A stretch of DNA of 64,000 nt from Flammeovirga sp. SJP92. Lineage in GTDB: Bacteria > Bacteroidota > Bacteroidia > Cytophagales > Flammeovirgaceae. The stretch covers positions 248,001 to 312,000 of the forward strand of contig NZ_LQAQ01000015.1 of NCBI RefSeq assembly GCF_001583495.1. Reading direction: 5' to 3'. The position numbers and the translations under genes were made by a program. Positions 1-64,000 of the stretch are shown in pieces. Every line of letters begins with the position of its first letter. Position 1 is the stretch's first letter. The notes under the pieces are model-generated. The model was not told the origin of the DNA. It was given only the letters and a program-made list of their open reading frames with translations, and did no database searches.

Positions 1-87
1 ACCAAAGACCCTATGGTAAAAGAAGCTAAAAAGATCATTCAGCAAGGAGTTGCTACAGAAGCTAAGGACCTAAAGGTTAAAGGTTGA
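1..87 (+). CDS. C-terminal end of an unidentified protein
   Basis: Frame 1 is open from the left edge to a TGA at 85-87 and gives 28 residues ending in KDLKVKG. The piece is lysine-rich and hydrophilic, with no motif I can recognise. It lies 43 bases before the next gene on the same strand, which fits the tail of a real gene, but the identity must come from the sequence to the left. The frame is a reasonable guess, not proven. Confidence 0.5.
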   Translation, partial: TKDPMVKEAKKIIQQGVATEAKDLKVKG

Positions 88-130
88 AAGTAGTCAATTC
101 AGTACCCAATTAACTACTCTTATTATCCTT

Positions 131-2080
131 ATGAAGCTAAAACAAATCAAATTACTATCCAATCAAGATGCTCAGACTAGTTTGTTTCTCGCCTCGAAAA
201 TTGGAGAGGGACAAAACTTCAAAGAAAGTCTTGATTTGTTCTTTGATGCTTATTCTACGATATTAAATCAATTCAATGTCTCTTTATTTTTCAAGAAAGA
301 AGAACATCATGTAACTCTCAACCCTCCTTTTATTCAAAATTTTGGGTTAGCGTACACGTACACAAATCACAACTACTATCCCCCACATGTCTATTTTATT
401 GAAAACTTTTTAAGTCTGGATCAATCAAATCATGTGTTTGAAAAAGGGGACAAGTCGTTTTATATTTCAAAAATTGGGGATCAGGGCATTATGGTCATCC
501 AATCTCAGAAAACTAATTTTGGTTTTGACAGTATCTATGGATTGAATTCTACAATTGATCTTCTTTCAAAATGTTTGATCAATACACTGAAACTGGAAAG
601 GTTACAAACCTTTTCTACGTCAAAACATAATATTCAAAGCCCCTATCCTACTTTACGTTTTGACAAAGAAGCTAATATTCTTTTCCTAAATCATTCTGCA
701 AAGAAAATTCAAACACACTTTGAAGAATTAAAATGGGTCTATGCTGATATGTTTAAAGAATGCCTTTCAGCATATCAAACAAAAGAATATGAACAAATTA
801 TTCTAGATACTCCTTATTCTATAACTATAAAACCTTTACCTGAGCAAAATGTAGTTTATGTTTACGCTATTGATATTTCCACACGAAAAAATATAGAAAA
901 CAAGCTTAAGGAGGAAAAGGAAAAAGCAGAAAAGTCAGCACAACAAAAAATGGAGTTTCTCTCGACAATGAGCCATGAAATCAGAACTCCTATGAACTCT
1001 ATTATTGGCTCTATCAACCTTTTAATTGATACACAACTTAATCCGTATCAATCTAAAAAACTAGAAATGATGCGATTTGCTGCTGACAATTTACTGCGTC
1101 TAATCAATGAGATTTTAGATTTCAATAAACTTGAAGCCAATAAAGTAAGTCTTGAAAAGATTCGTTTTTCAATGGCTGACACGATGGAACACTTGTTTAT
1201 GATGTATGCACTTCAAGCTGAAAATAAAAATATTGGATATGAGTTAAAGACTACTTCTCTGCCCAAAAATTTTGTAATGGGAGACCCTACGCGACTGTCA
1301 CAAATCTTGTTGAATTTAATTTCCAATGCCATTAAATTTACTGAAGAAGGTGCAGTATCTTTTGATGTTGTTTGTACTTATCAAGATGAAAAATCAGTTG
1401 TTTATCAATTTATTATCAAAGATTCAGGTATTGGCATTTCTCAAGATCGCATTGATTCTATCTTTGAAGCCTTTACGCAAGCGGACACAAGTACAACAAG
1501 AAAGTTTGGAGGTACAGGATTAGGATTAAATATCACCAAGAAACTCGTTGACTTACTAGATGGACAGTTACTTTTAGAAAGTACAGAAGGAATAGGCAGT
1601 ACTTTTAAAGTTAGTCTCCCTTTCACTATTGCCGAAAATCAAGAATCAGACAAGAAAAAGGATAACTTCCAAATTGTAGATGGCAATTTAAAAGGAAAGA
1701 AAGTTTTGTTGGTGGATGACAACGAGTTCAACATTCTTATTGCATCTGAGTTTTTGAATAGATGGGAAGCGGAATATATTACCGCCAAAAATGGGGAAGA
1801 TGCTATTATTAAACTTCACGACGAAGAGAAAAGTATTGATATCATTCTGATGGATTTGCAAATGCCCGTCATGAATGGGTATGAAGCCACTAAAATCATA
1901 AGAGAAAAAAGAGACGATTATTACCAAAACCTTCCTATAGTGGCATTGAGTGCAGATGTGGCAAGCGAAAATATTACTGAAATTGAACGGAAAGGTTTTA
2001 ATGGATTTGCCTCAAAACCTTTTGACCCCGAAACACTTCTTTCTAAATTGCTCACCCTAATTGAAAAAAAATCTTACTAA
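131..2080 (+). CDS. Hybrid sensor histidine kinase with receiver domain
   Basis: A 649-residue hybrid two-component kinase. Residues 1-160 form an unrecognised N-terminal region, 165-255 look PAS-like, and a short charged coiled coil follows at about 255-275. The HisKA domain carries the H-box FLSTMSHEIRTPMNSI with phospho-acceptor His282. The HATPase domain (about 385-500) shows the N-box LNLISNAIKFT and glycine boxes DSGIGI and GGTGLGL. A receiver domain (about 525-640) has Asp575 in LMDLQMPVMNGYEA. No membrane segment or signal peptide is visible, so the protein is probably cytoplasmic. No output regulator is adjacent, so the phosphate may pass to a separate Hpt protein or stay local. The signal is unknown. 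Confidence 0.9.
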   Translation: MKLKQIKLLSNQDAQTSLFLASKIGEGQNFKESLDLFFDAYSTILNQFNVSLFFKKEEHHVTLNPPFIQNFGLAYTYTNHNYYPPHVYFIENFLSLDQSNHVFEKGDKSFYISKIGDQGIMVIQSQKTNFGFDSIYGLNSTIDLLSKCLINTLKLERLQTFSTSKHNIQSPYPTLRFDKEANILFLNHSAKKIQTHFEELKWVYADMFKECLSAYQTKEYEQIILDTPYSITIKPLPEQNVVYVYAIDISTRKNIENKLKEEKEKAEKSAQQKMEFLSTMSHEIRTPMNSIIGSINLLIDTQLNPYQSKKLEMMRFAADNLLRLINEILDFNKLEANKVSLEKIRFSMADTMEHLFMMYALQAENKNIGYELKTTSLPKNFVMGDPTRLSQILLNLISNAIKFTEEGAVSFDVVCTYQDEKSVVYQFIIKDSGIGISQDRIDSIFEAFTQADTSTTRKFGGTGLGLNITKKLVDLLDGQLLLESTEGIGSTFKVSLPFTIAENQESDKKKDNFQIVDGNLKGKKVLLVDDNEFNILIASEFLNRWEAEYITAKNGEDAIIKLHDEEKSIDIILMDLQMPVMNGYEATKIIREKRDDYYQNLPIVALSADVASENITEIERKGFNGFASKPFDPETLLSKLLTLIEKKSY

Positions 2081-2126
2081 AAGATTAAAAAAAGGTTACA
2101 TCATAAGTGATTCTAAGATTTAAGGG

Positions 2127-2134
2127 TATTTTTG
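2127..2134 (+). promoter_or_regulatory. Bacteroidota-type -7 box, probable promoter of the UPF0104 gene
   Basis: TATTTTTG matches the TAnnTTTG -7 element used by the primary sigma factor of Bacteroidota. It lies 89 bases before the downstream ATG. No clear -33 TTTG is seen. In this AT-rich DNA such a match can arise by chance. Confidence 0.35.
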
Positions 2135-2222
2135 TGTGTTGACTTCGCCAAGTAAATGTGTATATGCGATTGAGTCATCGAGACGTTGATTTTTTAAAAG
2201 AGCAAAAGGAGAAACAAACACT

Positions 2223-3299
2223 ATGGATACCCAACAGCAAAAAATGCTAAAAAATCTTAGTCCAACTAGGATTGTACTACCTATTTTGGTAGGTCTAGGG
2301 GTTTTATTTTATATGATATTGACAGATGACAACATAAATGCAGATGTCATTAAAAATAATCTTTCACAAATGGATATATGGTGGGTGATCGCCTCCTTTA
2401 TCGTCTTATTTGCGAGAGATTTTGGGTACATGTCAAGAATACGAGCATTAACTGACAATAAATTAAATTGGAATTCAAGTTTCTTTGTAATCATGTTATG
2501 GGAATTTGCATCAGCGGTAACTCCTTCAGTAGTTGGAGGCACAACGGTTGCTGTATTCATCATGAATAAAGAAAAAATTCCATTTGGTAAAGCGTTGAGT
2601 TTTGTAATGCTTACAGCCATTCTAGACAATTTATTTTTTGTATTTGCCTCATTATTAGTCATTGCTCTTTTTCCAGGAAGTATTTTCCCTGTAAATAATT
2701 ATACTACAGAGATTCTTGGCTTTACTTTAGGTTTAAAACAAATCTTTGTTGTCAGTGTATCCTTGATTACTCTATACACACTTTTCATGGCTTGGGGGTT
2801 ATTCATTGGCCCTAAATCTTTCAAAAAATTCCTATGGAAAATTACTTCCACTCGATTTACAAAAAGATGGAGACGAGGAGCTGTAAAAAGTGGTAACGAA
2901 ATGATTGTTGCCTCTAGGGAACTTAGAGGACATCCTTTAAGCTATTGGGTTAAAGTAATTTTTTCGACAATATTCATCTGGTCTGCTAGATATGCTATGT
3001 TGAATTGCCTCATCAACGCCTTCTTACATATCGACCTTATTGGATTAAGTCATCAAGATTTCTTAGATCAGTGTTTGATTTTCGGTAGACAGGTAATTAT
3101 GTGGATTGTCATGCTGATTTCACCTACTCCAGGTAGTGCAGGGACGGCAGAATTTTTCTTTGGAGAATTTTTTAAAGAATTCTTCAATGATGGCGGTATT
3201 GTTCTAATAGTTGCTCTTTTCTGGAGGTTATTTACTTATTATGCCTATTTAGGAATAGGAGCCATAGTACTACCAAGATGGATCACAAAGAGATTTTAA
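2223..3299 (+). CDS. UPF0104 / LPG-synthase transmembrane-domain protein
   Basis: A 358-residue inner-membrane protein with about eight hydrophobic segments, of the flippase-like domain family found in the MprF N-terminal part and in YbhN/AglD-like proteins. Typical features are the segment SAVTPSVVGGTTVAVF near residue 98 and the C-terminal SPTPGSAGTAEFFF motif near 300, characteristic of this family. Members are linked to lipid or lipid-linked sugar transfer, but there is no aminoacyl-transferase domain here, so the substrate is unknown. The start is supported by AAGGAG at 2206-2211. A strong terminator follows at 3343-3373, so this is a single-gene unit. Confidence 0.82.
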   Translation: MDTQQQKMLKNLSPTRIVLPILVGLGVLFYMILTDDNINADVIKNNLSQMDIWWVIASFIVLFARDFGYMSRIRALTDNKLNWNSSFFVIMLWEFASAVTPSVVGGTTVAVFIMNKEKIPFGKALSFVMLTAILDNLFFVFASLLVIALFPGSIFPVNNYTTEILGFTLGLKQIFVVSVSLITLYTLFMAWGLFIGPKSFKKFLWKITSTRFTKRWRRGAVKSGNEMIVASRELRGHPLSYWVKVIFSTIFIWSARYAMLNCLINAFLHIDLIGLSHQDFLDQCLIFGRQVIMWIVMLISPTPGSAGTAEFFFGEFFKEFFNDGGIVLIVALFWRLFTYYAYLGIGAIVLPRWITKRF

Positions 3300-3342
3300 T
3301 ATAAATGAATGTAATACAGTGAGGTATCACTGCTCTAAACTA

Positions 3343-3373
3343 AAAAGTGGAACCGAAAACCGGTTCCACTTTT
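3343..3373 (+). terminator. Intrinsic terminator after the UPF0104 gene
   Basis: A perfect 13-bp stem (left arm 3343-3355, right arm 3361-3373) with a 5-base loop, ending in a T run. It lies 43 bases after the stop codon at 3299. Confidence 0.85.
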
Positions 3374-3635
3374 CATTTAATGATTATGATAAAAAAATTA
3401 GGTCTAACAGGAAATAGCTTCTGCTAAGTATATTTCAAAATTATCCTATTATTTCTTGTAGTACAATTCACATTGCCCAATCTATTACTCAAGTAATATC
3501 TGCTCAGAAAAAGAACAAAAACATTAGAAATCAGTTTATAAACAAAAAATTCACTTTCATTTCAGAAATACTTTATCGTAAAATTTACTTTCTAGTAACA
3601 TTCTTACGAAATTTGTACCCCGAACTTGAGATAGA
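3374..3635. other. Intergenic leader before the YgiQ gene
   Basis: Together with the terminator this makes a 336-base gap. The remainder is AT-rich with no ORF, no clear hairpin and no exact TAnnTTTG box. It must hold the promoter of the radical SAM gene, but I cannot place it. Confidence 0.4.
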
Positions 3636-5648
3636 ATGATTAGAAGAGAGAATAAATTATCTGATTGGTTACCAATCACTAAAAAAGAAATGGCATTAAG
3701 AGGGTGGGATAGCCTGGATGTCATTATTATATCAGGAGATGCATATGTTGATCACCCTTCATTTGGAGCTGCTGTAATTGCTAGGCTTGTTGAATCTGAA
3801 GGACTGAAAGTAGGAATCATACCTCAACCCAACTGGAAAGGAGACTTGAGCGACTTTAAACAGTTAGGAAAACCAAATCTATTTTTTGGTGTGACTGGTG
3901 GCTGTATGGATTCAATGGTAAATCACTATACTGCAGCAAAAAGAAGACGCTCCAATGATGCGTACACCGCAGGAGGTGAATCTGGTCAACGACCTGATTA
4001 TGCAACAATAGTTTATTCAAAGGTATTAAAAGAACTGTATCCAGATGTTCCAGTTCTTATTGGTGGAATTGAGGCTTCTCTACGAAGAGTTACACATTAT
4101 GATTACTGGTCTGACAAACTAAAACCTTCTATTCTTGAAGAATCAGAAGCTGATATTTTAGTTTATGGTATGGGAGAACAACCTTTAAGGCAAATCATCA
4201 AGCTTGTAAAAAAGGGCGTGCCAATGCGTTCGTTGAAAACAATTCAACAAACAGCCATCTTACAACCTGTTGAAGAGGATCTTCCTAAAGGTGTACACTG
4301 GAATACAATTGACCTTCACTCTCATGAAGAATGTCAAGAAGATAAAATTAAGTTTGCTTCGAATTTCAAACACATTGAGAGAGAATCAAATAAGCAATAT
4401 GCTGACCGTTTAACTCAAGTTATTGGTGAAAACAGATTGATAATCAATCCTCCTTATAAAACAATGAAGGAGAAGGAGATAGATGCTTCATTTGATTTAC
4501 CTTATACTCGTTTACCACATCCAAAATATAACAACCAAGGTGCAATCCCTGCTTTTGACATGATCAAATTCTCGATCAATATGCATAGAGGTTGTTTTGG
4601 TGGCTGTTCATTCTGTACAATTTCGGCACATCAAGGAAAAATGATTGCAAGCCGTTCAGAGTCTTCTATTTTAAAAGAGATTGACAAAGTAGCAACGATG
4701 CCTGACTTCAAAGGCTATCTGAGTGACCTTGGTGGACCAAGTGCTAATATGTACAAAATGAAAGGTAAAGTACAGTCAATTTGTGATAAATGTGTAAGTC
4801 CGTCGTGTATACACCCTGTAGTATGTGACAACTTAGATTCTTCACATAAAGCGATGACTCAACTTTACAGAAAAGTAGATAAACACCCTGAAATCAAAAA
4901 AGCATTTGTGAGCAGTGGTATCAGATATGATCTTTTAGTCAGTGATTATAATAAATCTGATGAGACGAAAAGTTTACATGAATATATGGAGCAAGTAGTC
5001 ACAAGACATATTCCAGGTAGATTAAAAGTTGCACCTGAACATACTTCTGACCCTGTATTGAGAATTATGAGAAAGCCTTCTTTTAAGCATTTCCATACTT
5101 TCAAAAAGAAGTTTGATCAGATCAACAAAAAGCACGGATTAAAACAACCTTTGATTCCTTATTTTATATCAAGTCACCCTGGCTGTGAGATGAAAGATAT
5201 GGCTAATCTTGCTTTGGAGACTAAAGAAATGGGCTTCCAATTGGAACAAGTTCAGGACTTCACTCCTACTCCAATGACTGTTGCAACGGTAATTTATTAT
5301 TCAGGAGTGCATCCTTATACTTTAAAACCTGTTGATACAGTAAAGGACCCAAGAAAGAAAAAGGATCAGAATAAATTCTTCTTCTGGTACAAAAAAGAAA
5401 ATCAATCTTGGATCAGAGAAACGCTCCGTAAAAGTGGCAATTCTAAAATGGCAGAGGATTTATTGAAGTACCATGCTAAAGCCAAGAGGGATGAACGTGA
5501 AGCAAGGATAAATACCACATCAGGCTCCAAACCTAAAAGAGCAGGCAGTGGTTCAACTTCACATCATAAAGGAAAAACAACCTCTTCTAAAGAGATGAAA
5601 ATGGGACAATCTAAAGCTTCTAATAGAAGAAAAAAGAAAAGAAGATAA
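3636..5648 (+). CDS. YgiQ family radical SAM protein
   Basis: A 670-residue member of the YgiQ/UPF0313 radical SAM family. The N-terminal part (about 1-300) has the family sequences SGDAYVDHPSFG and LIGGIEASLRR. The radical SAM centre has C320, C324 and C327 in RGCFGGCSFC, the CxxxCxxC motif that holds a 4Fe-4S cluster and binds SAM. The C-terminal region (about 600-670) is a lysine/serine-rich basic tail, typical of the family and possibly nucleic-acid binding. Extra cysteines at about 383-400 (CDKCVSPSC) may bind a second cluster. The family's reaction is not established. The gene stands alone and ends at a bidirectional terminator. Confidence 0.92.
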   Translation: MIRRENKLSDWLPITKKEMALRGWDSLDVIIISGDAYVDHPSFGAAVIARLVESEGLKVGIIPQPNWKGDLSDFKQLGKPNLFFGVTGGCMDSMVNHYTAAKRRRSNDAYTAGGESGQRPDYATIVYSKVLKELYPDVPVLIGGIEASLRRVTHYDYWSDKLKPSILEESEADILVYGMGEQPLRQIIKLVKKGVPMRSLKTIQQTAILQPVEEDLPKGVHWNTIDLHSHEECQEDKIKFASNFKHIERESNKQYADRLTQVIGENRLIINPPYKTMKEKEIDASFDLPYTRLPHPKYNNQGAIPAFDMIKFSINMHRGCFGGCSFCTISAHQGKMIASRSESSILKEIDKVATMPDFKGYLSDLGGPSANMYKMKGKVQSICDKCVSPSCIHPVVCDNLDSSHKAMTQLYRKVDKHPEIKKAFVSSGIRYDLLVSDYNKSDETKSLHEYMEQVVTRHIPGRLKVAPEHTSDPVLRIMRKPSFKHFHTFKKKFDQINKKHGLKQPLIPYFISSHPGCEMKDMANLALETKEMGFQLEQVQDFTPTPMTVATVIYYSGVHPYTLKPVDTVKDPRKKKDQNKFFFWYKKENQSWIRETLRKSGNSKMAEDLLKYHAKAKRDEREARINTTSGSKPKRAGSGSTSHHKGKTTSSKEMKMGQSKASNRRKKKRR

Positions 5649-5706
5649 ATTGAACTATTCTACTACAATACAAATCCAGTAGAATACATTTCAAGTAGAC
5701 ATAAAA

Positions 5707-5742
5707 AAACACCTCACTGATAATTGATTCAATGAGGTGTTT
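5707..5742. terminator. Bidirectional terminator between convergent genes
   Basis: A 10-bp stem (AAACACCTCA at 5707-5716 with TGAGGTGTTT at 5733-5742) flanked by A on the left and T on the right, so it can act on both strands. It sits between the stop codons of the converging YgiQ gene and the TonB-domain gene. Confidence 0.8.
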
Positions 5743-5776
5743 ATATTTTAACTATCTATAATTAATTTCTCAACTT

Positions 5777-6172
5777 TTAGTAATTCAAAGAAAAGTTGAA
5801 AGGAACAACCACCCAAGATGGAACAGCCTGAACTTCACCTGTAATTGTATTAGTCACTAAAGTTGGCTCAAATTCTAATTTCATAATTGCCTCTTCTACA
5901 GATGCTGCAAGCATTTCACTTCCTTTGATCACTTTGTAATTTGTTACCTCGCCTTCAGCATTTACATAAGCCTTAATTTTCACCTGACCTTCAATACCCA
6001 TGTCTTTTCCCATTTTTGGGTAATTTATCTCTGCTGTTACAGCTTCATAATTCACTACTTTAGCTTGTTGGTAAGTAAATAATGGCTTGTCGTCTTCTGG
6101 ATTATTTGCTACTACATTAATTACTAATCCGAAAATAAATGCTACTGGTAATAATATATTTTTAATATTCAT
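5777..6172 (-). CDS. Small secreted TonB C-terminal domain protein
   Basis: A 131-residue protein with a signal peptide (about 1-22, ending VNVVANN) followed by a TonB C-terminal-type domain (about 45-131): YPKMGKDMGIEGQVKIKAYV, then the NAEGEVTNYKVIKGS strand and a PFNFSL end. It lacks the N-terminal membrane anchor and proline-rich spacer of a true TonB, so it probably does not energise a receptor and may be periplasmic. It is divergent from the BlaI/M56 operon, whose M56 protein ends in the same kind of domain. The two may act together; this is inference. An 11-bp inverted repeat lies just upstream. Confidence 0.75.
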   Translation of the reverse strand: MNIKNILLPVAFIFGLVINVVANNPEDDKPLFTYQQAKVVNYEAVTAEINYPKMGKDMGIEGQVKIKAYVNAEGEVTNYKVIKGSEMLAASVEEAIMKLEFEPTLVTNTITGEVQAVPSWVVVPFNFSLNY

Positions 6173-6198
6173 GACTTTACTTTTTTAGATTTAAAAAT

Positions 6199-6228
6199 CA
6201 TTAATGTTACTTTTGATTAACATTAATG
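6199..6228 (-). promoter_or_regulatory. Perfect 11-bp inverted repeat upstream of the TonB-domain gene
   Basis: CATTAATGTTA (6199-6209) and TAACATTAATG (6218-6228) form a perfect dyad with an 8-base spacer, 27 bases upstream of the ATG at 6172. It differs from the BlaI-type dyads at 6452-6515. It may be an operator or a leader stem. There is no T run, so a terminator is unlikely. Confidence 0.5.
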
Positions 6229-6451
6229 TAATATAAAGATGATGGATTAAACTGAATAATGTACTAAGTACACTTAAGTTTTTTTGATGATTATCATCAC
6301 ATACAGCATTATAACGCTAGTTTATTGTGTAAAGTTTCACACTCAAATGATAAAAAGGGTAAATATTTCACAAAAAAGAACAACAACTCAAAAACACTCC
6401 AATATTAACTAAATGTTACATATTTAATAATGATGATTAAACTTTAATTCA

Positions 6452-6515
6452 AACTAAATTTTTAGTTTTTAAACTAACTTTTTAGTTGATAAATTTGAAA
6501 ACTAAATTTTTAGTT
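6452..6515 (+). promoter_or_regulatory. Triple dyad operator array of the BlaI/M56 operon
   Basis: Three 16-bp dyads with arms AACTAAA/TTTAGTT and a 2-base centre lie at 6452-6467 (exact), 6472-6487 (one change) and 6500-6515 (exact). BlaI/MecI repressors bind short dyads as dimers and autoregulate, so these are the likely operators for the repressor encoded 42 bases downstream. The sequence differs from the TACA/TGTA core of staphylococcal operators. Confidence 0.75.
6490..6497 (+). promoter_or_regulatory. -7 promoter box of the BlaI/M56 operon
   Basis: TAAATTTG is an exact TAnnTTTG element placed between the second and third operator dyads, 60 bases before the ATG. A repressor bound at the flanking dyads would cover the promoter. 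This arrangement makes the promoter call stronger than a lone motif match. Confidence 0.65.
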
Positions 6516-6556
6516 CATAAATTGCAGACATCAAACAAAATATAAATGCTATCATA

Positions 6557-6934
6557 ATGAAAAAATTAACTACCGCTGAAGAGCAAGTCATGCAAGTATT
6601 ATGGCAACTCAATAAAGCTTTTGTAAAAGAAATAATTGCAGAACTGCCGGAACCAAAGCCTGCTTATAATACAGTATCGACGATCATTAGAATTTTACAA
6701 CAAAAAGAATTTGTGGGACATAATACTTTTGGAAAAAGTCACCAATACTACCCATTGGTCACTAAGGAACAATACTCACATCAATATTTAAAAAGTTTTG
6801 TGGGGCGTTTCTTTAGTGGTTCTTTTGAAAATATGGTTTCCTTCTTTGCAAAAAAGGAAGATGTTGATCTCAACGAACTAGAAGATATGCTAAAAGATAT
6901 TGATCAAGTTAAAAAAGAAGAAAGCGATGATTAG
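6557..6934 (+). CDS. BlaI/MecI/CopY family transcriptional repressor
   Basis: A 125-residue winged-helix repressor of the BlaI/MecI family. It starts with the typical LTTAEEQVMQVLWQL and has the recognition region KPAYNTVSTIIRILQQKEF at about 35-54. In characterised systems the partner M56 membrane protease triggers cleavage or removal of the repressor. The next gene encodes such a partner and overlaps this one by 8 bases, so they are translationally coupled. Three dyads upstream indicate autorepression. The antibiotic or envelope stress that induces it is unknown; no beta-lactamase lies nearby. Confidence 0.92.
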   Translation: MKKLTTAEEQVMQVLWQLNKAFVKEIIAELPEPKPAYNTVSTIIRILQQKEFVGHNTFGKSHQYYPLVTKEQYSHQYLKSFVGRFFSGSFENMVSFFAKKEDVDLNELEDMLKDIDQVKKEESDD

Positions 6935-8444
6935 TTACCTATTATTATCCTCTACAGGGTTATTAGTTTTATCACTATTCTATTTTGTATTTCATAAGAA
7001 TGAAACTTTTTTTCAACAAAATAGAATCACTTTATTATTAGGAGTAACGGTCAGTTTGATTTTTCCTTTGTTCAATATTCTGTCTGATCAGCAACAGATA
7101 ATAATAACAGAGGCATTGCCAACGATTTATTTACCTGAATTGACTATTGGTGATCAAACTAAAATCCAATATTCAGATACCCAATGGACTTGGATTAATA
7201 GTACACTTCTAATTTATGTGGCTATCTTTTCCGTTTTAGCTCTTCGATTTACTATTTCTAATTTTAAACTGTTCCGTTTTATTCAAATTCACAAGAAAAT
7301 ACAATTTAAAGGAAGTACCCTTGTTTATACTGAAGGCAAATATCCAACATTTGCTTACTTGAAATATATTTTCTGGGACAATACAACAAAGCTTACTGAA
7401 ACTGAACAAGAACTGATTCTTCAACACGAAAGAACGCACATAAAAGAACTCCACTCCTTCGATATTTTTCTGATGGAAATCCTCAAGATCATCTTTTGGT
7501 TCCATCCAGCTATATACCTCATTGATGCTGCACTGCGCACGCAGCATGAATACCTTGCCGATCAAAAGGCAAACCAAATGACTAACGATGCATCATACAG
7601 TCAATTAATGATCAGGTCTCTTTTTGAAGATATTTCTTTGAATGTAGGCCACGGTTTTCAATTTTCAACTGTAAAATCCAGAATTAAAATGCTAAAAAAA
7701 GAACGTACAAATCAATGGAAAAGAGTATCGAGTCTCTTCACTTTTTCAATCTTAGTTTCAAGTATTATTTTTCTTCAAGCTTGTGTAAAGGATGAATTCG
7801 ATATTGTAGATTTTGACTCTCAACTGTCTGAAGTATCCACTGAAATTGTTTATGGCTATCAAATTGATGAAAGAACTTATTGGGACGTAAATAATTCATA
7901 TTCAGAAGATTTAAATCCTGATGAAATTCAATCCATCAATGTATTAAAAGGAAATCAAACACCAACTTTCTTCAATGGAAGTGTTCAAGGTGTAATTGTT
8001 GTCAATTTTAAAAATGATTCTCAAGTCTCATTAATTGAAAAAATGAAGAAGCTTCCTTCAACAAAGTTGATATTGACAGTGAATTCAGATTTCACTCCCA
8101 AAGAAAAAATTAACGTATCCAATAATGATGAGGTCTTTGATGAAGCTCAAAACCAAGCTGAATATCCTGGCGGGATGGCCGAATTACAAAAGAAAATTGG
8201 AGAAGTAATGAAGTACCCAAAAGAGGCAAAAGAAAAAGGTATTGAAGGAAAAGTGTTTTTGGAATTTATTATTAATGAAGAAGGAAATGGTCAAGACTTC
8301 AAAATTGCAAAAAGCGTGGATCCGTTACTAGATCAGGAAGTTTTAAGGGTAGCTTCAATTGTAATGAAAGGTTGGACACCTGCTAATAATGATGGTAAAA
8401 TTGTTAAACAAAGATTAATTATGCCAATTTCATTTAAATTATAA
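6927..8444 (+). CDS. M56 family (BlaR1-like) metallopeptidase with TonB C-terminal domain
   Basis: A 505-residue inner-membrane sensor protease. Membrane segments lie at about 3-22, 35-52, 92-110 and 268-285. The zinc motif HERTH (H167, E168, H171) lies in the cytoplasmic loop, with NQHEYLADQ-like context later (HEYLADQKA). Beyond the last membrane segment the periplasmic part has an unrecognised stretch and then a TonB C-terminal-type domain (about 405-505: YPKEAKEKGIEGKVFLEF). BlaR1 instead has a penicillin-binding domain here, so the sensed signal must differ. The ATG at 6927 overlaps the repressor stop region and is preferred over a TTG at 6900. It probably cleaves or activates removal of the upstream repressor. 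Confidence 0.9.
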   Translation: MISYLLLSSTGLLVLSLFYFVFHKNETFFQQNRITLLLGVTVSLIFPLFNILSDQQQIIITEALPTIYLPELTIGDQTKIQYSDTQWTWINSTLLIYVAIFSVLALRFTISNFKLFRFIQIHKKIQFKGSTLVYTEGKYPTFAYLKYIFWDNTTKLTETEQELILQHERTHIKELHSFDIFLMEILKIIFWFHPAIYLIDAALRTQHEYLADQKANQMTNDASYSQLMIRSLFEDISLNVGHGFQFSTVKSRIKMLKKERTNQWKRVSSLFTFSILVSSIIFLQACVKDEFDIVDFDSQLSEVSTEIVYGYQIDERTYWDVNNSYSEDLNPDEIQSINVLKGNQTPTFFNGSVQGVIVVNFKNDSQVSLIEKMKKLPSTKLILTVNSDFTPKEKINVSNNDEVFDEAQNQAEYPGGMAELQKKIGEVMKYPKEAKEKGIEGKVFLEFIINEEGNGQDFKIAKSVDPLLDQEVLRVASIVMKGWTPANNDGKIVKQRLIMPISFKL

Positions 8445-8506
8445 GGCATAGGCAAACTTAGCTTCAAACTATTTTATAGATTGGATCAGAAATCTATTTT
8501 TATTAC

Positions 8507-8533
8507 GCAGAACACCTACCCAAAGTGTTCTGC
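8507..8533 (+). terminator. Terminator between the M56 gene and the LRR gene
   Basis: A perfect 9-bp stem GCAGAACAC (8507-8515) with GTGTTCTGC (8525-8533) followed by TTTTT. It ends only 17 bases before the ATG of the next gene, so it may work as an attenuator for that gene as well as ending the operon. Confidence 0.82.
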
Positions 8534-8550
8534 TTTTTAATATTACAACC

Positions 8551-9897
8551 ATGAATAAACTAATTCTTTTCATTCTATTTCTTCCTTTGTTTACTAACGC
8601 ACAAAGTAGAAAAGAAGTCCAATTAATCCATCAAAAACAATTAGCTTTTAAAGCCGAAAAAGATGCAAAATTTAACAATAGTATAACAAGATTCCATAAC
8701 TTTTTAAAAGAAAAAAATCCTGAGAATTTTCGTCAAATCATAGAAACGGCTAAGGCTGATTCATTAGCTGACATCAAGAAAAGAGAAGAGAAAAAACTAT
8801 TGTACGCTCAGCTTCTTGATACTCTTGATCGGGACACCACAAAATTACGATTAGTTAACTCTAATTGGTCTGAAATTCCTGAATTACTCACTCAGTTTGA
8901 AAATCTAGATACTTTGATATTAACAGATAACCAATTAAAATCTATTTCTAAAAGATTCAAGTATTTGAAAAATCTCAAATATTTAGACCTTTCAAAAAAT
9001 GATTTTTCTGGACAAAGATTAAAATTTTCAAAACTTAAGCACATAGAATACCTCAACCTTAGTGAATGTAATTTGGAAAGGTTACCTAAAAAGTTAAGAA
9101 GATTAAAGAACCTTAAAACACTCGTTTTGTCTAATAATCCATTACAAGACACTAAAAGAATACAAAAATTAAAACATCTTGAAAGTTTAAATCTAAACAA
9201 AACTGTAGTACCCCTTGATCCTTACAGTATATGTAAACTCAAGATGCTGAAAAAATTGAACATGAATGAATGTGAGCTTTTAGAAATTCCGTCTAAGATA
9301 CAAGAACTGGAAAATCTAGAAAGTCTTGTACTTGCTCATAATAGAATCAGTGTTATACCAAATGAAATAGGTAATTTGAAAAAAATAAAGCATATCGTTG
9401 TATATCACAATGAAATTGAAGAAATACCAAACACATTCTTTCAATTAGCACAGTTACAGGAATTCGACATCTACCATAACAAAATTCAAACTATCCCAAA
9501 GGAAATCGGTCAGTTAAAAAATCTACATACTCTATTCTTGTCTTATAATAAGATTAAAGATTTACCCGAAGAGATGCAACAACTTACAAAGCTTGAAAAG
9601 CTATATCTTCACCACAATCAAATTGAATACATTTTTGATCTAAGTGCTTTTGAAAAACTTCAAATTTTACATCTTCAAAATAATCAACTAGATGTTTTCC
9701 CTAGTTCAATATTGAAGCTGGAAATGCTCATTGATCTTGATCTTTCAAACAATAAAATCACTTCTTTTCCAGTGGAACTAAACCAATTACAAAAGCTTGA
9801 AATGGTTAACCTATCAGATAACATGATAGAATTTGAGAAAAAATATAAGGAGAAATTTACTCCTATGAAGGATAAAGGTATTTTGGTCAACCTATAA
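8551..9897 (+). CDS. Exported leucine-rich repeat protein
   Basis: A 448-residue protein with a signal peptide (MNKLILFILFLPLFTNAQ), a lysine-rich charged region to about 95, and then about 13-14 leucine-rich repeats of 22-24 residues (pattern LxxLxxLxLxxNxLxxIP) from about 100 to the end. The repeats resemble the bacterial small LRR type found in binding proteins. There is no sorting domain, catalytic domain or membrane anchor, so it is probably periplasmic or exported. The terminator immediately upstream suggests its expression is separate from, or attenuated after, the M56 operon. The ligand is unknown. Confidence 0.85.
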   Translation: MNKLILFILFLPLFTNAQSRKEVQLIHQKQLAFKAEKDAKFNNSITRFHNFLKEKNPENFRQIIETAKADSLADIKKREEKKLLYAQLLDTLDRDTTKLRLVNSNWSEIPELLTQFENLDTLILTDNQLKSISKRFKYLKNLKYLDLSKNDFSGQRLKFSKLKHIEYLNLSECNLERLPKKLRRLKNLKTLVLSNNPLQDTKRIQKLKHLESLNLNKTVVPLDPYSICKLKMLKKLNMNECELLEIPSKIQELENLESLVLAHNRISVIPNEIGNLKKIKHIVVYHNEIEEIPNTFFQLAQLQEFDIYHNKIQTIPKEIGQLKNLHTLFLSYNKIKDLPEEMQQLTKLEKLYLHHNQIEYIFDLSAFEKLQILHLQNNQLDVFPSSILKLEMLIDLDLSNNKITSFPVELNQLQKLEMVNLSDNMIEFEKKYKEKFTPMKDKGILVNL

Positions 9898-9902
9898 AAA
9901 AG

Positions 9903-9934
9903 AAAGGTTACTCTTTTAAAGAAGAGTAACCTTT
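9903..9934. terminator. Bidirectional terminator between convergent genes
   Basis: A 13-bp perfect stem (9903-9915 with 9922-9934) and a 6-base loop, with A and T tracts on either side. It serves the LRR gene on the plus strand and the YiaA/B-like gene on the minus strand. Confidence 0.85.
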
Positions 9935-9942
9935 TATACTAT

Positions 9943-10338
9943 TTAAGAACTTTCATATTTTGCAATATCGCGGGTATTTTTCTGAACTGTGATAGCTCCA
10001 AATATGGATAGAATAAAGCCAAAAGCGTAGAAACCTTTCTCACTTGGCAATAAATCCGCATTGAACAACCCTACACCTAACAACAATATTGATGCGATCA
10101 ATGAAAACCAACTGAAACCAAAATAAACATTGGTCATTGGTATAAATTCTTGTTTATCTCTTACACATTTCTGGACTGAGATGGCTGAAAATAATGCAAA
10201 CAGTAAAACTACTAGGTAATACCCTTTTTCATTCAATTCCATTTCAGCTCTAAATAATCCAATTGCATAGCCCAATACACCAATTCCAGTGGCTACCCAT
10301 GAAGAAATCACATACGCATTTGACGGTTTCACGCTCAT
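9943..10338 (-). CDS. YiaA/YiaB family inner-membrane protein
   Basis: A 131-residue protein made of two repeats of a two-helix unit. Each repeat has two membrane segments and ends with a similar signature: FALFSAISVQKCVRD at about 47-61 and LSIFGAITVQKNTRD at about 109-123. This duplicated architecture is that of the YiaA/YiaB family. Its function is unknown. The gene stands alone and is divergent from hemA. Confidence 0.88.
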   Translation of the reverse strand: MSVKPSNAYVISSWVATGIGVLGYAIGLFRAEMELNEKGYYLVVLLFALFSAISVQKCVRDKQEFIPMTNVYFGFSWFSLIASILLLGVGLFNADLLPSEKGFYAFGFILSIFGAITVQKNTRDIAKYESS

Positions 10339-10595
10339 AGTTAATTTGTTTAGAGTTAAGTTATAATGGCCTCTTCTATCTTATTAAGAGGCTTAAAGAC
10401 GTAGTTGAGGGTTTTTAACGAGTGTTTAATAATAAATGTTTATTCACTCACTCGTAAAAAATGTTAAAGCATCAACAATAGGTCTTTTTATTGGAAATAT
10501 GCAAATTAACAATTTCTGCGAAAAAGCAGTTTAAAACCCCATATAAAACTCAATGCCTATTGAAATATAGCATAGTAAAGCAGAAGGTGGACATC
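10339..10595. other. Divergent intergenic region between yiaA-like gene and hemA
   Basis: Contains a 7-bp inverted repeat GCCTCTT/AAGAGGC at 10369-10375 and 10386-10392 in the leader of the minus-strand gene, and an imperfect repeat of ACGAGTG/CACTCACTCGT around 10419-10456. I see no ORF. The functions of these short repeats are unclear. Confidence 0.35.
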
Positions 10596-10603
10596 TACCT
10601 TTG
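10596..10603 (+). promoter_or_regulatory. -7 box, probable hemA promoter
   Basis: TACCTTTG is an exact TAnnTTTG element 80 bases before the hemA ATG. No clear -33 element is seen at the expected distance. Confidence 0.4.
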
Positions 10604-10682
10604 TAGAGTAATAAAAATATTTGCAACATTATTATTACACTACTTTCTTATACCATACTTCTCACACTAAAATTATTATACC

Positions 10683-11717
10683 ATGACAGCCGAATTAAAA
10701 CTCTTTTCTATTTCACATGCGAAAGCAAATGTTGATATCCGTGAAAAATTTGCCCTTAATAACCAAGAAATTAGACATTTACTTCATCAGCTGAAAGTTG
10801 TTCTTTCCATTAATGAAGCAATGATTTATAGTTCGTGTAACCGTACTGAGATATATTACAGTTCTGATACCCTAAAAACCAATGACATTTTACAAGTACT
10901 TTGTGCGTATAAATGTCTTATTCCTTCAGAGAAGTATAAGGAATACGTAGAAGTGAAAGAAGGTAAAGATACTGTCAAACACTTGTTGTGTACTGGTATT
11001 GGCTTAAACTCTACTTTATTGGGTGATCATCAAGTTTTTGGTCAACTCAAAAAATCTTTTGAAATAGCCAAAGAAGAAGGAATGAGCAAAGTGGTGTTGA
11101 GCAGATTGATGGATCGTTTTATTCATTTCTACCAGAGAGTATCTTCAGAAACAGAGTACAATTATGGTATAACTTCCAACTCGTACGCAGCGGCTAATAT
11201 TATTCAGAAGGAGTACAATAAGAATTCAAATAAGAAAGTATTAATTATTGGTGTGGGAGAAATGGGAAGTGATGTCTGTTACTTCTTAAACAAATTCAAC
11301 ACTAAAAATGTGTGGGTTACAAATAGAACTATGAAAAAAGCTAAGGAAATGAGCAGAACTTATGGTTTTAATTGTATTGATTATGGTTTACATTCCAAAA
11401 AACTCCACATGTTTGACATTGTATTGACCACTGCTCGTCAGCAGGCCCATTCTTATAAATCAATACACTTTAATAATAAACCACCTCAACTTGTAATTGA
11501 CCTTTGTTCTCCTAGAACCGTTTCCACTGAGATCTGCAGTTTAGGTACAAAGCTTTTAAACGTGGATGATTTAGGACAGCAGACGGATCATACTATTCTA
11601 AAAAGGAAAAGAACAATCCCGCAAGTAGAAAGTATTATTAGTGAGGAAACCCATTATTTCACGGAGAATTTTAATCAAGCTGTCTATATTCCTTCAATCA
11701 GTCAAGCTACGGCATAA
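10683..11717 (+). CDS. hemA: Glutamyl-tRNA reductase, short form
   Basis: Catalyses NADPH-dependent reduction of glutamyl-tRNA to glutamate-1-semialdehyde, the first step of C5 heme synthesis. The catalytic domain shows Cys52 in SCNRTEIYY and His100 followed by the STLLGDHQVFGQ motif. The NADPH domain has GVGEMGSD at about 190-197. At 344 residues it is about 70 shorter than usual: the sequence stops after the DDL...VESII segment, so most of the helical dimerisation domain is missing. The stop is followed directly by a globin gene 35 bases on, not by out-of-frame remnants, so this looks like a natural short form. It may be a second copy dedicated to the globin. Confidence 0.88.
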   Translation: MTAELKLFSISHAKANVDIREKFALNNQEIRHLLHQLKVVLSINEAMIYSSCNRTEIYYSSDTLKTNDILQVLCAYKCLIPSEKYKEYVEVKEGKDTVKHLLCTGIGLNSTLLGDHQVFGQLKKSFEIAKEEGMSKVVLSRLMDRFIHFYQRVSSETEYNYGITSNSYAAANIIQKEYNKNSNKKVLIIGVGEMGSDVCYFLNKFNTKNVWVTNRTMKKAKEMSRTYGFNCIDYGLHSKKLHMFDIVLTTARQQAHSYKSIHFNNKPPQLVIDLCSPRTVSTEICSLGTKLLNVDDLGQQTDHTILKRKRTIPQVESIISEETHYFTENFNQAVYIPSISQATA

Positions 11718-11752
11718 ATTAAGATTCCTCACTACTTTAATAAACTAATAAC

Positions 11753-12229
11753 ATGGGTTTTATAGGCTCACTATTAGGGAAAAAGAAGAACAGTCCAAAA
11801 GATTTAGTTTCAAATAAACAGATTGAACTCGTTCAAAACTCTTTTACTTTAATAACACCACATAGAGGACAGGTTTCAGAATTATTTTTCTCAAAGCTAT
11901 TTAAAATTGACAGTTCTTTGGAGTCTTCGTTAATGGTTGACCCAAAGGACCAAGAACGCAGACTCATTCCTATGTTGTCTGCTGTTGTAAATGGCCTGGT
12001 AGATTTTGAGTTGATAATACCTATCCTGCAGGATTTCGGAAGAACTCATGTAGAATATAATATACAGGAAAAACATTATGAAGCTGTCCAAAAGGCTTTA
12101 TTTTATGCATTACAAACCGTACTTCAAGAGAAGTGGACAAGTGAAGTTGATGATGCTTGGAGTAATATTTTTTCGGTTTTGACGAATATAATGAAAGAGG
12201 CGGCTAATGAGATTGAAAAAGCAAGTTAA
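11753..12229 (+). CDS. Single-domain bacterial globin
   Basis: A 158-residue globin-fold protein of the bacterial haemoglobin/flavohaemoglobin-globin group without a reductase domain. The F-helix region NIQEKHYEAVQKAL places the proximal haem ligand at His108, and the following EKWTSEVDDAWSNIF is typical of the G/H helices. The CD-corner position that usually holds Phe appears to be Leu60 (SSLESSLMVD), which is unusual. The first 15 residues are a basic tail. The gene follows hemA on the same strand with 35 bases between, so haem supply and globin are probably co-expressed. The role may be oxygen or nitric oxide binding; unproven. Confidence 0.75.
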   Translation: MGFIGSLLGKKKNSPKDLVSNKQIELVQNSFTLITPHRGQVSELFFSKLFKIDSSLESSLMVDPKDQERRLIPMLSAVVNGLVDFELIIPILQDFGRTHVEYNIQEKHYEAVQKALFYALQTVLQEKWTSEVDDAWSNIFSVLTNIMKEAANEIEKAS

Positions 12230-12269
12230 CCTCCCCCTTGGAACTTTTAATAATCTGATAACTACACAC

Positions 12270-12334
12270 AAAAAAGGAATGTTGGCCAACTTTTCACTGC
12301 TAGAATAATTACAACCCGGCCGACTTCCTTTTTT
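12270..12334. terminator. Large-loop terminator between convergent genes
   Basis: Arms AAAAAAGGAA plus GTTGGCC (12270-12287, one bulged T) pair with GGCCGAC plus TTCCTTTTTT (12318-12334), leaving a 30-base loop. It can act in both directions for the globin gene and the converging Rossmann-fold gene. The large loop lowers certainty. Confidence 0.6.
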
Positions 12335-12353
12335 TCCACCAAAAATTCTCAAC

Positions 12354-13031
12354 CTAATATAAGGCTGCTTTGTTGATATCATGATTCTCTAAATGAGTTG
12401 CTGAGTACCCATTTTTCACTACTGAGATCATCGCTTTACCCAATCTAGATGTTGTAGTGATACTGCTTGGAAATAGTTTATCCAATACAGGAAAGAAAGG
12501 TGATATAAATGAGTAAATCATTTTATACAACGGTACTTTAGAAGATACTCCTTTTTCAGGTTGTATAAACCCAGGCCTAAACATAAATGCTTTCTCAAAA
12601 GGCATTTCTAAAATTGCATTTTCAGTTTTACCTTTCACATTGGCCCAATTCATTGATGAATTTTCCTCCGTTGAGGTTCCAGCTCCAGAAACATAACAAA
12701 AAGTCATATCTGGATTAAGCGGTAAGGCAATTTCTGCAAAATGAAGTGTAAGATCATATGTCACTTGATGGTACTTTTCATTGGAGATACCTGCCGATGA
12801 AATACCTAAGCAAAAATAGCAAGCATTATAGCCTGACATATGTGGGATGACAGATGAAAAATCTGAGAAATCTTTATGGATTACTTCATGTAATTTTGGG
12901 TGCTTGATTCCTGTTGTCTCTCTAACAATAATCAAAACTTTTTCGACATCATTACTATCAAGGCATTCTAATAAAACGCCTTTGCCTACCATCCCTGTAG
13001 CTCCTGTAATGATTACTTTAATTTTCTCCAT
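12354..13031 (-). CDS. NAD(P)-binding Rossmann-fold protein (epimerase/HTATIP2-like)
   Basis: A 225-residue short-chain dehydrogenase/NAD(P)H-binding family protein. The N-terminal dinucleotide motif is TGATGMVGKG at about 9-18. CYFCLGISSAG at about 70-80 and the FCYVSGAGTS strand at about 110-120 fit the atypical SDR group related to HTATIP2/TIC62. The catalytic Tyr is not in a clear YxxxK, so enzymatic activity is uncertain. It is a single gene. Confidence 0.8.
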   Translation of the reverse strand: MEKIKVIITGATGMVGKGVLLECLDSNDVEKVLIIVRETTGIKHPKLHEVIHKDFSDFSSVIPHMSGYNACYFCLGISSAGISNEKYHQVTYDLTLHFAEIALPLNPDMTFCYVSGAGTSTEENSSMNWANVKGKTENAILEMPFEKAFMFRPGFIQPEKGVSSKVPLYKMIYSFISPFFPVLDKLFPSSITTTSRLGKAMISVVKNGYSATHLENHDINKAALY

Positions 13032-13071
13032 GCTAGTAGTTTATTCAATTAGTAATTTAAATTCAAGATAA

Positions 13072-13377
13072 ACCTCTTGAAAAGCAGTAATAGATTGATT
13101 CTTTATTTTCTAACGTAGAAGTTAATAATAAATTATCTTATAAGCATCATCATTGTTAATTAAAGTTTTTGTTTTAAACATCCTAAAGAAATACCTGTAA
13201 CCGAAGCTCGTTCATCGGTTTTTACAGTAGACATAGCTATTGTTCGCATTTCTATTTCAAGCCAAAAATTCATCATCCGAAACAAAAATCATCTCTATAA
13301 CAAGCTACAATGCAATCTTATGTTAATAGAAATGAAAAATACTATAGAAAAGTAAAATTTAAGTAACATCGTTTTTT
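13072..13377. other. Divergent intergenic region without genes
   Basis: About 350 bases separate the Rossmann-fold gene and the small membrane gene. A hairpin-like element (CTGTAACCGA near 13195 with TCGGTTTTTACAG near 13220) is imperfect because of a 3-base bulge. I see no ORF here. Confidence 0.3.
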
Positions 13378-13385
13378 TATTTTTG
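13378..13385 (+). promoter_or_regulatory. -7 box of the 65-residue membrane protein gene
   Basis: TATTTTTG matches TAnnTTTG and lies 37 bases before the ATG, a good distance for a short leader. It supports expression of this small gene. Confidence 0.45.
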
Positions 13386-13422
13386 TAATTGTAACAGTTT
13401 TAGGATTCATTATTATAAATAA

Positions 13423-13620
13423 ATGGAAAAATTCATCATTGGCTTAATTGTGCTCACATTGCTTAGTTTAGGAACTATACAGTTTACTTCTTTATTCAAA
13501 TATCTAGGTTTAGATAAGTTAGAAGCTGTGGCACTTTCATTTTTAATCACAACTTTCTTATTGGCCAGTATTGCCAAGATTATGGTTTCATATTTAGGAT
13601 TTCATCCATTATTTTTCTAG
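13423..13620 (+). CDS. Small hypothetical membrane protein
   Basis: A 65-residue protein with two hydrophobic helices (about 4-22 and 36-58) joined by a short polar loop KYLGLDKLEA. It has no recognised motif. A -7 box lies just upstream and no overlapping gene competes. It ends 8 bases from the stop of the convergent phosphopantetheinyl transferase. Confidence 0.6.
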   Translation: MEKFIIGLIVLTLLSLGTIQFTSLFKYLGLDKLEAVALSFLITTFLLASIAKIMVSYLGFHPLFF

Positions 13621-13628
13621 GATGATTT

Positions 13629-14240
13629 TTATTGAAAACAAATAGCAACAACCAGTTCATTTCCTATTGTTTTCAAATCAAACTTCCAATGATTCTCCCC
13701 ATCTATTTGAAGCACCCATTGTCCATCTATATACCAAAAAGTAAATGTATCAAGCAAATACGATTTATCTGTTGCTTTGATGAAGGCTTCTTTCATGGTA
13801 AATAATTGAAATAAGGCAAGTTTTCTCTGTGCGTCATCTTTTATTGACTTTACTTCTTTCAATTCTTGCGTCGATAAAAACCATTTTAATTTCTCTTCAT
13901 CTAATGCAGAAATAGGCTCTAAATCTACCCCTACTTCATTATTGGAAATTGCTAAAACAATGTATCCATTACTATGAGATAAATTAAAGTAAAATTCTCC
14001 GTATATTTTTGAAAGGAATGGCTTTCCATTTTCAGAATAAGACAATGAGATCTGCTTGGGTTCAACGCCTAATTCTTTAGCAAGCGTATATTTCAAAAAA
14101 GTCCTGGCAGTCAAAAACTCTTCTCTTTTTATATCAGATATAAATCTTTTATAACGTTTCAATTCCTCACCGTCCAACAATGCTAGTTCCCCTTTTACAG
14201 CATCAACAGTAGTGGTTATAATTTTGTAGGGTTTATTCAT
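13629..14240 (-). CDS. 4'-phosphopantetheinyl transferase superfamily protein
   Basis: A 203-residue Sfp-type transferase that moves the 4'-phosphopantetheine arm of CoA onto a serine of a carrier protein. The two magnesium/CoA-binding motifs are present: NEVGVDLEPI at about 104-113 and FTMKEAFIKATDK at about 146-158. The start ATG at 14240 is preferred over a TTG one codon upstream. No carrier protein, polyketide or peptide synthetase gene is in the window, so it may serve fatty acid synthesis or a distant cluster. Confidence 0.88.
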   Translation of the reverse strand: MNKPYKIITTTVDAVKGELALLDGEELKRYKRFISDIKREEFLTARTFLKYTLAKELGVEPKQISLSYSENGKPFLSKIYGEFYFNLSHSNGYIVLAISNNEVGVDLEPISALDEEKLKWFLSTQELKEVKSIKDDAQRKLALFQLFTMKEAFIKATDKSYLLDTFTFWYIDGQWVLQIDGENHWKFDLKTIGNELVVAICFQ

Positions 14241-14301
14241 CAATTAAGCATTTTCAATTAAAACGAAAAGCTAATATAACAAGAAGATTTTTTAAAAACA
14301 T

Positions 14302-14333
14302 GAAGGGCTACCATTCAATAATGATAACCCTTC
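14302..14333 (-). terminator. Terminator after the lipoprotein gene
   Basis: Arms 14302-14315 and 14320-14333 form a 14-bp stem that is complete only on the minus-strand transcript (two G-U pairs), with a T-rich tract after it. It lies 19 bases beyond the stop at 14353. Confidence 0.75.
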
Positions 14334-14352
14334 AAACATTTTTGGGAACTGA

Positions 14353-15939
14353 TTATTCTACTATACCATAACCGATATATTCATAAGTTCCTCCATCAAT
14401 TTTTCTTTTCACTCTATAATGGTTTTGACCACCTACCATATCAATATAATCGATTGAATTTCCATTAGCATCTGAATGTAGATCTCTGTAAGAAACATTA
14501 CCATCCGAACTTTTTACAGATAGTAAATTGACCAAAGCAGTTGGGTGCTCTTCATTGATATCAGTGCCTTTATAAATTGTGATTTCATAACGTTCTTCTG
14601 GATTAATAGAAGAAGCAAATTCAATTACACCTTCTGTTTGTCCATTAACTCTCTGCTTCAATTTTACTTTTAAAGGTTCCGCAATAATATCTTCAAAATA
14701 AGTGATAGAAGTTTCAGATGTTGTTCCTGTATAAGCAGCAGTACCAATATTGGATACAACATAGTAATCTCCACCTTTATCTTCTGTTCCTTGGAACATT
14801 CTGATGTGGTAATCAGAAACTAATAATTCATTGTATTTTAATTGACGAACATCTGAGTAAAAAACCGACTCACTTTTAGATTGATATTCGACCAATTGCG
14901 TCACCTCACCTTCGTTGTATTGAATATGATTTGATATATACAATCCTACTGAAGAGTTTTGTGAAGGGTTATGATCACCTGAATGCATTTGATATCCAAT
15001 CAGAGTATAACCATTTCTTCTTTCCTGCAAGCGGACCGTACCTTTGTAGCTTTTATTTTTCTCGTTGTCAAAAACATAATCATTGTAACTACCAGTCAAT
15101 TCGTTACCACCTACATCTCCCCTGCCGATTTCTAATCCAGCAGTTGATTCTTCAGTAACGGTCATAAAACCATTGTCAATAGCCATAGGGTCAGTGAAGT
15201 CAGAAAGATTGGCAAAAGAAATATTTCCCGTTGTCTCATTCCCAAATTTTAAAATAGGAGGCAGACTTACAATTACTTCATTAATGAGCGAACCTGTTGC
15301 GGCACTACCTGTAATAATACTTGGGTAATATTCTTTACTGTCTTCTTTTTCTATAAGTTTCACTGCAACCAACATTTGACTTGCATTTTCACGAGGCAAC
15401 ATTACTGTTTCTGCTACAATACTTGAATCTTTATCATAAAGTGGGTAATTCTTCTCACCAGACTGAACAAAAGCATTTTCACCCAAATCAGTAAAAACAT
15501 TAATTGAATAAGGCTCTTCGCTATTCAGTAACACTCTAAGGTTGCGATTGGCTTTAACAAGGTCTTCAAACTGAATTGATTCCCCATTATCACTTTGGTG
15601 TACTTCCGTAACACTACTGGTCTGACCTGCTGGAATTGGGTTTAAAGTAAGATAAACTTCTTGTTCTGTCCCATCAAATAAGCCATTGTATATTTTTACA
15701 GCATTCTCTTCCGTAACAGCTTGATTGAGATTTACTCTAACAATAATTTTATCATTTTCATCCATTTCAATGTCCACTCGGCCACTTTTTGAAAATGATG
15801 CTATAGAATAGGTTGCGAATGTATTTACTTGAATAGGTAAAGTGGATGGTGAATCATCCAATTCGTCATGTGAACATGAGAATAATGCTAAAACTAAAAT
15901 ATTTAAAGCTATAAATTTTAATAGTTCTTGAATTTTCAT
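14353..15939 (-). CDS. Large lipoprotein of unknown function
   Basis: A 528-residue lipoprotein: signal peptide MKIQELLKFIALNILVLALF followed by the lipobox cysteine in FSCSHDELDD. An acidic stretch follows the cysteine, as in surface-exported lipoproteins of Bacteroidota. The mature part looks beta-rich, with repeated Ser/Thr/Gly strands, but I recognise no family. The ATG at 15939 is chosen because it precedes the signal peptide directly; a longer frame begins upstream with no export signal. It lies 154 bases downstream of an outer-membrane barrel gene on the same strand, so it may be that receptor's accessory lipoprotein. Confidence 0.7.
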   Translation of the reverse strand: MKIQELLKFIALNILVLALFSCSHDELDDSPSTLPIQVNTFATYSIASFSKSGRVDIEMDENDKIIVRVNLNQAVTEENAVKIYNGLFDGTEQEVYLTLNPIPAGQTSSVTEVHQSDNGESIQFEDLVKANRNLRVLLNSEEPYSINVFTDLGENAFVQSGEKNYPLYDKDSSIVAETVMLPRENASQMLVAVKLIEKEDSKEYYPSIITGSAATGSLINEVIVSLPPILKFGNETTGNISFANLSDFTDPMAIDNGFMTVTEESTAGLEIGRGDVGGNELTGSYNDYVFDNEKNKSYKGTVRLQERRNGYTLIGYQMHSGDHNPSQNSSVGLYISNHIQYNEGEVTQLVEYQSKSESVFYSDVRQLKYNELLVSDYHIRMFQGTEDKGGDYYVVSNIGTAAYTGTTSETSITYFEDIIAEPLKVKLKQRVNGQTEGVIEFASSINPEERYEITIYKGTDINEEHPTALVNLLSVKSSDGNVSYRDLHSDANGNSIDYIDMVGGQNHYRVKRKIDGGTYEYIGYGIVE

Positions 15940-16038
15940 AATCAATATCAATGTAGTATAAATAATAGTAGTAATACGAGGTGTATTCATTAGAATATGC
16001 ACCTTTCATTATGACGTATATTATGTTATACCGCATTT

Positions 16039-16068
16039 ATATTGTTTAAGTTTAAACATTAACAATAT
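16039..16068. repeat. Inverted repeat between receptor and lipoprotein genes
   Basis: ATATTGTT (16039-16046) and AACAATAT (16061-16068) are perfect 8-bp arms around a 14-base loop that is itself partly palindromic. No T run follows. It may affect messenger processing or the lipoprotein promoter. Confidence 0.35.
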
Positions 16069-16093
16069 TTTACACAGTTACAGTAACGATATT

Positions 16094-18181
16094 TTAATTA
16101 AAAATTGAATCAGTGGCGTCTTCTGATACACTAGAGGCCTTTTTCTTGCTTGATGAAGCATTTCCTATTCTATACCTGAAAGTCAATCTGACTACTCTTG
16201 ACTCCCAACCATAAGTTTTATCCTCTGAAAAAGTTGGTTGATCTCTAGTCATTATATATTCTTGTGTATTTAGCATATCATCCAAGACCAACACTAAACT
16301 TCCTTTTCCTTTTAATACAGATTGTGAAATAGAGGCATTAATAAAATACCTTCCAGCTACATCTCCTTGTGGATTTTTTTGAGGAGAAAGGTAAGTTCCT
16401 GCAATCATGAACTGAGACCCTTTCCATAACCTCATATTCGAAGTAACTGTTGTTCTCCAATTGAGACTTGTCTGATAGACGTTGGGATCTATACTCCTGC
16501 CATCAATCATATTATAAAACACATTGACATTGGCGTTGACATTCCACCATTTCTTTAACTCAGTATCTACAATAAATTCAACCCCAGCATCTGAACCTTT
16601 ATCCATATTCTCTACAGAATTGACCATTACACCATCGTCACCTTCAGTAGTGTACCACCTTGCAGGGTCTTGGTAAAGTCTATAATATAAAGAACCTTTG
16701 AAGCTTACTTTTTCTTTATTCAAATTATATCCTAATTCAAATGAATTGATAAATGATGCATCTAACTCCGGATTTCCTTTATTAATATAACTGGGATTTG
16801 AATGATCTTCGAAAGGGTTAATCATTCTCATACTTGGTCGTTCTACTTTTTTGGTGTAGGTGAAGAATACATTATCATATTCCGAAAGTCCCTGTTTTAG
16901 ATTGATACTGGGATATAATTTGAAGTAATCATTCTCATAAATGTCCGTTGGATCAGAGGCCAAATTTGTTCTAATAAATGTCTGTTCAGCTCTCACTCCT
17001 GCCTGATATGAAAATTTTCGGTGTGCACCAGAAATCATCACATAACCTGCAGATACATATTCATTGTAATGGAAAATATTATTTCTTGCTTCATTTGGTA
17101 AGAAATCGTCTGAATTCTCATCATAATTCAAAACATTAAACCCTTCTGTTTTTGTTCTTACTGTCTGTTTAACACCCGTTTCAAATGTGAGATTTCCAAT
17201 TGGTCTGGCATAATCAGTTTGAAACGAAAAATTGGAAAAAGTGGCATCCTTATAGTTTTGTTCTAATACTCCTAACTCCTTAAAAATTCCTACATCTCCT
17301 GCCGCATAAGCTGTGCTAATTGCCAGTTCTTCGCCTTCCCGGTCGGTTGTATGTAAGTAATCCATTCTTACTTCACCTTTCAGTTTACTTCCATCTACAG
17401 TATTAGTTTGTATAGACCTATGAGGCATATTTCCTTCTTCTGTTACTTCTGTCCAAAGGTCACCATCTCTTAACCAGTCAATTTTTACAATATTGGTTGA
17501 AACACTAAGGTTATTGTGTTCATTGAAGTCATATTGCCCACCTAATTGGAAATTATGCTTTTTGAAATTATTGTCTCCATAATAACCTTGATCTGTATTT
17601 TTGAAAGGCTCATCTTCTCCAAAGTTTTGAAGATTGGCATCCATTGAAGTGTAACGATTTTCTTCTTTGAAAGTATAAGATGAATTGATCGACAATTTTC
17701 CTTCTTGCTTTTGAAAACCGATTCCACCATCATACTTTTCACCACTACCGTATCCTAGCATTACATTAGCTGAAGTGTTTTTCAGGTTATTAGTATTCGT
17801 TGCAATATTTATAATACCAGCAGTACCGTCAGCGTCATATCGAGCAGACGGATTGGAAATAATATCAATATATTTTATGTCTTGAATGAGGATTTGCTCC
17901 AAAATAGGCCCGTATTCTCCTGACTGGCTAGCAGGCCTGTTATTGATAAACACCTGAACACCTTCACTTCCCCTATAGCTAACAATACCATCGGCATCCA
18001 CATCTACAGCTGGAATTAATTGTAAAGCGTCCAAAGCATTACCATCTACAATCTTAATATTAACTCCAATTTCATAACGGTCATTGGAATTAGTATTCTG
18101 TGTTGTAATGTCGCTTTCTTGAGCTTGAGTAATGGTGGTTAAACCAAAAGATAATAATATTACAAAAAGGTAGTCTTTCAC
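16094..18181 (-). CDS. TonB-dependent receptor-like outer-membrane barrel (OMP_b-brl_3 type)
   Basis: A 695-residue outer-membrane protein. It has a signal peptide (ending TTITQAQ near residue 21), a plug-like domain (about 35-130, with GVQVFINNRPASQSG and IISNPSARYDADGTAGIINI) and a long beta-barrel to about 675. The plug motif and length match the family with an OMP_b-brl_3 barrel. It lacks the N-terminal carboxypeptidase-D-like domain most relatives carry. The C-terminus has an unusual serine/lysine-rich extension (about 675-695) beyond the expected final strand. The only start codon near the signal peptide is GTG at 18181. Substrate unknown. Confidence 0.82.
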   Translation of the reverse strand: MKDYLFVILLSFGLTTITQAQESDITTQNTNSNDRYEIGVNIKIVDGNALDALQLIPAVDVDADGIVSYRGSEGVQVFINNRPASQSGEYGPILEQILIQDIKYIDIISNPSARYDADGTAGIINIATNTNNLKNTSANVMLGYGSGEKYDGGIGFQKQEGKLSINSSYTFKEENRYTSMDANLQNFGEDEPFKNTDQGYYGDNNFKKHNFQLGGQYDFNEHNNLSVSTNIVKIDWLRDGDLWTEVTEEGNMPHRSIQTNTVDGSKLKGEVRMDYLHTTDREGEELAISTAYAAGDVGIFKELGVLEQNYKDATFSNFSFQTDYARPIGNLTFETGVKQTVRTKTEGFNVLNYDENSDDFLPNEARNNIFHYNEYVSAGYVMISGAHRKFSYQAGVRAEQTFIRTNLASDPTDIYENDYFKLYPSINLKQGLSEYDNVFFTYTKKVERPSMRMINPFEDHSNPSYINKGNPELDASFINSFELGYNLNKEKVSFKGSLYYRLYQDPARWYTTEGDDGVMVNSVENMDKGSDAGVEFIVDTELKKWWNVNANVNVFYNMIDGRSIDPNVYQTSLNWRTTVTSNMRLWKGSQFMIAGTYLSPQKNPQGDVAGRYFINASISQSVLKGKGSLVLVLDDMLNTQEYIMTRDQPTFSEDKTYGWESRVVRLTFRYRIGNASSSKKKASSVSEDATDSIFN

Positions 18182-18347
18182 GGATCAATACATTTATTAG
18201 TTTGATATAAAACTACGTCAGATTCACTTACTCAGTAAGCACCATTAAATGACATTACCATTAACATTGAATATTTTAATATTTCCACGAAAAAATTAAG
18301 AGAATTTTATTTTATTTGAAATCTAACTATTTTTCAATAACACAAAA

Positions 18348-18381
18348 AAGCACAATGACGAATAAATTCACCATTGTGCTT
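18348..18381 (-). terminator. Terminator after the DUF350 operon
   Basis: AAGCACAATG (18348-18357) pairs with CATTGTGCTT (18372-18381). On the minus strand a T run follows. It ends the three-gene unit at 18405-21871. Confidence 0.8.
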
Positions 18382-18404
18382 CAAATGTCTTCAACTATCT
18401 TCTT

Positions 18405-19259
18405 TTAAAAAAGAAATAGAACAAGTAGGGATACCATTAAGTTGACACAAAAATCCAGCACTCCCACTCCTATATTTTTATCTTCCACCAGCTCATAATC
18501 AAGGTCTGATTTTGGAATGATCAATTTATCAAAGAAATAACTTACAATAAGTAGTAAGAAAATCATAATCGTTCCATCCATACAAATCATGATAAAGGTT
18601 TTATTCCAACCCAGAAAATCATGACCAATTGCCATCATCACAATAATACCAATTGAGATCATTTTACCAGCCACACTAAACGCTACAGCGATGTTGCCTT
18701 CATGAATCTGGTTTTGTATATCATAAGACATAAATTTGATATATCCTTTTGTAAATAGAATAAGAAATATCTGCCCAATAAAATAGAATACAAAAGCTTG
18801 CAAAGGTCCACCACCTTCACCTTTAATGGCACCTGCAATCATCAAACCTGAAGCCAGTAATGAAGCCAACTGAACAATAGCTGCCGCAATATTATGCTTT
18901 TCTTTAATTTCTTTCCGAACTGATACTCTTCTGAAAATCAAATGATCATTGATCCATGAGGATAGAAACATAACAGCAATTCCGCCAAGTGCGTAGATAC
19001 TTACATTCATAATATCATGAAGAAGGTCTACCGAAGGACCTACTAAAGCTCCAATATAAATGGCAAAAACACCTACAAAATAACCTCCTATTGAAATTCC
19101 ATACGCCACATTGTCTTTCTCTGTCAATTGTACATCTACATTATCTTTGTAAATGATTTTTTTGAGGAATTTTGAAATTAAAAGGATCACGGCAAAAATG
19201 AGGATGTAGATACAGCTCATTCCCCATTCTGTGAGAATTTCTAATAGTAGTTCTTTCAT
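18405..19259 (-). CDS. DUF350 membrane protein, duplicated domain
   Basis: A 284-residue inner-membrane protein with about eight helices in two similar halves. Each half carries the DUF350-type pattern: a polar DNVAYGISIGGYFVGVFAIY stretch at about 48-67, and EGNIAVAFSVAGKMISIGII at about 183-202. The molecular function of DUF350 proteins is not known. It is the last gene of a unit with a FAD oxidoreductase (29 bases upstream) and a multi-His membrane protein, which suggests membrane-associated redox or lipid chemistry (inference). Confidence 0.82.
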   Translation of the reverse strand: MKELLLEILTEWGMSCIYILIFAVILLISKFLKKIIYKDNVDVQLTEKDNVAYGISIGGYFVGVFAIYIGALVGPSVDLLHDIMNVSIYALGGIAVMFLSSWINDHLIFRRVSVRKEIKEKHNIAAAIVQLASLLASGLMIAGAIKGEGGGPLQAFVFYFIGQIFLILFTKGYIKFMSYDIQNQIHEGNIAVAFSVAGKMISIGIIVMMAIGHDFLGWNKTFIMICMDGTIMIFLLLIVSYFFDKLIIPKSDLDYELVEDKNIGVGVLDFCVNLMVSLLVLFLF

Positions 19260-19288
19260 AATTGTCTAGTTTTATGGAATCAATAAGA

Positions 19289-20803
19289 TTATTTATGCCC
19301 TAATAATTCAACAGCTTTTAAACCTGAATCAATGGCTTCAGTTAAAAAGGGCAATCTTCCGTTATCCACTCCTGCATACACTAGCTTTTCATGTTCTCTA
19401 TTGTCATTCAGATCATTAAAAAGGTAGTCAGGTATTGGAATTGGCATTGCATGCCCCATTAAATTTATGTATACTTTTTCAATTTGAGAAATTAATTCTT
19501 CATCCTTGAGGTTAAAAAAGGAAGAAATATTCTGACATGTTTGTGCTACAATTTCTTTCCTAAGCTCTGGAACTTTAGTCAATTGATGCTTGTCAGAGGA
19601 AGCAAAACAATAATAGGCTGTCAGGACTCTATCTCCTTTTGAGGTTTGAGTTGTAGAATCTACAAAACCCATAAATTCTGATTCATTGGATAAGTCTTCA
19701 TTTTGCCAAGCACCAAAAGGAATAGTATTTCCCTCTTTCAATAGAATATTCACTACCATCCAAGGAGCTTGTTCTAGGTTTGAAAGAGCTGGTTGTTTAC
19801 CTTTTAAAATATATTTCAATGAATGTTTTTGCCCTGCATAAATAACTTCCTCTGCGTGATGTACTTTAATTTTCTTTTCAGCAACATCCACAACTGTAAT
19901 CTCAAATTGCCCCTCTTTTTTTTCAATAGAAGTCACAAGATGATTTTCCTTCAATTTCTCAGATGGAATATGTTTTAAGAACTTATTAATGAAATAATAA
20001 TTTCCTTCTGGAGGAGAAAAAGTAGCACAGCATTCACCAAACTCTGGCCTCACAGCATAATAGGCTATTCCAGCAAAAGCTGAAACCTTTTCAATTCCAG
20101 CACCAAAGTCATCAATCAAATGATAATTCAATCCCGTAACTAATTGTTCAGTCAAGTTGATCCCCTGCTCCAAAAGCCAGGTCTTGAAATCTATTTTATT
20201 CAATACTTTTGTTTCTTCTGCTGAGAGTCTTGAAGGTAACGTTATTTTGGAATAGAATGGCTGAATTAAATCATAAAATTTCTTGGTTTCATCCGTTGAA
20301 AAAAGAACTTCATTATAATACTCTCCCTTATATTTTGAGGTCGTCAGAAATGATTCGGGAATTATATACTCCTTTTCCTTAAATTGATAGAAGGCTCCAT
20401 TCTTTTCAGTAATATCCAGTTCTTCTAATAACTGCATCACATTTCCACCAAATTTTTCAGGATAAGTCATATCATAATGAGCTCCCTGAGCAAAAACAGT
20501 GGAACCGTGTGTTTCTGAAGACGAACTGCCACCAAATCGGTCGGATAATTCAAATAATAAAAAATCTTTCTCTCTTAATCGATAAGCAGAAGTTAAGCCA
20601 GCGACACCACCACCAATGATAATTGTTTTTGTCTTTCCTGCTGTTTCTTTAGGAAAAGATTTACTCTGATAGACCAAGTGCCCTACTTTATCGTCAGACC
20701 TTACTTCTATCTCAAACAAATAGTCTTCTTCTTTGGTATTACAACCGGCAAGAACTCCTAATAACGCAGTGGAGGACAACTGAAGAAAATGTCTTCTTTT
20801 CAT
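19289..20803 (-). CDS. Tat-type FAD-dependent oxidoreductase lipoprotein
   Basis: A 504-residue flavoprotein of the amine-oxidase/NAD(P)-binding Rossmann group. The N-terminus is a twin-arginine signal (KRRHFLQLSSTALLGVLAGC) that also ends in a lipobox cysteine at residue 21. The ADP-binding motif is TIIIGGGVAGLTSAYRL at about 60-76. A C-terminal FAD motif is seen near VYAGVDNGRLPFLTEAIDSG at about 475-494. Tat export implies it folds with FAD in the cytoplasm and acts in the periplasm on the membrane. Its ATG directly follows the TAA of the upstream gene. The substrate is unknown; the fold is shared by polyamine, carotenoid and protoporphyrinogen oxidases. Confidence 0.85.
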   Translation of the reverse strand: MKRRHFLQLSSTALLGVLAGCNTKEEDYLFEIEVRSDDKVGHLVYQSKSFPKETAGKTKTIIIGGGVAGLTSAYRLREKDFLLFELSDRFGGSSSSETHGSTVFAQGAHYDMTYPEKFGGNVMQLLEELDITEKNGAFYQFKEKEYIIPESFLTTSKYKGEYYNEVLFSTDETKKFYDLIQPFYSKITLPSRLSAEETKVLNKIDFKTWLLEQGINLTEQLVTGLNYHLIDDFGAGIEKVSAFAGIAYYAVRPEFGECCATFSPPEGNYYFINKFLKHIPSEKLKENHLVTSIEKKEGQFEITVVDVAEKKIKVHHAEEVIYAGQKHSLKYILKGKQPALSNLEQAPWMVVNILLKEGNTIPFGAWQNEDLSNESEFMGFVDSTTQTSKGDRVLTAYYCFASSDKHQLTKVPELRKEIVAQTCQNISSFFNLKDEELISQIEKVYINLMGHAMPIPIPDYLFNDLNDNREHEKLVYAGVDNGRLPFLTEAIDSGLKAVELLGHK

Positions 20804-21871
20804 TTATCTTGTAAAAATATTTTTGAGATAAGGGTTATCTTTTCCTTTCCATATAAAACCGTCCAATATATAATGTGTGATTTGAGGAAGGGATAAAACG
20901 GCAATAATTAATGCTCTAAAAAACTGATGATCTACATATAAATTAGGCCAATTTCCAAATAAGTCTACTCTTTCATTGTTGATGAAAATATCCCAGAACA
21001 ATTCCTCTGAAGATCCTAAAAATAAACAGATCAGCAACATCCATAACACACTCACAAAAACCTTTGAAAAGGACTGATTATCATTATTTTGTATTACTTT
21101 TTTCTCTTCAACATAATAAAACACTAAAAACATATACGGTATGCCATGTGCTATCACGTTGGTAATGGTAAATGAAAAATCTGAATTGAAGTACACAATT
21201 CCTAACCACCATGTACCAAATGTTGAGAACACCCAAAGTACTTTACCTATCGGAAATTCCTTGATTCTATTCTTTGATAGAAGAAGTAATTCAACAACCC
21301 ATGCTACCAAAACACCAAAATAAATGACATTGAGTATCTCTACGATTGTTGTAGAAAGAATTGGAAAGGTGATAAAATCATCGGTGCTGAACCAATTGAA
21401 CTTTCGATCTCCTAAAAAGTGCCAAATAAATACTGGATACAAAGTACCTAGGTAGATCATGACCTCATCCTTAAAGATTTTCCCGTTGATTGATGATTTG
21501 ATTTTGTAGAGTTTTAAAAAGCCGTATTGTTGTTTGATAAAATGATATAAAGCAAAATAGGCCAAAACCCTCCAAAAAAGGCTTTCTGAATACCATGAAA
21601 AAATAAAAGTGAAAAGGAAAGCAATAATGGGTGCCAATTTTATGATACCACTGTAATTATTCCGTTCCTCTTTTGACAAATAGGTTCTGAAGATAGTACT
21701 CCAGACATGTGACACATCTACTCCTAACACAAAAAACACCCATACCAGAAGCGGGATTTTCATATCTGTAAATGTGCTGTCGAACTGAAAACATAAACCC
21801 CAGGTTATAAAAATGGGCAGATATAAAAAAAGGAGGTCTAGTTTCTTAGAAAATAACCATTGCTTATTCAT
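20804..21871 (-). CDS. Polytopic membrane protein with conserved-looking histidines
   Basis: A 355-residue integral membrane protein with about nine hydrophobic helices. Histidines sit in or beside helices: DVSHVW, ALYHFIKQQYGF, FIWHFLGDR, NVIAHGIPYMF, VDHQFF and PQITHYILDGFIWK. Such a pattern recalls membrane di-iron enzymes or carotenoid cleavage proteins, but I cannot place it in a family. The ATG at 21871 is chosen because the longer frame starts at a GTG inside a terminator. It is the first gene of the operon; its TAA touches the ATG of the FAD protein, so the two are tightly coupled. Confidence 0.72.
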   Translation of the reverse strand: MNKQWLFSKKLDLLFLYLPIFITWGLCFQFDSTFTDMKIPLLVWVFFVLGVDVSHVWSTIFRTYLSKEERNNYSGIIKLAPIIAFLFTFIFSWYSESLFWRVLAYFALYHFIKQQYGFLKLYKIKSSINGKIFKDEVMIYLGTLYPVFIWHFLGDRKFNWFSTDDFITFPILSTTIVEILNVIYFGVLVAWVVELLLLSKNRIKEFPIGKVLWVFSTFGTWWLGIVYFNSDFSFTITNVIAHGIPYMFLVFYYVEEKKVIQNNDNQSFSKVFVSVLWMLLICLFLGSSEELFWDIFINNERVDLFGNWPNLYVDHQFFRALIIAVLSLPQITHYILDGFIWKGKDNPYLKNIFTR

Positions 21872-21890
21872 TAGTCTAAATATAAGTACA

Positions 21891-21922
21891 AAAGCCACCT
21901 TAGAATAATCTAAAGTGGCTTT
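21891..21922 (-). terminator. Terminator after yaaA
   Basis: Arms 21891-21902 and 21911-21922 form a 12-bp stem (one G-U on the minus strand) with TTTT after it, 20 bases beyond the yaaA stop. It also excludes a start for the next gene at 21898. Confidence 0.75.
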
Positions 21923-21942
21923 TATGAATGATATAACATTTT

Positions 21943-22704
21943 TTATCCTCTTGTAAAAACAAGTTCGTTTCCTTTACTCAATGTTTCATTGAAAGTATAA
22001 TCCTCATAGTCAAACCCTTTCAACCCTTCTATACTTTCAATTTTGTGGTCAACAATATATCTTACCATCAAACCTCTAGCTTTCTTCGCGAAGAAACTTA
22101 TGACTTTATAAGCACCATTTTTATGGTCTTTGAATACAGGTGTTACAATATCCGCTTTTAATTTCTTCTTGTCTACAGCTTTAAAATATTCATTTGAAGC
22201 CAAATTTACTAACATCTCCCCCTCTTCCAATTCTTCATTCAAAGAAGCCGTTACCGTTTCTTTCCAAAATGAATAAAGGTTCTTGTGATCTTCTACACCC
22301 CATTTAGTCCCCATTTCAAGTCTATAAGGTTGCATTAAATCCATTGGTTTCAATACTCCATAAAGTCCAGACAAAATTCTCAAATGATCTTGAAGATATT
22401 CTTGCTCATCTCCAGTTAAAGAATAAGCATCCAAACCAACATACACATCACCTTTGAAAGCAAAAACAGCTTGACGTGCATTATTCGGATCAAATTCCTT
22501 CTTCCATTCCATAAATCTGTCTTTATTCAAATCTGACAGCTTTGGACTAATGTTCATCAATTTCCCAATATCCTCAGAAGATAACTTGGCTAATGATTTG
22601 ACCAGTTGTTCAGATTGATCCATAAATCTTGGATTAGAAACAATCTCAGTTGAAAATGGAGTTTCATAATCTAGACTCTTTGCCGGGGAAACCACTAACT
22701 TCAT
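21943..22704 (-). CDS. yaaA: Peroxide stress protein YaaA
   Basis: A 253-residue UPF0246 protein, the expected length. The N-terminus KLVVSPAKSLDY and the central GLYGVLKPMDLMQPYRLEMG with NLASNEYFKAVD are family signatures. YaaA lowers intracellular iron and limits damage during hydrogen peroxide stress, and it binds DNA. It is transcribed alone between terminators. The substrate or exact mechanism is not visible from sequence. Confidence 0.95.
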   Translation of the reverse strand: MKLVVSPAKSLDYETPFSTEIVSNPRFMDQSEQLVKSLAKLSSEDIGKLMNISPKLSDLNKDRFMEWKKEFDPNNARQAVFAFKGDVYVGLDAYSLTGDEQEYLQDHLRILSGLYGVLKPMDLMQPYRLEMGTKWGVEDHKNLYSFWKETVTASLNEELEEGEMLVNLASNEYFKAVDKKKLKADIVTPVFKDHKNGAYKVISFFAKKARGLMVRYIVDHKIESIEGLKGFDYEDYTFNETLSKGNELVFTRG

Positions 22705-22808
22705 AATAATATATCTTTATATTGTTTTTTCTGTATTAATTAAATGCAATTTACGATTGATTGTACACTTAGTCCAATCAAAAAAGTTTATGCACCAATA
22801 GACCTTTT

Positions 22809-23207
22809 TTATTGTTGAGGAACAATCACTTTTCCTCCTGCCTTTTTCCAGTCTGTAATTCCGCCTTCAAGGTCTACTACTTTAGTAAAACCTAGATCCA
22901 ATAATTTTTGTTTTGCTCTAGCACTTCTCCCGCCAGATTTACAAAAAACCATAACTGTGGTTTCTTTGTCTAAATTTTTAACTTCCTCCAAAAAGGAATC
23001 TCCCATTACATTTATATTAATTGCATCTTCCATGGTTCCTGCATTAAACTCATCTGGAGTTCTTACATCTAAGAGAACTGAACTTGGATTTTCTTGCCTA
23101 ACTTTCACAAAATCAGACACTGACACTTGAGGCTCATTGTTTACAGCTCTACTACAAGCACAAAAAAATGTAATTCCGACAAAAAGTAAGATGAAGAAGT
23201 TTTTCAT
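22809..23207 (-). CDS. Rhodanese-domain lipoprotein
   Basis: A 132-residue protein with a lipoprotein-type signal (FFILLFVGITFFCAC, cysteine at about 16-18) and one rhodanese domain (about 28-128). The persulfide loop has the active cysteine in FCKSGGRSAR, and LLDVRTPDEFNAG is typical of single-domain rhodaneses. It probably handles sulfane sulfur in the periplasm. It is a single gene. Confidence 0.9.
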   Translation of the reverse strand: MKNFFILLFVGITFFCACSRAVNNEPQVSVSDFVKVRQENPSSVLLDVRTPDEFNAGTMEDAININVMGDSFLEEVKNLDKETTVMVFCKSGGRSARAKQKLLDLGFTKVVDLEGGITDWKKAGGKVIVPQQ

Positions 23208-23495
23208 TAGAAATTATTTTTTAAAAATATAAATAACTGATTTTCAGTATAAATAATTTTATGGCACGATTTTAATTTCATTTCCACAACAAAATATGTT
23301 ATTTTTCGTGTACTATAATTGACTTATACCTATAACCATAGTGTTTAAAGTTTTCACAAGTTAATGAATCAATAGATTTTTGTGCAAATTTTAGGTAAAA
23401 GCTATGATCTTTACTGATCAGGAATATGTTATTATTTCTTTGCTTATTGATATAAGTATTGAAATGTATTTTTTTAATTACTGACTTCAAGTACC
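23208..23495. other. Divergent intergenic region upstream of rpoN
   Basis: A 288-base gap between the rhodanese and rpoN genes. It contains TGGCACG at 23262-23268, which resembles the -24 half of a sigma-54 promoter, but no matching -12 TTGC follows. I see no convincing gene; a 63-residue minus-strand frame has no recognisable feature. Confidence 0.3.
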
Positions 23496-24971
23496 ATGTT
23501 AAAACAGGCGCAGAAGCTCAAGCAGACACAGACGTTATCACCACAGCAAATTCAGTTTATTAAACTTTTGCAGGTGCCTACTATAGAGCTGGAAAAAAGA
23601 ATCCAAGAAGAACTTCAAGAAAATCCCGTTCTTGAAGAAGGGAAGGAGTCTGACCGGGAAGAACAAGAGTTCGGAAGTGATGACGCCTCAACTACTGACG
23701 ACACCAACGACGAATTTGATGATATTCCTGAAATTGACCCAATAGATGAAGTAAATTTAGATGACTACGTCAATAGAGATGATGTAGCAGGTTATAAAAT
23801 GTATGGTGATGGTGATGTTTCTGATGAAAAAGAACTCCCTATCCCAATGATGGACACTTTAGGTGATTCTCTACTCGTACAGCTGAGCTTCCTCAATCTA
23901 AATGAGGTAGAACAACAGATTGGAGAACAATTAATTGGCAGTATTGAAAGTGACGGCTACATTAGAAGGCCGCTAGAAGCAATTGTCAATGACCTTGCGT
24001 TTTTGCAGAATGTAGAAACAGACCTCAATCATGTTGAAGCGGTATTAAAGAAAATCCAGCAGTTTGACCCTCCAGGTATTGGGGCTAGAACTTTACAGGA
24101 GTGCCTTGAAATACAACTCAAGAAAAAAGACACGCATGACCCTATTGTCAAAATTGCTATCAAAATGATTGTGCTGTGTTTTGAGGAATTCAAGAAGAAA
24201 CATTACACTAAAATTCAGAAAAGACTGGGAATTGATGATGAGCAAATGAAAGATGCCATCGAAATGATTATTCACCTCAATCCAAAACCTGGTGGAGTGA
24301 ATAGCAACGCCGCATCTGCTCAATTCTTAACTCCCGATTTTATTATAAAAGAAGTAAATGGTAGAATCAATATTTCTCTGAACGGTAAAAATGCTCCTGA
24401 TTTGAGAGTAAGCCGTCAGTACGGAGATATGATTGATGCTTTCGACAAAACGCCTAAGAAAACGAAGAAAATGAGAGAGGAAGTGCGTTTTGTAAAGCAA
24501 AAACTTGATGCTGCCAAATGGTTCATTGACGCCATCAAACAGCGTCAGGATACTTTACTAAGAACCATGCAAGCCATTGTGGATTATCAAATGCCATTTT
24601 TCCTCAGTGGAGATGAAGGGCAGTTGAGACCCATGATTCTTAAGGATATCGCAGAGATTATTCAAATGGATATCTCTACCGTTTCAAGAGTAGCAAGCAG
24701 TAAGGTTGTTGAGACTGACTTTGGTATTTATCCATTAAAATACTTCTTCTCTGAAAGTATTTCTACAGAAAGCGGAGAAGATGTAAGTAGCAAACAAGTA
24801 AAATCTGTCTTGAAAGAGATGATTGAAACAGAGGATAAGAAAAAACCTCTTTCTGATGACAAACTTGAAAAATTACTTCGAATTAAAGGATACAACATTG
24901 CACGTAGAACTGTAGCGAAATACAGAGAGCAAATGAACATCCCAGTAGCAAGAATGAGAAAAGAACTTTAA
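23496..24971 (+). CDS. rpoN: RNA polymerase sigma-54 factor
   Basis: A 491-residue sigma-54. Region I (about 1-50) has the glutamine/leucine-rich activator-interaction sequence TLSPQQIQFIKLLQVPTIEL. A very acidic region II follows (about 50-105). The core-binding domain spans about 115-300 (QQFDPPGIGARTLQECL). The DNA-binding region ends with the RpoN box ARRTVAKYREQMNIPVARMR near residues 467-487. It directs transcription from -24/-12 promoters with AAA+ activators; none is encoded in this window and I found no complete -24/-12 site. The next gene starts 1 base after the stop. Confidence 0.97.
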   Translation: MLKQAQKLKQTQTLSPQQIQFIKLLQVPTIELEKRIQEELQENPVLEEGKESDREEQEFGSDDASTTDDTNDEFDDIPEIDPIDEVNLDDYVNRDDVAGYKMYGDGDVSDEKELPIPMMDTLGDSLLVQLSFLNLNEVEQQIGEQLIGSIESDGYIRRPLEAIVNDLAFLQNVETDLNHVEAVLKKIQQFDPPGIGARTLQECLEIQLKKKDTHDPIVKIAIKMIVLCFEEFKKKHYTKIQKRLGIDDEQMKDAIEMIIHLNPKPGGVNSNAASAQFLTPDFIIKEVNGRINISLNGKNAPDLRVSRQYGDMIDAFDKTPKKTKKMREEVRFVKQKLDAAKWFIDAIKQRQDTLLRTMQAIVDYQMPFFLSGDEGQLRPMILKDIAEIIQMDISTVSRVASSKVVETDFGIYPLKYFFSESISTESGEDVSSKQVKSVLKEMIETEDKKKPLSDDKLEKLLRIKGYNIARRTVAKYREQMNIPVARMRKEL

Positions 24972-24972
24972 T

Positions 24973-25632
24973 ATGCTTGAAACAAAAAAAGTATTTCAGA
25001 TTATATCAGTTCTTTTACATCCCATATTTATACCCTGCATTATTGCGGGGTTATTTCTTTTTGGAGTAAATGAAGCCCCTTGGCTAGATGCCAAAGCAAG
25101 ATGGTCATTATTTAGCTTGATTTCCACCATCACCACTTTAATGCCTATTAGTTGTCTTTTAATCATGCAAAGGTTTGGAGTGGTTAAAAGTCCGCAAATG
25201 CACCATAGAGAAGAACGTGCTTTTGCACTATCAATCATGATTTTATCAGTGGCAATATTGTGCTATTTACTTATCGTAAAAATCAATGTCAGTACAGCAT
25301 TAAGCATTTCGTTTTGCGCTGTCACTATAACACTGATCAATGCCAACATTGCCAATTTTGTAGATAAAATCAGTCTTCATTCGGTGGGGTTAGCCGGATT
25401 GACTGGCATTCTATACTATTTTATTAGAGAAGCAGAAGCGGAACCCAATATCATCTTGTTTGATGCATTTGGATTCAGTATTATTTTACTTGGAGTAGCA
25501 ATGACAGCAAGATTGTATTTAAAAGCACACACCTATTATCAAATTTTAGCCGGAGCACTGATTGGCTTGCTCAGTGGATATGGTGGTGCTGTATTAAGTG
25601 CACACTTCCTACAACATCATACGCTCGTTTAG
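24973..25632 (+). CDS. PAP2-like membrane protein with degenerate active site
   Basis: A 219-residue protein with about six membrane helices. Its C-terminal ARLYLKAHTYYQILAGALIG matches the spacing of the PAP2 third motif (SR-x5-H-x3-D), but Ser is Ala and the final Asp is Gln. A PSGH-like position reads SLHSVG. It therefore resembles a PAP2 lipid phosphatase that may have lost catalysis. It follows rpoN by 1 base, so it is co-transcribed. It overlaps the converging response regulator gene by 4 bases at the stops. Confidence 0.65.
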   Translation: MLETKKVFQIISVLLHPIFIPCIIAGLFLFGVNEAPWLDAKARWSLFSLISTITTLMPISCLLIMQRFGVVKSPQMHHREERAFALSIMILSVAILCYLLIVKINVSTALSISFCAVTITLINANIANFVDKISLHSVGLAGLTGILYYFIREAEAEPNIILFDAFGFSIILLGVAMTARLYLKAHTYYQILAGALIGLLSGYGGAVLSAHFLQHHTLV

Positions 25633-25985
25633 ATCAACTTTTGAAGATTTTCAAAAGAAATAGGTTTATTCATATACCCTTTTACAAAAGAGTATTGCAA
25701 TGCCGCTTGTTCATCTTCTTCAATAATGGAAGTACTTAACATCACCACAGCAATATTTTTTTTATTTTGATGCAATTCTTCCAAAAACTCATGTCCGCTC
25801 ATAACAGGCATATTAATATCCAACAATATTAAATCGATTTGGCGTGAAGCCTCTTCAAGAATAAAGCCTAAAGCTTTCTCTCCATTTCTGAAAACATTAA
25901 GTGTTGATAAAAGTCCTGACCTAGTTAATATAATTTCAGTGTAAGCATTAGATGCTTCATCATCATCAATTAAAAGAATATTCAT
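25629..25985 (-). CDS. Stand-alone response regulator receiver
   Basis: A 118-residue receiver domain without output domain. The acidic pocket is IDDDE at 6-10, the phospho-acceptor is Asp56 in LLDINMPVMSG, and the conserved lysine lies in YMNKPIS. It acts by protein interaction only. It follows a PAS histidine kinase gene by 9 bases and is very likely its partner. The stop codon overlaps that of the converging PAP2-like gene. Confidence 0.93.
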   Translation of the reverse strand: MNILLIDDDEASNAYTEIILTRSGLLSTLNVFRNGEKALGFILEEASRQIDLILLDINMPVMSGHEFLEELHQNKKNIAVVMLSTSIIEEDEQAALQYSFVKGYMNKPISFENLQKLI

Positions 25986-25994
25986 AGTTTAATT

Positions 25995-27071
25995 TTATTT
26001 TGGCAAGTAGACAAAGAAAGTTGTTCCCTCTCCCAATTCACTTATCACCTCTATTTTCCCCTTAAGTTGTTCACAAGCTTGTTTGGCTAAATATAATCCC
26101 AAACCGTTTCCATCAATTACATCATTAGCCCTTTTGAACATTCCAAAGATACGTTGCTTATGTACACTTAAGTCGATGCCCACACCATTATCAGTAACAC
26201 TGATTATTGTTTGTTTATCAGATGTGGTATCAATTGATAATTTAAGCTGAGGAATAATTGTATTTTTTCTATACCTCAAGCCATTAGTTAAAAGGTTTTC
26301 TAAGATAGTAATTAATTGTTTCTGAGAACTCTTCAAGTAAGGTTCTCCTAAAAATTCAACTTTTAGGTAGTCGTTCAAAGAGAGTTCATCCACTGTAATA
26401 CTCTTTTTAAGGTCTTCAATTAATGGTTCTAGTTCAATCTTTTCTAAAAGAACAGAGGATTCCCTTTGCTCAATCACTTTCACTAAGTCATTGATTTTAG
26501 TATTTGCTTTATCTATTGATTTTTCAATCCAATGAATAGCCTGCAATGAAGAGGGATCATTGATTGATGTATCTTCTTTCAAAAAGTGTAAAAAACTATT
26601 AATATTGGTAATTGGACTTTTCACATCATGCGTAGTGATATAAGCAAACTGCTTCAGTTCATTATTGTGTTCTTGCAGTGCAATCTCTTTCTCTTTTACC
26701 TCTGTTATATCCTCCAGCATAATCATCACTCCACCAATATCGTTTTCTGCACTTGTCCAAGGATTGATTTTGATATGTAGATATTTTAAAACTCCATTAA
26801 TATGAAATTCAAAGGAAGGAATGACTACCGTTTCTACAAGCAATAAGGCTTGATCAATTTTTTCATCTAACTGTAAATCTTTAAAATGAAATGTGAATAC
26901 ATCACCACGAATATCTTCATTGATATTAAAAAATTGTGGCCACATATTGCTGTATGCTACAATTCTTTTTGATTGATCAAGCATCACAACAGGTGTGGGT
27001 ATAGCATCAACAAATATTCTTAGGTCTTTTATACTTACTCTTTGTTCTCTATGTATTCTTTTTGAATTCAC
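25995..27071 (-). CDS. PAS-domain sensor histidine kinase
   Basis: A 358-residue cytoplasmic kinase: PAS fold (about 15-125), HisKA with His148 in YITTHDVKSP, and HATPase (about 250-358) with ENLLTNGLRY, DNGVGI and GNGLGLYLAK motifs. The H-box HDVKSP is of the type seen in PAS/phytochrome-like kinases. No membrane segment is present, so the signal is probably internal. The likely start is GTG at 27071. It forms a two-gene unit with the receiver protein downstream. Confidence 0.92.
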   Translation of the reverse strand: MNSKRIHREQRVSIKDLRIFVDAIPTPVVMLDQSKRIVAYSNMWPQFFNINEDIRGDVFTFHFKDLQLDEKIDQALLLVETVVIPSFEFHINGVLKYLHIKINPWTSAENDIGGVMIMLEDITEVKEKEIALQEHNNELKQFAYITTHDVKSPITNINSFLHFLKEDTSINDPSSLQAIHWIEKSIDKANTKINDLVKVIEQRESSVLLEKIELEPLIEDLKKSITVDELSLNDYLKVEFLGEPYLKSSQKQLITILENLLTNGLRYRKNTIIPQLKLSIDTTSDKQTIISVTDNGVGIDLSVHKQRIFGMFKRANDVIDGNGLGLYLAKQACEQLKGKIEVISELGEGTTFFVYLPK

Positions 27072-27341
27072 AATTTGTAGAATGTCTTGTACTGACTTTT
27101 GATTTTTAGGTTAAACATTTAGTAGGGATAATAATTTTTCAAAATAGTATTGTGATAGTTACAGTCAATTTCACAAGGTGTAATTGTAATATTCGAATCA
27201 ATGAGATTCTTAAGAAGTACATCTCCTTACTTACTTTTCTACCACTTATTTAAAATACTAAATCTTGATGTACTTTCAATCATTGCTTATCAAGATTCCT
27301 AAAATAGTGTAATGAATTATGCACATTGTATTATACAAAAA
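27072..27341. other. Intergenic region between kinase gene and sufB terminator
   Basis: AT-rich, with no ORF beyond noise and no exact -7 box that I could place for the kinase gene. The right edge of the gap is the sufB terminator. Confidence 0.35.
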
Positions 27342-27365
27342 GACCACCCCTTTGCAGAGGTGGCC
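27342..27365 (-). terminator. Terminator directly after sufB
   Basis: Arms 27342-27350 and 27357-27365 make a 9-bp stem on the minus strand, with two G-U pairs, followed by TTTTT. It lies 25 bases after the sufB stop, so sufB is transcribed without sufC or sufD. Confidence 0.8.
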
Positions 27366-27390
27366 TTGTGTAATTCTTGTTGTAGAACGA

Positions 27391-28857
27391 TTAACCTACA
27401 GAACCTTCTAGTGATAAAGCCAATAATTTTTGAGCTTCCACAGCAAATTCCATTGGTAGTTTGTTCAATACTTCTTTACAGTAACCGTTTACAATTAGAG
27501 CGACAGCTTGTTCTGTGTCGATACCTCTTTGATTACAATAGAAGATTTGGTCCTCACCAATTTTAGAGGTTGTTGCCTCGTGTTCTACTTTTGATGTATG
27601 GTTATCTACTTCAATGTAAGGGAATGTATGAGCACCACAACGGTCACCCATCAACAATGAATCACATTGAGAGAAATTTCTTGAGTCTGTTGCGTTCTTG
27701 TTCACTTTCACCAATCCTCTGTATGAGTTTTGAGATTTACCAGCAGAAACACCTTTAGAAACAATTCTAGATTTAGTGTTTTTACCGATGTGAATCATTT
27801 TAGTACCTGTATCTGCTTGTTGCATGTTATTTGTTACAGCCACAGAATAGAACTCTCCTACTGAGTTATCACCTTTCAAGATACAAGAAGGATACTTCCA
27901 AGTTACAGAAGAACCTGTTTCAACTTGCGTCCATGATAACTTAGAGTTGTTACCATCACAGATACCACGCTTAGTTACAAAGTTGTAAACACCACCTTTA
28001 CCATTTTCGTCTCCAGGGTACCAGTTTTGTACTGTTGAGTACTTCACTTCAGCATCTTCATGAACAAAAATTTCAACTACCGCTGCGTGTAATTGGTTTT
28101 CGTCACGTTGAGGAGCTGTACATCCTTCCAAGTAAGATACGTAAGAAGAATCTTCAGCAATAATTAAAGTACGCTCAAATTGACCTGTACCTGATGCATT
28201 AATTCTGAAATAAGTTGACAATTCCATTGGACAGTGAACTCCTTTTGGAATGTAACAGAATGAACCATCAGAGAATACAGCTGAGTTTAACGCCGAGAAG
28301 AAATTATCTTTTACTGGAACAACTGATCCAAGATACTTTTTCACTAACTCTGGATGATCTTTAACTGCTTCTGAGAAAGAACAGAAAATAATTCCTTTCT
28401 CTGCTAAAGTGTCTTTGAAAGTAGTAGCAACGGATACTGAATCAAAAACTGCATCAACTGCAATGTTTGAATCCTTTACTCCTGTCAAACGCTTTTGTTC
28501 GTCAAGAGAAATACCTAATTTTTCAAAAGTAGCTAATAGTTCAGGGTCTACTTCTTCTAATGATTCGATAGCCTTTTTCTGTACTGGAGCAGAATAGTAA
28601 ATGATGTCTTGGTAGTCTACTTTTTCATAGACAACATTAGCCCACTCTGGGCATTCCATCTTTTGCCATTCTCTGAAAGCACTAAGCCTCCACTCTAGCA
28701 ACCATTCTGGCTCTTCTTTCTTAGCAGAAATGAATCTTACAATCTCTTCGTTTAGTCCTTTGGGAGCTTGATCTGCTTCAATGTCAACAGTCCAACCGTG
28801 CTCATATTCTTTGGACGTAAAGTCTTCTAATATTTTATTATCCTGATCTGCACTCAT
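27391..28857 (-). CDS. sufB: Fe-S cluster assembly scaffold SufB
   Basis: A 488-residue SufB, full length. It forms the SufBC2D scaffold that receives sulfur from SufS/SufE and builds Fe-S clusters. Signatures include [39 protein letters not shown] and the C-terminal [20 protein letters not shown]. The usual partners sufC, sufD and sufS are absent: a terminator follows immediately and the next genes are signalling genes. Confidence 0.97.
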
Positions 28858-29006
28858 TATGTAAAACGTTTTCTACGTTGTCTAATTTCTACTTTGTATT
28901 TGATATGTTTCCATCTATAACTGAAAACATAACTGATTTGTTCATTAGAAACCTACTATTTTAAATGGAAAAAGTCCACAACACTATTTAGTATGGTTCT
29001 AAATTG

Positions 29007-29014
29007 CAAAATTA
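29007..29014 (-). promoter_or_regulatory. -7 box, possible sufB promoter
   Basis: On the minus strand the sequence reads TAATTTTG, a TAnnTTTG match, 150 bases upstream of the sufB ATG. There is no clear -33 box. Confidence 0.35.
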
Positions 29015-29136
29015 AGATATAAATTTCAGAAAGTTGAGTTTTAGCATCAAAAAGTTTCTCAATTCTTTTAAAAAGATGATTATTACAGAAATTTGAAAAA
29101 AAAACTACATTAAATGCAATTTATACACTAGAATAA

Positions 29137-29286
29137 TTATATTTACAAACGTTAAAGTTGCTAACACAACTCCGCCTCAAGTTGTGTTACTATGGGTATT
29201 TTTTTTCATGACTGTATACCTTAGCCTTAACTTATTTAAAGAATTTAAATAATTGTGGGTTGTCTTTCTAGATAACCCTTTTTTAT
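29137..29286 (+). ncRNA. Candidate plus-strand small RNA
   Basis: Between two minus-strand genes the plus strand carries a series of stems. Stem 1 is TAACACAACT (29162-29171) with AGTTGTGTTA (29180-29189), perfect, 8-base loop. Stem 2 is the AT stem TTATTTAAA/TTTAAATAA (29232-29240 and 29244-29252). Stem 3 is GGGTTGTC (29257-29264) with GATAACCC (29271-29278) followed by TTTTTT, a good intrinsic terminator. No plus-strand ORF precedes it. A possible -7 box (TATATTTA) lies near 29138. The RNA start is a guess; no known RNA family is recognised. Confidence 0.45.
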
Positions 29287-29341
29287 TGTTGATTCAAAAC
29301 ACCTAACAGGCTCTCTTTAATCTATCTATTTCATAAAAAAA

Positions 29342-29368
29342 AGCAATTAAGCGTAACGCCTAACTGCT
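29342..29368 (-). terminator. Terminator after the peptidase operon
   Basis: Arms 29342-29353 and 29357-29368 form a 12-bp stem with a 3-base loop on the minus strand (two G-U pairs), followed by an eight-T run. It closes the operon 29394-33717. Confidence 0.88.
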
Positions 29369-29393
29369 CCTAATCTTCAATATTTTGAAAGCA

Positions 29394-30755
29394 TTATTTT
29401 TTTAATTTTGCATAATGCTTGTAAAATAATTCAATTGTTTCAATTCCTTTCAAGAAATTAAAAATTCCAAATTTTTCGTTTGGTGAGTGAATCGCATCAG
29501 AATCTAAACCAAATCCCATCATAACAGAGTCCAATCCTAGTTCTTCTTTGAAAAGTGCAACAATTGGAATAGATCCACCGCTTCTTACTGGAATAGGCTC
29601 CTTACCAAATGCCTCTGCATATGCATCATTTGCTGCTTGATATTCAGTAGAATTTGTAGGAATTACTACTGGTGTTCCTCCGTGATGTGCTGTCACTTTC
29701 ACTTTGATACCGTCAGGAACCAATGACTCAACATGTTTTGCAAATAAGTCAGAAATCTCTTCCCATGATTGGTGAGGCACCAAACGCATAGAAACTTTAG
29801 CGTATGCCTTTGACGGAATAACAGTCTTAGCACCTTCGCCAATATATCCACCCCACATACCATTGATATCTAAAGTAGGTCGGATACTTGTTCTTTCGTT
29901 TGTTGAGAATCCTTTCTCTCCAAATTCTTTATCAATATCCAATGCTTTTTTATAAGCATCTAAATCAAAAGGAGCTTTAGCCATTTTAGCTCTTTCCTCT
30001 TCTGTCAATACCTCAACTTTGTCATAGAAGCCAGGAATTGTAATGTGACCGTCTTTATCTTTTAATGCAGCCAACACTTCAGAAAGAGCATTCAATGGAT
30101 TCTGAACAGCACCACCATACATACCTGAGTGAAGATCTCTATTAGGTCCTGTTAGTTCTAATTCCATATAGCTCAAACCTCTCAGACCTACAGTAATTGA
30201 AGGTGTATCTACAGAGATCATCCCTGTATCAGAGATCAAAATTACATCTGCTTTCAAGTCTTCTTTTCTCTCACGGATGAAATCGCCCAAGTTTACAGAA
30301 CCAATTTCTTCCTCACCTTCCAGCATAAACTTCACATTACAAGCCAATGTATTGTTTTTCATCATTGACTCAAAAGCCTTTATATGCATATACATCTGAC
30401 CTTTGTCGTCTGATGCACCTCTTGCATAAATACTGTCGTTTTTGATAGTAGGTTCAAATGGAGGAGTGTCCCACAAATCTAATGGATCAGCAGGTTGTAC
30501 ATCATAGTGTCCGTATACAATTACAGTTGGTAATGAAGAGTCAATAATTTTTTCTCCGTAAACCACAGGATTACCTTTTGTTGGACAAATCTCAACTTTA
30601 TCCGCTCCTGCTTCTGTTAGTTTGTGTGCAATAAATGCCGCAGCTTTTTTGATGTCAGGTTGATATTCCACATCGGTACTTACAGAAGGAATACGTAATA
30701 AATCAAAAAGTTCAGATAGGAATCTATCCTTATTCTCCTCGATGTACTTAGTCAT
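29394..30755 (-). CDS. M20 family dipeptidase
   Basis: A 453-residue zinc peptidase of the M20 family (carnosinase-like group). The catalytic metal sites are visible: His83 and Asp85 in VYGHYDVQPA, the RGASDDKGQ loop near 112-120 and the EGEEEIGS motif near 146-153. The dimerisation domain lies at about 190-320 and starts with GLRGLSYMELELTGP and LHSGMYGG. It cleaves dipeptides or short C-terminally blocked peptides in the cytoplasm. The ATG at 30755 is chosen; a TTG further upstream would overlap the previous gene. It is last in an operon. Confidence 0.92.
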   Translation of the reverse strand: MTKYIEENKDRFLSELFDLLRIPSVSTDVEYQPDIKKAAAFIAHKLTEAGADKVEICPTKGNPVVYGEKIIDSSLPTVIVYGHYDVQPADPLDLWDTPPFEPTIKNDSIYARGASDDKGQMYMHIKAFESMMKNNTLACNVKFMLEGEEEIGSVNLGDFIRERKEDLKADVILISDTGMISVDTPSITVGLRGLSYMELELTGPNRDLHSGMYGGAVQNPLNALSEVLAALKDKDGHITIPGFYDKVEVLTEEERAKMAKAPFDLDAYKKALDIDKEFGEKGFSTNERTSIRPTLDINGMWGGYIGEGAKTVIPSKAYAKVSMRLVPHQSWEEISDLFAKHVESLVPDGIKVKVTAHHGGTPVVIPTNSTEYQAANDAYAEAFGKEPIPVRSGGSIPIVALFKEELGLDSVMMGFGLDSDAIHSPNEKFGIFNFLKGIETIELFYKHYAKLKK

Positions 30756-30790
30756 GTTATATGTATTTAAAAAGTCAAACTGATTAATAA

Positions 30791-31411
30791 TCAATCAGGC
30801 ATTGTTCCAAAAATGAAATCCCATAAGGGTGATGAGACTCCAAACGCCTTAGTGTCATCTCTATAGTGATGGATACTATGATGGATCCATAAAATCTTTA
30901 AAAAATTTTTTGGAGGGTGCATAGCATGAATCATATAATGGACTCCCAAATATAAGGCATATCCTGTTAGAAAACCTGCAGTGAAAGGGAAACAATAGTC
31001 ATCTAATGCTAAATAAAACAGATAAAAAAAGGAAGAAGCCAATAAGACACTAACGATAGGAGGCATAGCTAACCTTGATTTATCCTTAGGGTGATGATGA
31101 TGCACCCCATGGAATTTGTGCGTGATATCTTTTTTTAAAGGTGTGGTAGGGTTCATATGAAATACAAAACGATGCATAACATATTCCACCAAAGTGAAAA
31201 GTAACAATCCTACAAGAAAAAGAGCAATAGTGAGACTTAATGTTACGAGTTGATAATAAAGACCATACACAAGCAAGCCTGCTCCAAAAATGAGATACAT
31301 TGATATGGGCACTGCTGCGTGTGTATGGGTAAGTTTTTCTAGTATAGGGTTCTTAAATAGTTTCTTTTCGTTAGATTTTTTTTCATTAATTGAAGATGAA
31401 GAAATATCCAT
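30791..31411 (-). CDS. Fatty acid hydroxylase family membrane protein
   Basis: A 206-residue di-iron membrane hydroxylase. The histidine boxes are present in order: HRFVFH near 100, HKFHGVHHHHPKD near 117, HYMIHAMH near 155 and HHSIHHYRDD near 176. The end SSPLWDFIFGTMP is typical of the fatty acid 2-hydroxylase group. It probably adds a hydroxyl to a fatty acyl chain of a membrane lipid; 2-hydroxy fatty acids are common in Bacteroidota lipids. It is 29 bases downstream of bshC and 35 bases before the peptidase gene. Confidence 0.88.
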   Translation of the reverse strand: MDISSSSINEKKSNEKKLFKNPILEKLTHTHAAVPISMYLIFGAGLLVYGLYYQLVTLSLTIALFLVGLLLFTLVEYVMHRFVFHMNPTTPLKKDITHKFHGVHHHHPKDKSRLAMPPIVSVLLASSFFYLFYLALDDYCFPFTAGFLTGYALYLGVHYMIHAMHPPKNFLKILWIHHSIHHYRDDTKAFGVSSPLWDFIFGTMPD

Positions 31412-31440
31412 TATAAAATAGTTATGTAAGGGTTAAAGGA

Positions 31441-33000
31441 TTAATCACCCACCATCACATTTAAACTAAAGGATAATGGGTCTAACTCTCCTATAAGTTC
31501 GTGAATAAAATTCACATTTTTAGGCCAAAACTCCATCAAATTGACAATTCTTTCCTGCGGAGCGTTATTTGGCAATAAACATTCCCTTATACATAGCACT
31601 CTTTCAATATCATCTTGGATTTTTCTTTTACCCTCTTTTCTCAGCTTACTTTGGGTATGCTCTACACGTTTCAACATTCGTGTTCTTTCAGCATCAACAT
31701 GCTTTTTAAGATTAGGAGTAATAGCATTGGCTTTGGTTAAGATTTCACTGTAAGCCAGCTCAATCTTTGCCAACTCCGCTGTAATATCTGTATCAACATC
31801 TTCATTTCCATCAAGAATCTGTTCTTCAATAGCTCTTTTCGGTTGAAGAAGTTCTTCTAAAGGCCAACCTGATTTACGCCACTTCTCACTGAAATGTCCG
31901 TCTAAAACCAAACAAAAACCCCTTGGTAATACCATTGGGTACTGAACATTGTAAGCCTCAAAAGCTTCTTTCAACTGTAACCAATAAATTACTTCTGCAG
32001 GCCCTCCTAAATAAGCTAAATTAGGTAATAAGACTTCTTGAAGAACAGGTCTTAATACTACATTAGGACTGAACTTCTCTGGACTCTCCTCTACTAGAAC
32101 GTCCATTTCTTCTGAAGTCCATGAAAATTCACCTCCCACAGTTTGAAATCCTTCTGCTGTTTTTTCTAATCGCAAACGGACTCCATCTTCCATAAAGAAA
32201 AGGTTTATCTCTCTTGCAAAGATCTGCGTTTTATACCCTTGGCTTTCAATTAAAGCATTGGTCTTAGACACTTTCTCAAAACTCACACTTTCATAAAGCT
32301 CTTTTTTGATAATTTCTTTGAAAGGCTCTTTTAAAGCTTTATGATCCGCGTCTACACAAACCAATCCAAATTCCTTAAAAAGCGTATTAACGATCTTTCT
32401 AGTAGCTTCTGTGAGATTTTCACTTTCCGTATATGCCTTCACAAATAACTCTGGCATATCTTTGATTCTATCAAGAATCTGATCCATTCCTTCCAACGAC
32501 AACCTTCCTACAGGTCCGGAAGGGTTAGGATGTTCCCAAGTATATTTCCTTCCTCCTAACTGAAATGAGGCAATCTCCTCAAAATCATGATCTTCCGTTG
32601 CCATCCAATACACCGGAATGAAATTCTTATCTGGGTACTTTTCTTTCAGCTGCTTACACAAATTAATGGTGGCAGCAATTTTATATACAAAAAACAAAGG
32701 ACCTGTGAAGATATTCAATTGGTGTCCTGTGATAATTGTATATGTATTTTTATCTAAAAGTAAATCAACTTGTGCTGATGGATAATCCTCTATTTTACTA
32801 TATTGATCATGTAAAGATTGTACTAACCTTTGTCTCGATGCATCCGTAAAATCACTTCGATTTTCAATAATTTGATCAAATGATGATAATTGGGGTGAGT
32901 ATTGATATAAAGGTTTAATCTCTTCTTTTTCTGAAAGGTAATCTAGAAACATTTTTCCGTATAAACCGGCTGTTTCGAATGGAATTTTGTAAGTATTCAT
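31441..33000 (-). CDS. bshC: Bacillithiol biosynthesis cysteine-adding enzyme BshC
   Basis: A 519-residue BshC, which joins cysteine to glucosaminyl-malate in the last step of bacillithiol synthesis. Family signatures are TIITGHQLNIFTGPLFFVYK at about 86-105, PVYWMATEDHDFEEI and LAYLGGPAEVIYWLQLK. The ATG at 33000 starts the conserved sequence; an upstream extension is hydrophobic and spurious. bshA and bshB are not in this window. The gene sits in an operon with a thiamine-pyrophosphokinase-like gene upstream and a hydroxylase gene downstream. Confidence 0.95.
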   Translation of the reverse strand: MNTYKIPFETAGLYGKMFLDYLSEKEEIKPLYQYSPQLSSFDQIIENRSDFTDASRQRLVQSLHDQYSKIEDYPSAQVDLLLDKNTYTIITGHQLNIFTGPLFFVYKIAATINLCKQLKEKYPDKNFIPVYWMATEDHDFEEIASFQLGGRKYTWEHPNPSGPVGRLSLEGMDQILDRIKDMPELFVKAYTESENLTEATRKIVNTLFKEFGLVCVDADHKALKEPFKEIIKKELYESVSFEKVSKTNALIESQGYKTQIFAREINLFFMEDGVRLRLEKTAEGFQTVGGEFSWTSEEMDVLVEESPEKFSPNVVLRPVLQEVLLPNLAYLGGPAEVIYWLQLKEAFEAYNVQYPMVLPRGFCLVLDGHFSEKWRKSGWPLEELLQPKRAIEEQILDGNEDVDTDITAELAKIELAYSEILTKANAITPNLKKHVDAERTRMLKRVEHTQSKLRKEGKRKIQDDIERVLCIRECLLPNNAPQERIVNLMEFWPKNVNFIHELIGELDPLSFSLNVMVGD

Positions 33001-33108
33001 TGTGTTTATTATTCTTCGACCTACGAATTTAATGGATGTTTTGAAAAAAAATAGTGAATCACTAAAAAATATTTGTTTCAACAATAGTTGACACTATCAA
33101 AACACTAT

Positions 33109-33717
33109 TTATCGGTCATATGCCACTTTCATTTTTTCACCAATGATAAGTTTGTTTTGATGCATAACTTTTATGATTCCATCATTGATGACTGTATATT
33201 TTCCTTCTTTTTGTAATTCAATATTTTCAGACTCCTGAACGGCACCATCAAAAGTTATTTCAACGCCCTTTGGTATCCATTTTTCAAAAGGGGAATTTTT
33301 ATTTAATACGTATTTAAAATCATCAGCAAAAACTACAAGGGTATTGATGTACTCTTGGTCTTTCAGCAGTTCTTGGCTTGAGGTATCCAATACATTGGTG
33401 ATATAATTCAATGCAAAGTGTTTTTGGGATGACAACCACTTCAGTACCGTCTCCAACAATGCGTCATGGTAATGCACCAACTCAAAAAATTCATTTTGCC
33501 TTGTCATATTTTTATTGATTTCTTCTTTATGCTCTTGATAAAAGATAATATCAATCTTGATATCCAAGGATAATAATTTTTCATAAGACTGTGCTGTAGC
33601 AATTACAATTGGACTCCATTCCAACAATGAAAATAAAAGTGGAAATTGAGATTCATCTACCTTGCCCACTAAAACGGCAGGTTCCTGATCATCTCTGACA
33701 ATGTGATGTGAAGACAT
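33109..33717 (-). CDS. Thiamine pyrophosphokinase-like protein
   Basis: A 202-residue protein. The start SSHHIVRDDQEPAVLV and the LEWSPIVIATAQS stretch resemble a group in Bacteroidota annotated as thiamine pyrophosphokinase, but I see no clear GDFDS-type motif, so activity is doubtful. A beta-rich C-terminus (about 150-202) would fit the thiamine-binding domain of that family. It is the first gene of the bshC operon. Confidence 0.45.
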   Translation of the reverse strand: MSSHHIVRDDQEPAVLVGKVDESQFPLLFSLLEWSPIVIATAQSYEKLLSLDIKIDIIFYQEHKEEINKNMTRQNEFFELVHYHDALLETVLKWLSSQKHFALNYITNVLDTSSQELLKDQEYINTLVVFADDFKYVLNKNSPFEKWIPKGVEITFDGAVQESENIELQKEGKYTVINDGIIKVMHQNKLIIGEKMKVAYDR

Positions 33718-33731
33718 AAAATAGTAAAACA

Positions 33732-33774
33732 AAAAAATGCCATAAATTACAGTATCGAATTTATGGCATTTTTT
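33732..33774 (-). terminator. Terminator after the thioredoxin-like gene
   Basis: A perfect 17-bp stem (33732-33748 with 33758-33774) and 9-base loop with A and T runs at the ends. It separates the thioredoxin-like gene from the bshC operon. Confidence 0.9.
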
Positions 33775-33779
33775 GAGAT

Positions 33780-34391
33780 TTATTTCAAGGTTTCCAATAA
33801 TTTCTGCAGGTCCTTCATAATAGCTTTCCCTTTGTCTTTGTTATACCATTTTTGGACTTTCATTGAAAACTGCTGTTTATCCTCTCCTACTTCTTTCTTG
33901 AATTCTGGAATTAAGGCTGTCAACTCTTCCGGTCTAGGTCCCCATTCTCCTAACACTTCATTCGTCTTTTGATCGATCATGATCAATTTTGGAATAGACC
34001 TTGAACCGTTAGTCAAGAACTGCTCCATAAGGTCTTGATTATTATCTCTCAATAAAAATCTCAATTCTATTTTTGGTGAAACCTGAGCGGCCTCAGCAAT
34101 GATTGGTATACTTTGAGCAGCATCTCCACACCACCCTTCAGTCAATACCAGCCAGTAAACACTTGTGTTTACCGCTCTTCCTGCCACTCTCAAAGGATCT
34201 AAAAGACGATTGGTTTTGTCAATCCTTTGCATTCTTGTAACATTCAAACGAGTATAATCTACTAGTTGAGAATCATCGTAGCTGATAATTGTAGGTTCAT
34301 CAGATAATAGGTTATCCAGTGCTTCTCTATATGTTTCATAAGTAAAAGCATTATCGATATACTCTTGTGCTACAGTTTGGTTTTCTGCCAT
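33780..34391 (-). CDS. Thioredoxin-fold protein with WCGDAAQ motif
   Basis: A 203-residue thioredoxin-like protein. The active-site position reads EGWCGDAAQSIP at about 88-99, so only one cysteine of the CxxC pair is present; this is the pattern of the Thioredoxin_9 group. RSIPKLIMID provides the cis-proline. It has no signal peptide and is probably cytoplasmic. A single-cysteine site suggests thiol transfer or binding and not disulfide exchange. It may work with bacillithiol, since bshC is the next unit (inference). Confidence 0.85.
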   Translation of the reverse strand: MAENQTVAQEYIDNAFTYETYREALDNLLSDEPTIISYDDSQLVDYTRLNVTRMQRIDKTNRLLDPLRVAGRAVNTSVYWLVLTEGWCGDAAQSIPIIAEAAQVSPKIELRFLLRDNNQDLMEQFLTNGSRSIPKLIMIDQKTNEVLGEWGPRPEELTALIPEFKKEVGEDKQQFSMKVQKWYNKDKGKAIMKDLQKLLETLK

Positions 34392-34560
34392 ACGAATAAT
34401 TGAATGATTAGGTTGATTATATAATTAATGTATTGCCTCATTTAACAATGATAATATTGTAAAACTTAAATATTAAATTAATAAAATGAAGGCAGTTATT
34501 TTATTCTATAGCTCAATTTTTTCATAGATCGTTCACATTACTTGATATAATACAATGAAA

Positions 34561-35679
34561 TTATTTCTTAAGGGAAGGAACCTTAACAAATTGAGCAAAA
34601 ATAAGGGAGATAACACAGAGAATTGCACCTCCATAAAACGGCATCGTCCAGTCTTTTAACCAAATCCAACCTCCTAATAACGGAAGGAATACCGCCACTA
34701 CATGATTGATCGTGAATCCTACTGCCATTGAAGGAGCAATATCTTTTGGATCTGCATTTTTCTGGAAATATGTTTTGATGCCAATTGAAAAACTAAAGAA
34801 AATATGATCTATAATATAAAGTCCTGCCACTACCCATCGATTTTCTATTAATGCATATGCCAGGAAAACGATTGTAAGACTAATGTATTCAAAACTCAAC
34901 ATTTTTCGTTCACCATATTTATTGAGCATTCTTGCAATAATTGGATTGAAATACATCGAAACAATGTTGTTCAAAACAAACAAAATGGTAATTTCCTTAA
35001 TAGAGAAATTATATTTTTCCACCAAAAGCAATACCGCAAATACTACAAAAACTTGTCTTCTTGCACCACTTAGAAGATTCAAAACATAAAAAAGCCAGTA
35101 CTTCGACTTTAATATCATCTTCTTATGTTGCATAACTGCGTCTTCCTCAATTGGTTTTTGAAACAATGCCCAAACTCCTGCCAATACAACAACAACACCA
35201 ATCAACAAGTAAATAATTTCATACGAAGCCACAAAAGTCAACCCATAGATAGCTCCACCAATAGCGATATTCGTAAATGCCATAACACTTTTCAGTCTTG
35301 CCAAAACATGGGGACTGTCTTCTTTTGAAAAACTTTGTAATGTGAGTGACTGATTAGAAGTTTCATAGTAATGAAAACCAATTGACATGATCAAAGTGGT
35401 CATCATCAATCCCCAAAATGAAGGAAATAACCCTGTCAGTCCAACACCAATTCCCATCACAATAATAGATATAGAAGCAAATCGGTCTTCTTTAATAAAC
35501 ATCAAGAAGAATAAGGCTGTCACGACAAGAAAACCTGGAACTTCTCTGAAAGATTGTATGGCTCCAATATCAAAACCATTTAAGCCAATTTCATCGACAG
35601 CAAAATTATTGAACAATGTACGCCAGCCTTGAAAACCTAATGCTGTTGCAATAGATAGGACAAGCAAAAACTTGTACAT
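34561..35679 (-). CDS. MFS transporter
   Basis: A 372-residue inner-membrane protein with about 11-12 helices and major-facilitator features: GLFPSFWGLMMTTLIMSIGF in the first half, and SFEYISLTIVFLAYALIENR in the second. The substrate is not predictable. The ATG at 35679 is used; a TTG ten codons upstream is possible and would add KNTSAFRSP-like residues. It lies between two terminators and is transcribed alone. Confidence 0.8.
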   Translation of the reverse strand: MYKFLLVLSIATALGFQGWRTLFNNFAVDEIGLNGFDIGAIQSFREVPGFLVVTALFFLMFIKEDRFASISIIVMGIGVGLTGLFPSFWGLMMTTLIMSIGFHYYETSNQSLTLQSFSKEDSPHVLARLKSVMAFTNIAIGGAIYGLTFVASYEIIYLLIGVVVVLAGVWALFQKPIEEDAVMQHKKMILKSKYWLFYVLNLLSGARRQVFVVFAVLLLVEKYNFSIKEITILFVLNNIVSMYFNPIIARMLNKYGERKMLSFEYISLTIVFLAYALIENRWVVAGLYIIDHIFFSFSIGIKTYFQKNADPKDIAPSMAVGFTINHVVAVFLPLLGGWIWLKDWTMPFYGGAILCVISLIFAQFVKVPSLKK

Positions 35680-35842
35680 CGGTGATCGGAATGCGGAAGT
35701 ATTTTTCAATTTCAGTTGGTTTAATTGTCGAAAAATAATGACCTCTACTTAATATGATTTCTTTGGTCATCTTGTTTGTTGTAATAGTTAACTGCGAATA
35801 TAGACGTTTTAATTTTAAGGAACAGTCCATTGAACACAAAAA

Positions 35843-35871
35843 AAGAGCTAAACCTTAACAGCTTAGCTCTT
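35843..35871 (-). terminator. Terminator after the glycyl-radical-enzyme operon
   Basis: AAGAGCTAA (35843-35851) pairs with TTAGCTCTT (35863-35871), followed on the minus strand by six or more T. It lies 23 bases beyond the GH47 stop. Confidence 0.82.
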
Positions 35872-35893
35872 CCATTGATTAGAAAATAAAGGG

Positions 35894-37348
35894 TTATTTC
35901 AAACCAATTTTATTTCCTTTCCATCCTTTATCCCAAGTATTTTTTAATGGGTGTGCTTCCGTATTCAACACATATTTTTCTAAGTCAAATACTTCTGATG
36001 GAGCGAAGAATAAGTAACAATATTTCATGGTTTCCGCAAAGAAGAAACTTTCCAAAGTATCCCATTTCTCTTTTGTCTTCACATCTTTCAGCTGAACATA
36101 ACCATTTTCAACTTGGCAGTACTTTTCAATGCTTTCAAACATCTTCTTGCCTTGCTCATAGTATTTGTCATTGCCAGTACCTCTCCATACATAATAAGTA
36201 GACTCAATTGCCTCTGGTCTCATCATATAGTATTCAGCTCCTTCATAAAATGGTTGCATTGTAGTATAATCTACAGCCTCTGGCTCAATGCCGTCTTTGA
36301 ACCACATTTTATTGATAGATGCTTGTAACTTTTCGGCTCTGTCTAAATCGCCATCCAATACATAACATAAATTCCAGAAACAATCCAATGCACCGAATCG
36401 AGTACTCAATCTTTCCCCCGAATTCATATCTGCCCAACCAATCCAGAACTCACCATCTACAGAAGTTGTATCGACTAAATATTTGTTGACTGCATCTCTT
36501 GAAACGTTGTACCACTCCAATAAGTCTTCATCACCAAACAACAAATAACCCTTTAATAAGTACTCATAGTAAGCATCAATACCTCCTGAGATATGAGCTC
36601 TTGTGTCTGCCCATTCTCCTGTATCTTGATCAATCCACGAACCTTGCAATCCTGTCTTACCTCTTCGATCATAAGAAGCTTTGATACCTCTTTTACACAA
36701 TTCATAGTATTTATCATCTCCCGTCAATTTCGATAAAACACCATATTCCAATAGCATTGAACCAATTTCACATGGGTTTGTGCCCTGACCACTTACTTTA
36801 CCTGTACGAAGGTTTACCAAACGGTAAGGAATTCCAGTAGGTGAATCAAAAACAGGAATCATTCTATCACCAAGGTCTTTGGCTAACTCTAAGAATCTAG
36901 GATCACCATCCAATTGGTATGAAGAAAGTAAACCGCCTAAAATTCGAATTGCAATTTCAAATTGTTGTACGTCTAAATCTTTATCAAAATCTAATTCAGA
37001 GAAAATTAAATCCTTACATTCTTTCATTTCCTCTTCTAATCCCATTAAGTACATGGTAGAAAAAGCATCTACAGGCGTCATTAATAGCGACTCTGCATAC
37101 CAATTATGCCCTTTTTCTGATATAGGGTTCACCGCATCTAATCCTTTTGCATAATTCATATAGGCTCTCCACCCTTTTTTAAATGCCGTTTTAACTCTCT
37201 CTTGGTATTGCTGTTTCTCCTTTGATGAAATTTCCTCTGTAACTGTTTCTTTTGAAACACTAGTAGCAGTTGTACATGAAGTTCCTAAAAGTGTAGTTGA
37301 TGCCACTAAAATTGAGGCTACTAATGATTTTTTGATGGTAGTTTTCAT
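35894..37348 (-). CDS. GH47-type alpha-mannosidase-like lipoprotein
   Basis: A 484-residue lipoprotein: signal peptide with lipobox LLGTSC near residue 25, then an (alpha/alpha)7-barrel like glycoside hydrolase family 47. Typical segments are AESLLMTPVDAFSTMYLMGL near 88-107, EIAIRILGGLLSSYQL near 132-147 and the late ESFFFAETMKYCYLFF near 438-453. GH47 enzymes remove alpha-1,2-mannose with inversion and calcium. It lies 51 bases after the cupin gene and before the terminator, so it belongs to the glycyl radical operon. Relatives acting on other sugars are possible, because bacterial members are little studied. Confidence 0.85.
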   Translation of the reverse strand: MKTTIKKSLVASILVASTTLLGTSCTTATSVSKETVTEEISSKEKQQYQERVKTAFKKGWRAYMNYAKGLDAVNPISEKGHNWYAESLLMTPVDAFSTMYLMGLEEEMKECKDLIFSELDFDKDLDVQQFEIAIRILGGLLSSYQLDGDPRFLELAKDLGDRMIPVFDSPTGIPYRLVNLRTGKVSGQGTNPCEIGSMLLEYGVLSKLTGDDKYYELCKRGIKASYDRRGKTGLQGSWIDQDTGEWADTRAHISGGIDAYYEYLLKGYLLFGDEDLLEWYNVSRDAVNKYLVDTTSVDGEFWIGWADMNSGERLSTRFGALDCFWNLCYVLDGDLDRAEKLQASINKMWFKDGIEPEAVDYTTMQPFYEGAEYYMMRPEAIESTYYVWRGTGNDKYYEQGKKMFESIEKYCQVENGYVQLKDVKTKEKWDTLESFFFAETMKYCYLFFAPSEVFDLEKYVLNTEAHPLKNTWDKGWKGNKIGLK

Positions 37349-37399
37349 TTTCCTTACTTGATAATGGTTATAATAAGTACGAGTACTTAAGTAGATAAT

Positions 37400-37813
37400 T
37401 TATTTCCAAATTTTATTGATCTCATTTAAGAATTGAGCTTCTTGTGATGCATTAAAATCATAAAACTCAAAGTCACCCAAATGTGTGTTATCTTTTTCAA
37501 TAATTAAGACTTTTGCCCCTTCTTGCAATGCGATGGTATGCCATACATTTTTAGGAATATTATAGGTCACACCTTCTTTCATCTCTTCCATATCATAATG
37601 GATACTATCATTTTCGATAGAAGCGGCTACCAAAATTGCTTTTCCTGTTATTAATAAGAAAGCTTCATCCGTTTGGTAATGAATATCCAATTTTTTGATA
37701 TTCTCGGGCTTTGCTCCTTCTGAATAATTCAATTGAGCTACTTGCCAACCTTCTCGAATCAGGAAAGGATTATAACCTTCTGATTCGTGTGTATATCTTT
37801 CTGTAATATTCAT
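37400..37813 (-). CDS. Small cupin-domain protein
   Basis: A 137-residue single-cupin protein. The first cupin strand region HYQTDEAFLLITGKAILV near 44-61 and the second, NIPKNVWHTIALQEGAKVLI near 85-104, give the His/Glu/His positions expected of a metal site, although one ligand is unclear. Cupins of this size often act as sugar isomerases, dioxygenases or ligand sensors. The gene starts 2 bases after the glycyl radical enzyme stop, so the two are made together. Its role with that enzyme is not known. Confidence 0.75.
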   Translation of the reverse strand: MNITERYTHESEGYNPFLIREGWQVAQLNYSEGAKPENIKKLDIHYQTDEAFLLITGKAILVAASIENDSIHYDMEEMKEGVTYNIPKNVWHTIALQEGAKVLIIEKDNTHLGDFEFYDFNASQEAQFLNEINKIWK

Positions 37814-37815
37814 AC

Positions 37816-39969
37816 TTAATTCTCTAATATTCTGTCTACAACAAGCTGTCTAAACTCTTTAGAAAGCATCGCAAAATAAGCGGTAAAACCTGTAATTCTC
37901 ACCACTAAATCAGGATATAGATCAGGATTTTCGTGTGCGGCCAATACTTGTTCTTTATCCATAATATTCACATTGATCAGAGTTCCTCCCAATTCAAAGT
38001 GGGTTTTAATAATAGCACCTATGATCTCTGCGTGTTCTTCTTTGGCTAAAGATGGATCCAATTCCCATTGCATTGGAGCCGTATTTCCATACCCCGGTTG
38101 CACTTTGGCAATTGCTGACGCTAAAGCGAGTGAGCCTCCATCCACTACAAAACCAGGTGTAGGGTTCGCTCCATGATTGATTGGCTCTCCTCCTTTTCTT
38201 CCGTTTGGAGTTGCTTTTACTTTTTTGCCAAGACCGACGGTATTGGCCCAAGAGAAAAGCCCTGGAATAAAGCAATGGTTTTGCTCTGCATCTGATTCAT
38301 TTTTAACTAAGGCTGAAAAATGTTCTGCAATTAAACTTGCCCATTTGTCACCTTTGGTGTCTCCCTGCCCATATCTTTCACTGTTTTGAAGCAATGTTCG
38401 AATTCTCTCCCCATTTTCATCTTCAAAATTAGAATTGAGATGAGATTGTAAATCTTCCCAACTCAAACGCTTTTCTTCTTCAATTCTTTGCTCAATAGCT
38501 GCAAATGAATCGGCAACAATTGCTATTCCAGCTCCATCAATGGAGAGGTTATAATACATTGCACCACCATCACTGACATCTCTCCCTTTTTCCAAAGGTC
38601 CGTAAGACAATAAATTCAGAATCAGTTCAGGCTCGTTGTATTTTTGATACTTCAAATGATGCTTAATTCCATCAGCCGCCGTAGTTACCGCTTTGGCTAA
38701 ATGAGCTGTAAATTTACCCCAAAGTTCAGCAGTACTTTTGACTTCTGAAGTTGCCATTATTTCCTCAAAAGCCACCTCAAATACTTTAGCCATATTGACT
38801 TTCACAAGGTCATTCATGGTATATTCCAAACCCGGCAAAGACATCCAATTACATCCCACTGCAATTCTTTTTCTTGCTAACTCTTCTGAATATCCATTTT
38901 TCATAAAGCCACTAATCAATCCTTTGTCCCCTGAAAAACGTGGCCAGGCATTTTTATGCTTAATCAAGTAGTCCAATGATCGGTCAAACAATTCTTGATT
39001 CATATGATCATGCACACGAACAGTAATGTTTAATGAGGTATTGATCTTGTCTGCTGCTTCAAGAATTAAAAAAGAAATCTCAGAAGATACATCGCCTCCA
39101 TTACCGTCAGGCCCTCCCAATTGCCAGTAAATAGGATCGTTGATTAGAAAACATGACAAATAATAAATAGCTTCTTCTTTGTCAATGATTCCATTCTTTA
39201 TATCATTTTCAAAATACGGCTGTAAAAGCGTATCAATTTGTCCACCGGCTCCATCTCGGTTGTACGTCCTTGAGGCAAGGTGGAACCAAATAATCCATTG
39301 GCAAGCTTGACGCAATGTTTTTGGTGGATGATGAAGAATAGCTCTATTGGTCTCTCGCATCTTGAGAAGGTTTTCTCTTGACAAAGGATCTTCTTCCTTT
39401 TGTATCATCAATGCCAACTCATCAATATGTCTTTTGATCCAACCTTGAATACTGACAATTGCTCTTTTATGGGCTTGATAAAATACTTCTTGCTCTTCTC
39501 CTTGATTTATGGCCGCAGAAGTTTCTATCTTTTTTAATAATCCACCCCAACCTAATTGCAAGCCTAATTCAAAATCAGGTGCAAAGTGAGCATCATCGCC
39601 AATGCCATGAATAATATCATACTTTTCTTGATTTGCTATAAGATGGGTAAAAGGGTACGATGGATTCCATTTGTTGGGACGCATTTTTGACATGAAATAA
39701 ATCCAGCGTCCTGCAAAAGCATCATTCCCATCAATATAAGTTGGATGGTTGTCCATCAAATCACAGAAGTTATCCGTCCAACCTTGTATGCCATAAAAAG
39801 AGCCATCACTGTGATTTGGGATAATCTCCCACCCCTTGTCAGGTACAGCAATTCTGCCATAATCATCTTCATCCAAAAGACCTTCTTTTCGAATTTTCTC
39901 CTTGGTTTGAAGTGCTTTCGCTCTTTTCAGGTTCTCAATTTTTTGTAAGTAATATTCTTTCATTTCCAT
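37816..39969 (-). CDS. Glycyl radical enzyme of the pyruvate formate-lyase superfamily, substrate unknown
   Basis: A 717-residue glycyl radical enzyme. The glycyl loop near the C-terminus reads VVRITGFTAYF with Gly694 as the radical site. The catalytic cysteine is Cys373 in AVGCNWMSLPG. Dehydratase and choline-lyase members have Cys-x-Glu (GCVEP) here; this protein has Asn-Trp-Met after the cysteine and lacks that base. It does not match pyruvate formate-lyase (two adjacent cysteines) either. The reaction is therefore unknown. The activase gene lies directly upstream and its TAA touches this ATG. Residues 1-350 form the usual N-terminal half-barrel. Oxygen sensitivity implies use under low oxygen. 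Confidence 0.88.
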   Translation of the reverse strand: MEMKEYYLQKIENLKRAKALQTKEKIRKEGLLDEDDYGRIAVPDKGWEIIPNHSDGSFYGIQGWTDNFCDLMDNHPTYIDGNDAFAGRWIYFMSKMRPNKWNPSYPFTHLIANQEKYDIIHGIGDDAHFAPDFELGLQLGWGGLLKKIETSAAINQGEEQEVFYQAHKRAIVSIQGWIKRHIDELALMIQKEEDPLSRENLLKMRETNRAILHHPPKTLRQACQWIIWFHLASRTYNRDGAGGQIDTLLQPYFENDIKNGIIDKEEAIYYLSCFLINDPIYWQLGGPDGNGGDVSSEISFLILEAADKINTSLNITVRVHDHMNQELFDRSLDYLIKHKNAWPRFSGDKGLISGFMKNGYSEELARKRIAVGCNWMSLPGLEYTMNDLVKVNMAKVFEVAFEEIMATSEVKSTAELWGKFTAHLAKAVTTAADGIKHHLKYQKYNEPELILNLLSYGPLEKGRDVSDGGAMYYNLSIDGAGIAIVADSFAAIEQRIEEEKRLSWEDLQSHLNSNFEDENGERIRTLLQNSERYGQGDTKGDKWASLIAEHFSALVKNESDAEQNHCFIPGLFSWANTVGLGKKVKATPNGRKGGEPINHGANPTPGFVVDGGSLALASAIAKVQPGYGNTAPMQWELDPSLAKEEHAEIIGAIIKTHFELGGTLINVNIMDKEQVLAAHENPDLYPDLVVRITGFTAYFAMLSKEFRQLVVDRILEN

Positions 39970-40854
39970 TTATTTCTTTATCAAACTAGACCAATATTGG
40001 AACTCAGAATGACTCATTTCATTTATGTGTGCTAGGTTATATTCCAAACCCAAGTTTTTATATTTCTGCTCCCCTAGTTTATGATAAGGATTGAGCTTAA
40101 ACTGCTTACAGTTAGAAAGCTGATTGACAAAATCATTGATGGCAACAAGCTCTTCTTTAATGTTATTGGCAGTAGGTATTAAAGGAGTTCTTAATTCATA
40201 ACTCACTTTTTGATTATCCAACAGTGTAATGTTAGACAACACTTTTTGATTATCTGTAAAGGTCCATTTTTTATGTTTCTCTGCATTGATAAACTTCAAG
40301 TCTACTAACCAATGATCTACATAAGGCAGGAATTTCGAAATAATATTCCAAGAAACATTGAAGTTGGACTCTACAGCAATATTCAAGTCTTTTGATTTGA
40401 AATATTGAATAACCTCCATTAAAAATTGGTGCTGCAGTAGAGGTTCTCCACCCGAAAAAGTTACTCCTCCATCAGAAAATTTAAAAAAGGGGACATCTTT
40501 TTCAATGGCTTTGTAGAGTGATTCCGACGTGTGCATTTCACCAACTTGATGCATAGCACCAGAATAACAAACCGGTATACAATCTCCATTTTGAGTACAC
40601 GATTTGGCATTATAGTGTACCTTACCGTTGTACATTGACAATGCTCCAGAACCACAAACTTCTACACATGCTCCACAAGAAATACATTTCTGATCAATTC
40701 TTTCTATTTGAACTTTTTGGGAAAAGGTTTCAGGGTTATGGCACCACAAACATCTCATATTACACCCTTTCAAGAAGATTACAGTACGAATACCATTACC
40801 ATCATGTAAAGAAAGCCGTTGTAAATTTGTAATCATTCCTTTTTCCAAAATCAT
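39970..40854 (-). CDS. Glycyl radical enzyme activating enzyme (radical SAM)
   Basis: A 294-residue activase that makes the glycyl radical on its partner. The radical SAM motif is C31, C35 and C38 in GCNMRCLWCHNP, with NGIRTVIFLKG before it. A ferredoxin-like insert holds C57, C60, C63 and C67, then C86, C92 and C96. The position that would complete the second 4Fe-4S set is Asn89, so that cluster may be differently ligated. GGEPLLQ near 141 binds SAM. The ATG at 40854 is used; a TTG at 40869 is possible. The stop touches the enzyme's start codon. Confidence 0.9.
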   Translation of the reverse strand: MILEKGMITNLQRLSLHDGNGIRTVIFLKGCNMRCLWCHNPETFSQKVQIERIDQKCISCGACVEVCGSGALSMYNGKVHYNAKSCTQNGDCIPVCYSGAMHQVGEMHTSESLYKAIEKDVPFFKFSDGGVTFSGGEPLLQHQFLMEVIQYFKSKDLNIAVESNFNVSWNIISKFLPYVDHWLVDLKFINAEKHKKWTFTDNQKVLSNITLLDNQKVSYELRTPLIPTANNIKEELVAINDFVNQLSNCKQFKLNPYHKLGEQKYKNLGLEYNLAHINEMSHSEFQYWSSLIKK

Positions 40855-41001
40855 AGATCGATTCCTCAAAGTTTATAATTCCTTTCGTTTCATCAATTAC
40901 AAAGTAAAGGTGTATTGAATAATTATTCAATTTATAGTAGTGTACTACAACGTGTATTCATGATACTAGCACGGCATTTCTAATTTTCCTTGAAAAAGAA
41001 A

Positions 41002-41023
41002 AAGGCTACCCATCGGCAGCCTT
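41002..41023 (-). terminator. Terminator after the PUL regulator gene
   Basis: AAGGCTACC (41002-41010) and GGCAGCCTT (41015-41023) form a 9-bp stem on the minus strand with one G-U pair and T-rich sequence beyond it. It separates the regulator from the glycyl radical operon. Confidence 0.75.
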
Positions 41024-41032
41024 AATATTTAT

Positions 41033-44014
41033 TTAAAACCTTGTTATCATTTTGGTTAGAGATTTCCTTTTCTCTAACCCAATCTTTTTCCTGATTCTAT
41101 AACGAGAAGTTTCGAGTGTCCTCACACTGACATTCATCAATGTTGCAATTTCCTGATTTTCGAGATCCATCCTTAAGTAAGCACAAATTCTGAGTTCACG
41201 TTTACTGAGATCAGGATACTCTGCTTTGAACCTTTCCAGGAAATTATCATGTGATTTATTGAACTGATGTTCGAATTTATCCCAATAGTCATGATCATCA
41301 CTCTCCTTATTGATTTCTTTGACAATTGTTCTAATTTTCCGCTTTTCAGTACTTCCAAGATTAGTCGCTAATTCCTCCAGCTTTTGTTTGACCTGTTGTA
41401 AACTCTGGTTTTTATGAAGGTGACTGATTGTAATGTTGGTTAATTCACTTTTTGTAGAATCCAGTTCTTTCTCTAAAGTAGTGTTTTGAATTTGAATTTT
41501 CTCTCGCTCTGCTTGAATACTCTCCAAAGCAAATTGCTTCTTGACATTCATAATCCTAACTCTTTGCAATATATAGAGCGTCACTAAAAACAAAATGAAC
41601 ATCAAGAGCCTGAACCATGTCGATTGCCAGAAAGGTGCGTTGACAATGACATTAATCGAAGCCCCCTCCTTATTCCAAACACCATGATTGTTAGACGCAA
41701 TCACTTTGAAAGTATACTTACCCGGGTCCAAGTTAGTATAAGTGGCTATTCTTCTATCTCCAACATAGTTCCATTTTGTATCAAAACCAGAAAGCTTATA
41801 AGCGTATTGATTTCTTTCTGTCTCTGTAAAATTCAGTGCACAATAATTAAAATTGAACACTGATTGGTCATAATCCAACTCAATTGTTTCTGTCTCTAAT
41901 ACTGATTTATTAAGAATTGAAGCTGAATCTAAAGGCAATTGAGGGACGTTGAAAATATCAAAGCCTGTAATATAAACTGGTGGAGCAACTTCATTTTCGC
42001 TCAACATCTGAGGATTAAACGTTGTTATTCCATCCGTACCTCCAATCAATATTTCTCCTCGTTTATTTTTTGCTAAAGAATTATAGTTAAAAGAGTTATT
42101 AGAAATATGGAAACTTACTATCTCTTCATCCGATAAGGTCATTTTTGAAATATAATTCTTAGAAACAATGATTAAGTTTCCTCTGCTATCTGATGTAATA
42201 TTTAATATTGGTAATTGTGGAATCCCGTTCTCTTCTGTGAGTACTTTAAACTCATTTCTTTCCGGAAGGTACTTGACCAAGCCTGCAGCAGTTGCCATCC
42301 AAATGTGTCTCAATTTATCTTCAAAAACGGCTCTGATATAATTGAAATTATGATTTTTCTCAATCAGTCCTTTCATCAAATCAAATGTCCATTTGCCTGT
42401 GCTTCTTTCATATTTCAGCACACCATTATCCGTGCTGAACCAAATATTGGATTGGGCATCTTCAAAAATATGATAGATATGAATCTGGCCTGCGTTTAAG
42501 TAATCCAAATCCATTTTCACACATTCTTTATTCACCGGATCAAATTGAGCGATTCCACCACCCAAAGTACCCACCCAGGTGATACCCTTGGAATCTGTAT
42601 AAAGTGCCCAAATATTATTGGTGGTCAGACAATCATCATTGGACTCTCTTTTCATATGGTAATATTTTCCCGTTTTTTTATCAATGATCCTGAGACCTTG
42701 GCTATATGTTCCGACAATAAAATTACCTAGAGAATCTTCTGTTATAGTTTTGGCAACATCAACAGCAAAACCATCAATTTCTTTACCATCAATATCAAAG
42801 TGCTTAAAGTAGTTCTCATTTTCTTCAGACTGCTGATGAAGTCCACCCCAGTCGGTACCGGCCCAAAGCTTTCCTTTCTTGTCATAATACAAAGAAAGAA
42901 CAGGTTTGTTGGGCAATGTATTCTCATTACACGGAATATGACTTATTTGTCTAAAGAAGTTTTTACGGGGATCATATTTGTCTACACCTTCCAAATACGC
43001 ACCTAGCCAAATATTTTCCTCCCTATCCTTGTACAAACTCCACAAAACATCTGTTGAGAGGGACAAAGGATCGACTTTGGAATGAATATGAGATTCAAAA
43101 TATTTTGTAGTAACATCAAAAACATCCAATCCTGCACCGTCAGTTGCCAGCCATAATTTGTTACCAACTTGTTCTATATCTTTGATATTATTACTGCTAG
43201 GTCCTTTACCTGGCTCACCTGTAACATAAGTTGTAAATTCACCTGTCAATAAATTATACTCTGCTAAGCCTCCGCTGTTACTTCCCACGTACAATAAGGT
43301 ATCATTATAAATCAAAAGATTCTTTTTGACGTTATCATCAATACTTTTCAATGGCAGATGTGTATATTCTACTTCCGAAAACTTATTTGTGTTTTTATCA
43401 TAAACAGAAAGCTTTCTATTATCAGTAGCCAACCAAACTCGGTTCCACTTATCCTCCACAATATCATAAACCGAAGCCCCATTGATGGTATTCGGATTGC
43501 CTTCTTCATAGTAATACTTTTTGAACTGTTTTCTGTCTTTTGAAATGATAGAAACTCCTCCGCTCGCACCAATCCAGAGTTGCTGTTCATCATCTTCCAT
43601 CATACAGTTTACAGAATAGCTTGGCACCATTAAATCTTCTTGCCAACCACCTGCATAATGCTGAAAAGTTTCATCTTTTGGATCATATACACTGGCTCCA
43701 TTATTTAAAAAACCAACCCATAAAAGCCCCTTATGATCTTCCAGCAAACAAGAAATCATATTATCATTTGGTCCTTTTTCACTCCCCATGCCATAGGAGT
43801 AAACTTTCATTTCATAACCATCATACCTATTCAAGCCTTTAAAGGTTCCAAACCACATAAATCCTTTACTATCCTGCAAAATTGAACTTACCGTAGCATC
43901 AGAAAGCCCATTTTCTGTTCTTAAGTGCTCAAATTGTTTTTTGATATGTTGTGCTTGTAAAATAGCCGGTGTAAAAAAGGATGTTAGTATAAAAAAAAGT
44001 AATGTTCTTATCAT
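41033..44014 (-). CDS. Membrane-spanning propeller/LuxR-type regulator of the polysaccharide locus
   Basis: A 993-residue single-chain regulator. A signal peptide (to about 22, ending LQAQ) precedes two-component-regulator propeller repeats of about 45-50 residues with the KGFMWFGTFKGLNRYD pattern (about 30-680), then a Y_Y_Y-like domain (about 715-795). One transmembrane helix lies at about 800-820, a long coiled coil at about 823-905 and a LuxR-type HTH at about 935-993 (SKRELRICAYLRMDLE, then VSVRTLETSRYRIRKK). There is no kinase or receiver domain, unlike HTCS proteins, so binding of a sugar outside probably changes DNA binding directly. It is the likely activator of the adjacent locus. 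Confidence 0.88.
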   Translation of the reverse strand: MIRTLLFFILTSFFTPAILQAQHIKKQFEHLRTENGLSDATVSSILQDSKGFMWFGTFKGLNRYDGYEMKVYSYGMGSEKGPNDNMISCLLEDHKGLLWVGFLNNGASVYDPKDETFQHYAGGWQEDLMVPSYSVNCMMEDDEQQLWIGASGGVSIISKDRKQFKKYYYEEGNPNTINGASVYDIVEDKWNRVWLATDNRKLSVYDKNTNKFSEVEYTHLPLKSIDDNVKKNLLIYNDTLLYVGSNSGGLAEYNLLTGEFTTYVTGEPGKGPSSNNIKDIEQVGNKLWLATDGAGLDVFDVTTKYFESHIHSKVDPLSLSTDVLWSLYKDREENIWLGAYLEGVDKYDPRKNFFRQISHIPCNENTLPNKPVLSLYYDKKGKLWAGTDWGGLHQQSEENENYFKHFDIDGKEIDGFAVDVAKTITEDSLGNFIVGTYSQGLRIIDKKTGKYYHMKRESNDDCLTTNNIWALYTDSKGITWVGTLGGGIAQFDPVNKECVKMDLDYLNAGQIHIYHIFEDAQSNIWFSTDNGVLKYERSTGKWTFDLMKGLIEKNHNFNYIRAVFEDKLRHIWMATAAGLVKYLPERNEFKVLTEENGIPQLPILNITSDSRGNLIIVSKNYISKMTLSDEEIVSFHISNNSFNYNSLAKNKRGEILIGGTDGITTFNPQMLSENEVAPPVYITGFDIFNVPQLPLDSASILNKSVLETETIELDYDQSVFNFNYCALNFTETERNQYAYKLSGFDTKWNYVGDRRIATYTNLDPGKYTFKVIASNNHGVWNKEGASINVIVNAPFWQSTWFRLLMFILFLVTLYILQRVRIMNVKKQFALESIQAEREKIQIQNTTLEKELDSTKSELTNITISHLHKNQSLQQVKQKLEELATNLGSTEKRKIRTIVKEINKESDDHDYWDKFEHQFNKSHDNFLERFKAEYPDLSKRELRICAYLRMDLENQEIATLMNVSVRTLETSRYRIRKKIGLEKRKSLTKMITRF

Positions 44015-44284
44015 TGGCTTTATAGATAGTTCAAAAGAATATAAATATAACAGTATATAGTATAAAAATACGCATATATAGAGTAGAAAGCAAATGTTCT
44101 ATATACGTTTAATACGTTGTAAACTAAATTCTGCTAGTTTGAAAAATTACGTTCTAGAAAGAGGTCAAAATATGACTACCAAGCTTGCTCTTTCTTCGTA
44201 TTTAATTTAACATAAAAACCGGATAAAAGATTCAAGTTTTAGTGGAGTTAAAAGGAGGTCAATAGAGTAAAAATACAGACCAAA
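44015..44284. other. Region upstream of the regulator gene
   Basis: A 270-base stretch, AT-rich, without ORF. An imperfect dyad AAACTA/TAGTTT with an 8-base spacer is present around 44119-44140. No -7 box could be fixed. Confidence 0.3.
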
Positions 44285-44320
44285 AAAAATAGACAAGTAA
44301 CTGAATACTTGTCTATTTTT
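44285..44320. terminator. Terminator after the 60-residue coiled-coil gene
   Basis: A perfect 15-bp stem (44285-44299 with 44306-44320) and 6-base loop, with A and T runs. It lies 41 bases beyond the stop of the minus-strand small gene and supports that gene being transcribed. Confidence 0.85.
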
Positions 44321-44361
44321 TCAATTTCTTTAAGTATGTGGATGATTAACCCTTGGGAAAA

Positions 44362-44544
44362 CTACCCTCTTGCCTGCTGAAATCTGAGTTCGTTGAGTTC
44401 TAATTTGTGACGTTTAATACGTGCTCTTAAGTGCTCTGTATCCTTCAGGGAACAACCATTTCCTTCTAGGTCTTTGATTCTTCCTTTCATAAAAGCTACT
44501 TGCTGCTCTAGCTTTTCTATAGCTGACAATATTGTGTTCTCCAT
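44362..44544 (-). CDS. Small coiled-coil protein
   Basis: A 60-residue charged protein, mostly a single helix with heptad-like leucines (AIEKLEQQVAFMKGRIKDLE, then LRARIKRHKLELNELRFQ). It has no signal peptide or known family. It sits between the GH5 gene and the regulator of the sugar locus. A strong terminator directly after it and the absence of any competing frame make it a likely gene. Function unknown. Confidence 0.55.
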   Translation of the reverse strand: MENTILSAIEKLEQQVAFMKGRIKDLEGNGCSLKDTEHLRARIKRHKLELNELRFQQARG

Positions 44545-44772
44545 TGTCTCGTCAATTTATGTTAGACATGTTATTAATCATATACTCAAGAACGATAAAA
44601 AATATTATTATTTTAAGGTCATTAAGATTTATTAAGTAATTTAATTTTGAGTTAAAATAACACCCAAAAATCACCAAGAATAAAAAGATAAAAGTCACCT
44701 TTTACACTTATTTTTTATCACCTTATAAGTGGCGATGTTACACTAAAAATTGACCTTATTATATTTTTTTAA

Positions 44773-47700
44773 TTATTGTTTTATAATTTTGATAGTCTTG
44801 GACTTATCCTTCCCAGTCAGTTGAACCAAGTAGATACCATCTTGAAGATCACTGATATCTAAGTGGTATGATTGAACTTCTTCCAATTGCATTTTGCCTT
44901 TAATTTGCCCATCCAAATTGAATACTTCCAACAAGTGGAATTGACCGTCTAAACCTGATAGATGCACAACATTGTGTGATGGATTAGGATAAGCTAACAC
45001 TTCAATTTCATCATGAAGCGATTGCTGTGTGTTAACTACCTTTCTATTATTTGAATTTTCAGGTACAATTTCTATCCAATCAATGTTAAAAGGTCCCACA
45101 GGGAAATGAATTCGAAATGTTTGAACTCCTTTAGTGAGGTAAGCAGAATGAGCTACCGATTGGTAGGTGTTCCACCCTCCTGTATTTGGAACATCAGCAC
45201 TTCCATACACTGGCGTTCCATTATCTCCTTCCAACTGAACTTTTCCTCCACTATACGGACTTGATACATGATATGAAATCGTATAATTTCCGCTTGCAGT
45301 AATATTCACATTTTCGAAAGATAACCAATCACCAGCATCGATATATCCTACGACATTGCCTCCAACTTCAATACCGCTCATTGAAGTGTAATTTTCTGCT
45401 TCCAAACGAAGGGATGAACCTATCGGATTGCCACCATCATTGTCCCCGTTACCTCCATTATTGTCCAGTCCATAATCATAGCTCAACATAATTTCTTTGG
45501 CAAAAGTACCTGATGCGGTAAGGTTTGACCAACCACCTGTACTCGAAGCTCCAGAGTTTAAGTAAGAAGCCCCTTCAACTTTATCATGAAGTGACCATTT
45601 ACAGTGTGAAATAGCATTAGCTTTCATCCAGTCTACCCAAGCTTGAGCTTCTGTGTAATTCACACCTCCATCGCCATTTGCGTTCACTGATCCCCACTCA
45701 GTAACAAACAATGCAATTCCTTTTGACAAAGCATAATTTCCTTTATCTCTAAGGTATTGACCATGAGTTCCTGCATAAAAATGAAGCGTATAAGCGATAT
45801 TGGATTGATTGATGGGATCATTTGCCGCCTGATCCACATCTTGCGACCAAGTCGGTGTACCTACAACGATGATATTATCAGGATCATACTGACGTATTGA
45901 TGCAATAATTGACTCCGCATAAGGCTTGATTCCTGAAGACCATGAAATTTGTAAAGGCTCATTATAAATTTCATAAATGACGTTATCATATTGTCCGTAT
46001 TTCTGTGCCATTTCTCCAAAAAAACTAGCTGCTCTTGACCAGTCATGTTCGTTGGCATGATGTGAATGCCAGTCAATGATCACATACATATCATTATCAA
46101 TGGCTGCGTTTACCACCGTTTCTACCCTAGCTTTGTTACCGGCTGGATCTTCAAAATAACCTCCTGGATCTTCTACACCCATTGCCGCTCTAATAATACC
46201 AGCATTCCAATCTTGTTTTGTCCAAGAAACTACATCTGCATTATAGAACCTCTCAGCACCCCAGCCTGTGTTTGACCAGAAGTAACTTGGCCCCGCAAAA
46301 CTCACTGGTTGCCCCTCTTTATTCACAATCTTATTGCCACTTACTTGCAGCAGACCATTTTTAGAAACTACAAAACCGCCATTACCTCCTCCATTGTTTT
46401 CATTGACAGTAACTACAGTGGAATCAACAATACCATTCACCGTTGCAGTTACTATATATTCTCCTAAAGCTTCTGCCTTGAATACACCATTGGGTGCATT
46501 CGATGACCATACTATTGCCGCTACAAGATCATTTTCACAATTGTCTTTTACCAAAGCACTCAACTGAATTGAATCGTTTAAAAATAAAGTAGTATTAGAA
46601 GGTGAAATAGAAAATAAAGTGTCTGTTGGAATACACGGCACTTCTTCTATGAACTCTAAATAATTTACATTAATACCACCTGTAGAAGTAGACAATGCCA
46701 TTTCAAAATTTCCAGAAGGTAAAGTCACTGTTTCTGTGATATCTTGCCAAGTCTGCCAACCGCCTGTAGAAGGCACATTTAAGGTCGCCACTGTGTTCCC
46801 ATTCACATCAAAAGACACATTGCCACCATTTAACGAAGCCATTCGCAACTTCAAAGTATAATCACCGGCGTTAACCGCTGTCACATTGTATTTTACCCAG
46901 TCTCCAGCATCAAACCAGCCTACGTTTTCACCTCCACCTATATCAGTGGTTGTTTCTGTCTGAATGCCAGACATTGAAGCATAATTTTCGGCTTCTATTT
47001 TTCCGGGAATAACACCAAGTCCTCCATCGTTTTCTTCCACCGGAGTAATTGAAATCCAATTAATATTTACTCCTCCAATTAATGCATAGATACCAATATT
47101 CTGTTCACCTGCTGTCTCAAAATTTACTTCAAGATCAATAGTTTCCCAATACTGCCATCCACCAGTATTCGGTATATCTATTGTTCCTAGAACATTATTC
47201 CCTTCATATTGATCTATTCTCAGTCGGCTTCCTCCACCTTCAGAAGCTACCCTTAATTCTACTTTATAGTTCCCTGCTTCTGGGACATTGATGGTGTATT
47301 CCAACCAATCTCCATCATCAACATATCTTACATTTTCACCACCATTTGTGTCAGTTGTAGTTTCTGTTTGAACACCTAGTGCCTTGCAAAAGGCTTCTGC
47401 TTCAATAGTTCCAGGCAAAGTTACTGTTTCACAATTTCCTGTGATAATGTTTTCTTCTGAAGATCCCCCATCATTTCCTGCATACGATAATATAATTTCC
47501 TTTGCCAAAGTTCCTGATGGAGTCAGACTAGACCAACCACCAGTTGTTGAGGCACCTGGATATAATGCCGACGCACCTTCTTCTTTATCGTTGAGAGACC
47601 AGTTACAATGTGAAATACTATTGGCTTTCATCCATTCTACCCACGCTGATGTTTCATCATAATTGACACCGCCATCACCATTTGCATTCACAGACCCCCA

Positions 47701-48462
47701 TTCTGTCACAAAAAGTGCTACTCCTTTTGACAAGGCATAATTTCCTTTGTCTCTTAAATATTGACCATGAGTTCCAGCATAAAAATGTAGAGTATAAGCA
47801 ATATTCGGTTGATTAATGGGATCATTTGCTGCTTGATCCACATCTTGAGACCATGTTGGCGTACCTACAATAATAATATTATCTGGATCATGTTTACGGA
47901 TAGCTGTAATGATAGACTCCGCGTAAGGTTTAATAGCAGAAGACCAAGAAACCTGCAATGGTTCATTGTAGATTTCATAAAGCACATTATCAAGGTGCCC
48001 GTATTTTTGTGCCATTTCTTCAAAGAAAGCGGAAGCTTTTGCCCAATCGTGTTCATGGGCATGATGAGAGTGCCAGTCTATGATAACATACATATCATTG
48101 GCCACTGCTGCGTTTACTATTGTTTCGATTTTTGCTTTGTTACTAAATGGCTCACTAAAATAGCCTCCATCAGCTTCAACACCCATTGCGGCTCTAATAA
48201 TTCCGGCGTTCCAATCCAGTTTCACCCAAGAAACGGCACCTTCATTATAGAATTTTTCCCCACCCCAATTGTTGTTAGACCAGAACAAGCTTGGCCCTGC
48301 AAAATTAGCGGGTTGTCCACTGCTGTTTACTATTTTATTTCCATTTACCTGAAGCAAACCATTTTGGCTTACTTGTGCTTTTGCATCGATAGTCAATCCT
48401 GAAATGCTCACCATAGCAATGCACTTCAATAGGAAGAAAAGCTTAAAATATCTCATACTCAT
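44773..48462 (-). CDS. Tandem GH5 endoglucanase with CBM6-like modules and T9SS domain
   Basis: A 1229-residue secreted multimodular enzyme. Signal peptide (1-30), GH5 module A (about 33-330; acid/base Glu167 in EIYNEP, nucleophile Glu254 in VTEWGS), CBM6-like modules (about 345-475 and 485-608), an Ig-like domain (about 612-690), GH5 module B (about 698-996; Glu835 and Glu922), a third CBM6-like module (about 1016-1138) and a T9SS type A sorting domain (about 1155-1229, LAYPNPSHNVV to the end). The modules resemble GH5 subfamily 2 endo-beta-1,4-glucanases. Two catalytic copies plus carbohydrate-binding modules suggest action on an insoluble or branched beta-glucan at the cell surface. Confidence 0.9.
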   Translation of the reverse strand: MSMRYFKLFFLLKCIAMVSISGLTIDAKAQVSQNGLLQVNGNKIVNSSGQPANFAGPSLFWSNNNWGGEKFYNEGAVSWVKLDWNAGIIRAAMGVEADGGYFSEPFSNKAKIETIVNAAVANDMYVIIDWHSHHAHEHDWAKASAFFEEMAQKYGHLDNVLYEIYNEPLQVSWSSAIKPYAESIITAIRKHDPDNIIIVGTPTWSQDVDQAANDPINQPNIAYTLHFYAGTHGQYLRDKGNYALSKGVALFVTEWGSVNANGDGGVNYDETSAWVEWMKANSISHCNWSLNDKEEGASALYPGASTTGGWSSLTPSGTLAKEIILSYAGNDGGSSEENIITGNCETVTLPGTIEAEAFCKALGVQTETTTDTNGGENVRYVDDGDWLEYTINVPEAGNYKVELRVASEGGGSRLRIDQYEGNNVLGTIDIPNTGGWQYWETIDLEVNFETAGEQNIGIYALIGGVNINWISITPVEENDGGLGVIPGKIEAENYASMSGIQTETTTDIGGGENVGWFDAGDWVKYNVTAVNAGDYTLKLRMASLNGGNVSFDVNGNTVATLNVPSTGGWQTWQDITETVTLPSGNFEMALSTSTGGINVNYLEFIEEVPCIPTDTLFSISPSNTTLFLNDSIQLSALVKDNCENDLVAAIVWSSNAPNGVFKAEALGEYIVTATVNGIVDSTVVTVNENNGGGNGGFVVSKNGLLQVSGNKIVNKEGQPVSFAGPSYFWSNTGWGAERFYNADVVSWTKQDWNAGIIRAAMGVEDPGGYFEDPAGNKARVETVVNAAIDNDMYVIIDWHSHHANEHDWSRAASFFGEMAQKYGQYDNVIYEIYNEPLQISWSSGIKPYAESIIASIRQYDPDNIIVVGTPTWSQDVDQAANDPINQSNIAYTLHFYAGTHGQYLRDKGNYALSKGIALFVTEWGSVNANGDGGVNYTEAQAWVDWMKANAISHCKWSLHDKVEGASYLNSGASSTGGWSNLTASGTFAKEIMLSYDYGLDNNGGNGDNDGGNPIGSSLRLEAENYTSMSGIEVGGNVVGYIDAGDWLSFENVNITASGNYTISYHVSSPYSGGKVQLEGDNGTPVYGSADVPNTGGWNTYQSVAHSAYLTKGVQTFRIHFPVGPFNIDWIEIVPENSNNRKVVNTQQSLHDEIEVLAYPNPSHNVVHLSGLDGQFHLLEVFNLDGQIKGKMQLEEVQSYHLDISDLQDGIYLVQLTGKDKSKTIKIIKQ
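45475..46371 (-). repeat. Second copy of the GH5 module within the tandem enzyme
   Basis: This DNA encodes GH5 module B and is a diverged duplicate of 47473-48366. Long stretches are nearly identical, for example around 45779-45860 and 47768-47850, which both encode the HFYAGTHGQYLRDKGNYA region and the bases before it. Confidence 0.85.
47473..48366 (-). repeat. First copy of the GH5 module within the tandem enzyme
   Basis: Encodes GH5 module A, the partner of 45475-46371. Both copies keep the catalytic glutamates, so both are probably active. Confidence 0.85.
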
Positions 48463-48999
48463 TTAGTTATAGCTAGCTCTAGTATTTTAATTGGTTTATT
48501 ACTAGAATAATGCTGGTTTTTGAATGATTAAAGTTAAGTAAATTGTTAACTGAATTATAATGGATCCATACTCTACAAAGACTTCTTAACAAGCTTTTAA
48601 TATTCACTTCAAAGCTTGTTATTTCCTAGTTTTACTTCAAGTAGTTGACTCTGAAATCCTTACACACATTAGAAAACCGTTTAAAGTGCAAAATTTACTT
48701 TTGGATGTTTTTTACCCAACTTTTGTATCTATTCGTAATAATTCATTTCTTTTATAAAAACCCTTCCTTTACCTAAAAAACACTACTTCAAAACCAAGAA
48801 ACGCTTTTCTATAAAGGAAGGTAACCAATCGGACACTGTATTTTTTTGATGAGAGGAAAATGAGCGGCTGTTGAAAGTACAATATATCTATATCCTCTTC
48901 TAAATATTATTTTTTCAAAAAAGAAACAGCACATCATTTAAGAGACAACGCCTGCTCCCTTCATTGATCTATTTTTCAACAACACGCTCACTATTTTCT
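48463..48999. other. Intergenic region between the two GH5 genes
   Basis: 537 bases, AT-rich. A short CTAGTA/TACTAG inverted repeat is near 48478-48504. No ORF with credible content, no clear terminator for the upstream GH5 gene and no exact -7 box were found. It presumably holds the promoter of the tandem GH5 gene. Confidence 0.35.
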
Positions 49000-50982
49000 C
49001 TAATTCTTAATTATTTTTTTGACATAATCCCTCCCATTCAACTGATACTTTACAAAGTATATTCCTTCAGGAACGTTTGTAAGGTCAATAGTAGATTGCA
49101 TCCCTTCAATTGTCGTTGTATCTATTACATTGCCAACAAGATTATAGATCTCAATTTGATGACCATGGGAGCTATTTTCTGCAAATCTTAAAGTAAATGA
49201 AGAATGAAATGGATTAGGATAAATCAATGTTTGATCTCTTTTCAACTCACCTCCCAAACTTGTAGGAATTTCTTCCTTCTTTGTAAAAACAATTTTATCA
49301 ATGTTAAAAGCAGGCTTTTTATTAATTGTGATTTTTAAAGTCTGCTCTCCTGATGCCAATTCCATTTCAGTATTTACTGTTGTGGTGGTCTGCCAACTGT
49401 TGGTTGAGGGAACATCCACAATTGCTCTGCTTGATGAACTAGAAGATGTCACTATAAATCTTCCTCCTGCTTCTTCGGCTGCCACTAAAGAACTCAATGT
49501 ATAAATTCCCGGCTCTGTAACGTTAACCGTATATTGCAACCATTCATTTTGCTCTAGGTATCCTACATGAAAACCACCATCTTCTCTTTCTTCAATATCA
49601 ACTCCATCCTCTCTATATGCACCTCCAAGATTTTCTTGCTCTTGGTCTTTGTAGGAATAACCATCTCTTCCAATATCATAATTTTCAGCTTCAAGCACTC
49701 CTGGAAGCACTAGAGGCGAAGCTCCAAAAGGTCTAATTTCATAATTGATCAAATCAATTTTCTGTGGATAAGAAATAATCACCTGATCACCCTCCATCTG
49801 AGAGATTCTATACTGATAGATATGTCCTGCTTTTACTGAAAGGTCTGTATATGAACTTTGGCTTGGGGCAACTTCATCAATCACTTCAAACTCTCCTTTT
49901 GATTTACGTTCAATTCTCAATTTGGTCGTTGCTGTCGCTCTATTTTCCCATGCTATCACAACAGTTGAATCAGGATTCATTGACAATTGAATATTTGTAG
50001 GAGTTTGTTTTGTATTATAGATTAAAATATCTTTTGTCTCATGCCATTTTTTTTCAGCTCTCTGATAGATTTCATACCATCCACCATCATCCCAGGCCAT
50101 GAAAGAAATGCCTCTTGCTAAAGATTCTTCCACATAGTGAGCATAATGACGCATCCTTGAATTAAAATCAGTGTCATGCACCGCACCAAACTCACTAATT
50201 ATAACTGGTATTCCATTTTGATCACTCCAATTTTTTGCTTTCTGGAATTCGTTAGAAATATAATTTTTCTCTGCATCAGTCCCCCACGTTTTCTTTACTT
50301 CAGCAGAAGAAAAGTCCCATGGATCATAAGTATGAAAATACCCAATCAAATAATCATCATCTTCAGGGATTGGCATTGTCAATAGGTCTTTAATTGCCGA
50401 CCACTCATTACCTGCAATGATTACATTTCTTGTTGGATTTTTTTCCCTTATAATATTCAAGGCTCTTTGATTAGCATCCGCCGCCTCAGCGATAGTCATA
50501 CCATGAGGCTCATTTAGAGCTTCAAATAATAAACGATCTGATTTTTGATGAAAACGATCAGACATTTGGGTCCAAATGGCTTCAAAACGAGCAACATTTT
50601 CCGCATTATAGTTTTCTTTCAACCACTTTTCATGATGGCAATTAATGATGATAATGAAGTCTCTTTCCAACCCCCAGTCGACGATTTCCTCCACACGGTT
50701 CATAAATTTTGGGTCTACTTCATAGGGTGCTGTTTCACTAACATGATTGGCCCAGGTGATGGGAATTCTAACAGACTGAAAACCTGCTTCTTTATACGCA
50801 TCAAAATAATATTCCTCTGCTTTCAAAGCCCAATCCCCTTCATAGGGGGCATCAAGTGTGTTACCCATGTTGATCCCTCTGCCAATTGCTTTGGCCGCAT
50901 CTTCAGGAGAGAGTTGAGCGATACTCTCATAAGATGTAAAAAGTAGTAAAATAGAAATAAATGTTGTAGTAATAATTCTCAT
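49000..50982 (-). CDS. GH5 endoglucanase with CBM and T9SS sorting domain
   Basis: A 660-residue secreted glycosidase: signal peptide (1-22), GH5 domain (about 25-325) starting with GRGINMGNTLDAP, acid/base Glu158 in EALNEPHG and nucleophile Glu264 in ISEFGAV. A fibronectin-like region (about 328-410), a CBM6-like module (about 425-575) and a T9SS sorting domain (about 590-660) follow. The N-terminal motif suits the GH5 groups with endo-beta-1,4-glucanase, lichenase or xyloglucanase activity. It differs in sequence from both modules of the tandem GH5 enzyme, so the two probably cut different linkages or sites. Confidence 0.9.
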   Translation of the reverse strand: MRIITTTFISILLLFTSYESIAQLSPEDAAKAIGRGINMGNTLDAPYEGDWALKAEEYYFDAYKEAGFQSVRIPITWANHVSETAPYEVDPKFMNRVEEIVDWGLERDFIIIINCHHEKWLKENYNAENVARFEAIWTQMSDRFHQKSDRLLFEALNEPHGMTIAEAADANQRALNIIREKNPTRNVIIAGNEWSAIKDLLTMPIPEDDDYLIGYFHTYDPWDFSSAEVKKTWGTDAEKNYISNEFQKAKNWSDQNGIPVIISEFGAVHDTDFNSRMRHYAHYVEESLARGISFMAWDDGGWYEIYQRAEKKWHETKDILIYNTKQTPTNIQLSMNPDSTVVIAWENRATATTKLRIERKSKGEFEVIDEVAPSQSSYTDLSVKAGHIYQYRISQMEGDQVIISYPQKIDLINYEIRPFGASPLVLPGVLEAENYDIGRDGYSYKDQEQENLGGAYREDGVDIEEREDGGFHVGYLEQNEWLQYTVNVTEPGIYTLSSLVAAEEAGGRFIVTSSSSSSRAIVDVPSTNSWQTTTTVNTEMELASGEQTLKITINKKPAFNIDKIVFTKKEEIPTSLGGELKRDQTLIYPNPFHSSFTLRFAENSSHGHQIEIYNLVGNVIDTTTIEGMQSTIDLTNVPEGIYFVKYQLNGRDYVKKIIKN

Positions 50983-51113
50983 GTTAGTTCTTTTAATAAA
51001 TAGATTGAAAAGTAAACTGCCCCTTACTGTTTGTTTGATATTAAGAGCATTTTGAAAATATCTCTTAGTACATTGTATTCGTAAAAAATGTGCAAGAGGC
51101 AGTTTGAATATTT

Positions 51114-53309
51114 TTAATTCACGTTGCTATCCACCGAGATTTTTAATCTCTTTGAGATATTATCGGATGAGTTGCCAACGTAGATATAATAATCTCCACT
51201 TTCCAGCGCCCAATCTGATTGCTCTTCATCATAATATTTCAGATCGCTTATTGCTACTTTCAATGTTAATTTTGATGTTTCACCAGCACTTAATTCTACC
51301 TTTTCAAATGCTTTCAGTTCTTTAAGTGCTCTCTCCACTTTTGACTTATTCTTACCTACATACACTTGCACTACTTCAGCTCCTTTTAATTCACCATTGT
51401 TTTTCAGATCACAAGTAATTGTAATTTCATCTACTGGAGCATATACTTTCTTGTCCACAGCAATTTCACTGATTTCAAAATCTGTATAAGACAAGCCATA
51501 TCCAAAGGCATATTTTGGAGCTATTTTCTTTGTGTCATGCCAACGGTAACCTACTAGAATTCCTTCCTTATATTCTACATTAACCGAGTCACCTGGATAA
51601 GACAATTCGCCTAGTTGATGAGCACCATTATCTTCTAATTTTTTAGGGAATGTAATCGGCAATTTACCAGAAGGATTAACATCTCCTGAAATTACATCAG
51701 CCATCGCATGTCCCGTTTCACTACCTAAATACCATCCCTGCATTAACCCTTTAACTTGGTCCGTCCAAGGTGTAGCCACAGCATTTCCGCTGACCAATAC
51801 TACCCCAATATTTTCATTGACTGCTGAAAGTGCTTGAATCAATTCACCTTGACCAAAAGGTAAATCATAAGTTGTACGGTCACCATCTTCACAATCTTGA
51901 TGATGACTCTTGTTCAATCCGCCAAAAAACAGAACGACATCTGCGTTTTTTGCTACTTCCAATGCTTCTTTTTTCAACTCATCTGCATCTAAAGTAGAAG
52001 GAATTACTCTTCCGTATTGTGATGGTCCCGAAGCATAGCCCATCGCATGAGTAATTTCTGCATTTGTAAATCTCTCTTGAATTCCTTGCAAAGGTGAAAT
52101 TTCATATTCAACTTTCAATTCTGAAGAACCACCACCAATTGTCATCATACGAGTAGCATTTTCACCTATTACGGCTATTTTCAATCCTAGCTTGTCTGCA
52201 ATTGGGAAGAAATTATCTTCATTTTGCAACAATACAATTCCTTGTTGCCCTACTCGTCTAGCCACCTCATGGTGAGCATCTGTATTCACACTTCCTAGTG
52301 GGCGGTTTTCACTTAAACTTGTTCTATAAATCAATCTTAATATTCTTCTGACTTTATCATCCAACACCTCTTCACTTACCTCTCCGTTTTTAACTAATTC
52401 TTTAAATGCTCCAGCCAAATAATAGTTTTCATAATGATTTTTCTTTGAGTATGTCAAACCATTTGTACCTGTTCCCATTTCAATGTCCAAACCGTAAAGT
52501 GCAGACTGTTTGGTGTCGTGCGCCGCACCCCAGTCTGTAAGGTAAACACCATCAAAACCCCATTCACCTTTAAGAATTGTATTGACCAATTCTTCATTAT
52601 GAGAGCAATATTGTCCTCTGAGCTGATTGTAAGCACTCATCATAGACCAAGTTTCACCTTCTAAAACTGCAGCTTTAAACGCAGGCAAGTAAATTTCACG
52701 TAGTGCTCTTTCGCTCAACTCTACATTAATATGACCTCTCCAAAGTTCTTGATTATTAGCTACAAAATGTTTCACACAAGCAGCTACTCCATTGGTCTGC
52801 ACTCCTTTGATGTAAGGCACCACCAATTTTGAAGCTAGGTGTGGATCCTCTCCCATATACTCAAAATTTCTACCGTTCAATGGTGTTCTGTAAATATTTA
52901 CACCAGGGCCAAGTAGAATATCTTTTTTACGATAACGTGCTTCTTCGCCTACGGCAACACCATAATCATATGAAGATTGTTCATCAAAAGTTGCCGCTAA
53001 ACACGTCAATGCAGGAAAAGCAGTGATAGAATCATTGGTCCAACCTGCATACCCCCAGTTATCCCAATTGATCTCGGCTCTTACTCCATGAGGTCCATCC
53101 GACATCCAAACTTCAGGAATACCTAACCTTGGTACACCTGCAGACGTAAATTTGGATTGTGCGTGGCACATAGTCACTTTCTCATCCACTGTCATTTGAG
53201 CGATAATCTTATCAATCTCCTTTTCTGTATCAGTTTGGGCAAATACATTTCCTCCCAACAATAGTAATACTATTAAAAACTTCAGTTTGTCAAATCTGTT
53301 CTTTTTCAT
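51114..53309 (-). CDS. GH3 beta-glucosidase
   Basis: A 731-residue glycoside hydrolase family 3 enzyme with a signal peptide (1-25). The N-terminal TIM-barrel (about 35-340) has the nucleophile Asp259 in VYLTDWGAAHD. The second alpha/beta domain (about 365-580) and a fibronectin III-like end (about 640-725) complete the usual layout. It removes terminal beta-glucose from oligosaccharides. Unlike the GH5 enzymes it has no T9SS sorting domain, so it is probably periplasmic and acts on imported oligosaccharides. Confidence 0.93.
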   Translation of the reverse strand: MKKNRFDKLKFLIVLLLLGGNVFAQTDTEKEIDKIIAQMTVDEKVTMCHAQSKFTSAGVPRLGIPEVWMSDGPHGVRAEINWDNWGYAGWTNDSITAFPALTCLAATFDEQSSYDYGVAVGEEARYRKKDILLGPGVNIYRTPLNGRNFEYMGEDPHLASKLVVPYIKGVQTNGVAACVKHFVANNQELWRGHINVELSERALREIYLPAFKAAVLEGETWSMMSAYNQLRGQYCSHNEELVNTILKGEWGFDGVYLTDWGAAHDTKQSALYGLDIEMGTGTNGLTYSKKNHYENYYLAGAFKELVKNGEVSEEVLDDKVRRILRLIYRTSLSENRPLGSVNTDAHHEVARRVGQQGIVLLQNEDNFFPIADKLGLKIAVIGENATRMMTIGGGSSELKVEYEISPLQGIQERFTNAEITHAMGYASGPSQYGRVIPSTLDADELKKEALEVAKNADVVLFFGGLNKSHHQDCEDGDRTTYDLPFGQGELIQALSAVNENIGVVLVSGNAVATPWTDQVKGLMQGWYLGSETGHAMADVISGDVNPSGKLPITFPKKLEDNGAHQLGELSYPGDSVNVEYKEGILVGYRWHDTKKIAPKYAFGYGLSYTDFEISEIAVDKKVYAPVDEITITCDLKNNGELKGAEVVQVYVGKNKSKVERALKELKAFEKVELSAGETSKLTLKVAISDLKYYDEEQSDWALESGDYYIYVGNSSDNISKRLKISVDSNVN

Positions 53310-54218
53310 ATTCTTATTTTATCTTTTCAAAGTCATCTCAATTCAAATGAAACTTCTTTGTAGACTATCATTATTCGCATTGATTGTTGTTGATTCTTCT
53401 TTCGCTTTGAGCCTTGGCCCAAAGCAAAAGATAGAATTTCATTCAACATTGGTTCAGTTTTCAGATAAGTAGTTGTCCGTTCGTCTGTTCACTATTCAAG
53501 TACCTATTCTGCTTTTTGTCTAACTGTGTATGTCCTAATACTTGTTCCAATTCCTTTTTAGTAAAAAATCTATACTGAGAAGTTGGTACACTATTGATCT
53601 TAGTCTTCTCTTTCATTGCTATATCCTAACCCAATTAATTATTTATCTTATTTAATTTTTTGACGATTGATCCGTTAATAAAAATTGCAATCATTCTTTC
53701 AGCAATAGACAATGAGTAGCAATGTTTCTATTAAAAGTTACTGACGACAATATACAATTGTGCCGTACTTTACGAAGACCACTTTGAGAAATTATGGAGG
53801 TAAGTAATATGTGTCTAAAATTATTCATTCCATTTGTAAATCGACAGGTTAAATTCATTTAACGCTATCTAACTAACCCATCAAAATATTCTTATTTCAT
53901 TTCATGTTCATCAATACACAATCATAATGAAGACTAAAAAAAATGAAAAGAAAATGATTCCACATTTTTTCATTCTTAATACATCATTTTTACAACAACA
54001 ATACATAAAACACTAATTTAAAGACACTTAACAAAGAATATATTATAGAATAATTACGATCAAGAATACATAAAAACACCTCACTTAAACTCTTCTTTAT
54101 TTTTAAAGAATAGAATTTATCGCTTAAATAAATCAACAAAAGAAACTTGCAATACAAAAATTAGGATTTTGATTGATGTTACCATCATAAATAATAAAAT
54201 CTACCTGAATAATTGAAC
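53310..54218. other. 909-base gap in the polysaccharide locus
   Basis: The largest gap of the window. It holds a possible 51-residue minus-strand frame (see next entry) and otherwise AT-rich sequence without motifs. A 41-residue plus-strand frame with a signal-like start at 53347 ends at 53472; I do not think it is a gene. Confidence 0.4.
53461..53616 (-). CDS. Possible 51-residue frame, perhaps a gene remnant
   Basis: An ATG at 53614-53616 opens a 51-residue frame (MKEKTKINSVPTSQYRFFTK, then KELEQVLGHTQLDKK). AGGAT lies about 7 bases upstream of the ATG. The protein is hydrophilic and unlike its neighbours. It could be a decayed mobile-element or regulatory gene, or chance; there is no second line of evidence. 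Confidence 0.2.
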   Translation of the reverse strand: MKEKTKINSVPTSQYRFFTKKELEQVLGHTQLDKKQNRYLNSEQTNGQLLI

Positions 54219-54476
54219 CTAATTAAGATGAAAAGAGAGTATTACTAAACAGTAAATAGCGACTTCAAAAACAATTAGTAAACGTTGGCTTACTCTTCTC
54301 ACCAATACCCGGTCAAGCAATAAAGAAGAAGCTGAAAAGACGGCTATATTCACAAATATGGATAAAACTATTACTTTAAACCCATCAGCATTGATTAAGT
54401 TAACGATCTTATAGAGTGCGAAAACAAACACTAGTGGATTAAGAAGTAGAAAAGGAGTGATTTTTTTGAAGTTCAT
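54219..54476 (-). CDS. Small hypothetical membrane protein
   Basis: An 85-residue protein with three hydrophobic helices (about 8-26, 34-52, 66-82) and a basic loop (DRVLVRRVSQR). It has no family I recognise. It sits between SusD and GH3 in the sugar locus, downstream of a terminator, so it is transcribed separately; a -7 box is seen at 54589-54596. Confidence 0.55.
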   Translation of the reverse strand: MNFKKITPFLLLNPLVFVFALYKIVNLINADGFKVIVLSIFVNIAVFSASSLLLDRVLVRRVSQRLLIVFEVAIYCLVILSFHLN

Positions 54477-54588
54477 TTGCTTTATCTACCAAAGAAAAGG
54501 TTGTATTTTATTAAAAATGATGGCCTTGTTTGTGTCATCCAGACCTGGTTCAGTATGAATATTGTTACATACAACAACTTCCCAAGTA

Positions 54589-54596
54589 CAAAATTA
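54589..54596 (-). promoter_or_regulatory. -7 box upstream of the small membrane gene
   Basis: Minus-strand TAATTTTG is a TAnnTTTG match, 113 bases before the ATG at 54476. No -33 element was found. Confidence 0.3.
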
Positions 54597-54677
54597 TACA
54601 CCTATAAACCAGTAACTTAAATTAAAATAAAATGATAATCATTAATTCAATTGTAATACAAATATATCAATAAAAAA

Positions 54678-54705
54678 ACTGGAAGACACTATTAGTGCTT
54701 CCAGT
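54678..54705 (-). terminator. Terminator after susD
   Basis: ACTGGAAG plus CACT pairs with AGTGCTTCCAGT (one bulged A), with T-rich sequence next on the minus strand. It ends the SusC-SusD transcript 50 bases after the SusD stop. Confidence 0.8.
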
Positions 54706-54754
54706 AAAAAATTGTTGTAATTAATGATGAATTGTCTGTCTATTTATATATCTC

Positions 54755-56311
54755 TTAGTAACCTGGGTTTTGATCCTCTTGACCAATACCTGGATTACCT
54801 ACTATTTCTGCTAGCGGAATTGGAAAAACTTCATGCTTACCCGCTACAAAACCTAAATCTGATAACTCTTGTGCTGCAAGTCCCCATCTTACTAAATCCC
54901 AAAAACGTGAACCTTCATAAGCTAGCTCCACTCTTCTTTCCTTCACTATTGCATCAAATAAAGTTTGTCCAGAAACCGACGCATCATAATCTGCTAATCC
55001 GCCTGCTCTTTGACGAAGTTTATTTAACATTGCTCTTGCATCTGCTTCACGACCTTGATTATAATAAGCTTCAGCTGCTAGCAATAAAACATCAGCATAT
55101 CTAAGCAATCTCCAGTTAGTTGTATAGTTCAACTCCGGAGTCGCCCCATCTTCAGTTGAAGTTTCTGATTCAAAAGAAGTATACTTTGTTCGAACTAAAC
55201 CTTCTGTATCCCAACCGTCAACGAATTCCTGACCATAGTACTTCGCTAAACCATCAGCATCTAACACTGTCCCATCTCTTCTCCCATCGGTTGGTTCAAA
55301 AGCATCAAATAATACTTTTGTCGGAGGTAAGAATCCCCAACCTGATCTTAATTTACCTTCTTTCTCTGGAACTGCACCCTCAATTTCATTTAACTCTCTT
55401 GGACCAGATAATTGGATATGACGGTTATCATGAGCATTTCTATTCCATTCTGTTGTACCCCAAGTATCACCATTTGTTATAAAAGATGCTTCAAATAACG
55501 ATTCAATACCAAATTCTGTAGTTTGTAAAGTCAAGCTTTCAAAATCCGCTTCCAAGCCAACTTCAGAACCTTCTGTTTGAATCACACTCTCCAGCGGAGC
55601 AATCGCACCAGAATAATCTCCGCTATATACTCTCACCTTACCTAATAAACCAAGTGCTGCCTGCTTGTTTGCTCTAAATGCATCACCTGTACCTGCAAAA
55701 GTTGACTTATTTGGAAGCACTTCTGACGCTTCTAATAAATCTTTTTCTATTTGAGCATATACTTCCGCTTTAGGCGTTCTTGCTTTACCTTCTTGTAGTT
55801 CTACAGGAGGCACCAACCATAAAGGAACATCACCAAAGGCAGTTACCAATTCAAAATAATGGAATGCTCTTAAGAACTTTGCTTCAGCAATCATTCTTTT
55901 CATCAAATCACTCGCATCTTCAGGAGCACTTGAAATAATTAAGTTTGCTCTGTATACACCAAAATAGTTAATATGATAATACGAACGGATTCCCAGGTTT
56001 TCAGGATGCCAATTAAAATCATCAAGTTCCTGATATTGTGGTTGATCTGAAGAGTTACCACCACCACAATTCACATCATCCGAAGGAAGGTTTTTAATAA
56101 CATAACAGCTTGACCAACCTTGAAACTGATCTGTTGACAGCATATCATAAGCTGCAACCAAAGCCAACTTCACTTCCTCGTCTGTCTGATAGTATTCTTC
56201 AGCCTTTGACTTGCCATAAGGCTCTACTTCTAAAAATTTTGCTGAACATGAACTTAAAACAGCTGCTGCTCCCAAAACGGTTAATACCTTTTTAAATCTA
56301 TTGAATTTCAT
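54755..56311 (-). CDS. SusD/RagB family surface lipoprotein
   Basis: A 518-residue outer-membrane lipoprotein that captures oligosaccharides and caps the SusC channel. The signal ends in the lipobox LSSCSAKFLEVEP (cysteine near 22). The N-terminal TPR-like region and the C-terminal segments TNWRLLRYADVLLLAAEAYY and VKERRVELAYEGSRFWDLVR are SusD signatures. It lies 27 bases after susC, so both form one unit. The ligand is probably a beta-glucan oligosaccharide judging from the adjacent enzymes. Confidence 0.95.
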   Translation of the reverse strand: MKFNRFKKVLTVLGAAAVLSSCSAKFLEVEPYGKSKAEEYYQTDEEVKLALVAAYDMLSTDQFQGWSSCYVIKNLPSDDVNCGGGNSSDQPQYQELDDFNWHPENLGIRSYYHINYFGVYRANLIISSAPEDASDLMKRMIAEAKFLRAFHYFELVTAFGDVPLWLVPPVELQEGKARTPKAEVYAQIEKDLLEASEVLPNKSTFAGTGDAFRANKQAALGLLGKVRVYSGDYSGAIAPLESVIQTEGSEVGLEADFESLTLQTTEFGIESLFEASFITNGDTWGTTEWNRNAHDNRHIQLSGPRELNEIEGAVPEKEGKLRSGWGFLPPTKVLFDAFEPTDGRRDGTVLDADGLAKYYGQEFVDGWDTEGLVRTKYTSFESETSTEDGATPELNYTTNWRLLRYADVLLLAAEAYYNQGREADARAMLNKLRQRAGGLADYDASVSGQTLFDAIVKERRVELAYEGSRFWDLVRWGLAAQELSDLGFVAGKHEVFPIPLAEIVGNPGIGQEDQNPGY

Positions 56312-56338
56312 TTTGAGTATTTCTTTTATGTTGTTTGA

Positions 56339-59300
56339 TTAGAATGTCACTGAAAGACCGAATAATACTTTTCTTGAAATTGGATAAGTACCAAAGTCAA
56401 TACCTTGAGCGTTGTTGTTTTGGCTACCCACTTCAGGGTCCATTCCTTCATAACTTGTGAAAGTAAAGAAGTCGTTAAGTGACACATATACTCTTGCTCT
56501 CTGCATTAATACTTTTGCAGCAATGTTTGTTGGCAATGTATATCCTAATTGAATTTGTCTGATCTTCAAGTAGCTTGCATCTTGTACTAACAAATCACTC
56601 TTGAAATACTTATCAGAACTATAACCTGCTCTAGGGTAAGTTGCTACATCACCATCTTCGATCCAACGGTCAGCAGTTACACTTTGTAATCTGTTTGTTG
56701 CATTATTATCAGCTCTTGTAAATCCAATGAAGTTTTGATGTCCAGTTGCTCCTTGTAAGAAGATATTCAAATCAAATCCCTTGTAAGCTGCAGATAAATT
56801 AGCACCAAAAATGAAAGTTGGGTGAGGAGAACCGATATTTGTAAGGTCTTGCTCGTTGATTTTACCATCACCGTTTACATCTTTAATGATTGGATCACCA
56901 GGAGCAAAATCTCCAGCATCATCTTGAATGTTATTTGCTTCCATCCATTGTGCGATGTGTGCTTGATCTCTGAAAATACCATCATTTTGATAACCTCTGA
57001 AGTACCATACTGGCAAACCTGCCTCGAAATAAGTAACTGGACCTAACGTTGGTAATGAAACGCCCTCTATTCTTGTTAAACCTTGTGATACTTCAATCAC
57101 TTCATTCTTATTGAAAGCACCATTTACACTTACATCATAAGTAAATTCTCTTTCAGAATTTCTATATCCTAAGATCATCTCTACACCTTTGTTAGATACT
57201 GTACCTGCATTTGCAAAAGGAGCATTATTACCATAAGATAAAGCAGGAGTTGAAGGCGTCAATAAATCTTTTGTTAGCTTATTATAGTAATCTAAAGTGA
57301 AGTATAATTTACTATCGAACGCTCTTAAATCAAAACCAATATTTGTTTGTTCCGAAGTTTCCCATTTTAAATCAGGGTTCGCTAAAAACTCTGGTTCTGC
57401 TCCTGTTAACAATACATCGTCTGCATTAGGATAGAAAATGTTTGTTGTAGTAATCAACGATCTGTATTGATCAACACCTAAGTTAGATAAACTACCGTTT
57501 CTACCCCAGCTACCTCTGATTTTCAAGTAATCAATGGCATCTACTGACCAGAAGCTTTCATTGGAAACATTCCAACCTAAAGAGAATGAAGGGAATGTAC
57601 CAAACTGATTTTTAGGAGAGAATAATGAAGAACCATCTCTACGGAATGTCGCTTCGAAGATATATCTGTTATCGTAATCATATGATAAACGGCCAAAATA
57701 CGAAGTCATTCTTCTTGTTTCATTTCTACCTGTTACTCTATCGTTATCTCTTGAATCCACATAATCTGGATATCTAAATAAGTCATCTTCTTTTACCATA
57801 TTACCTGATCTAGTATCAAGGTTACGGTATCTGTTCTCTTGTGACGACATACCCACTAATGCAGTGATAGAGTGCTTATCGAACTTTGTAGTATATGTTG
57901 CAAAATTCTCCCATAACCAATTGTTCCAGTGTTCCTCGTTTGCTGTTACTGTAGGTGCATTACTTTCTAAGTTTGAGTTGGCCCAGAATGAAGGGTTCCA
58001 GCTATTGAAACTTCCTTGCGTAACATCTAAACCTATACGTGAACTAATTTTCAAACCTTCAATTGGTTTTAAATTCACCATACCTGTAGAAAGCATTTTG
58101 TTCTCTTTATAGACACCTTTTTCATTTGCTAAACGGATCAATGGGTTAATCACCTCACCTTTTAGGAAATCGTTATTTGATAATCCGTAATAATTTCCAT
58201 TCTCATCTCTTCTTAAAATTTTACCTTCATCCAATTTTTCCTGCATATAAGGAGTCAATTGATTAGGAGCATATCTTGCTTCCCCTGTAGGATCCATCAT
58301 TAAAGCACTGTTTACAATACCATTAAAAGCCTCATCCTCAGTAATTGAAGATCTTGAGAAGCTTGTCAATGCAATATTCGCTTGAACATCAATCCATTTT
58401 TTAAGATTTCTAGTTACATTCAAACGTCCGTTGTAACGCTCATAACTGGCAGTGCTACCACCAATAATACCATCTTGAGAAGTGTAACCTGCACTCAATA
58501 AGTACGAGCCTTTTTCAGATCCACCTGAGAATGATAAGTTATGCATCACCATTGGAGCTTGCTCTGAAGCTTCATCCAGCCAGTTTGTTCCTTGTCCGTG
58601 TTCAGCTGGATCTGGAACATAACCTTTTGAAGGATCGTGTACTTCTCTCATGAAAGTAGCATATTCATTGGCATTCATCATTTGAGGTTTCAAACCTAGA
58701 CTCTGAATACCATACTGGAAAGAGTAATCAATATTAGATCTTCCATCTTTATTACCACCTTTCGTTGTGATGATTACAACACCATTTGCACCTTCAGAAC
58801 CATAGATTGCTGAAGAAGCTGCATCTTTCAATACTTCCATTGAAGCAATATCTGATGGTGCTAAGAAACTAATATTATTAGTCTTCATACCATCTACAAT
58901 ATATAGAGGATCACTATTACCATTTGAACTAGCACCACGAATACGAACTTTGATACCGTTACCAGGAGAACCTGATTGAGGAGAGACAGTCACACCTGCT
59001 GCTTTACCTTGTAGAGCTTGTTCTGCACTGATCGCTGAACTTACAATATCATCAGCCTCCACACTTGCAATGGCACCTGTTACTAGTGATTTCTTTTGAA
59101 CACCGTAACCAATTACCACTACTTCTTCTAATTGTTCTTGATCAATTTCTAATGAAATATCAAAGGTCGTTTGCGTACCGATAGTACGTTCTATTGTTTT
59201 ATAACCTACAAAAGTGAAGACCAGCACTTCTGCGTCGTTTGATACATTTAACTTAAACTGTCCATTGAAATCAGTTACAGTACCTATAGTAGTTCCTTTT

Positions 59301-59455
59301 ACTTTAATATTCACTCCTGGTAGAGGTTCACTTCCCTCACCTAAGATCGTTCCAGACAATGCTTTTTCCTGAGCCCAAGATTGAGTACTAAAAAGCATTA
59401 AAAAAGCCATAGAGAGCACCCAAGCTATGCTTTTTAAATTAATTAGTTTGTGCAT
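56339..59455 (-). CDS. SusC/RagA TonB-linked outer-membrane transporter
   Basis: A 1038-residue importer. It has a signal peptide (to about 28), a carboxypeptidase-D-like domain (about 30-110: GSEPLPGVNIKVKGTTIGTV), the SusC-type TonB-box region LEEVVVIGYGVQKKSLVTGA near 118-137, the plug (SDPLYIVDGMK near 185-195) and a 22-stranded barrel to the final LFGLSVTF. It imports oligosaccharides with SusD, driven by TonB. It is the first gene of the locus; SusD follows 27 bases downstream. Confidence 0.95.
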   Translation of the reverse strand: MHKLINLKSIAWVLSMAFLMLFSTQSWAQEKALSGTILGEGSEPLPGVNIKVKGTTIGTVTDFNGQFKLNVSNDAEVLVFTFVGYKTIERTIGTQTTFDISLEIDQEQLEEVVVIGYGVQKKSLVTGAIASVEADDIVSSAISAEQALQGKAAGVTVSPQSGSPGNGIKVRIRGASSNGNSDPLYIVDGMKTNNISFLAPSDIASMEVLKDAASSAIYGSEGANGVVIITTKGGNKDGRSNIDYSFQYGIQSLGLKPQMMNANEYATFMREVHDPSKGYVPDPAEHGQGTNWLDEASEQAPMVMHNLSFSGGSEKGSYLLSAGYTSQDGIIGGSTASYERYNGRLNVTRNLKKWIDVQANIALTSFSRSSITEDEAFNGIVNSALMMDPTGEARYAPNQLTPYMQEKLDEGKILRRDENGNYYGLSNNDFLKGEVINPLIRLANEKGVYKENKMLSTGMVNLKPIEGLKISSRIGLDVTQGSFNSWNPSFWANSNLESNAPTVTANEEHWNNWLWENFATYTTKFDKHSITALVGMSSQENRYRNLDTRSGNMVKEDDLFRYPDYVDSRDNDRVTGRNETRRMTSYFGRLSYDYDNRYIFEATFRRDGSSLFSPKNQFGTFPSFSLGWNVSNESFWSVDAIDYLKIRGSWGRNGSLSNLGVDQYRSLITTTNIFYPNADDVLLTGAEPEFLANPDLKWETSEQTNIGFDLRAFDSKLYFTLDYYNKLTKDLLTPSTPALSYGNNAPFANAGTVSNKGVEMILGYRNSEREFTYDVSVNGAFNKNEVIEVSQGLTRIEGVSLPTLGPVTYFEAGLPVWYFRGYQNDGIFRDQAHIAQWMEANNIQDDAGDFAPGDPIIKDVNGDGKINEQDLTNIGSPHPTFIFGANLSAAYKGFDLNIFLQGATGHQNFIGFTRADNNATNRLQSVTADRWIEDGDVATYPRAGYSSDKYFKSDLLVQDASYLKIRQIQLGYTLPTNIAAKVLMQRARVYVSLNDFFTFTSYEGMDPEVGSQNNNAQGIDFGTYPISRKVLFGLSVTF

Positions 59456-59827
59456 GTTTTTATGTAAATAGAAATAATAAAAAGTAATTAAAAAATTCTG
59501 GTAGATTAGAATTTTTCGAAGAGAATCAATTTAGATTCATTCAGAATTTGTTATGTAACTTTTAGACGCGCTTTTTTTCCTAAGCCATTAAGAGAGCGTA
59601 ATATGTCTAAAGAGTTAAGTTGTAATTGGATAAATAGTTATAATCAAATCATATTCTAGATTGCGATTGTAAATAATTCATTTCAATTTTGCTGACGTCA
59701 TATGCAATGTTAGTTAGTTCCTGTTTGTCCTCAAAAAAAAATAAAATACATTTTTACACTTCTAATACTACATTATTACGTGTGTTTATTTATAAACAAC
59801 TGATCAACAATGACATAAAACAAAAAA
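59456..59827. other. Upstream region of susC
   Basis: A gap of about 470 bases up to cinA, including the cinA terminator. It should contain the susC promoter and the regulator's binding site, but I could not find an exact -7 box or a clear operator. Confidence 0.3.
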
Positions 59828-59857
59828 GAGTCTCAAAATTATTATATTTTAAGACTC
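59828..59857 (-). terminator. Terminator after cinA
   Basis: GAGTCTCAAAAT (59828-59839) pairs with ATTTTAAGACTC (59846-59857), with one G-U pair on the minus strand, followed by a T run. It lies 73 bases beyond the cinA stop. Confidence 0.7.
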
Positions 59858-59929
59858 AGATTTTACGCTGTTAACAAAGTGATTTTATTTTATTTCATTT
59901 AAAAGAATCACTTAAGAAAATAATATAAC

Positions 59930-61186
59930 CTAATTTTCTTGGTTTAATTCTTCCAAAAGCCACTTCAAAACTGAATTGGTTGTCACTGTCACATTCAACT
60001 TTCTATTATTATAAAGTTGCAATAATTTGGCTTCAGTACCTTTCTTGGTAGACAACGCAATCCATATAGTTCCAACAGGCTTGTCTTTCGTTGCTCCAGT
60101 TGGCCCTGCAATCCCTGTAGTGGCAACACCAAAATCAGAATTGTACTTTTCACGGACGTTGTTCGCCATCTGAAGAGCTACTTGCTCACTGACCGCACCA
60201 AAATCCCTTAAACTTTCAGAGGTTACCCCTAGCTGACTTTCTTTCACTTCATTACTGTAAGAAACAATGCCTCCATTATAAAAAGCTGAAGCTCCTGCTA
60301 TACTTGTGATAGTTTTTGCGATGTTTCCACCAGTGCAAGATTCGGCTGTAGCCAAAGTCAATCCTTTTTCTTTTAAAAGATCTGAAACTATCAACTCAAT
60401 ATCTATATCCTCTTCTGCATACAAGTTATCACCTAGTAAAGTTCTTAACTTTTCAACCTCTTGCTCAATCTTGTTTTTTAGGTCCGTTTCATCATAACTT
60501 ACTCCAGTAATTCTCAATCGAACTTGCCCCAAACGAGGTAAATAAGCTAAACTTAATTCTTCTGGAAGGCTTTCCTCCCAATCTTCAATCATTTCAGCCA
60601 GTTTAGACTCCGGAATTCCCATCGTTCTCAACATTTTATGAACGATAAACGGTGTATGGTACTTCTCCTGTAACTGATCCAAGACATGATTTTCCATCAA
60701 ATACTTCATCTCATGAGGAACACCCGGCATAGAAATGATAGTTTTTTCTCCATTTTCAAACCACATTCCAGGTGCAGTACCTACTTTATTCATTAGTACC
60801 TTTCCATTCGATGGAATATCAGCCTGCATTCTATTCAATGTGGTCAGCTCTCTATTTCTAGCTTTAAACAACTCCGCTATATTATCATATACTTCTTGAC
60901 GGAATGTCATATCTACGTCAAAATATTCAGCTATTGTATTTTTGGTAATATCGTCTTTTGTAGGCCCTAAACCACCTGTAATTAACACAATATCAGCCCT
61001 AGACTGGGCTTCTTCTAAGATAGTCAGTATCTCCTCTTTAGTGTCTCCAATAGAAGTTTTACGTATTACATTAAAGCCTTTTTTATTGAGTTCAGTCCCC
61101 ATCCATTGGGAGTTTGTGTCCGTTATCTGTCCATAAAGAATTTCATCTCCTATGGTAACTATTTCTACGTATGTATGCGTTTTCAT
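59930..61186 (-). CDS. cinA: CinA family protein: molybdopterin-binding and nicotinamide-nucleotide amidase domains
   Basis: A 418-residue CinA. The N-terminal MoCF-like domain (about 5-175) has IGDEILYGQITDTNSQWMG and ITGGLGPTKDDITK; the C-terminal PncC-like domain (about 255-415) has TAESCTGGNIAKTI and ATTGIAGPTGATKDKPVGT. It hydrolyses ADP-ribose in the N-terminal part and deamidates nicotinamide mononucleotide in the C-terminal part, feeding NAD recycling. It is divergent from anmK with 52 bases between them. Confidence 0.95.
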   Translation of the reverse strand: MKTHTYVEIVTIGDEILYGQITDTNSQWMGTELNKKGFNVIRKTSIGDTKEEILTILEEAQSRADIVLITGGLGPTKDDITKNTIAEYFDVDMTFRQEVYDNIAELFKARNRELTTLNRMQADIPSNGKVLMNKVGTAPGMWFENGEKTIISMPGVPHEMKYLMENHVLDQLQEKYHTPFIVHKMLRTMGIPESKLAEMIEDWEESLPEELSLAYLPRLGQVRLRITGVSYDETDLKNKIEQEVEKLRTLLGDNLYAEEDIDIELIVSDLLKEKGLTLATAESCTGGNIAKTITSIAGASAFYNGGIVSYSNEVKESQLGVTSESLRDFGAVSEQVALQMANNVREKYNSDFGVATTGIAGPTGATKDKPVGTIWIALSTKKGTEAKLLQLYNNRKLNVTVTTNSVLKWLLEELNQEN

Positions 61187-61238
61187 TGCTTATTATTAAT
61201 ATAAATGCGAAATTAAATGATTCAAATCTGCAACTAAA

Positions 61239-62420
61239 ATGAGTAGTAAAAACAAATTTCGATTAATAGGTGTGATGTCCGGCACAAGTCTGGACGGCAT
61301 TGACCTATGTTATGCTGAATTTTGGAAAGATAGTCAAAAACAGTGGCGTTATACAATGCCACATACTGACAGTGTTGATTATGATGAAGAATGGAAAACC
61401 AAACTTGACACTGCTGAACATCTTTCAGCCCTTGAATATATAAAATTAGACCGAGCTTTAGGTAGAAAGATAGGCATGCATATCCGATCTTTCATCGATA
61501 GGAACAATTTAAAAGTCGATTTTGTTTGCAGTCATGGGCATACAATTTTCCATCAGACCGAAATTGGTATTACTTCACAGATCGGTCATGGGCCTGCAAT
61601 TGCAAGATATTCAGGCTGTAATGTGATCAATGACTTCAGAGTAGCAGATTTAGCTTTTCAGGGACAAGGTGCTCCATTAGTACCTGTTGGTGATCGTTTA
61701 TTGTTCCACGAATATCATTACCGATTGAATCTTGGCGGTATTGGCAATATCTCTTTTGAAGTGAATAATGAAACAATTGCTTTTGACACTTCACCTGCCA
61801 ATATGCCTCTCAATTATTTCATGAGAGAGATTCATAAAGAATATGATGAAGGTGGAAAGATGGCAAAACAAGGTGAAGTGCAACAAAATGTGCTTGATGA
61901 ATTAAACCAACTTCCTTTTTATGACAATTTTGAAGTAAAATCATTAGGAAAAGAATGGTTTCTGGAAAGTTACCTTCCTATCATTTCAAAAGTTGAAAAG
62001 CTGGAAGATCGATTGGCTACTTCTGTTGAACATACTGCAATACAGGTAGGAAAAGTGATAGCATTTGCCTCACAGAAATCAAAATTGCATTTTGGCAAAG
62101 AAAAACTGTTGATCACGGGTGGTGGTGCCTTCAATACCTTCATGGTGGAAAGAATACAGCATCATTGTCCAAATATTGAAATTGTCATTCCTCCAAAAGA
62201 AATTATAACGCATAAAGAAGCTTTACTTTTTGCCTTTCTAGGTTGTCTACGTCTAAAAAAAGAGGTTAATTGTCTTAAGAGTGTAACTGGCGCCACCATA
62301 GACAACTGCGGTGGAGTGATACATCATCCTTTTGTAAAACAAGAAGAGGAAACTACTCCCTCATTGACTGACAATGAAGAGATGCCCTCATTTAATAAAA
62401 TAATTGGCTGTGGTGGTTAA
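61239..62420 (+). CDS. anmK: Anhydro-N-acetylmuramic acid kinase
   Basis: A 393-residue kinase of the ASKHA fold that phosphorylates and opens 1,6-anhydro-MurNAc for peptidoglycan recycling. The nucleotide motif GVMSGTSLDGIDLCYAEF is near 11-28, SHGHTIFH near 98-105, RLNLGGIGNIS near 162-172 and LITGGGAFNTFM near 288-299. A rhomboid protease gene starts 29 bases later and probably shares the transcript. Confidence 0.95.
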   Translation: MSSKNKFRLIGVMSGTSLDGIDLCYAEFWKDSQKQWRYTMPHTDSVDYDEEWKTKLDTAEHLSALEYIKLDRALGRKIGMHIRSFIDRNNLKVDFVCSHGHTIFHQTEIGITSQIGHGPAIARYSGCNVINDFRVADLAFQGQGAPLVPVGDRLLFHEYHYRLNLGGIGNISFEVNNETIAFDTSPANMPLNYFMREIHKEYDEGGKMAKQGEVQQNVLDELNQLPFYDNFEVKSLGKEWFLESYLPIISKVEKLEDRLATSVEHTAIQVGKVIAFASQKSKLHFGKEKLLITGGGAFNTFMVERIQHHCPNIEIVIPPKEIITHKEALLFAFLGCLRLKKEVNCLKSVTGATIDNCGGVIHHPFVKQEEETTPSLTDNEEMPSFNKIIGCGG

Positions 62421-62449
62421 ATTCCTACTACAGCTACAAATGTCAAATT

Positions 62450-63037
62450 ATGAAAATACAATATAATGCACCGGTCACATTGACCTTTACTTTTATAAGT
62501 GCAGCCTTTATTATCTTAAAAACATTTCTTTACATAGATCTTACTCCCTTTTTCTCCGTAGGTGGATTTGGCAGTATGAGCCTGTTTTCACCTTTGACTT
62601 ACTTTAGATTATTTTCTCATGTAATAGGTCACGGAAGCTGGGAACACTTTATGGGTAACTTTACTTATATTCTTCTCCTTGGTCCTATCCTAGAAGAAAA
62701 ATATGGTAGCAAACAGTTGCTTTATATGATCTTGATGACTGCATTTATCACTGGAATGATCAATGCCGTTTTCTTATCTAGTGGTCTTCTTGGTGCTAGT
62801 GGAGTTGTATTTATGTTTATTCTATTGAGCTCTATTGTCAATGTCCAAAAAGGAAAATTACCACTTACTTTTGTATTGATTGTAACCCTGTTTATAGGTC
62901 AAGAATTACTTTCTGTTTTTGATGATGATAATATCTCTCAGTTAGCTCATATTGTTGGCGGTATTTGCGGTGCCATTTTTGGGTTTGGAATTGATAGAAG
63001 AACGACAAAAAAAATTGCCTCTAAAAACTTAGTATAA
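62450..63037 (+). CDS. Rhomboid family intramembrane serine protease
   Basis: A 195-residue membrane protease with six helices. The catalytic dyad is Ser117 in LGASGVVF (GxSG motif) and His167 in LAHIVGG. His66 and Asn70 in HFMGN complete the oxyanion region. It cleaves membrane proteins within the bilayer; the substrate is unknown. It follows anmK by 29 bases and is closed by a terminator. Confidence 0.92.
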   Translation: MKIQYNAPVTLTFTFISAAFIILKTFLYIDLTPFFSVGGFGSMSLFSPLTYFRLFSHVIGHGSWEHFMGNFTYILLLGPILEEKYGSKQLLYMILMTAFITGMINAVFLSSGLLGASGVVFMFILLSSIVNVQKGKLPLTFVLIVTLFIGQELLSVFDDDNISQLAHIVGGICGAIFGFGIDRRTTKKIASKNLV

Positions 63038-63057
63038 GAAACATCGTTACCACAATT

Positions 63058-63094
63058 TAACCCTTGTAAAGGTTCTATAACTTTACAAGGGTTA
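63058..63094 (+). terminator. Terminator after the rhomboid gene
   Basis: A perfect 14-bp stem (63058-63071 with 63081-63094) and 9-base loop, followed by TTTTTT. Confidence 0.9.
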
Positions 63095-63435
63095 TTTTTT
63101 GTTATAAATCTAAAATCAGCTCAACCAAATATCCTTTTATACATTGTTATTACCATGATTTGCTTCTACTGGAAAGTGATATTTTCAGTCTTGCGATATC
63201 AACTTGTGTGTAACAGCATGTGCTAAAAAATGATTCATACATGCTATATAACTTTACATTATTTAAACTCTAGAATATATAAAATCACTACTCATTCTAC
63301 ATCTCTGTTTTTTTTAGTGTTTTGCATTCATTCTTGTAAACCTCTCATTTTAATAGATAGCGGTTTACTTTAATCAATGCCAGGTGCTGAAAATTATGGA
63401 ACATAATAAATGATTAAGAACTTAACGCTACAACA
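63095..63435. other. Intergenic region before the DUF2490 gene
   Basis: 341 bases, very AT-rich, no ORF and no exact -7 box. I see no other structure. Confidence 0.35.
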
Positions 63436-64000
63436 ATGAAGAGGATTATCATAACAGTAATACTATTATTAACTGCTATTTCTATTTATGCTCAAGATAC
63501 GGGTCAATGGGGTGCGGCTTATTTAAAAGTCCGCCTCTCCGATAAGCTGGGATATTATGGAGAACACCATCTCCGATATACCGATAAAGGAAGTGGTTAT
63601 GAACTTCATAAAAGTTACAATAGAATGGGATTAAACTACTTTGTCAATGATAACTTTGATATCGTTGTCGGTCCTGCCATCATTGGAAAATTCAATCAGC
63701 CCATCGGTGATGGTGAACAAGATCTTTATGATCAAACTACACTTATGGAATATAGAATTTGGCATCAGTATTTATATCATCATTATTGGGGAAGGGTAAA
63801 ATTTTACCACCAAGTTCGTATTGAACACAGATGGGAAGAGAAAGAAGAATACACAAAATACAGTAATAGATACCGATATAAGTTGTATGCCTATATTCCT
63901 ATTAATAACGATCATATTGAACCTGGCACATTTTATCTAGTGCCTTCTGTAGAACTTTTTATGCATGACAATCATGAAGAAAGCTTAGAAGATTTCCGTG
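63436..64000 (+). CDS. DUF2490 protein, N-terminal part
   Basis: An open frame from ATG at 63436 that runs off the right edge (188 codons visible). A signal peptide (KRIIITVILLLTAISIYAQ) precedes a beta-rich stretch with GQWGAAYLKVRLSDKLGYYG near 23-42 and HQVRIEHRWEEKE near 133-145. The layout matches DUF2490, a family of outer-membrane beta-barrel proteins of unknown function. The end is outside the window. Confidence 0.78.
   Translation, partial: MKRIIITVILLLTAISIYAQDTGQWGAAYLKVRLSDKLGYYGEHHLRYTDKGSGYELHKSYNRMGLNYFVNDNFDIVVGPAIIGKFNQPIGDGEQDLYDQTTLMEYRIWHQYLYHHYWGRVKFYHQVRIEHRWEEKEEYTKYSNRYRYKLYAYIPINNDHIEPGTFYLVPSVELFMHDNHEESLEDFR

Follow-up and report, generated by a model that had tools for sequence, protein, structure and literature searches.

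The glycyl radical enzyme (GRE) encoded in an operon of the marine bacterium Flammeovirga sp. SJP92, within the 64,000 nt stretch of DNA analysed here (the window), belongs to a discrete and distinct GRE subclass in Bacteroidota, termed GCNW after its active-site motif. The enzyme conforms to the known superfamily in its fold, its activation and its radical residues; the Cys loop, the pocket residues and the partner genes are unlike those of the characterised subclasses tested. As best explanation of the whole we propose, with a probability of about 0.4, that the GCNW enzyme performs radical chemistry on a free sugar derived from alpha-mannosides, with a cupin handling the substrate form or the product. 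Some of the most difficult reactions of anaerobic metabolism are carried out by GREs, among which a glutamate two residues past the radical cysteine marks the eliminases. A conserved family of rumen, gut and marine Bacteroidota that has tryptophan at that place, along with a cupin and frequently alpha-mannosidases as neighbours, points towards a sugar chemistry with a testable substrate. No description of such a family was found in the titles and abstract beginnings of the open-licence literature, an earlier description elsewhere being possible.

The genes for the activase, the GRE, the cupin and a GH47 mannosidase form a tight minus-strand operon (40854–35894) in a genome of 8.49 Mb (Table 1). 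The activase stop codon TAA abuts the ATG of the GRE gene, two bases separate the GRE stop from the cupin gene and 51 bases lie between the cupin stop and the GH47 start. All the structural statements of the original prediction, i.e., four closely spaced genes with these junctions and a terminator at the end, were thus reproduced, as were the positions of Cys373 in GCNWMSLPG and of Gly694 in a proper glycyl loop (RITGF). The activase scored 295 bits on TIGR02494 (cut-off 174.35); its ORF extends to 40869 from a TTG, the likely start being the ATG at 40854. Upstream, a regulator gene of the Reg_prop/Y_Y_Y type with a LuxR-type HTH (Pfam) is parted from the operon by a hairpin (41023–41002, minus strand), and transcription of the operon probably starts between this hairpin and 40854. 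Since the terminator scan returned four candidate sites and shuffled sequences gave 3.1 on average, only the placement of the hairpins is informative.

Table 1. Features of the GRE operon and its borders, in window coordinates.
Feature	Position (nt)	Strand	Basis
Activase, radical SAM, with extra 4Fe-4S ferredoxin motifs	39970..40854	-	TIGR02494; Radical_SAM and Fer4 domains
GRE, 717 aa, GCNW subclass	37816..39969	-	PF02901 and PF01228
Cys373 codon, active site, GCNWMSLPG	38851..38853	-	Alignment with glycerol dehydratase Cys433/Glu435
Gly694 codon, radical-storing glycine, RITGF	37888..37890	-	Gly_radical domain; conservation
Cupin, single-domain, 137 aa	37400..37813	-	Predicted fold; 3d0j match
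GH47 exo-alpha-mannosidase	35894..37348	-	PF01532; aligned to 4ayo and mammalian alpha-1,2-mannosidase
Terminator-like hairpin at operon end, 3' of GH47	35841..35873	-	Terminator scan
Terminator-like hairpin 3' of upstream regulator gene	41002..41023	-	Terminator scan

Membership of the GRE superfamily is supported by the PFL-like (PF02901, 339 bits) and Gly_radical (PF01228, 46.5 bits, cut-off 22.2) domains, the R[IV]TGF loop with Gly694, Cys373 in the Cys loop and the nearby radical SAM activase; Gly694 is invariant in 30 GCNW family members and in all 11 reference GREs. The Cys loop is where the family departs. The CXE motif in this loop is given as the mark of GRE eliminases (dehydratases, lyases) in PMC7077986, and these enzymes carry GCxE. 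All 35 non-redundant sequences reaching the site read GCNW, Asn-Trp standing at residues 374–375 in place of x-Glu. Absence of the glutamate is not unique to the family: GCVVP and GCIQP occur in two further references, neither of them characterised.

No NCBIfam cut-off was reached by the three GCNW members scanned. The best score of the window GRE was obtained with the broad PFL2-3 subfamily model TIGR01774 (276.5 bits, cut-off 678.2), followed, among models of characterised enzymes, by the PflD-type lyase NF007437 (205.3 of 1109 bits); the two further members scored 258 and 270 bits on the former and 197–211 bits on the latter. On the models for HypD, CutC, HpsG/HpfG and the indoleacetate and hydroxyphenylacetate decarboxylases the window GRE reached at most 187 bits, with cut-offs of at least 1000. 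Positive controls, run for HypD, CutC and HpfG only, passed on their own models (HpfG type 1696, CutC 1675, HypD 1513 bits): the references thus exceed 1500 bits where the window GRE has 147–187, although HypD, CutC and sulfopropanediol dehydratase have the GRE fold and the activase type in common with it. YbiW scored 1409 bits on the PFL2-3 model, and two GREs falling below every equivalog still reached 605 and 708 bits, which makes the GCNW family an outlier even in comparison with non-equivalog GREs. The benzylsuccinate and alkylsuccinate synthases gave weaker sequence matches only (4pkc, 191 bits, profile). A diol dehydratase or HypD/CutC-type eliminase was rejected on account of the missing CXE and of scores far below cut-off. 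Canonical pyruvate formate-lyase shares the superfamily but is defined by a double cysteine of its own; it was rejected because of the single Cys373, with no adjacent cysteine pair, and the TIGR01255 score was 79.6 bits against a cut-off of 994.

In a maximum-likelihood tree of 45 sequences the 31 GCNW rows formed one clade (support 100/100, branch length 6.45) apart from the 14 reference and outgroup rows; the tree leaves out the fragments L018, L021, L022, L027 and L028 and a Novosphingobium reference (L081) dropped for having no open frame. Because long branches were flagged, the branching order among the reference GREs is unsure. There are 122 positions invariant in 30 GCNW members and absent from the 11 reference GREs, 33 of them within residues 1–120, a stretch over which the alignment of the references is poor, and 89 beyond; the best GRE profile matches to the window protein start only at about residue 124. 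Another 24 positions are common to all GCNW members and the reference GREs. A genome scan for close relatives returned identities of 64–98%, except for two sequences of 28–29%, and the GREs of three named Flammeovirga records are 98, 87 and 81% identical to that of the window. Among plasmid records two relatives were found at 60–80%, the others lying below 60%, and below 31% among the matches listed (60 of 137). The claim that no known subclass fits by eye is borne out by this separate clade together with the curated scores.

Aligned by profile, with hand-counted numbering, to glycerol dehydratase, in which C433, E435, H281/S282, H164 and D447 have substrate-contact roles, the window GRE has C373, W375, R238/D239, H128 and D387, respectively. 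It thus shares with B12-independent glycerol/propanediol dehydratase the radical Cys and Gly and the equivalents of His164 and Asp447, but differs from it in having Trp for Glu435 and Arg/Asp for His281/Ser282. The structure predicted from 28 sequences had a mean pLDDT of 78.7, lowest at residues 122–124, 574–578 and 596–614, and with a model of this moderate quality the roles of the pocket residues are guesses. An equivalence of Asp239 with the essential Asp of HypD was rejected, since the HypD Asp on that strand, presumably Asp278, aligns with Arg238; a role of Asp239 as base is for this reason likewise a guess.

Gene neighbourhoods were surveyed at 36 loci: 28 from one genome scan, from which two distant hits were dropped, plus further genomes, one plasmid and the window. 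Removed were the two sequences of 28–29% identity (L029 and L030) as non-members, L065, L068 and L071, which duplicate the contigs of L018, L006 and L020, L074, the same locus as L062, and a partial match in G1115. Two contigs of one MAG (L027 and L028), probably carrying one gene, count as two loci; L010 and L025 are nearly identical, and L022 and L028 end within the GRE gene. At loci outside the Pfam scan the neighbour families rest on tblastn similarity. All 32 loci having 1 kb or more upstream carry the activase within 1.5 kb of the GRE; of the 34 loci whose downstream flank measures 600 bases or more, 28 have the cupin no further than 300 bases away and six have none. Within 6 kb (n = 36), an AraC regulator was found at 19 loci, a RhaT-type symporter at 15, a SusC-like gene at nine, GH28 at five and a UroD-like gene at three. 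Restricting the count to loci with flanks of 4 kb or more upstream and 5 kb or more downstream leaves 26, of which 21 have the cupin and 15 a mannosidase. Across 28 loci and the window, the only clusters recurring in at least five loci were GRE, activase, cupin, AraC, GH92/RhaT, GH47 and SusC/SusD, with no kinase, aldolase or dehydrogenase cluster reaching that number.

The GH47 protein of the operon (PF01532, 393 bits, cut-off 22.9) aligns over about 420 residues with 4ayo and with mammalian alpha-1,2-mannosidase, and its catalytic acidic motifs QQFEIAIR, DAYYEYL, MRPEAIE and NTEAHP align with 1nxc and 4ayo; by eye, its N-terminus is lipoprotein-like (LLGTSC). The product of an exo-alpha-mannosidase is plain mannose. 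An alpha-mannosidase (GH47, GH92 or GH38) stands within 3.5 kb of the GRE at 22/36 loci, a count unchanged at 6 kb and made up of GH92 at 13, GH47 at eight and GH38 at two, one locus (L023) having two kinds with a GH38 match to the C-terminal domain only. The remaining 14 loci, some with short flanks, have none within 6 kb. As GH92 copies vary from 0 to 20 per genome, proximity was compared with random placement: GH92 lies within 6 kb of the GRE in four genomes (G395, G396, G404, G852) versus 0.92 expected (n = 21, Poisson probability about 0.015), modestly above chance. The link with GH47 is stronger. This gene is single-copy in 9/9 Flammeovirga genomes and adjoins the GRE in all six carriers, cases that share descent and hence are not independent; it is also the sole copy and adjacent in G399, and on a Persicobacter plasmid it is adjacent but upstream of the GRE, so that the link survives rearrangement. 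In G761 GH47 is far from the GRE, and both GH92 and GH47 are missing from two carrier genomes, G401 and G403, which may be incomplete.

The network of GREs suggested in the original prediction, in which the enzyme should form its own cluster with recurring cupin neighbours, was thus carried out in a smaller form, as tree plus curated scores, and gave a separate clade with the cupin at most loci. Nor were the observations named there as fatal made: no clustering with a characterised subclass was seen, and cupin (28/34) and alpha-mannosidases (22/36, GH47 in eight) recur among the relatives.

The cupin matched no Pfam family at E 0.001 and scored 20.7 bits on the WbuC model TIGR04366 (cut-off 42); its fold was assigned from the predicted structure (pLDDT 90.9), with Clostridium CA_C3497 (3d0j), an uncharacterised protein of the same fold, as best PDB match (TM 0.79, 128 columns, 30% identity; profile match 95 bits). 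Residues D43, H45, D49, E50, H92 and H111 are invariant in 24/24 aligned sequences, and some of the conserved residues may bind metal; a signal peptide was not seen by eye. An independent site-comparison study predicted 3d0j to bind sugar moieties (PMC3892921). In Photobacterium a cupin homologue lies directly 3' of a gene matching a solved beta-1,3-oligosaccharide phosphorylase (1153 bits).

Taken together, the data suggest an optional side route, anaerobic in nature, for a sugar that stems from alpha-mannosides and carries no phosphate, D-mannose being the likeliest. The alpha-mannosides would be trimmed by exported exo-alpha-mannosidases of GH47, GH92 or GH38, and the freed monosaccharide would enter the cell unphosphorylated, often by a RhaT-type symporter; entry in this form is suggested by the symporter and by the scan of 50 neighbour proteins, in which neither PTS nor kinase families turned up. 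The activase would generate the Gly694 radical in the cytoplasm, to be transferred to Cys373, whose thiyl radical may abstract hydrogen from a hydroxyl-bearing sugar carbon, leading either to rearrangement or to the breaking of a carbon-oxygen bond, by dehydration or by opening of the ring. Arg238/Asp239, His128 and Asp387 would do the acid-base work in place of the CXE glutamate, Trp375 would line the pocket, and the cupin may present the correct substrate form or convert a reactive product. Candidates for the bond change are dehydration, isomerisation and, in analogy to PflD, an opening of the ring. The lack of a recurring kinase, aldolase or dehydrogenase cluster suits a substrate and a product that join housekeeping metabolism. 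The stricter formulation, in which a new GRE class paired with its own cupin dispenses with the CXE glutamate and acts on a hexose (mannose) in free, unphosphorylated form, is put forward only tentatively; if it were true, sugar fermentation would have a radical entry point in direct physical connection with the trimming of alpha-mannan or N-glycans. Of the original prediction, an oxygen-sensitive sugar step tied to mannose-containing glycans stands as a fair inference; its extension to sugar acids found no supporting cluster in at least five loci.

A phosphomannose-isomerase-family match (PF20511) was found in 24/24 genomes (21 with the GRE, three without), with weak E-values outside Flammeovirga (1e-10 to 1e-14). 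Replacement of the normal mannose route by the GRE was rejected on these grounds; the GRE would rather add to the standard route, and its position beside GH47 suggests an extra anaerobic route for mannose-containing sugars. The same matches would fit an alternative that we hold possible though rather unlikely, namely that the mannosidases only expose the true substrate, another sugar or polyol found together with alpha-mannosides, for instance L-rhamnose, a polyol aglycone, or mannose in O-methylated or deoxy form. The RhaT-family symporters at 15/36 loci could be read in this way, and GH28 (five loci) or the rhamnosidase-type genes of L026 would suit another sugar; a UroD-family gene occurs at three loci, and the single one scanned is similar to MtaA/CmuA methyltransferases, with a score under the cut-off. 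However, four genes scanned beside UroD at L023 and L017 matched no corrinoid-binding family (two had no Pfam match at all), and the commonest neighbour hydrolases are exo-alpha-mannosidases, which yield plain mannose.

E. coli PflD and YbiW are described as ring-opening GREs acting on 1,5-anhydromannitol-6-phosphate and 1,5-anhydroglucitol-6-phosphate (PMC12441222; PDB titles), and GCNW chemistry on a free sugar has to be weighed against the idea that the enzyme is a divergent form of a known type, e.g., a lyase for 1,5-anhydromannitol-6-phosphate like PflD or a diol dehydratase whose base has moved. Foldseek ranked PflD 8yjo first for the GRE model (E = 2.3e-31, TMq 0.81, 22% identity in the structural alignment), then HplG 7vua and then PflD 8id0, the latter with bound 1,5-anhydromannitol-6-phosphate. 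PflD and YbiW, moreover, act on sugar-type substrates and share the S-I/L-PG following the Cys motif (GCVELSIPG in PflD, GCNWMSLPG in the window GRE). On the other hand, they carry GCVE or GCIE instead of GCNW; the scores on NF007437 (205 of 1109 bits) and TIGR01774 (276 of 678 bits) and the 122 family-specific invariant positions, 89 of them beyond residue 120, speak for distance. The loci are also unlike: E. coli pflD adjoins fructose-type PTS genes, with no PTS component among the 50 neighbour proteins scanned here, and ybiW lies near an fsa aldolase gene. PflD orthology was rejected on scores and neighbours, and the broader idea of a diverged class appears improbable.

Less probable again is a radical isomerase or epimerase, in which Cys373 would take and return an aldose hydrogen, causing rearrangement and no elimination or dehydration. 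The eliminase glutamate missing from all 35 sequences would agree with it, as would the absence of a recurring downstream catabolic cluster, which is what a product that is itself an ordinary sugar would lead one to expect, but ordinary isomerases need no radicals and we know of no GRE with isomerase or epimerase activity that could serve as precedent.

Three of the nine Flammeovirga genomes lack the GRE and keep GH47. G413 is closely related (dN 0.007 and dS 0.17 for GH47 versus the window) and lacks about 3.2 kb corresponding to window positions 37423–40643, leaving a frame-broken remnant of the activase N-terminus as a deletion scar; in G412 cupin and GH47 remain and the GRE is gone; in G408 GH47 is present and GRE, activase and cupin are absent. 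The radical module is therefore dispensable and separable from the mannosidase, which in these genomes has dN/dS of 0.04–0.055 in pairs with the window. Mannose use, in turn, appears independent of the GRE, given PF20511 in 24/24 genomes and the retained GH47. Where present, the GRE is under strong purifying selection (dN/dS 0.030–0.055 in three Flammeovirga pairs with estimable dS, two of the dS values exceeding 2.4 and thus near saturation; two further pairs gave no estimate). That the sugar link is incidental or regulatory, the GRE serving some other anaerobic reaction, would accord with these losses and with the 14/36 loci having no alpha-mannosidase within 6 kb, but it is the least probable reading, in view of the tight operon and of the repeated association, across distant Bacteroidota, with AraC regulators, sugar symporters and members of three GH families. 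For the preferred reading, GCNW chemistry on a sugar from alpha-mannosides, related Flammeovirga with and without the radical module offer a ready comparison.

The cupin left in G412 (L093) carries E50K, D43E and F117L, i.e., changes at three of 29 invariant positions, against none or one in each GRE-linked cupin. Its dN/dS versus Flammeovirga cupins is 0.08–0.24, and towards the nearest relative it shows a dS of 1.85, far above the 0.42 of the neighbouring GH47; with these values, decay of the gene is no more possible than recombination or replacement.

In a phylum-wide sample of 395 genomes the GRE was detected, at E 1e-100, in the host genome only, and further family samples, centres included, gave 1/301, 4/71, 4/140 and 6/250. 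The description of the lineage as usually thought aerobic was overdrawn: a second GRE homologue occurs in 9/9 Flammeovirga genomes, and the host copy, the one in which the site motif was read, has ACCVS, the double cysteine of pyruvate formate-lyase. Several other carriers are Bacteroidales assemblies with rumen, reticulum, colon or faeces in their titles. One carrier locus recorded as Chlorobiota (L007) belongs to a genome that falls within the family of G400 (Prolixibacteraceae).

The module of the glycyl radical enzyme (GRE) with the GCNW cysteine loop was found to be plasmid-borne in two species, being carried by the Persicobacter plasmid pPP6 (locus L072) and by the F. kamogawensis plasmid p1 (L074). 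Both plasmids are large. With this location, the module may move between genomes. Gene order departs from the common pattern at locus L064, where the activase and an AraC regulator lie in divergent orientation to the GRE.

The cupin was not adjacent to the GRE in six family members (loci L007, L016, L020, L024, L026 and L070). Two genomes among these cupin-less loci (G401 and G403) lack GH92 and GH47 as well, thus a functional variant may exist. At Flammeovirga locus L093, the cupin left beside GH47 carries the substitutions E50K, D43E and F117L, and its divergence is unusually high when compared with the adjoining GH47.

A UroD-family gene was present in three of the 36 GRE neighbourhoods, the L023 copy showing likeness to MtaA/CmuA methyltransferases with a score below the cut-off. 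At loci L011 and L019, single uninterrupted frames of about 1650 aa join a RhaT-type symporter, a GH92 and a GH28-like domain (domains assigned by Pfam in L011 only), the counterparts being separate genes at L010 and L024. Two GH92 domains were contained in one further frame of about 1750 aa.

Features and their coordinates
Locus	Coordinates	Feature
L017	12578-13609	UroD-family gene near GRE
L023	8916-9944	UroD-family gene near GRE
L026	3761-4786	UroD-family gene near GRE
L073	14965-15396	Photobacterium cupin homologue, immediately after beta-1,3-oligosaccharide phosphorylase gene
L093	11038-11448	Cupin beside GH47, activase and GRE lost
L011	12564-17501	Fused frame
L019	12556-17511	Fused frame
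L064	9152-13343	Divergent gene order
L079	1404-3773	Uncharacterised GRE outside GCNW family, GCVVP or GCIQP replacing CXE (Cys-x-Glu) motif
L029	2-1966	As L079
Window	44773-48462	1229-aa protein: two GH5 (cellulase family) domains, CBM6/35-type modules, secretion tail

In the window, the GH5 gene adjoins a gene for a regulator that combines Reg_prop/Y_Y_Y domains with an HTH domain of the LuxR type. This is probably a polysaccharide locus in its own right.
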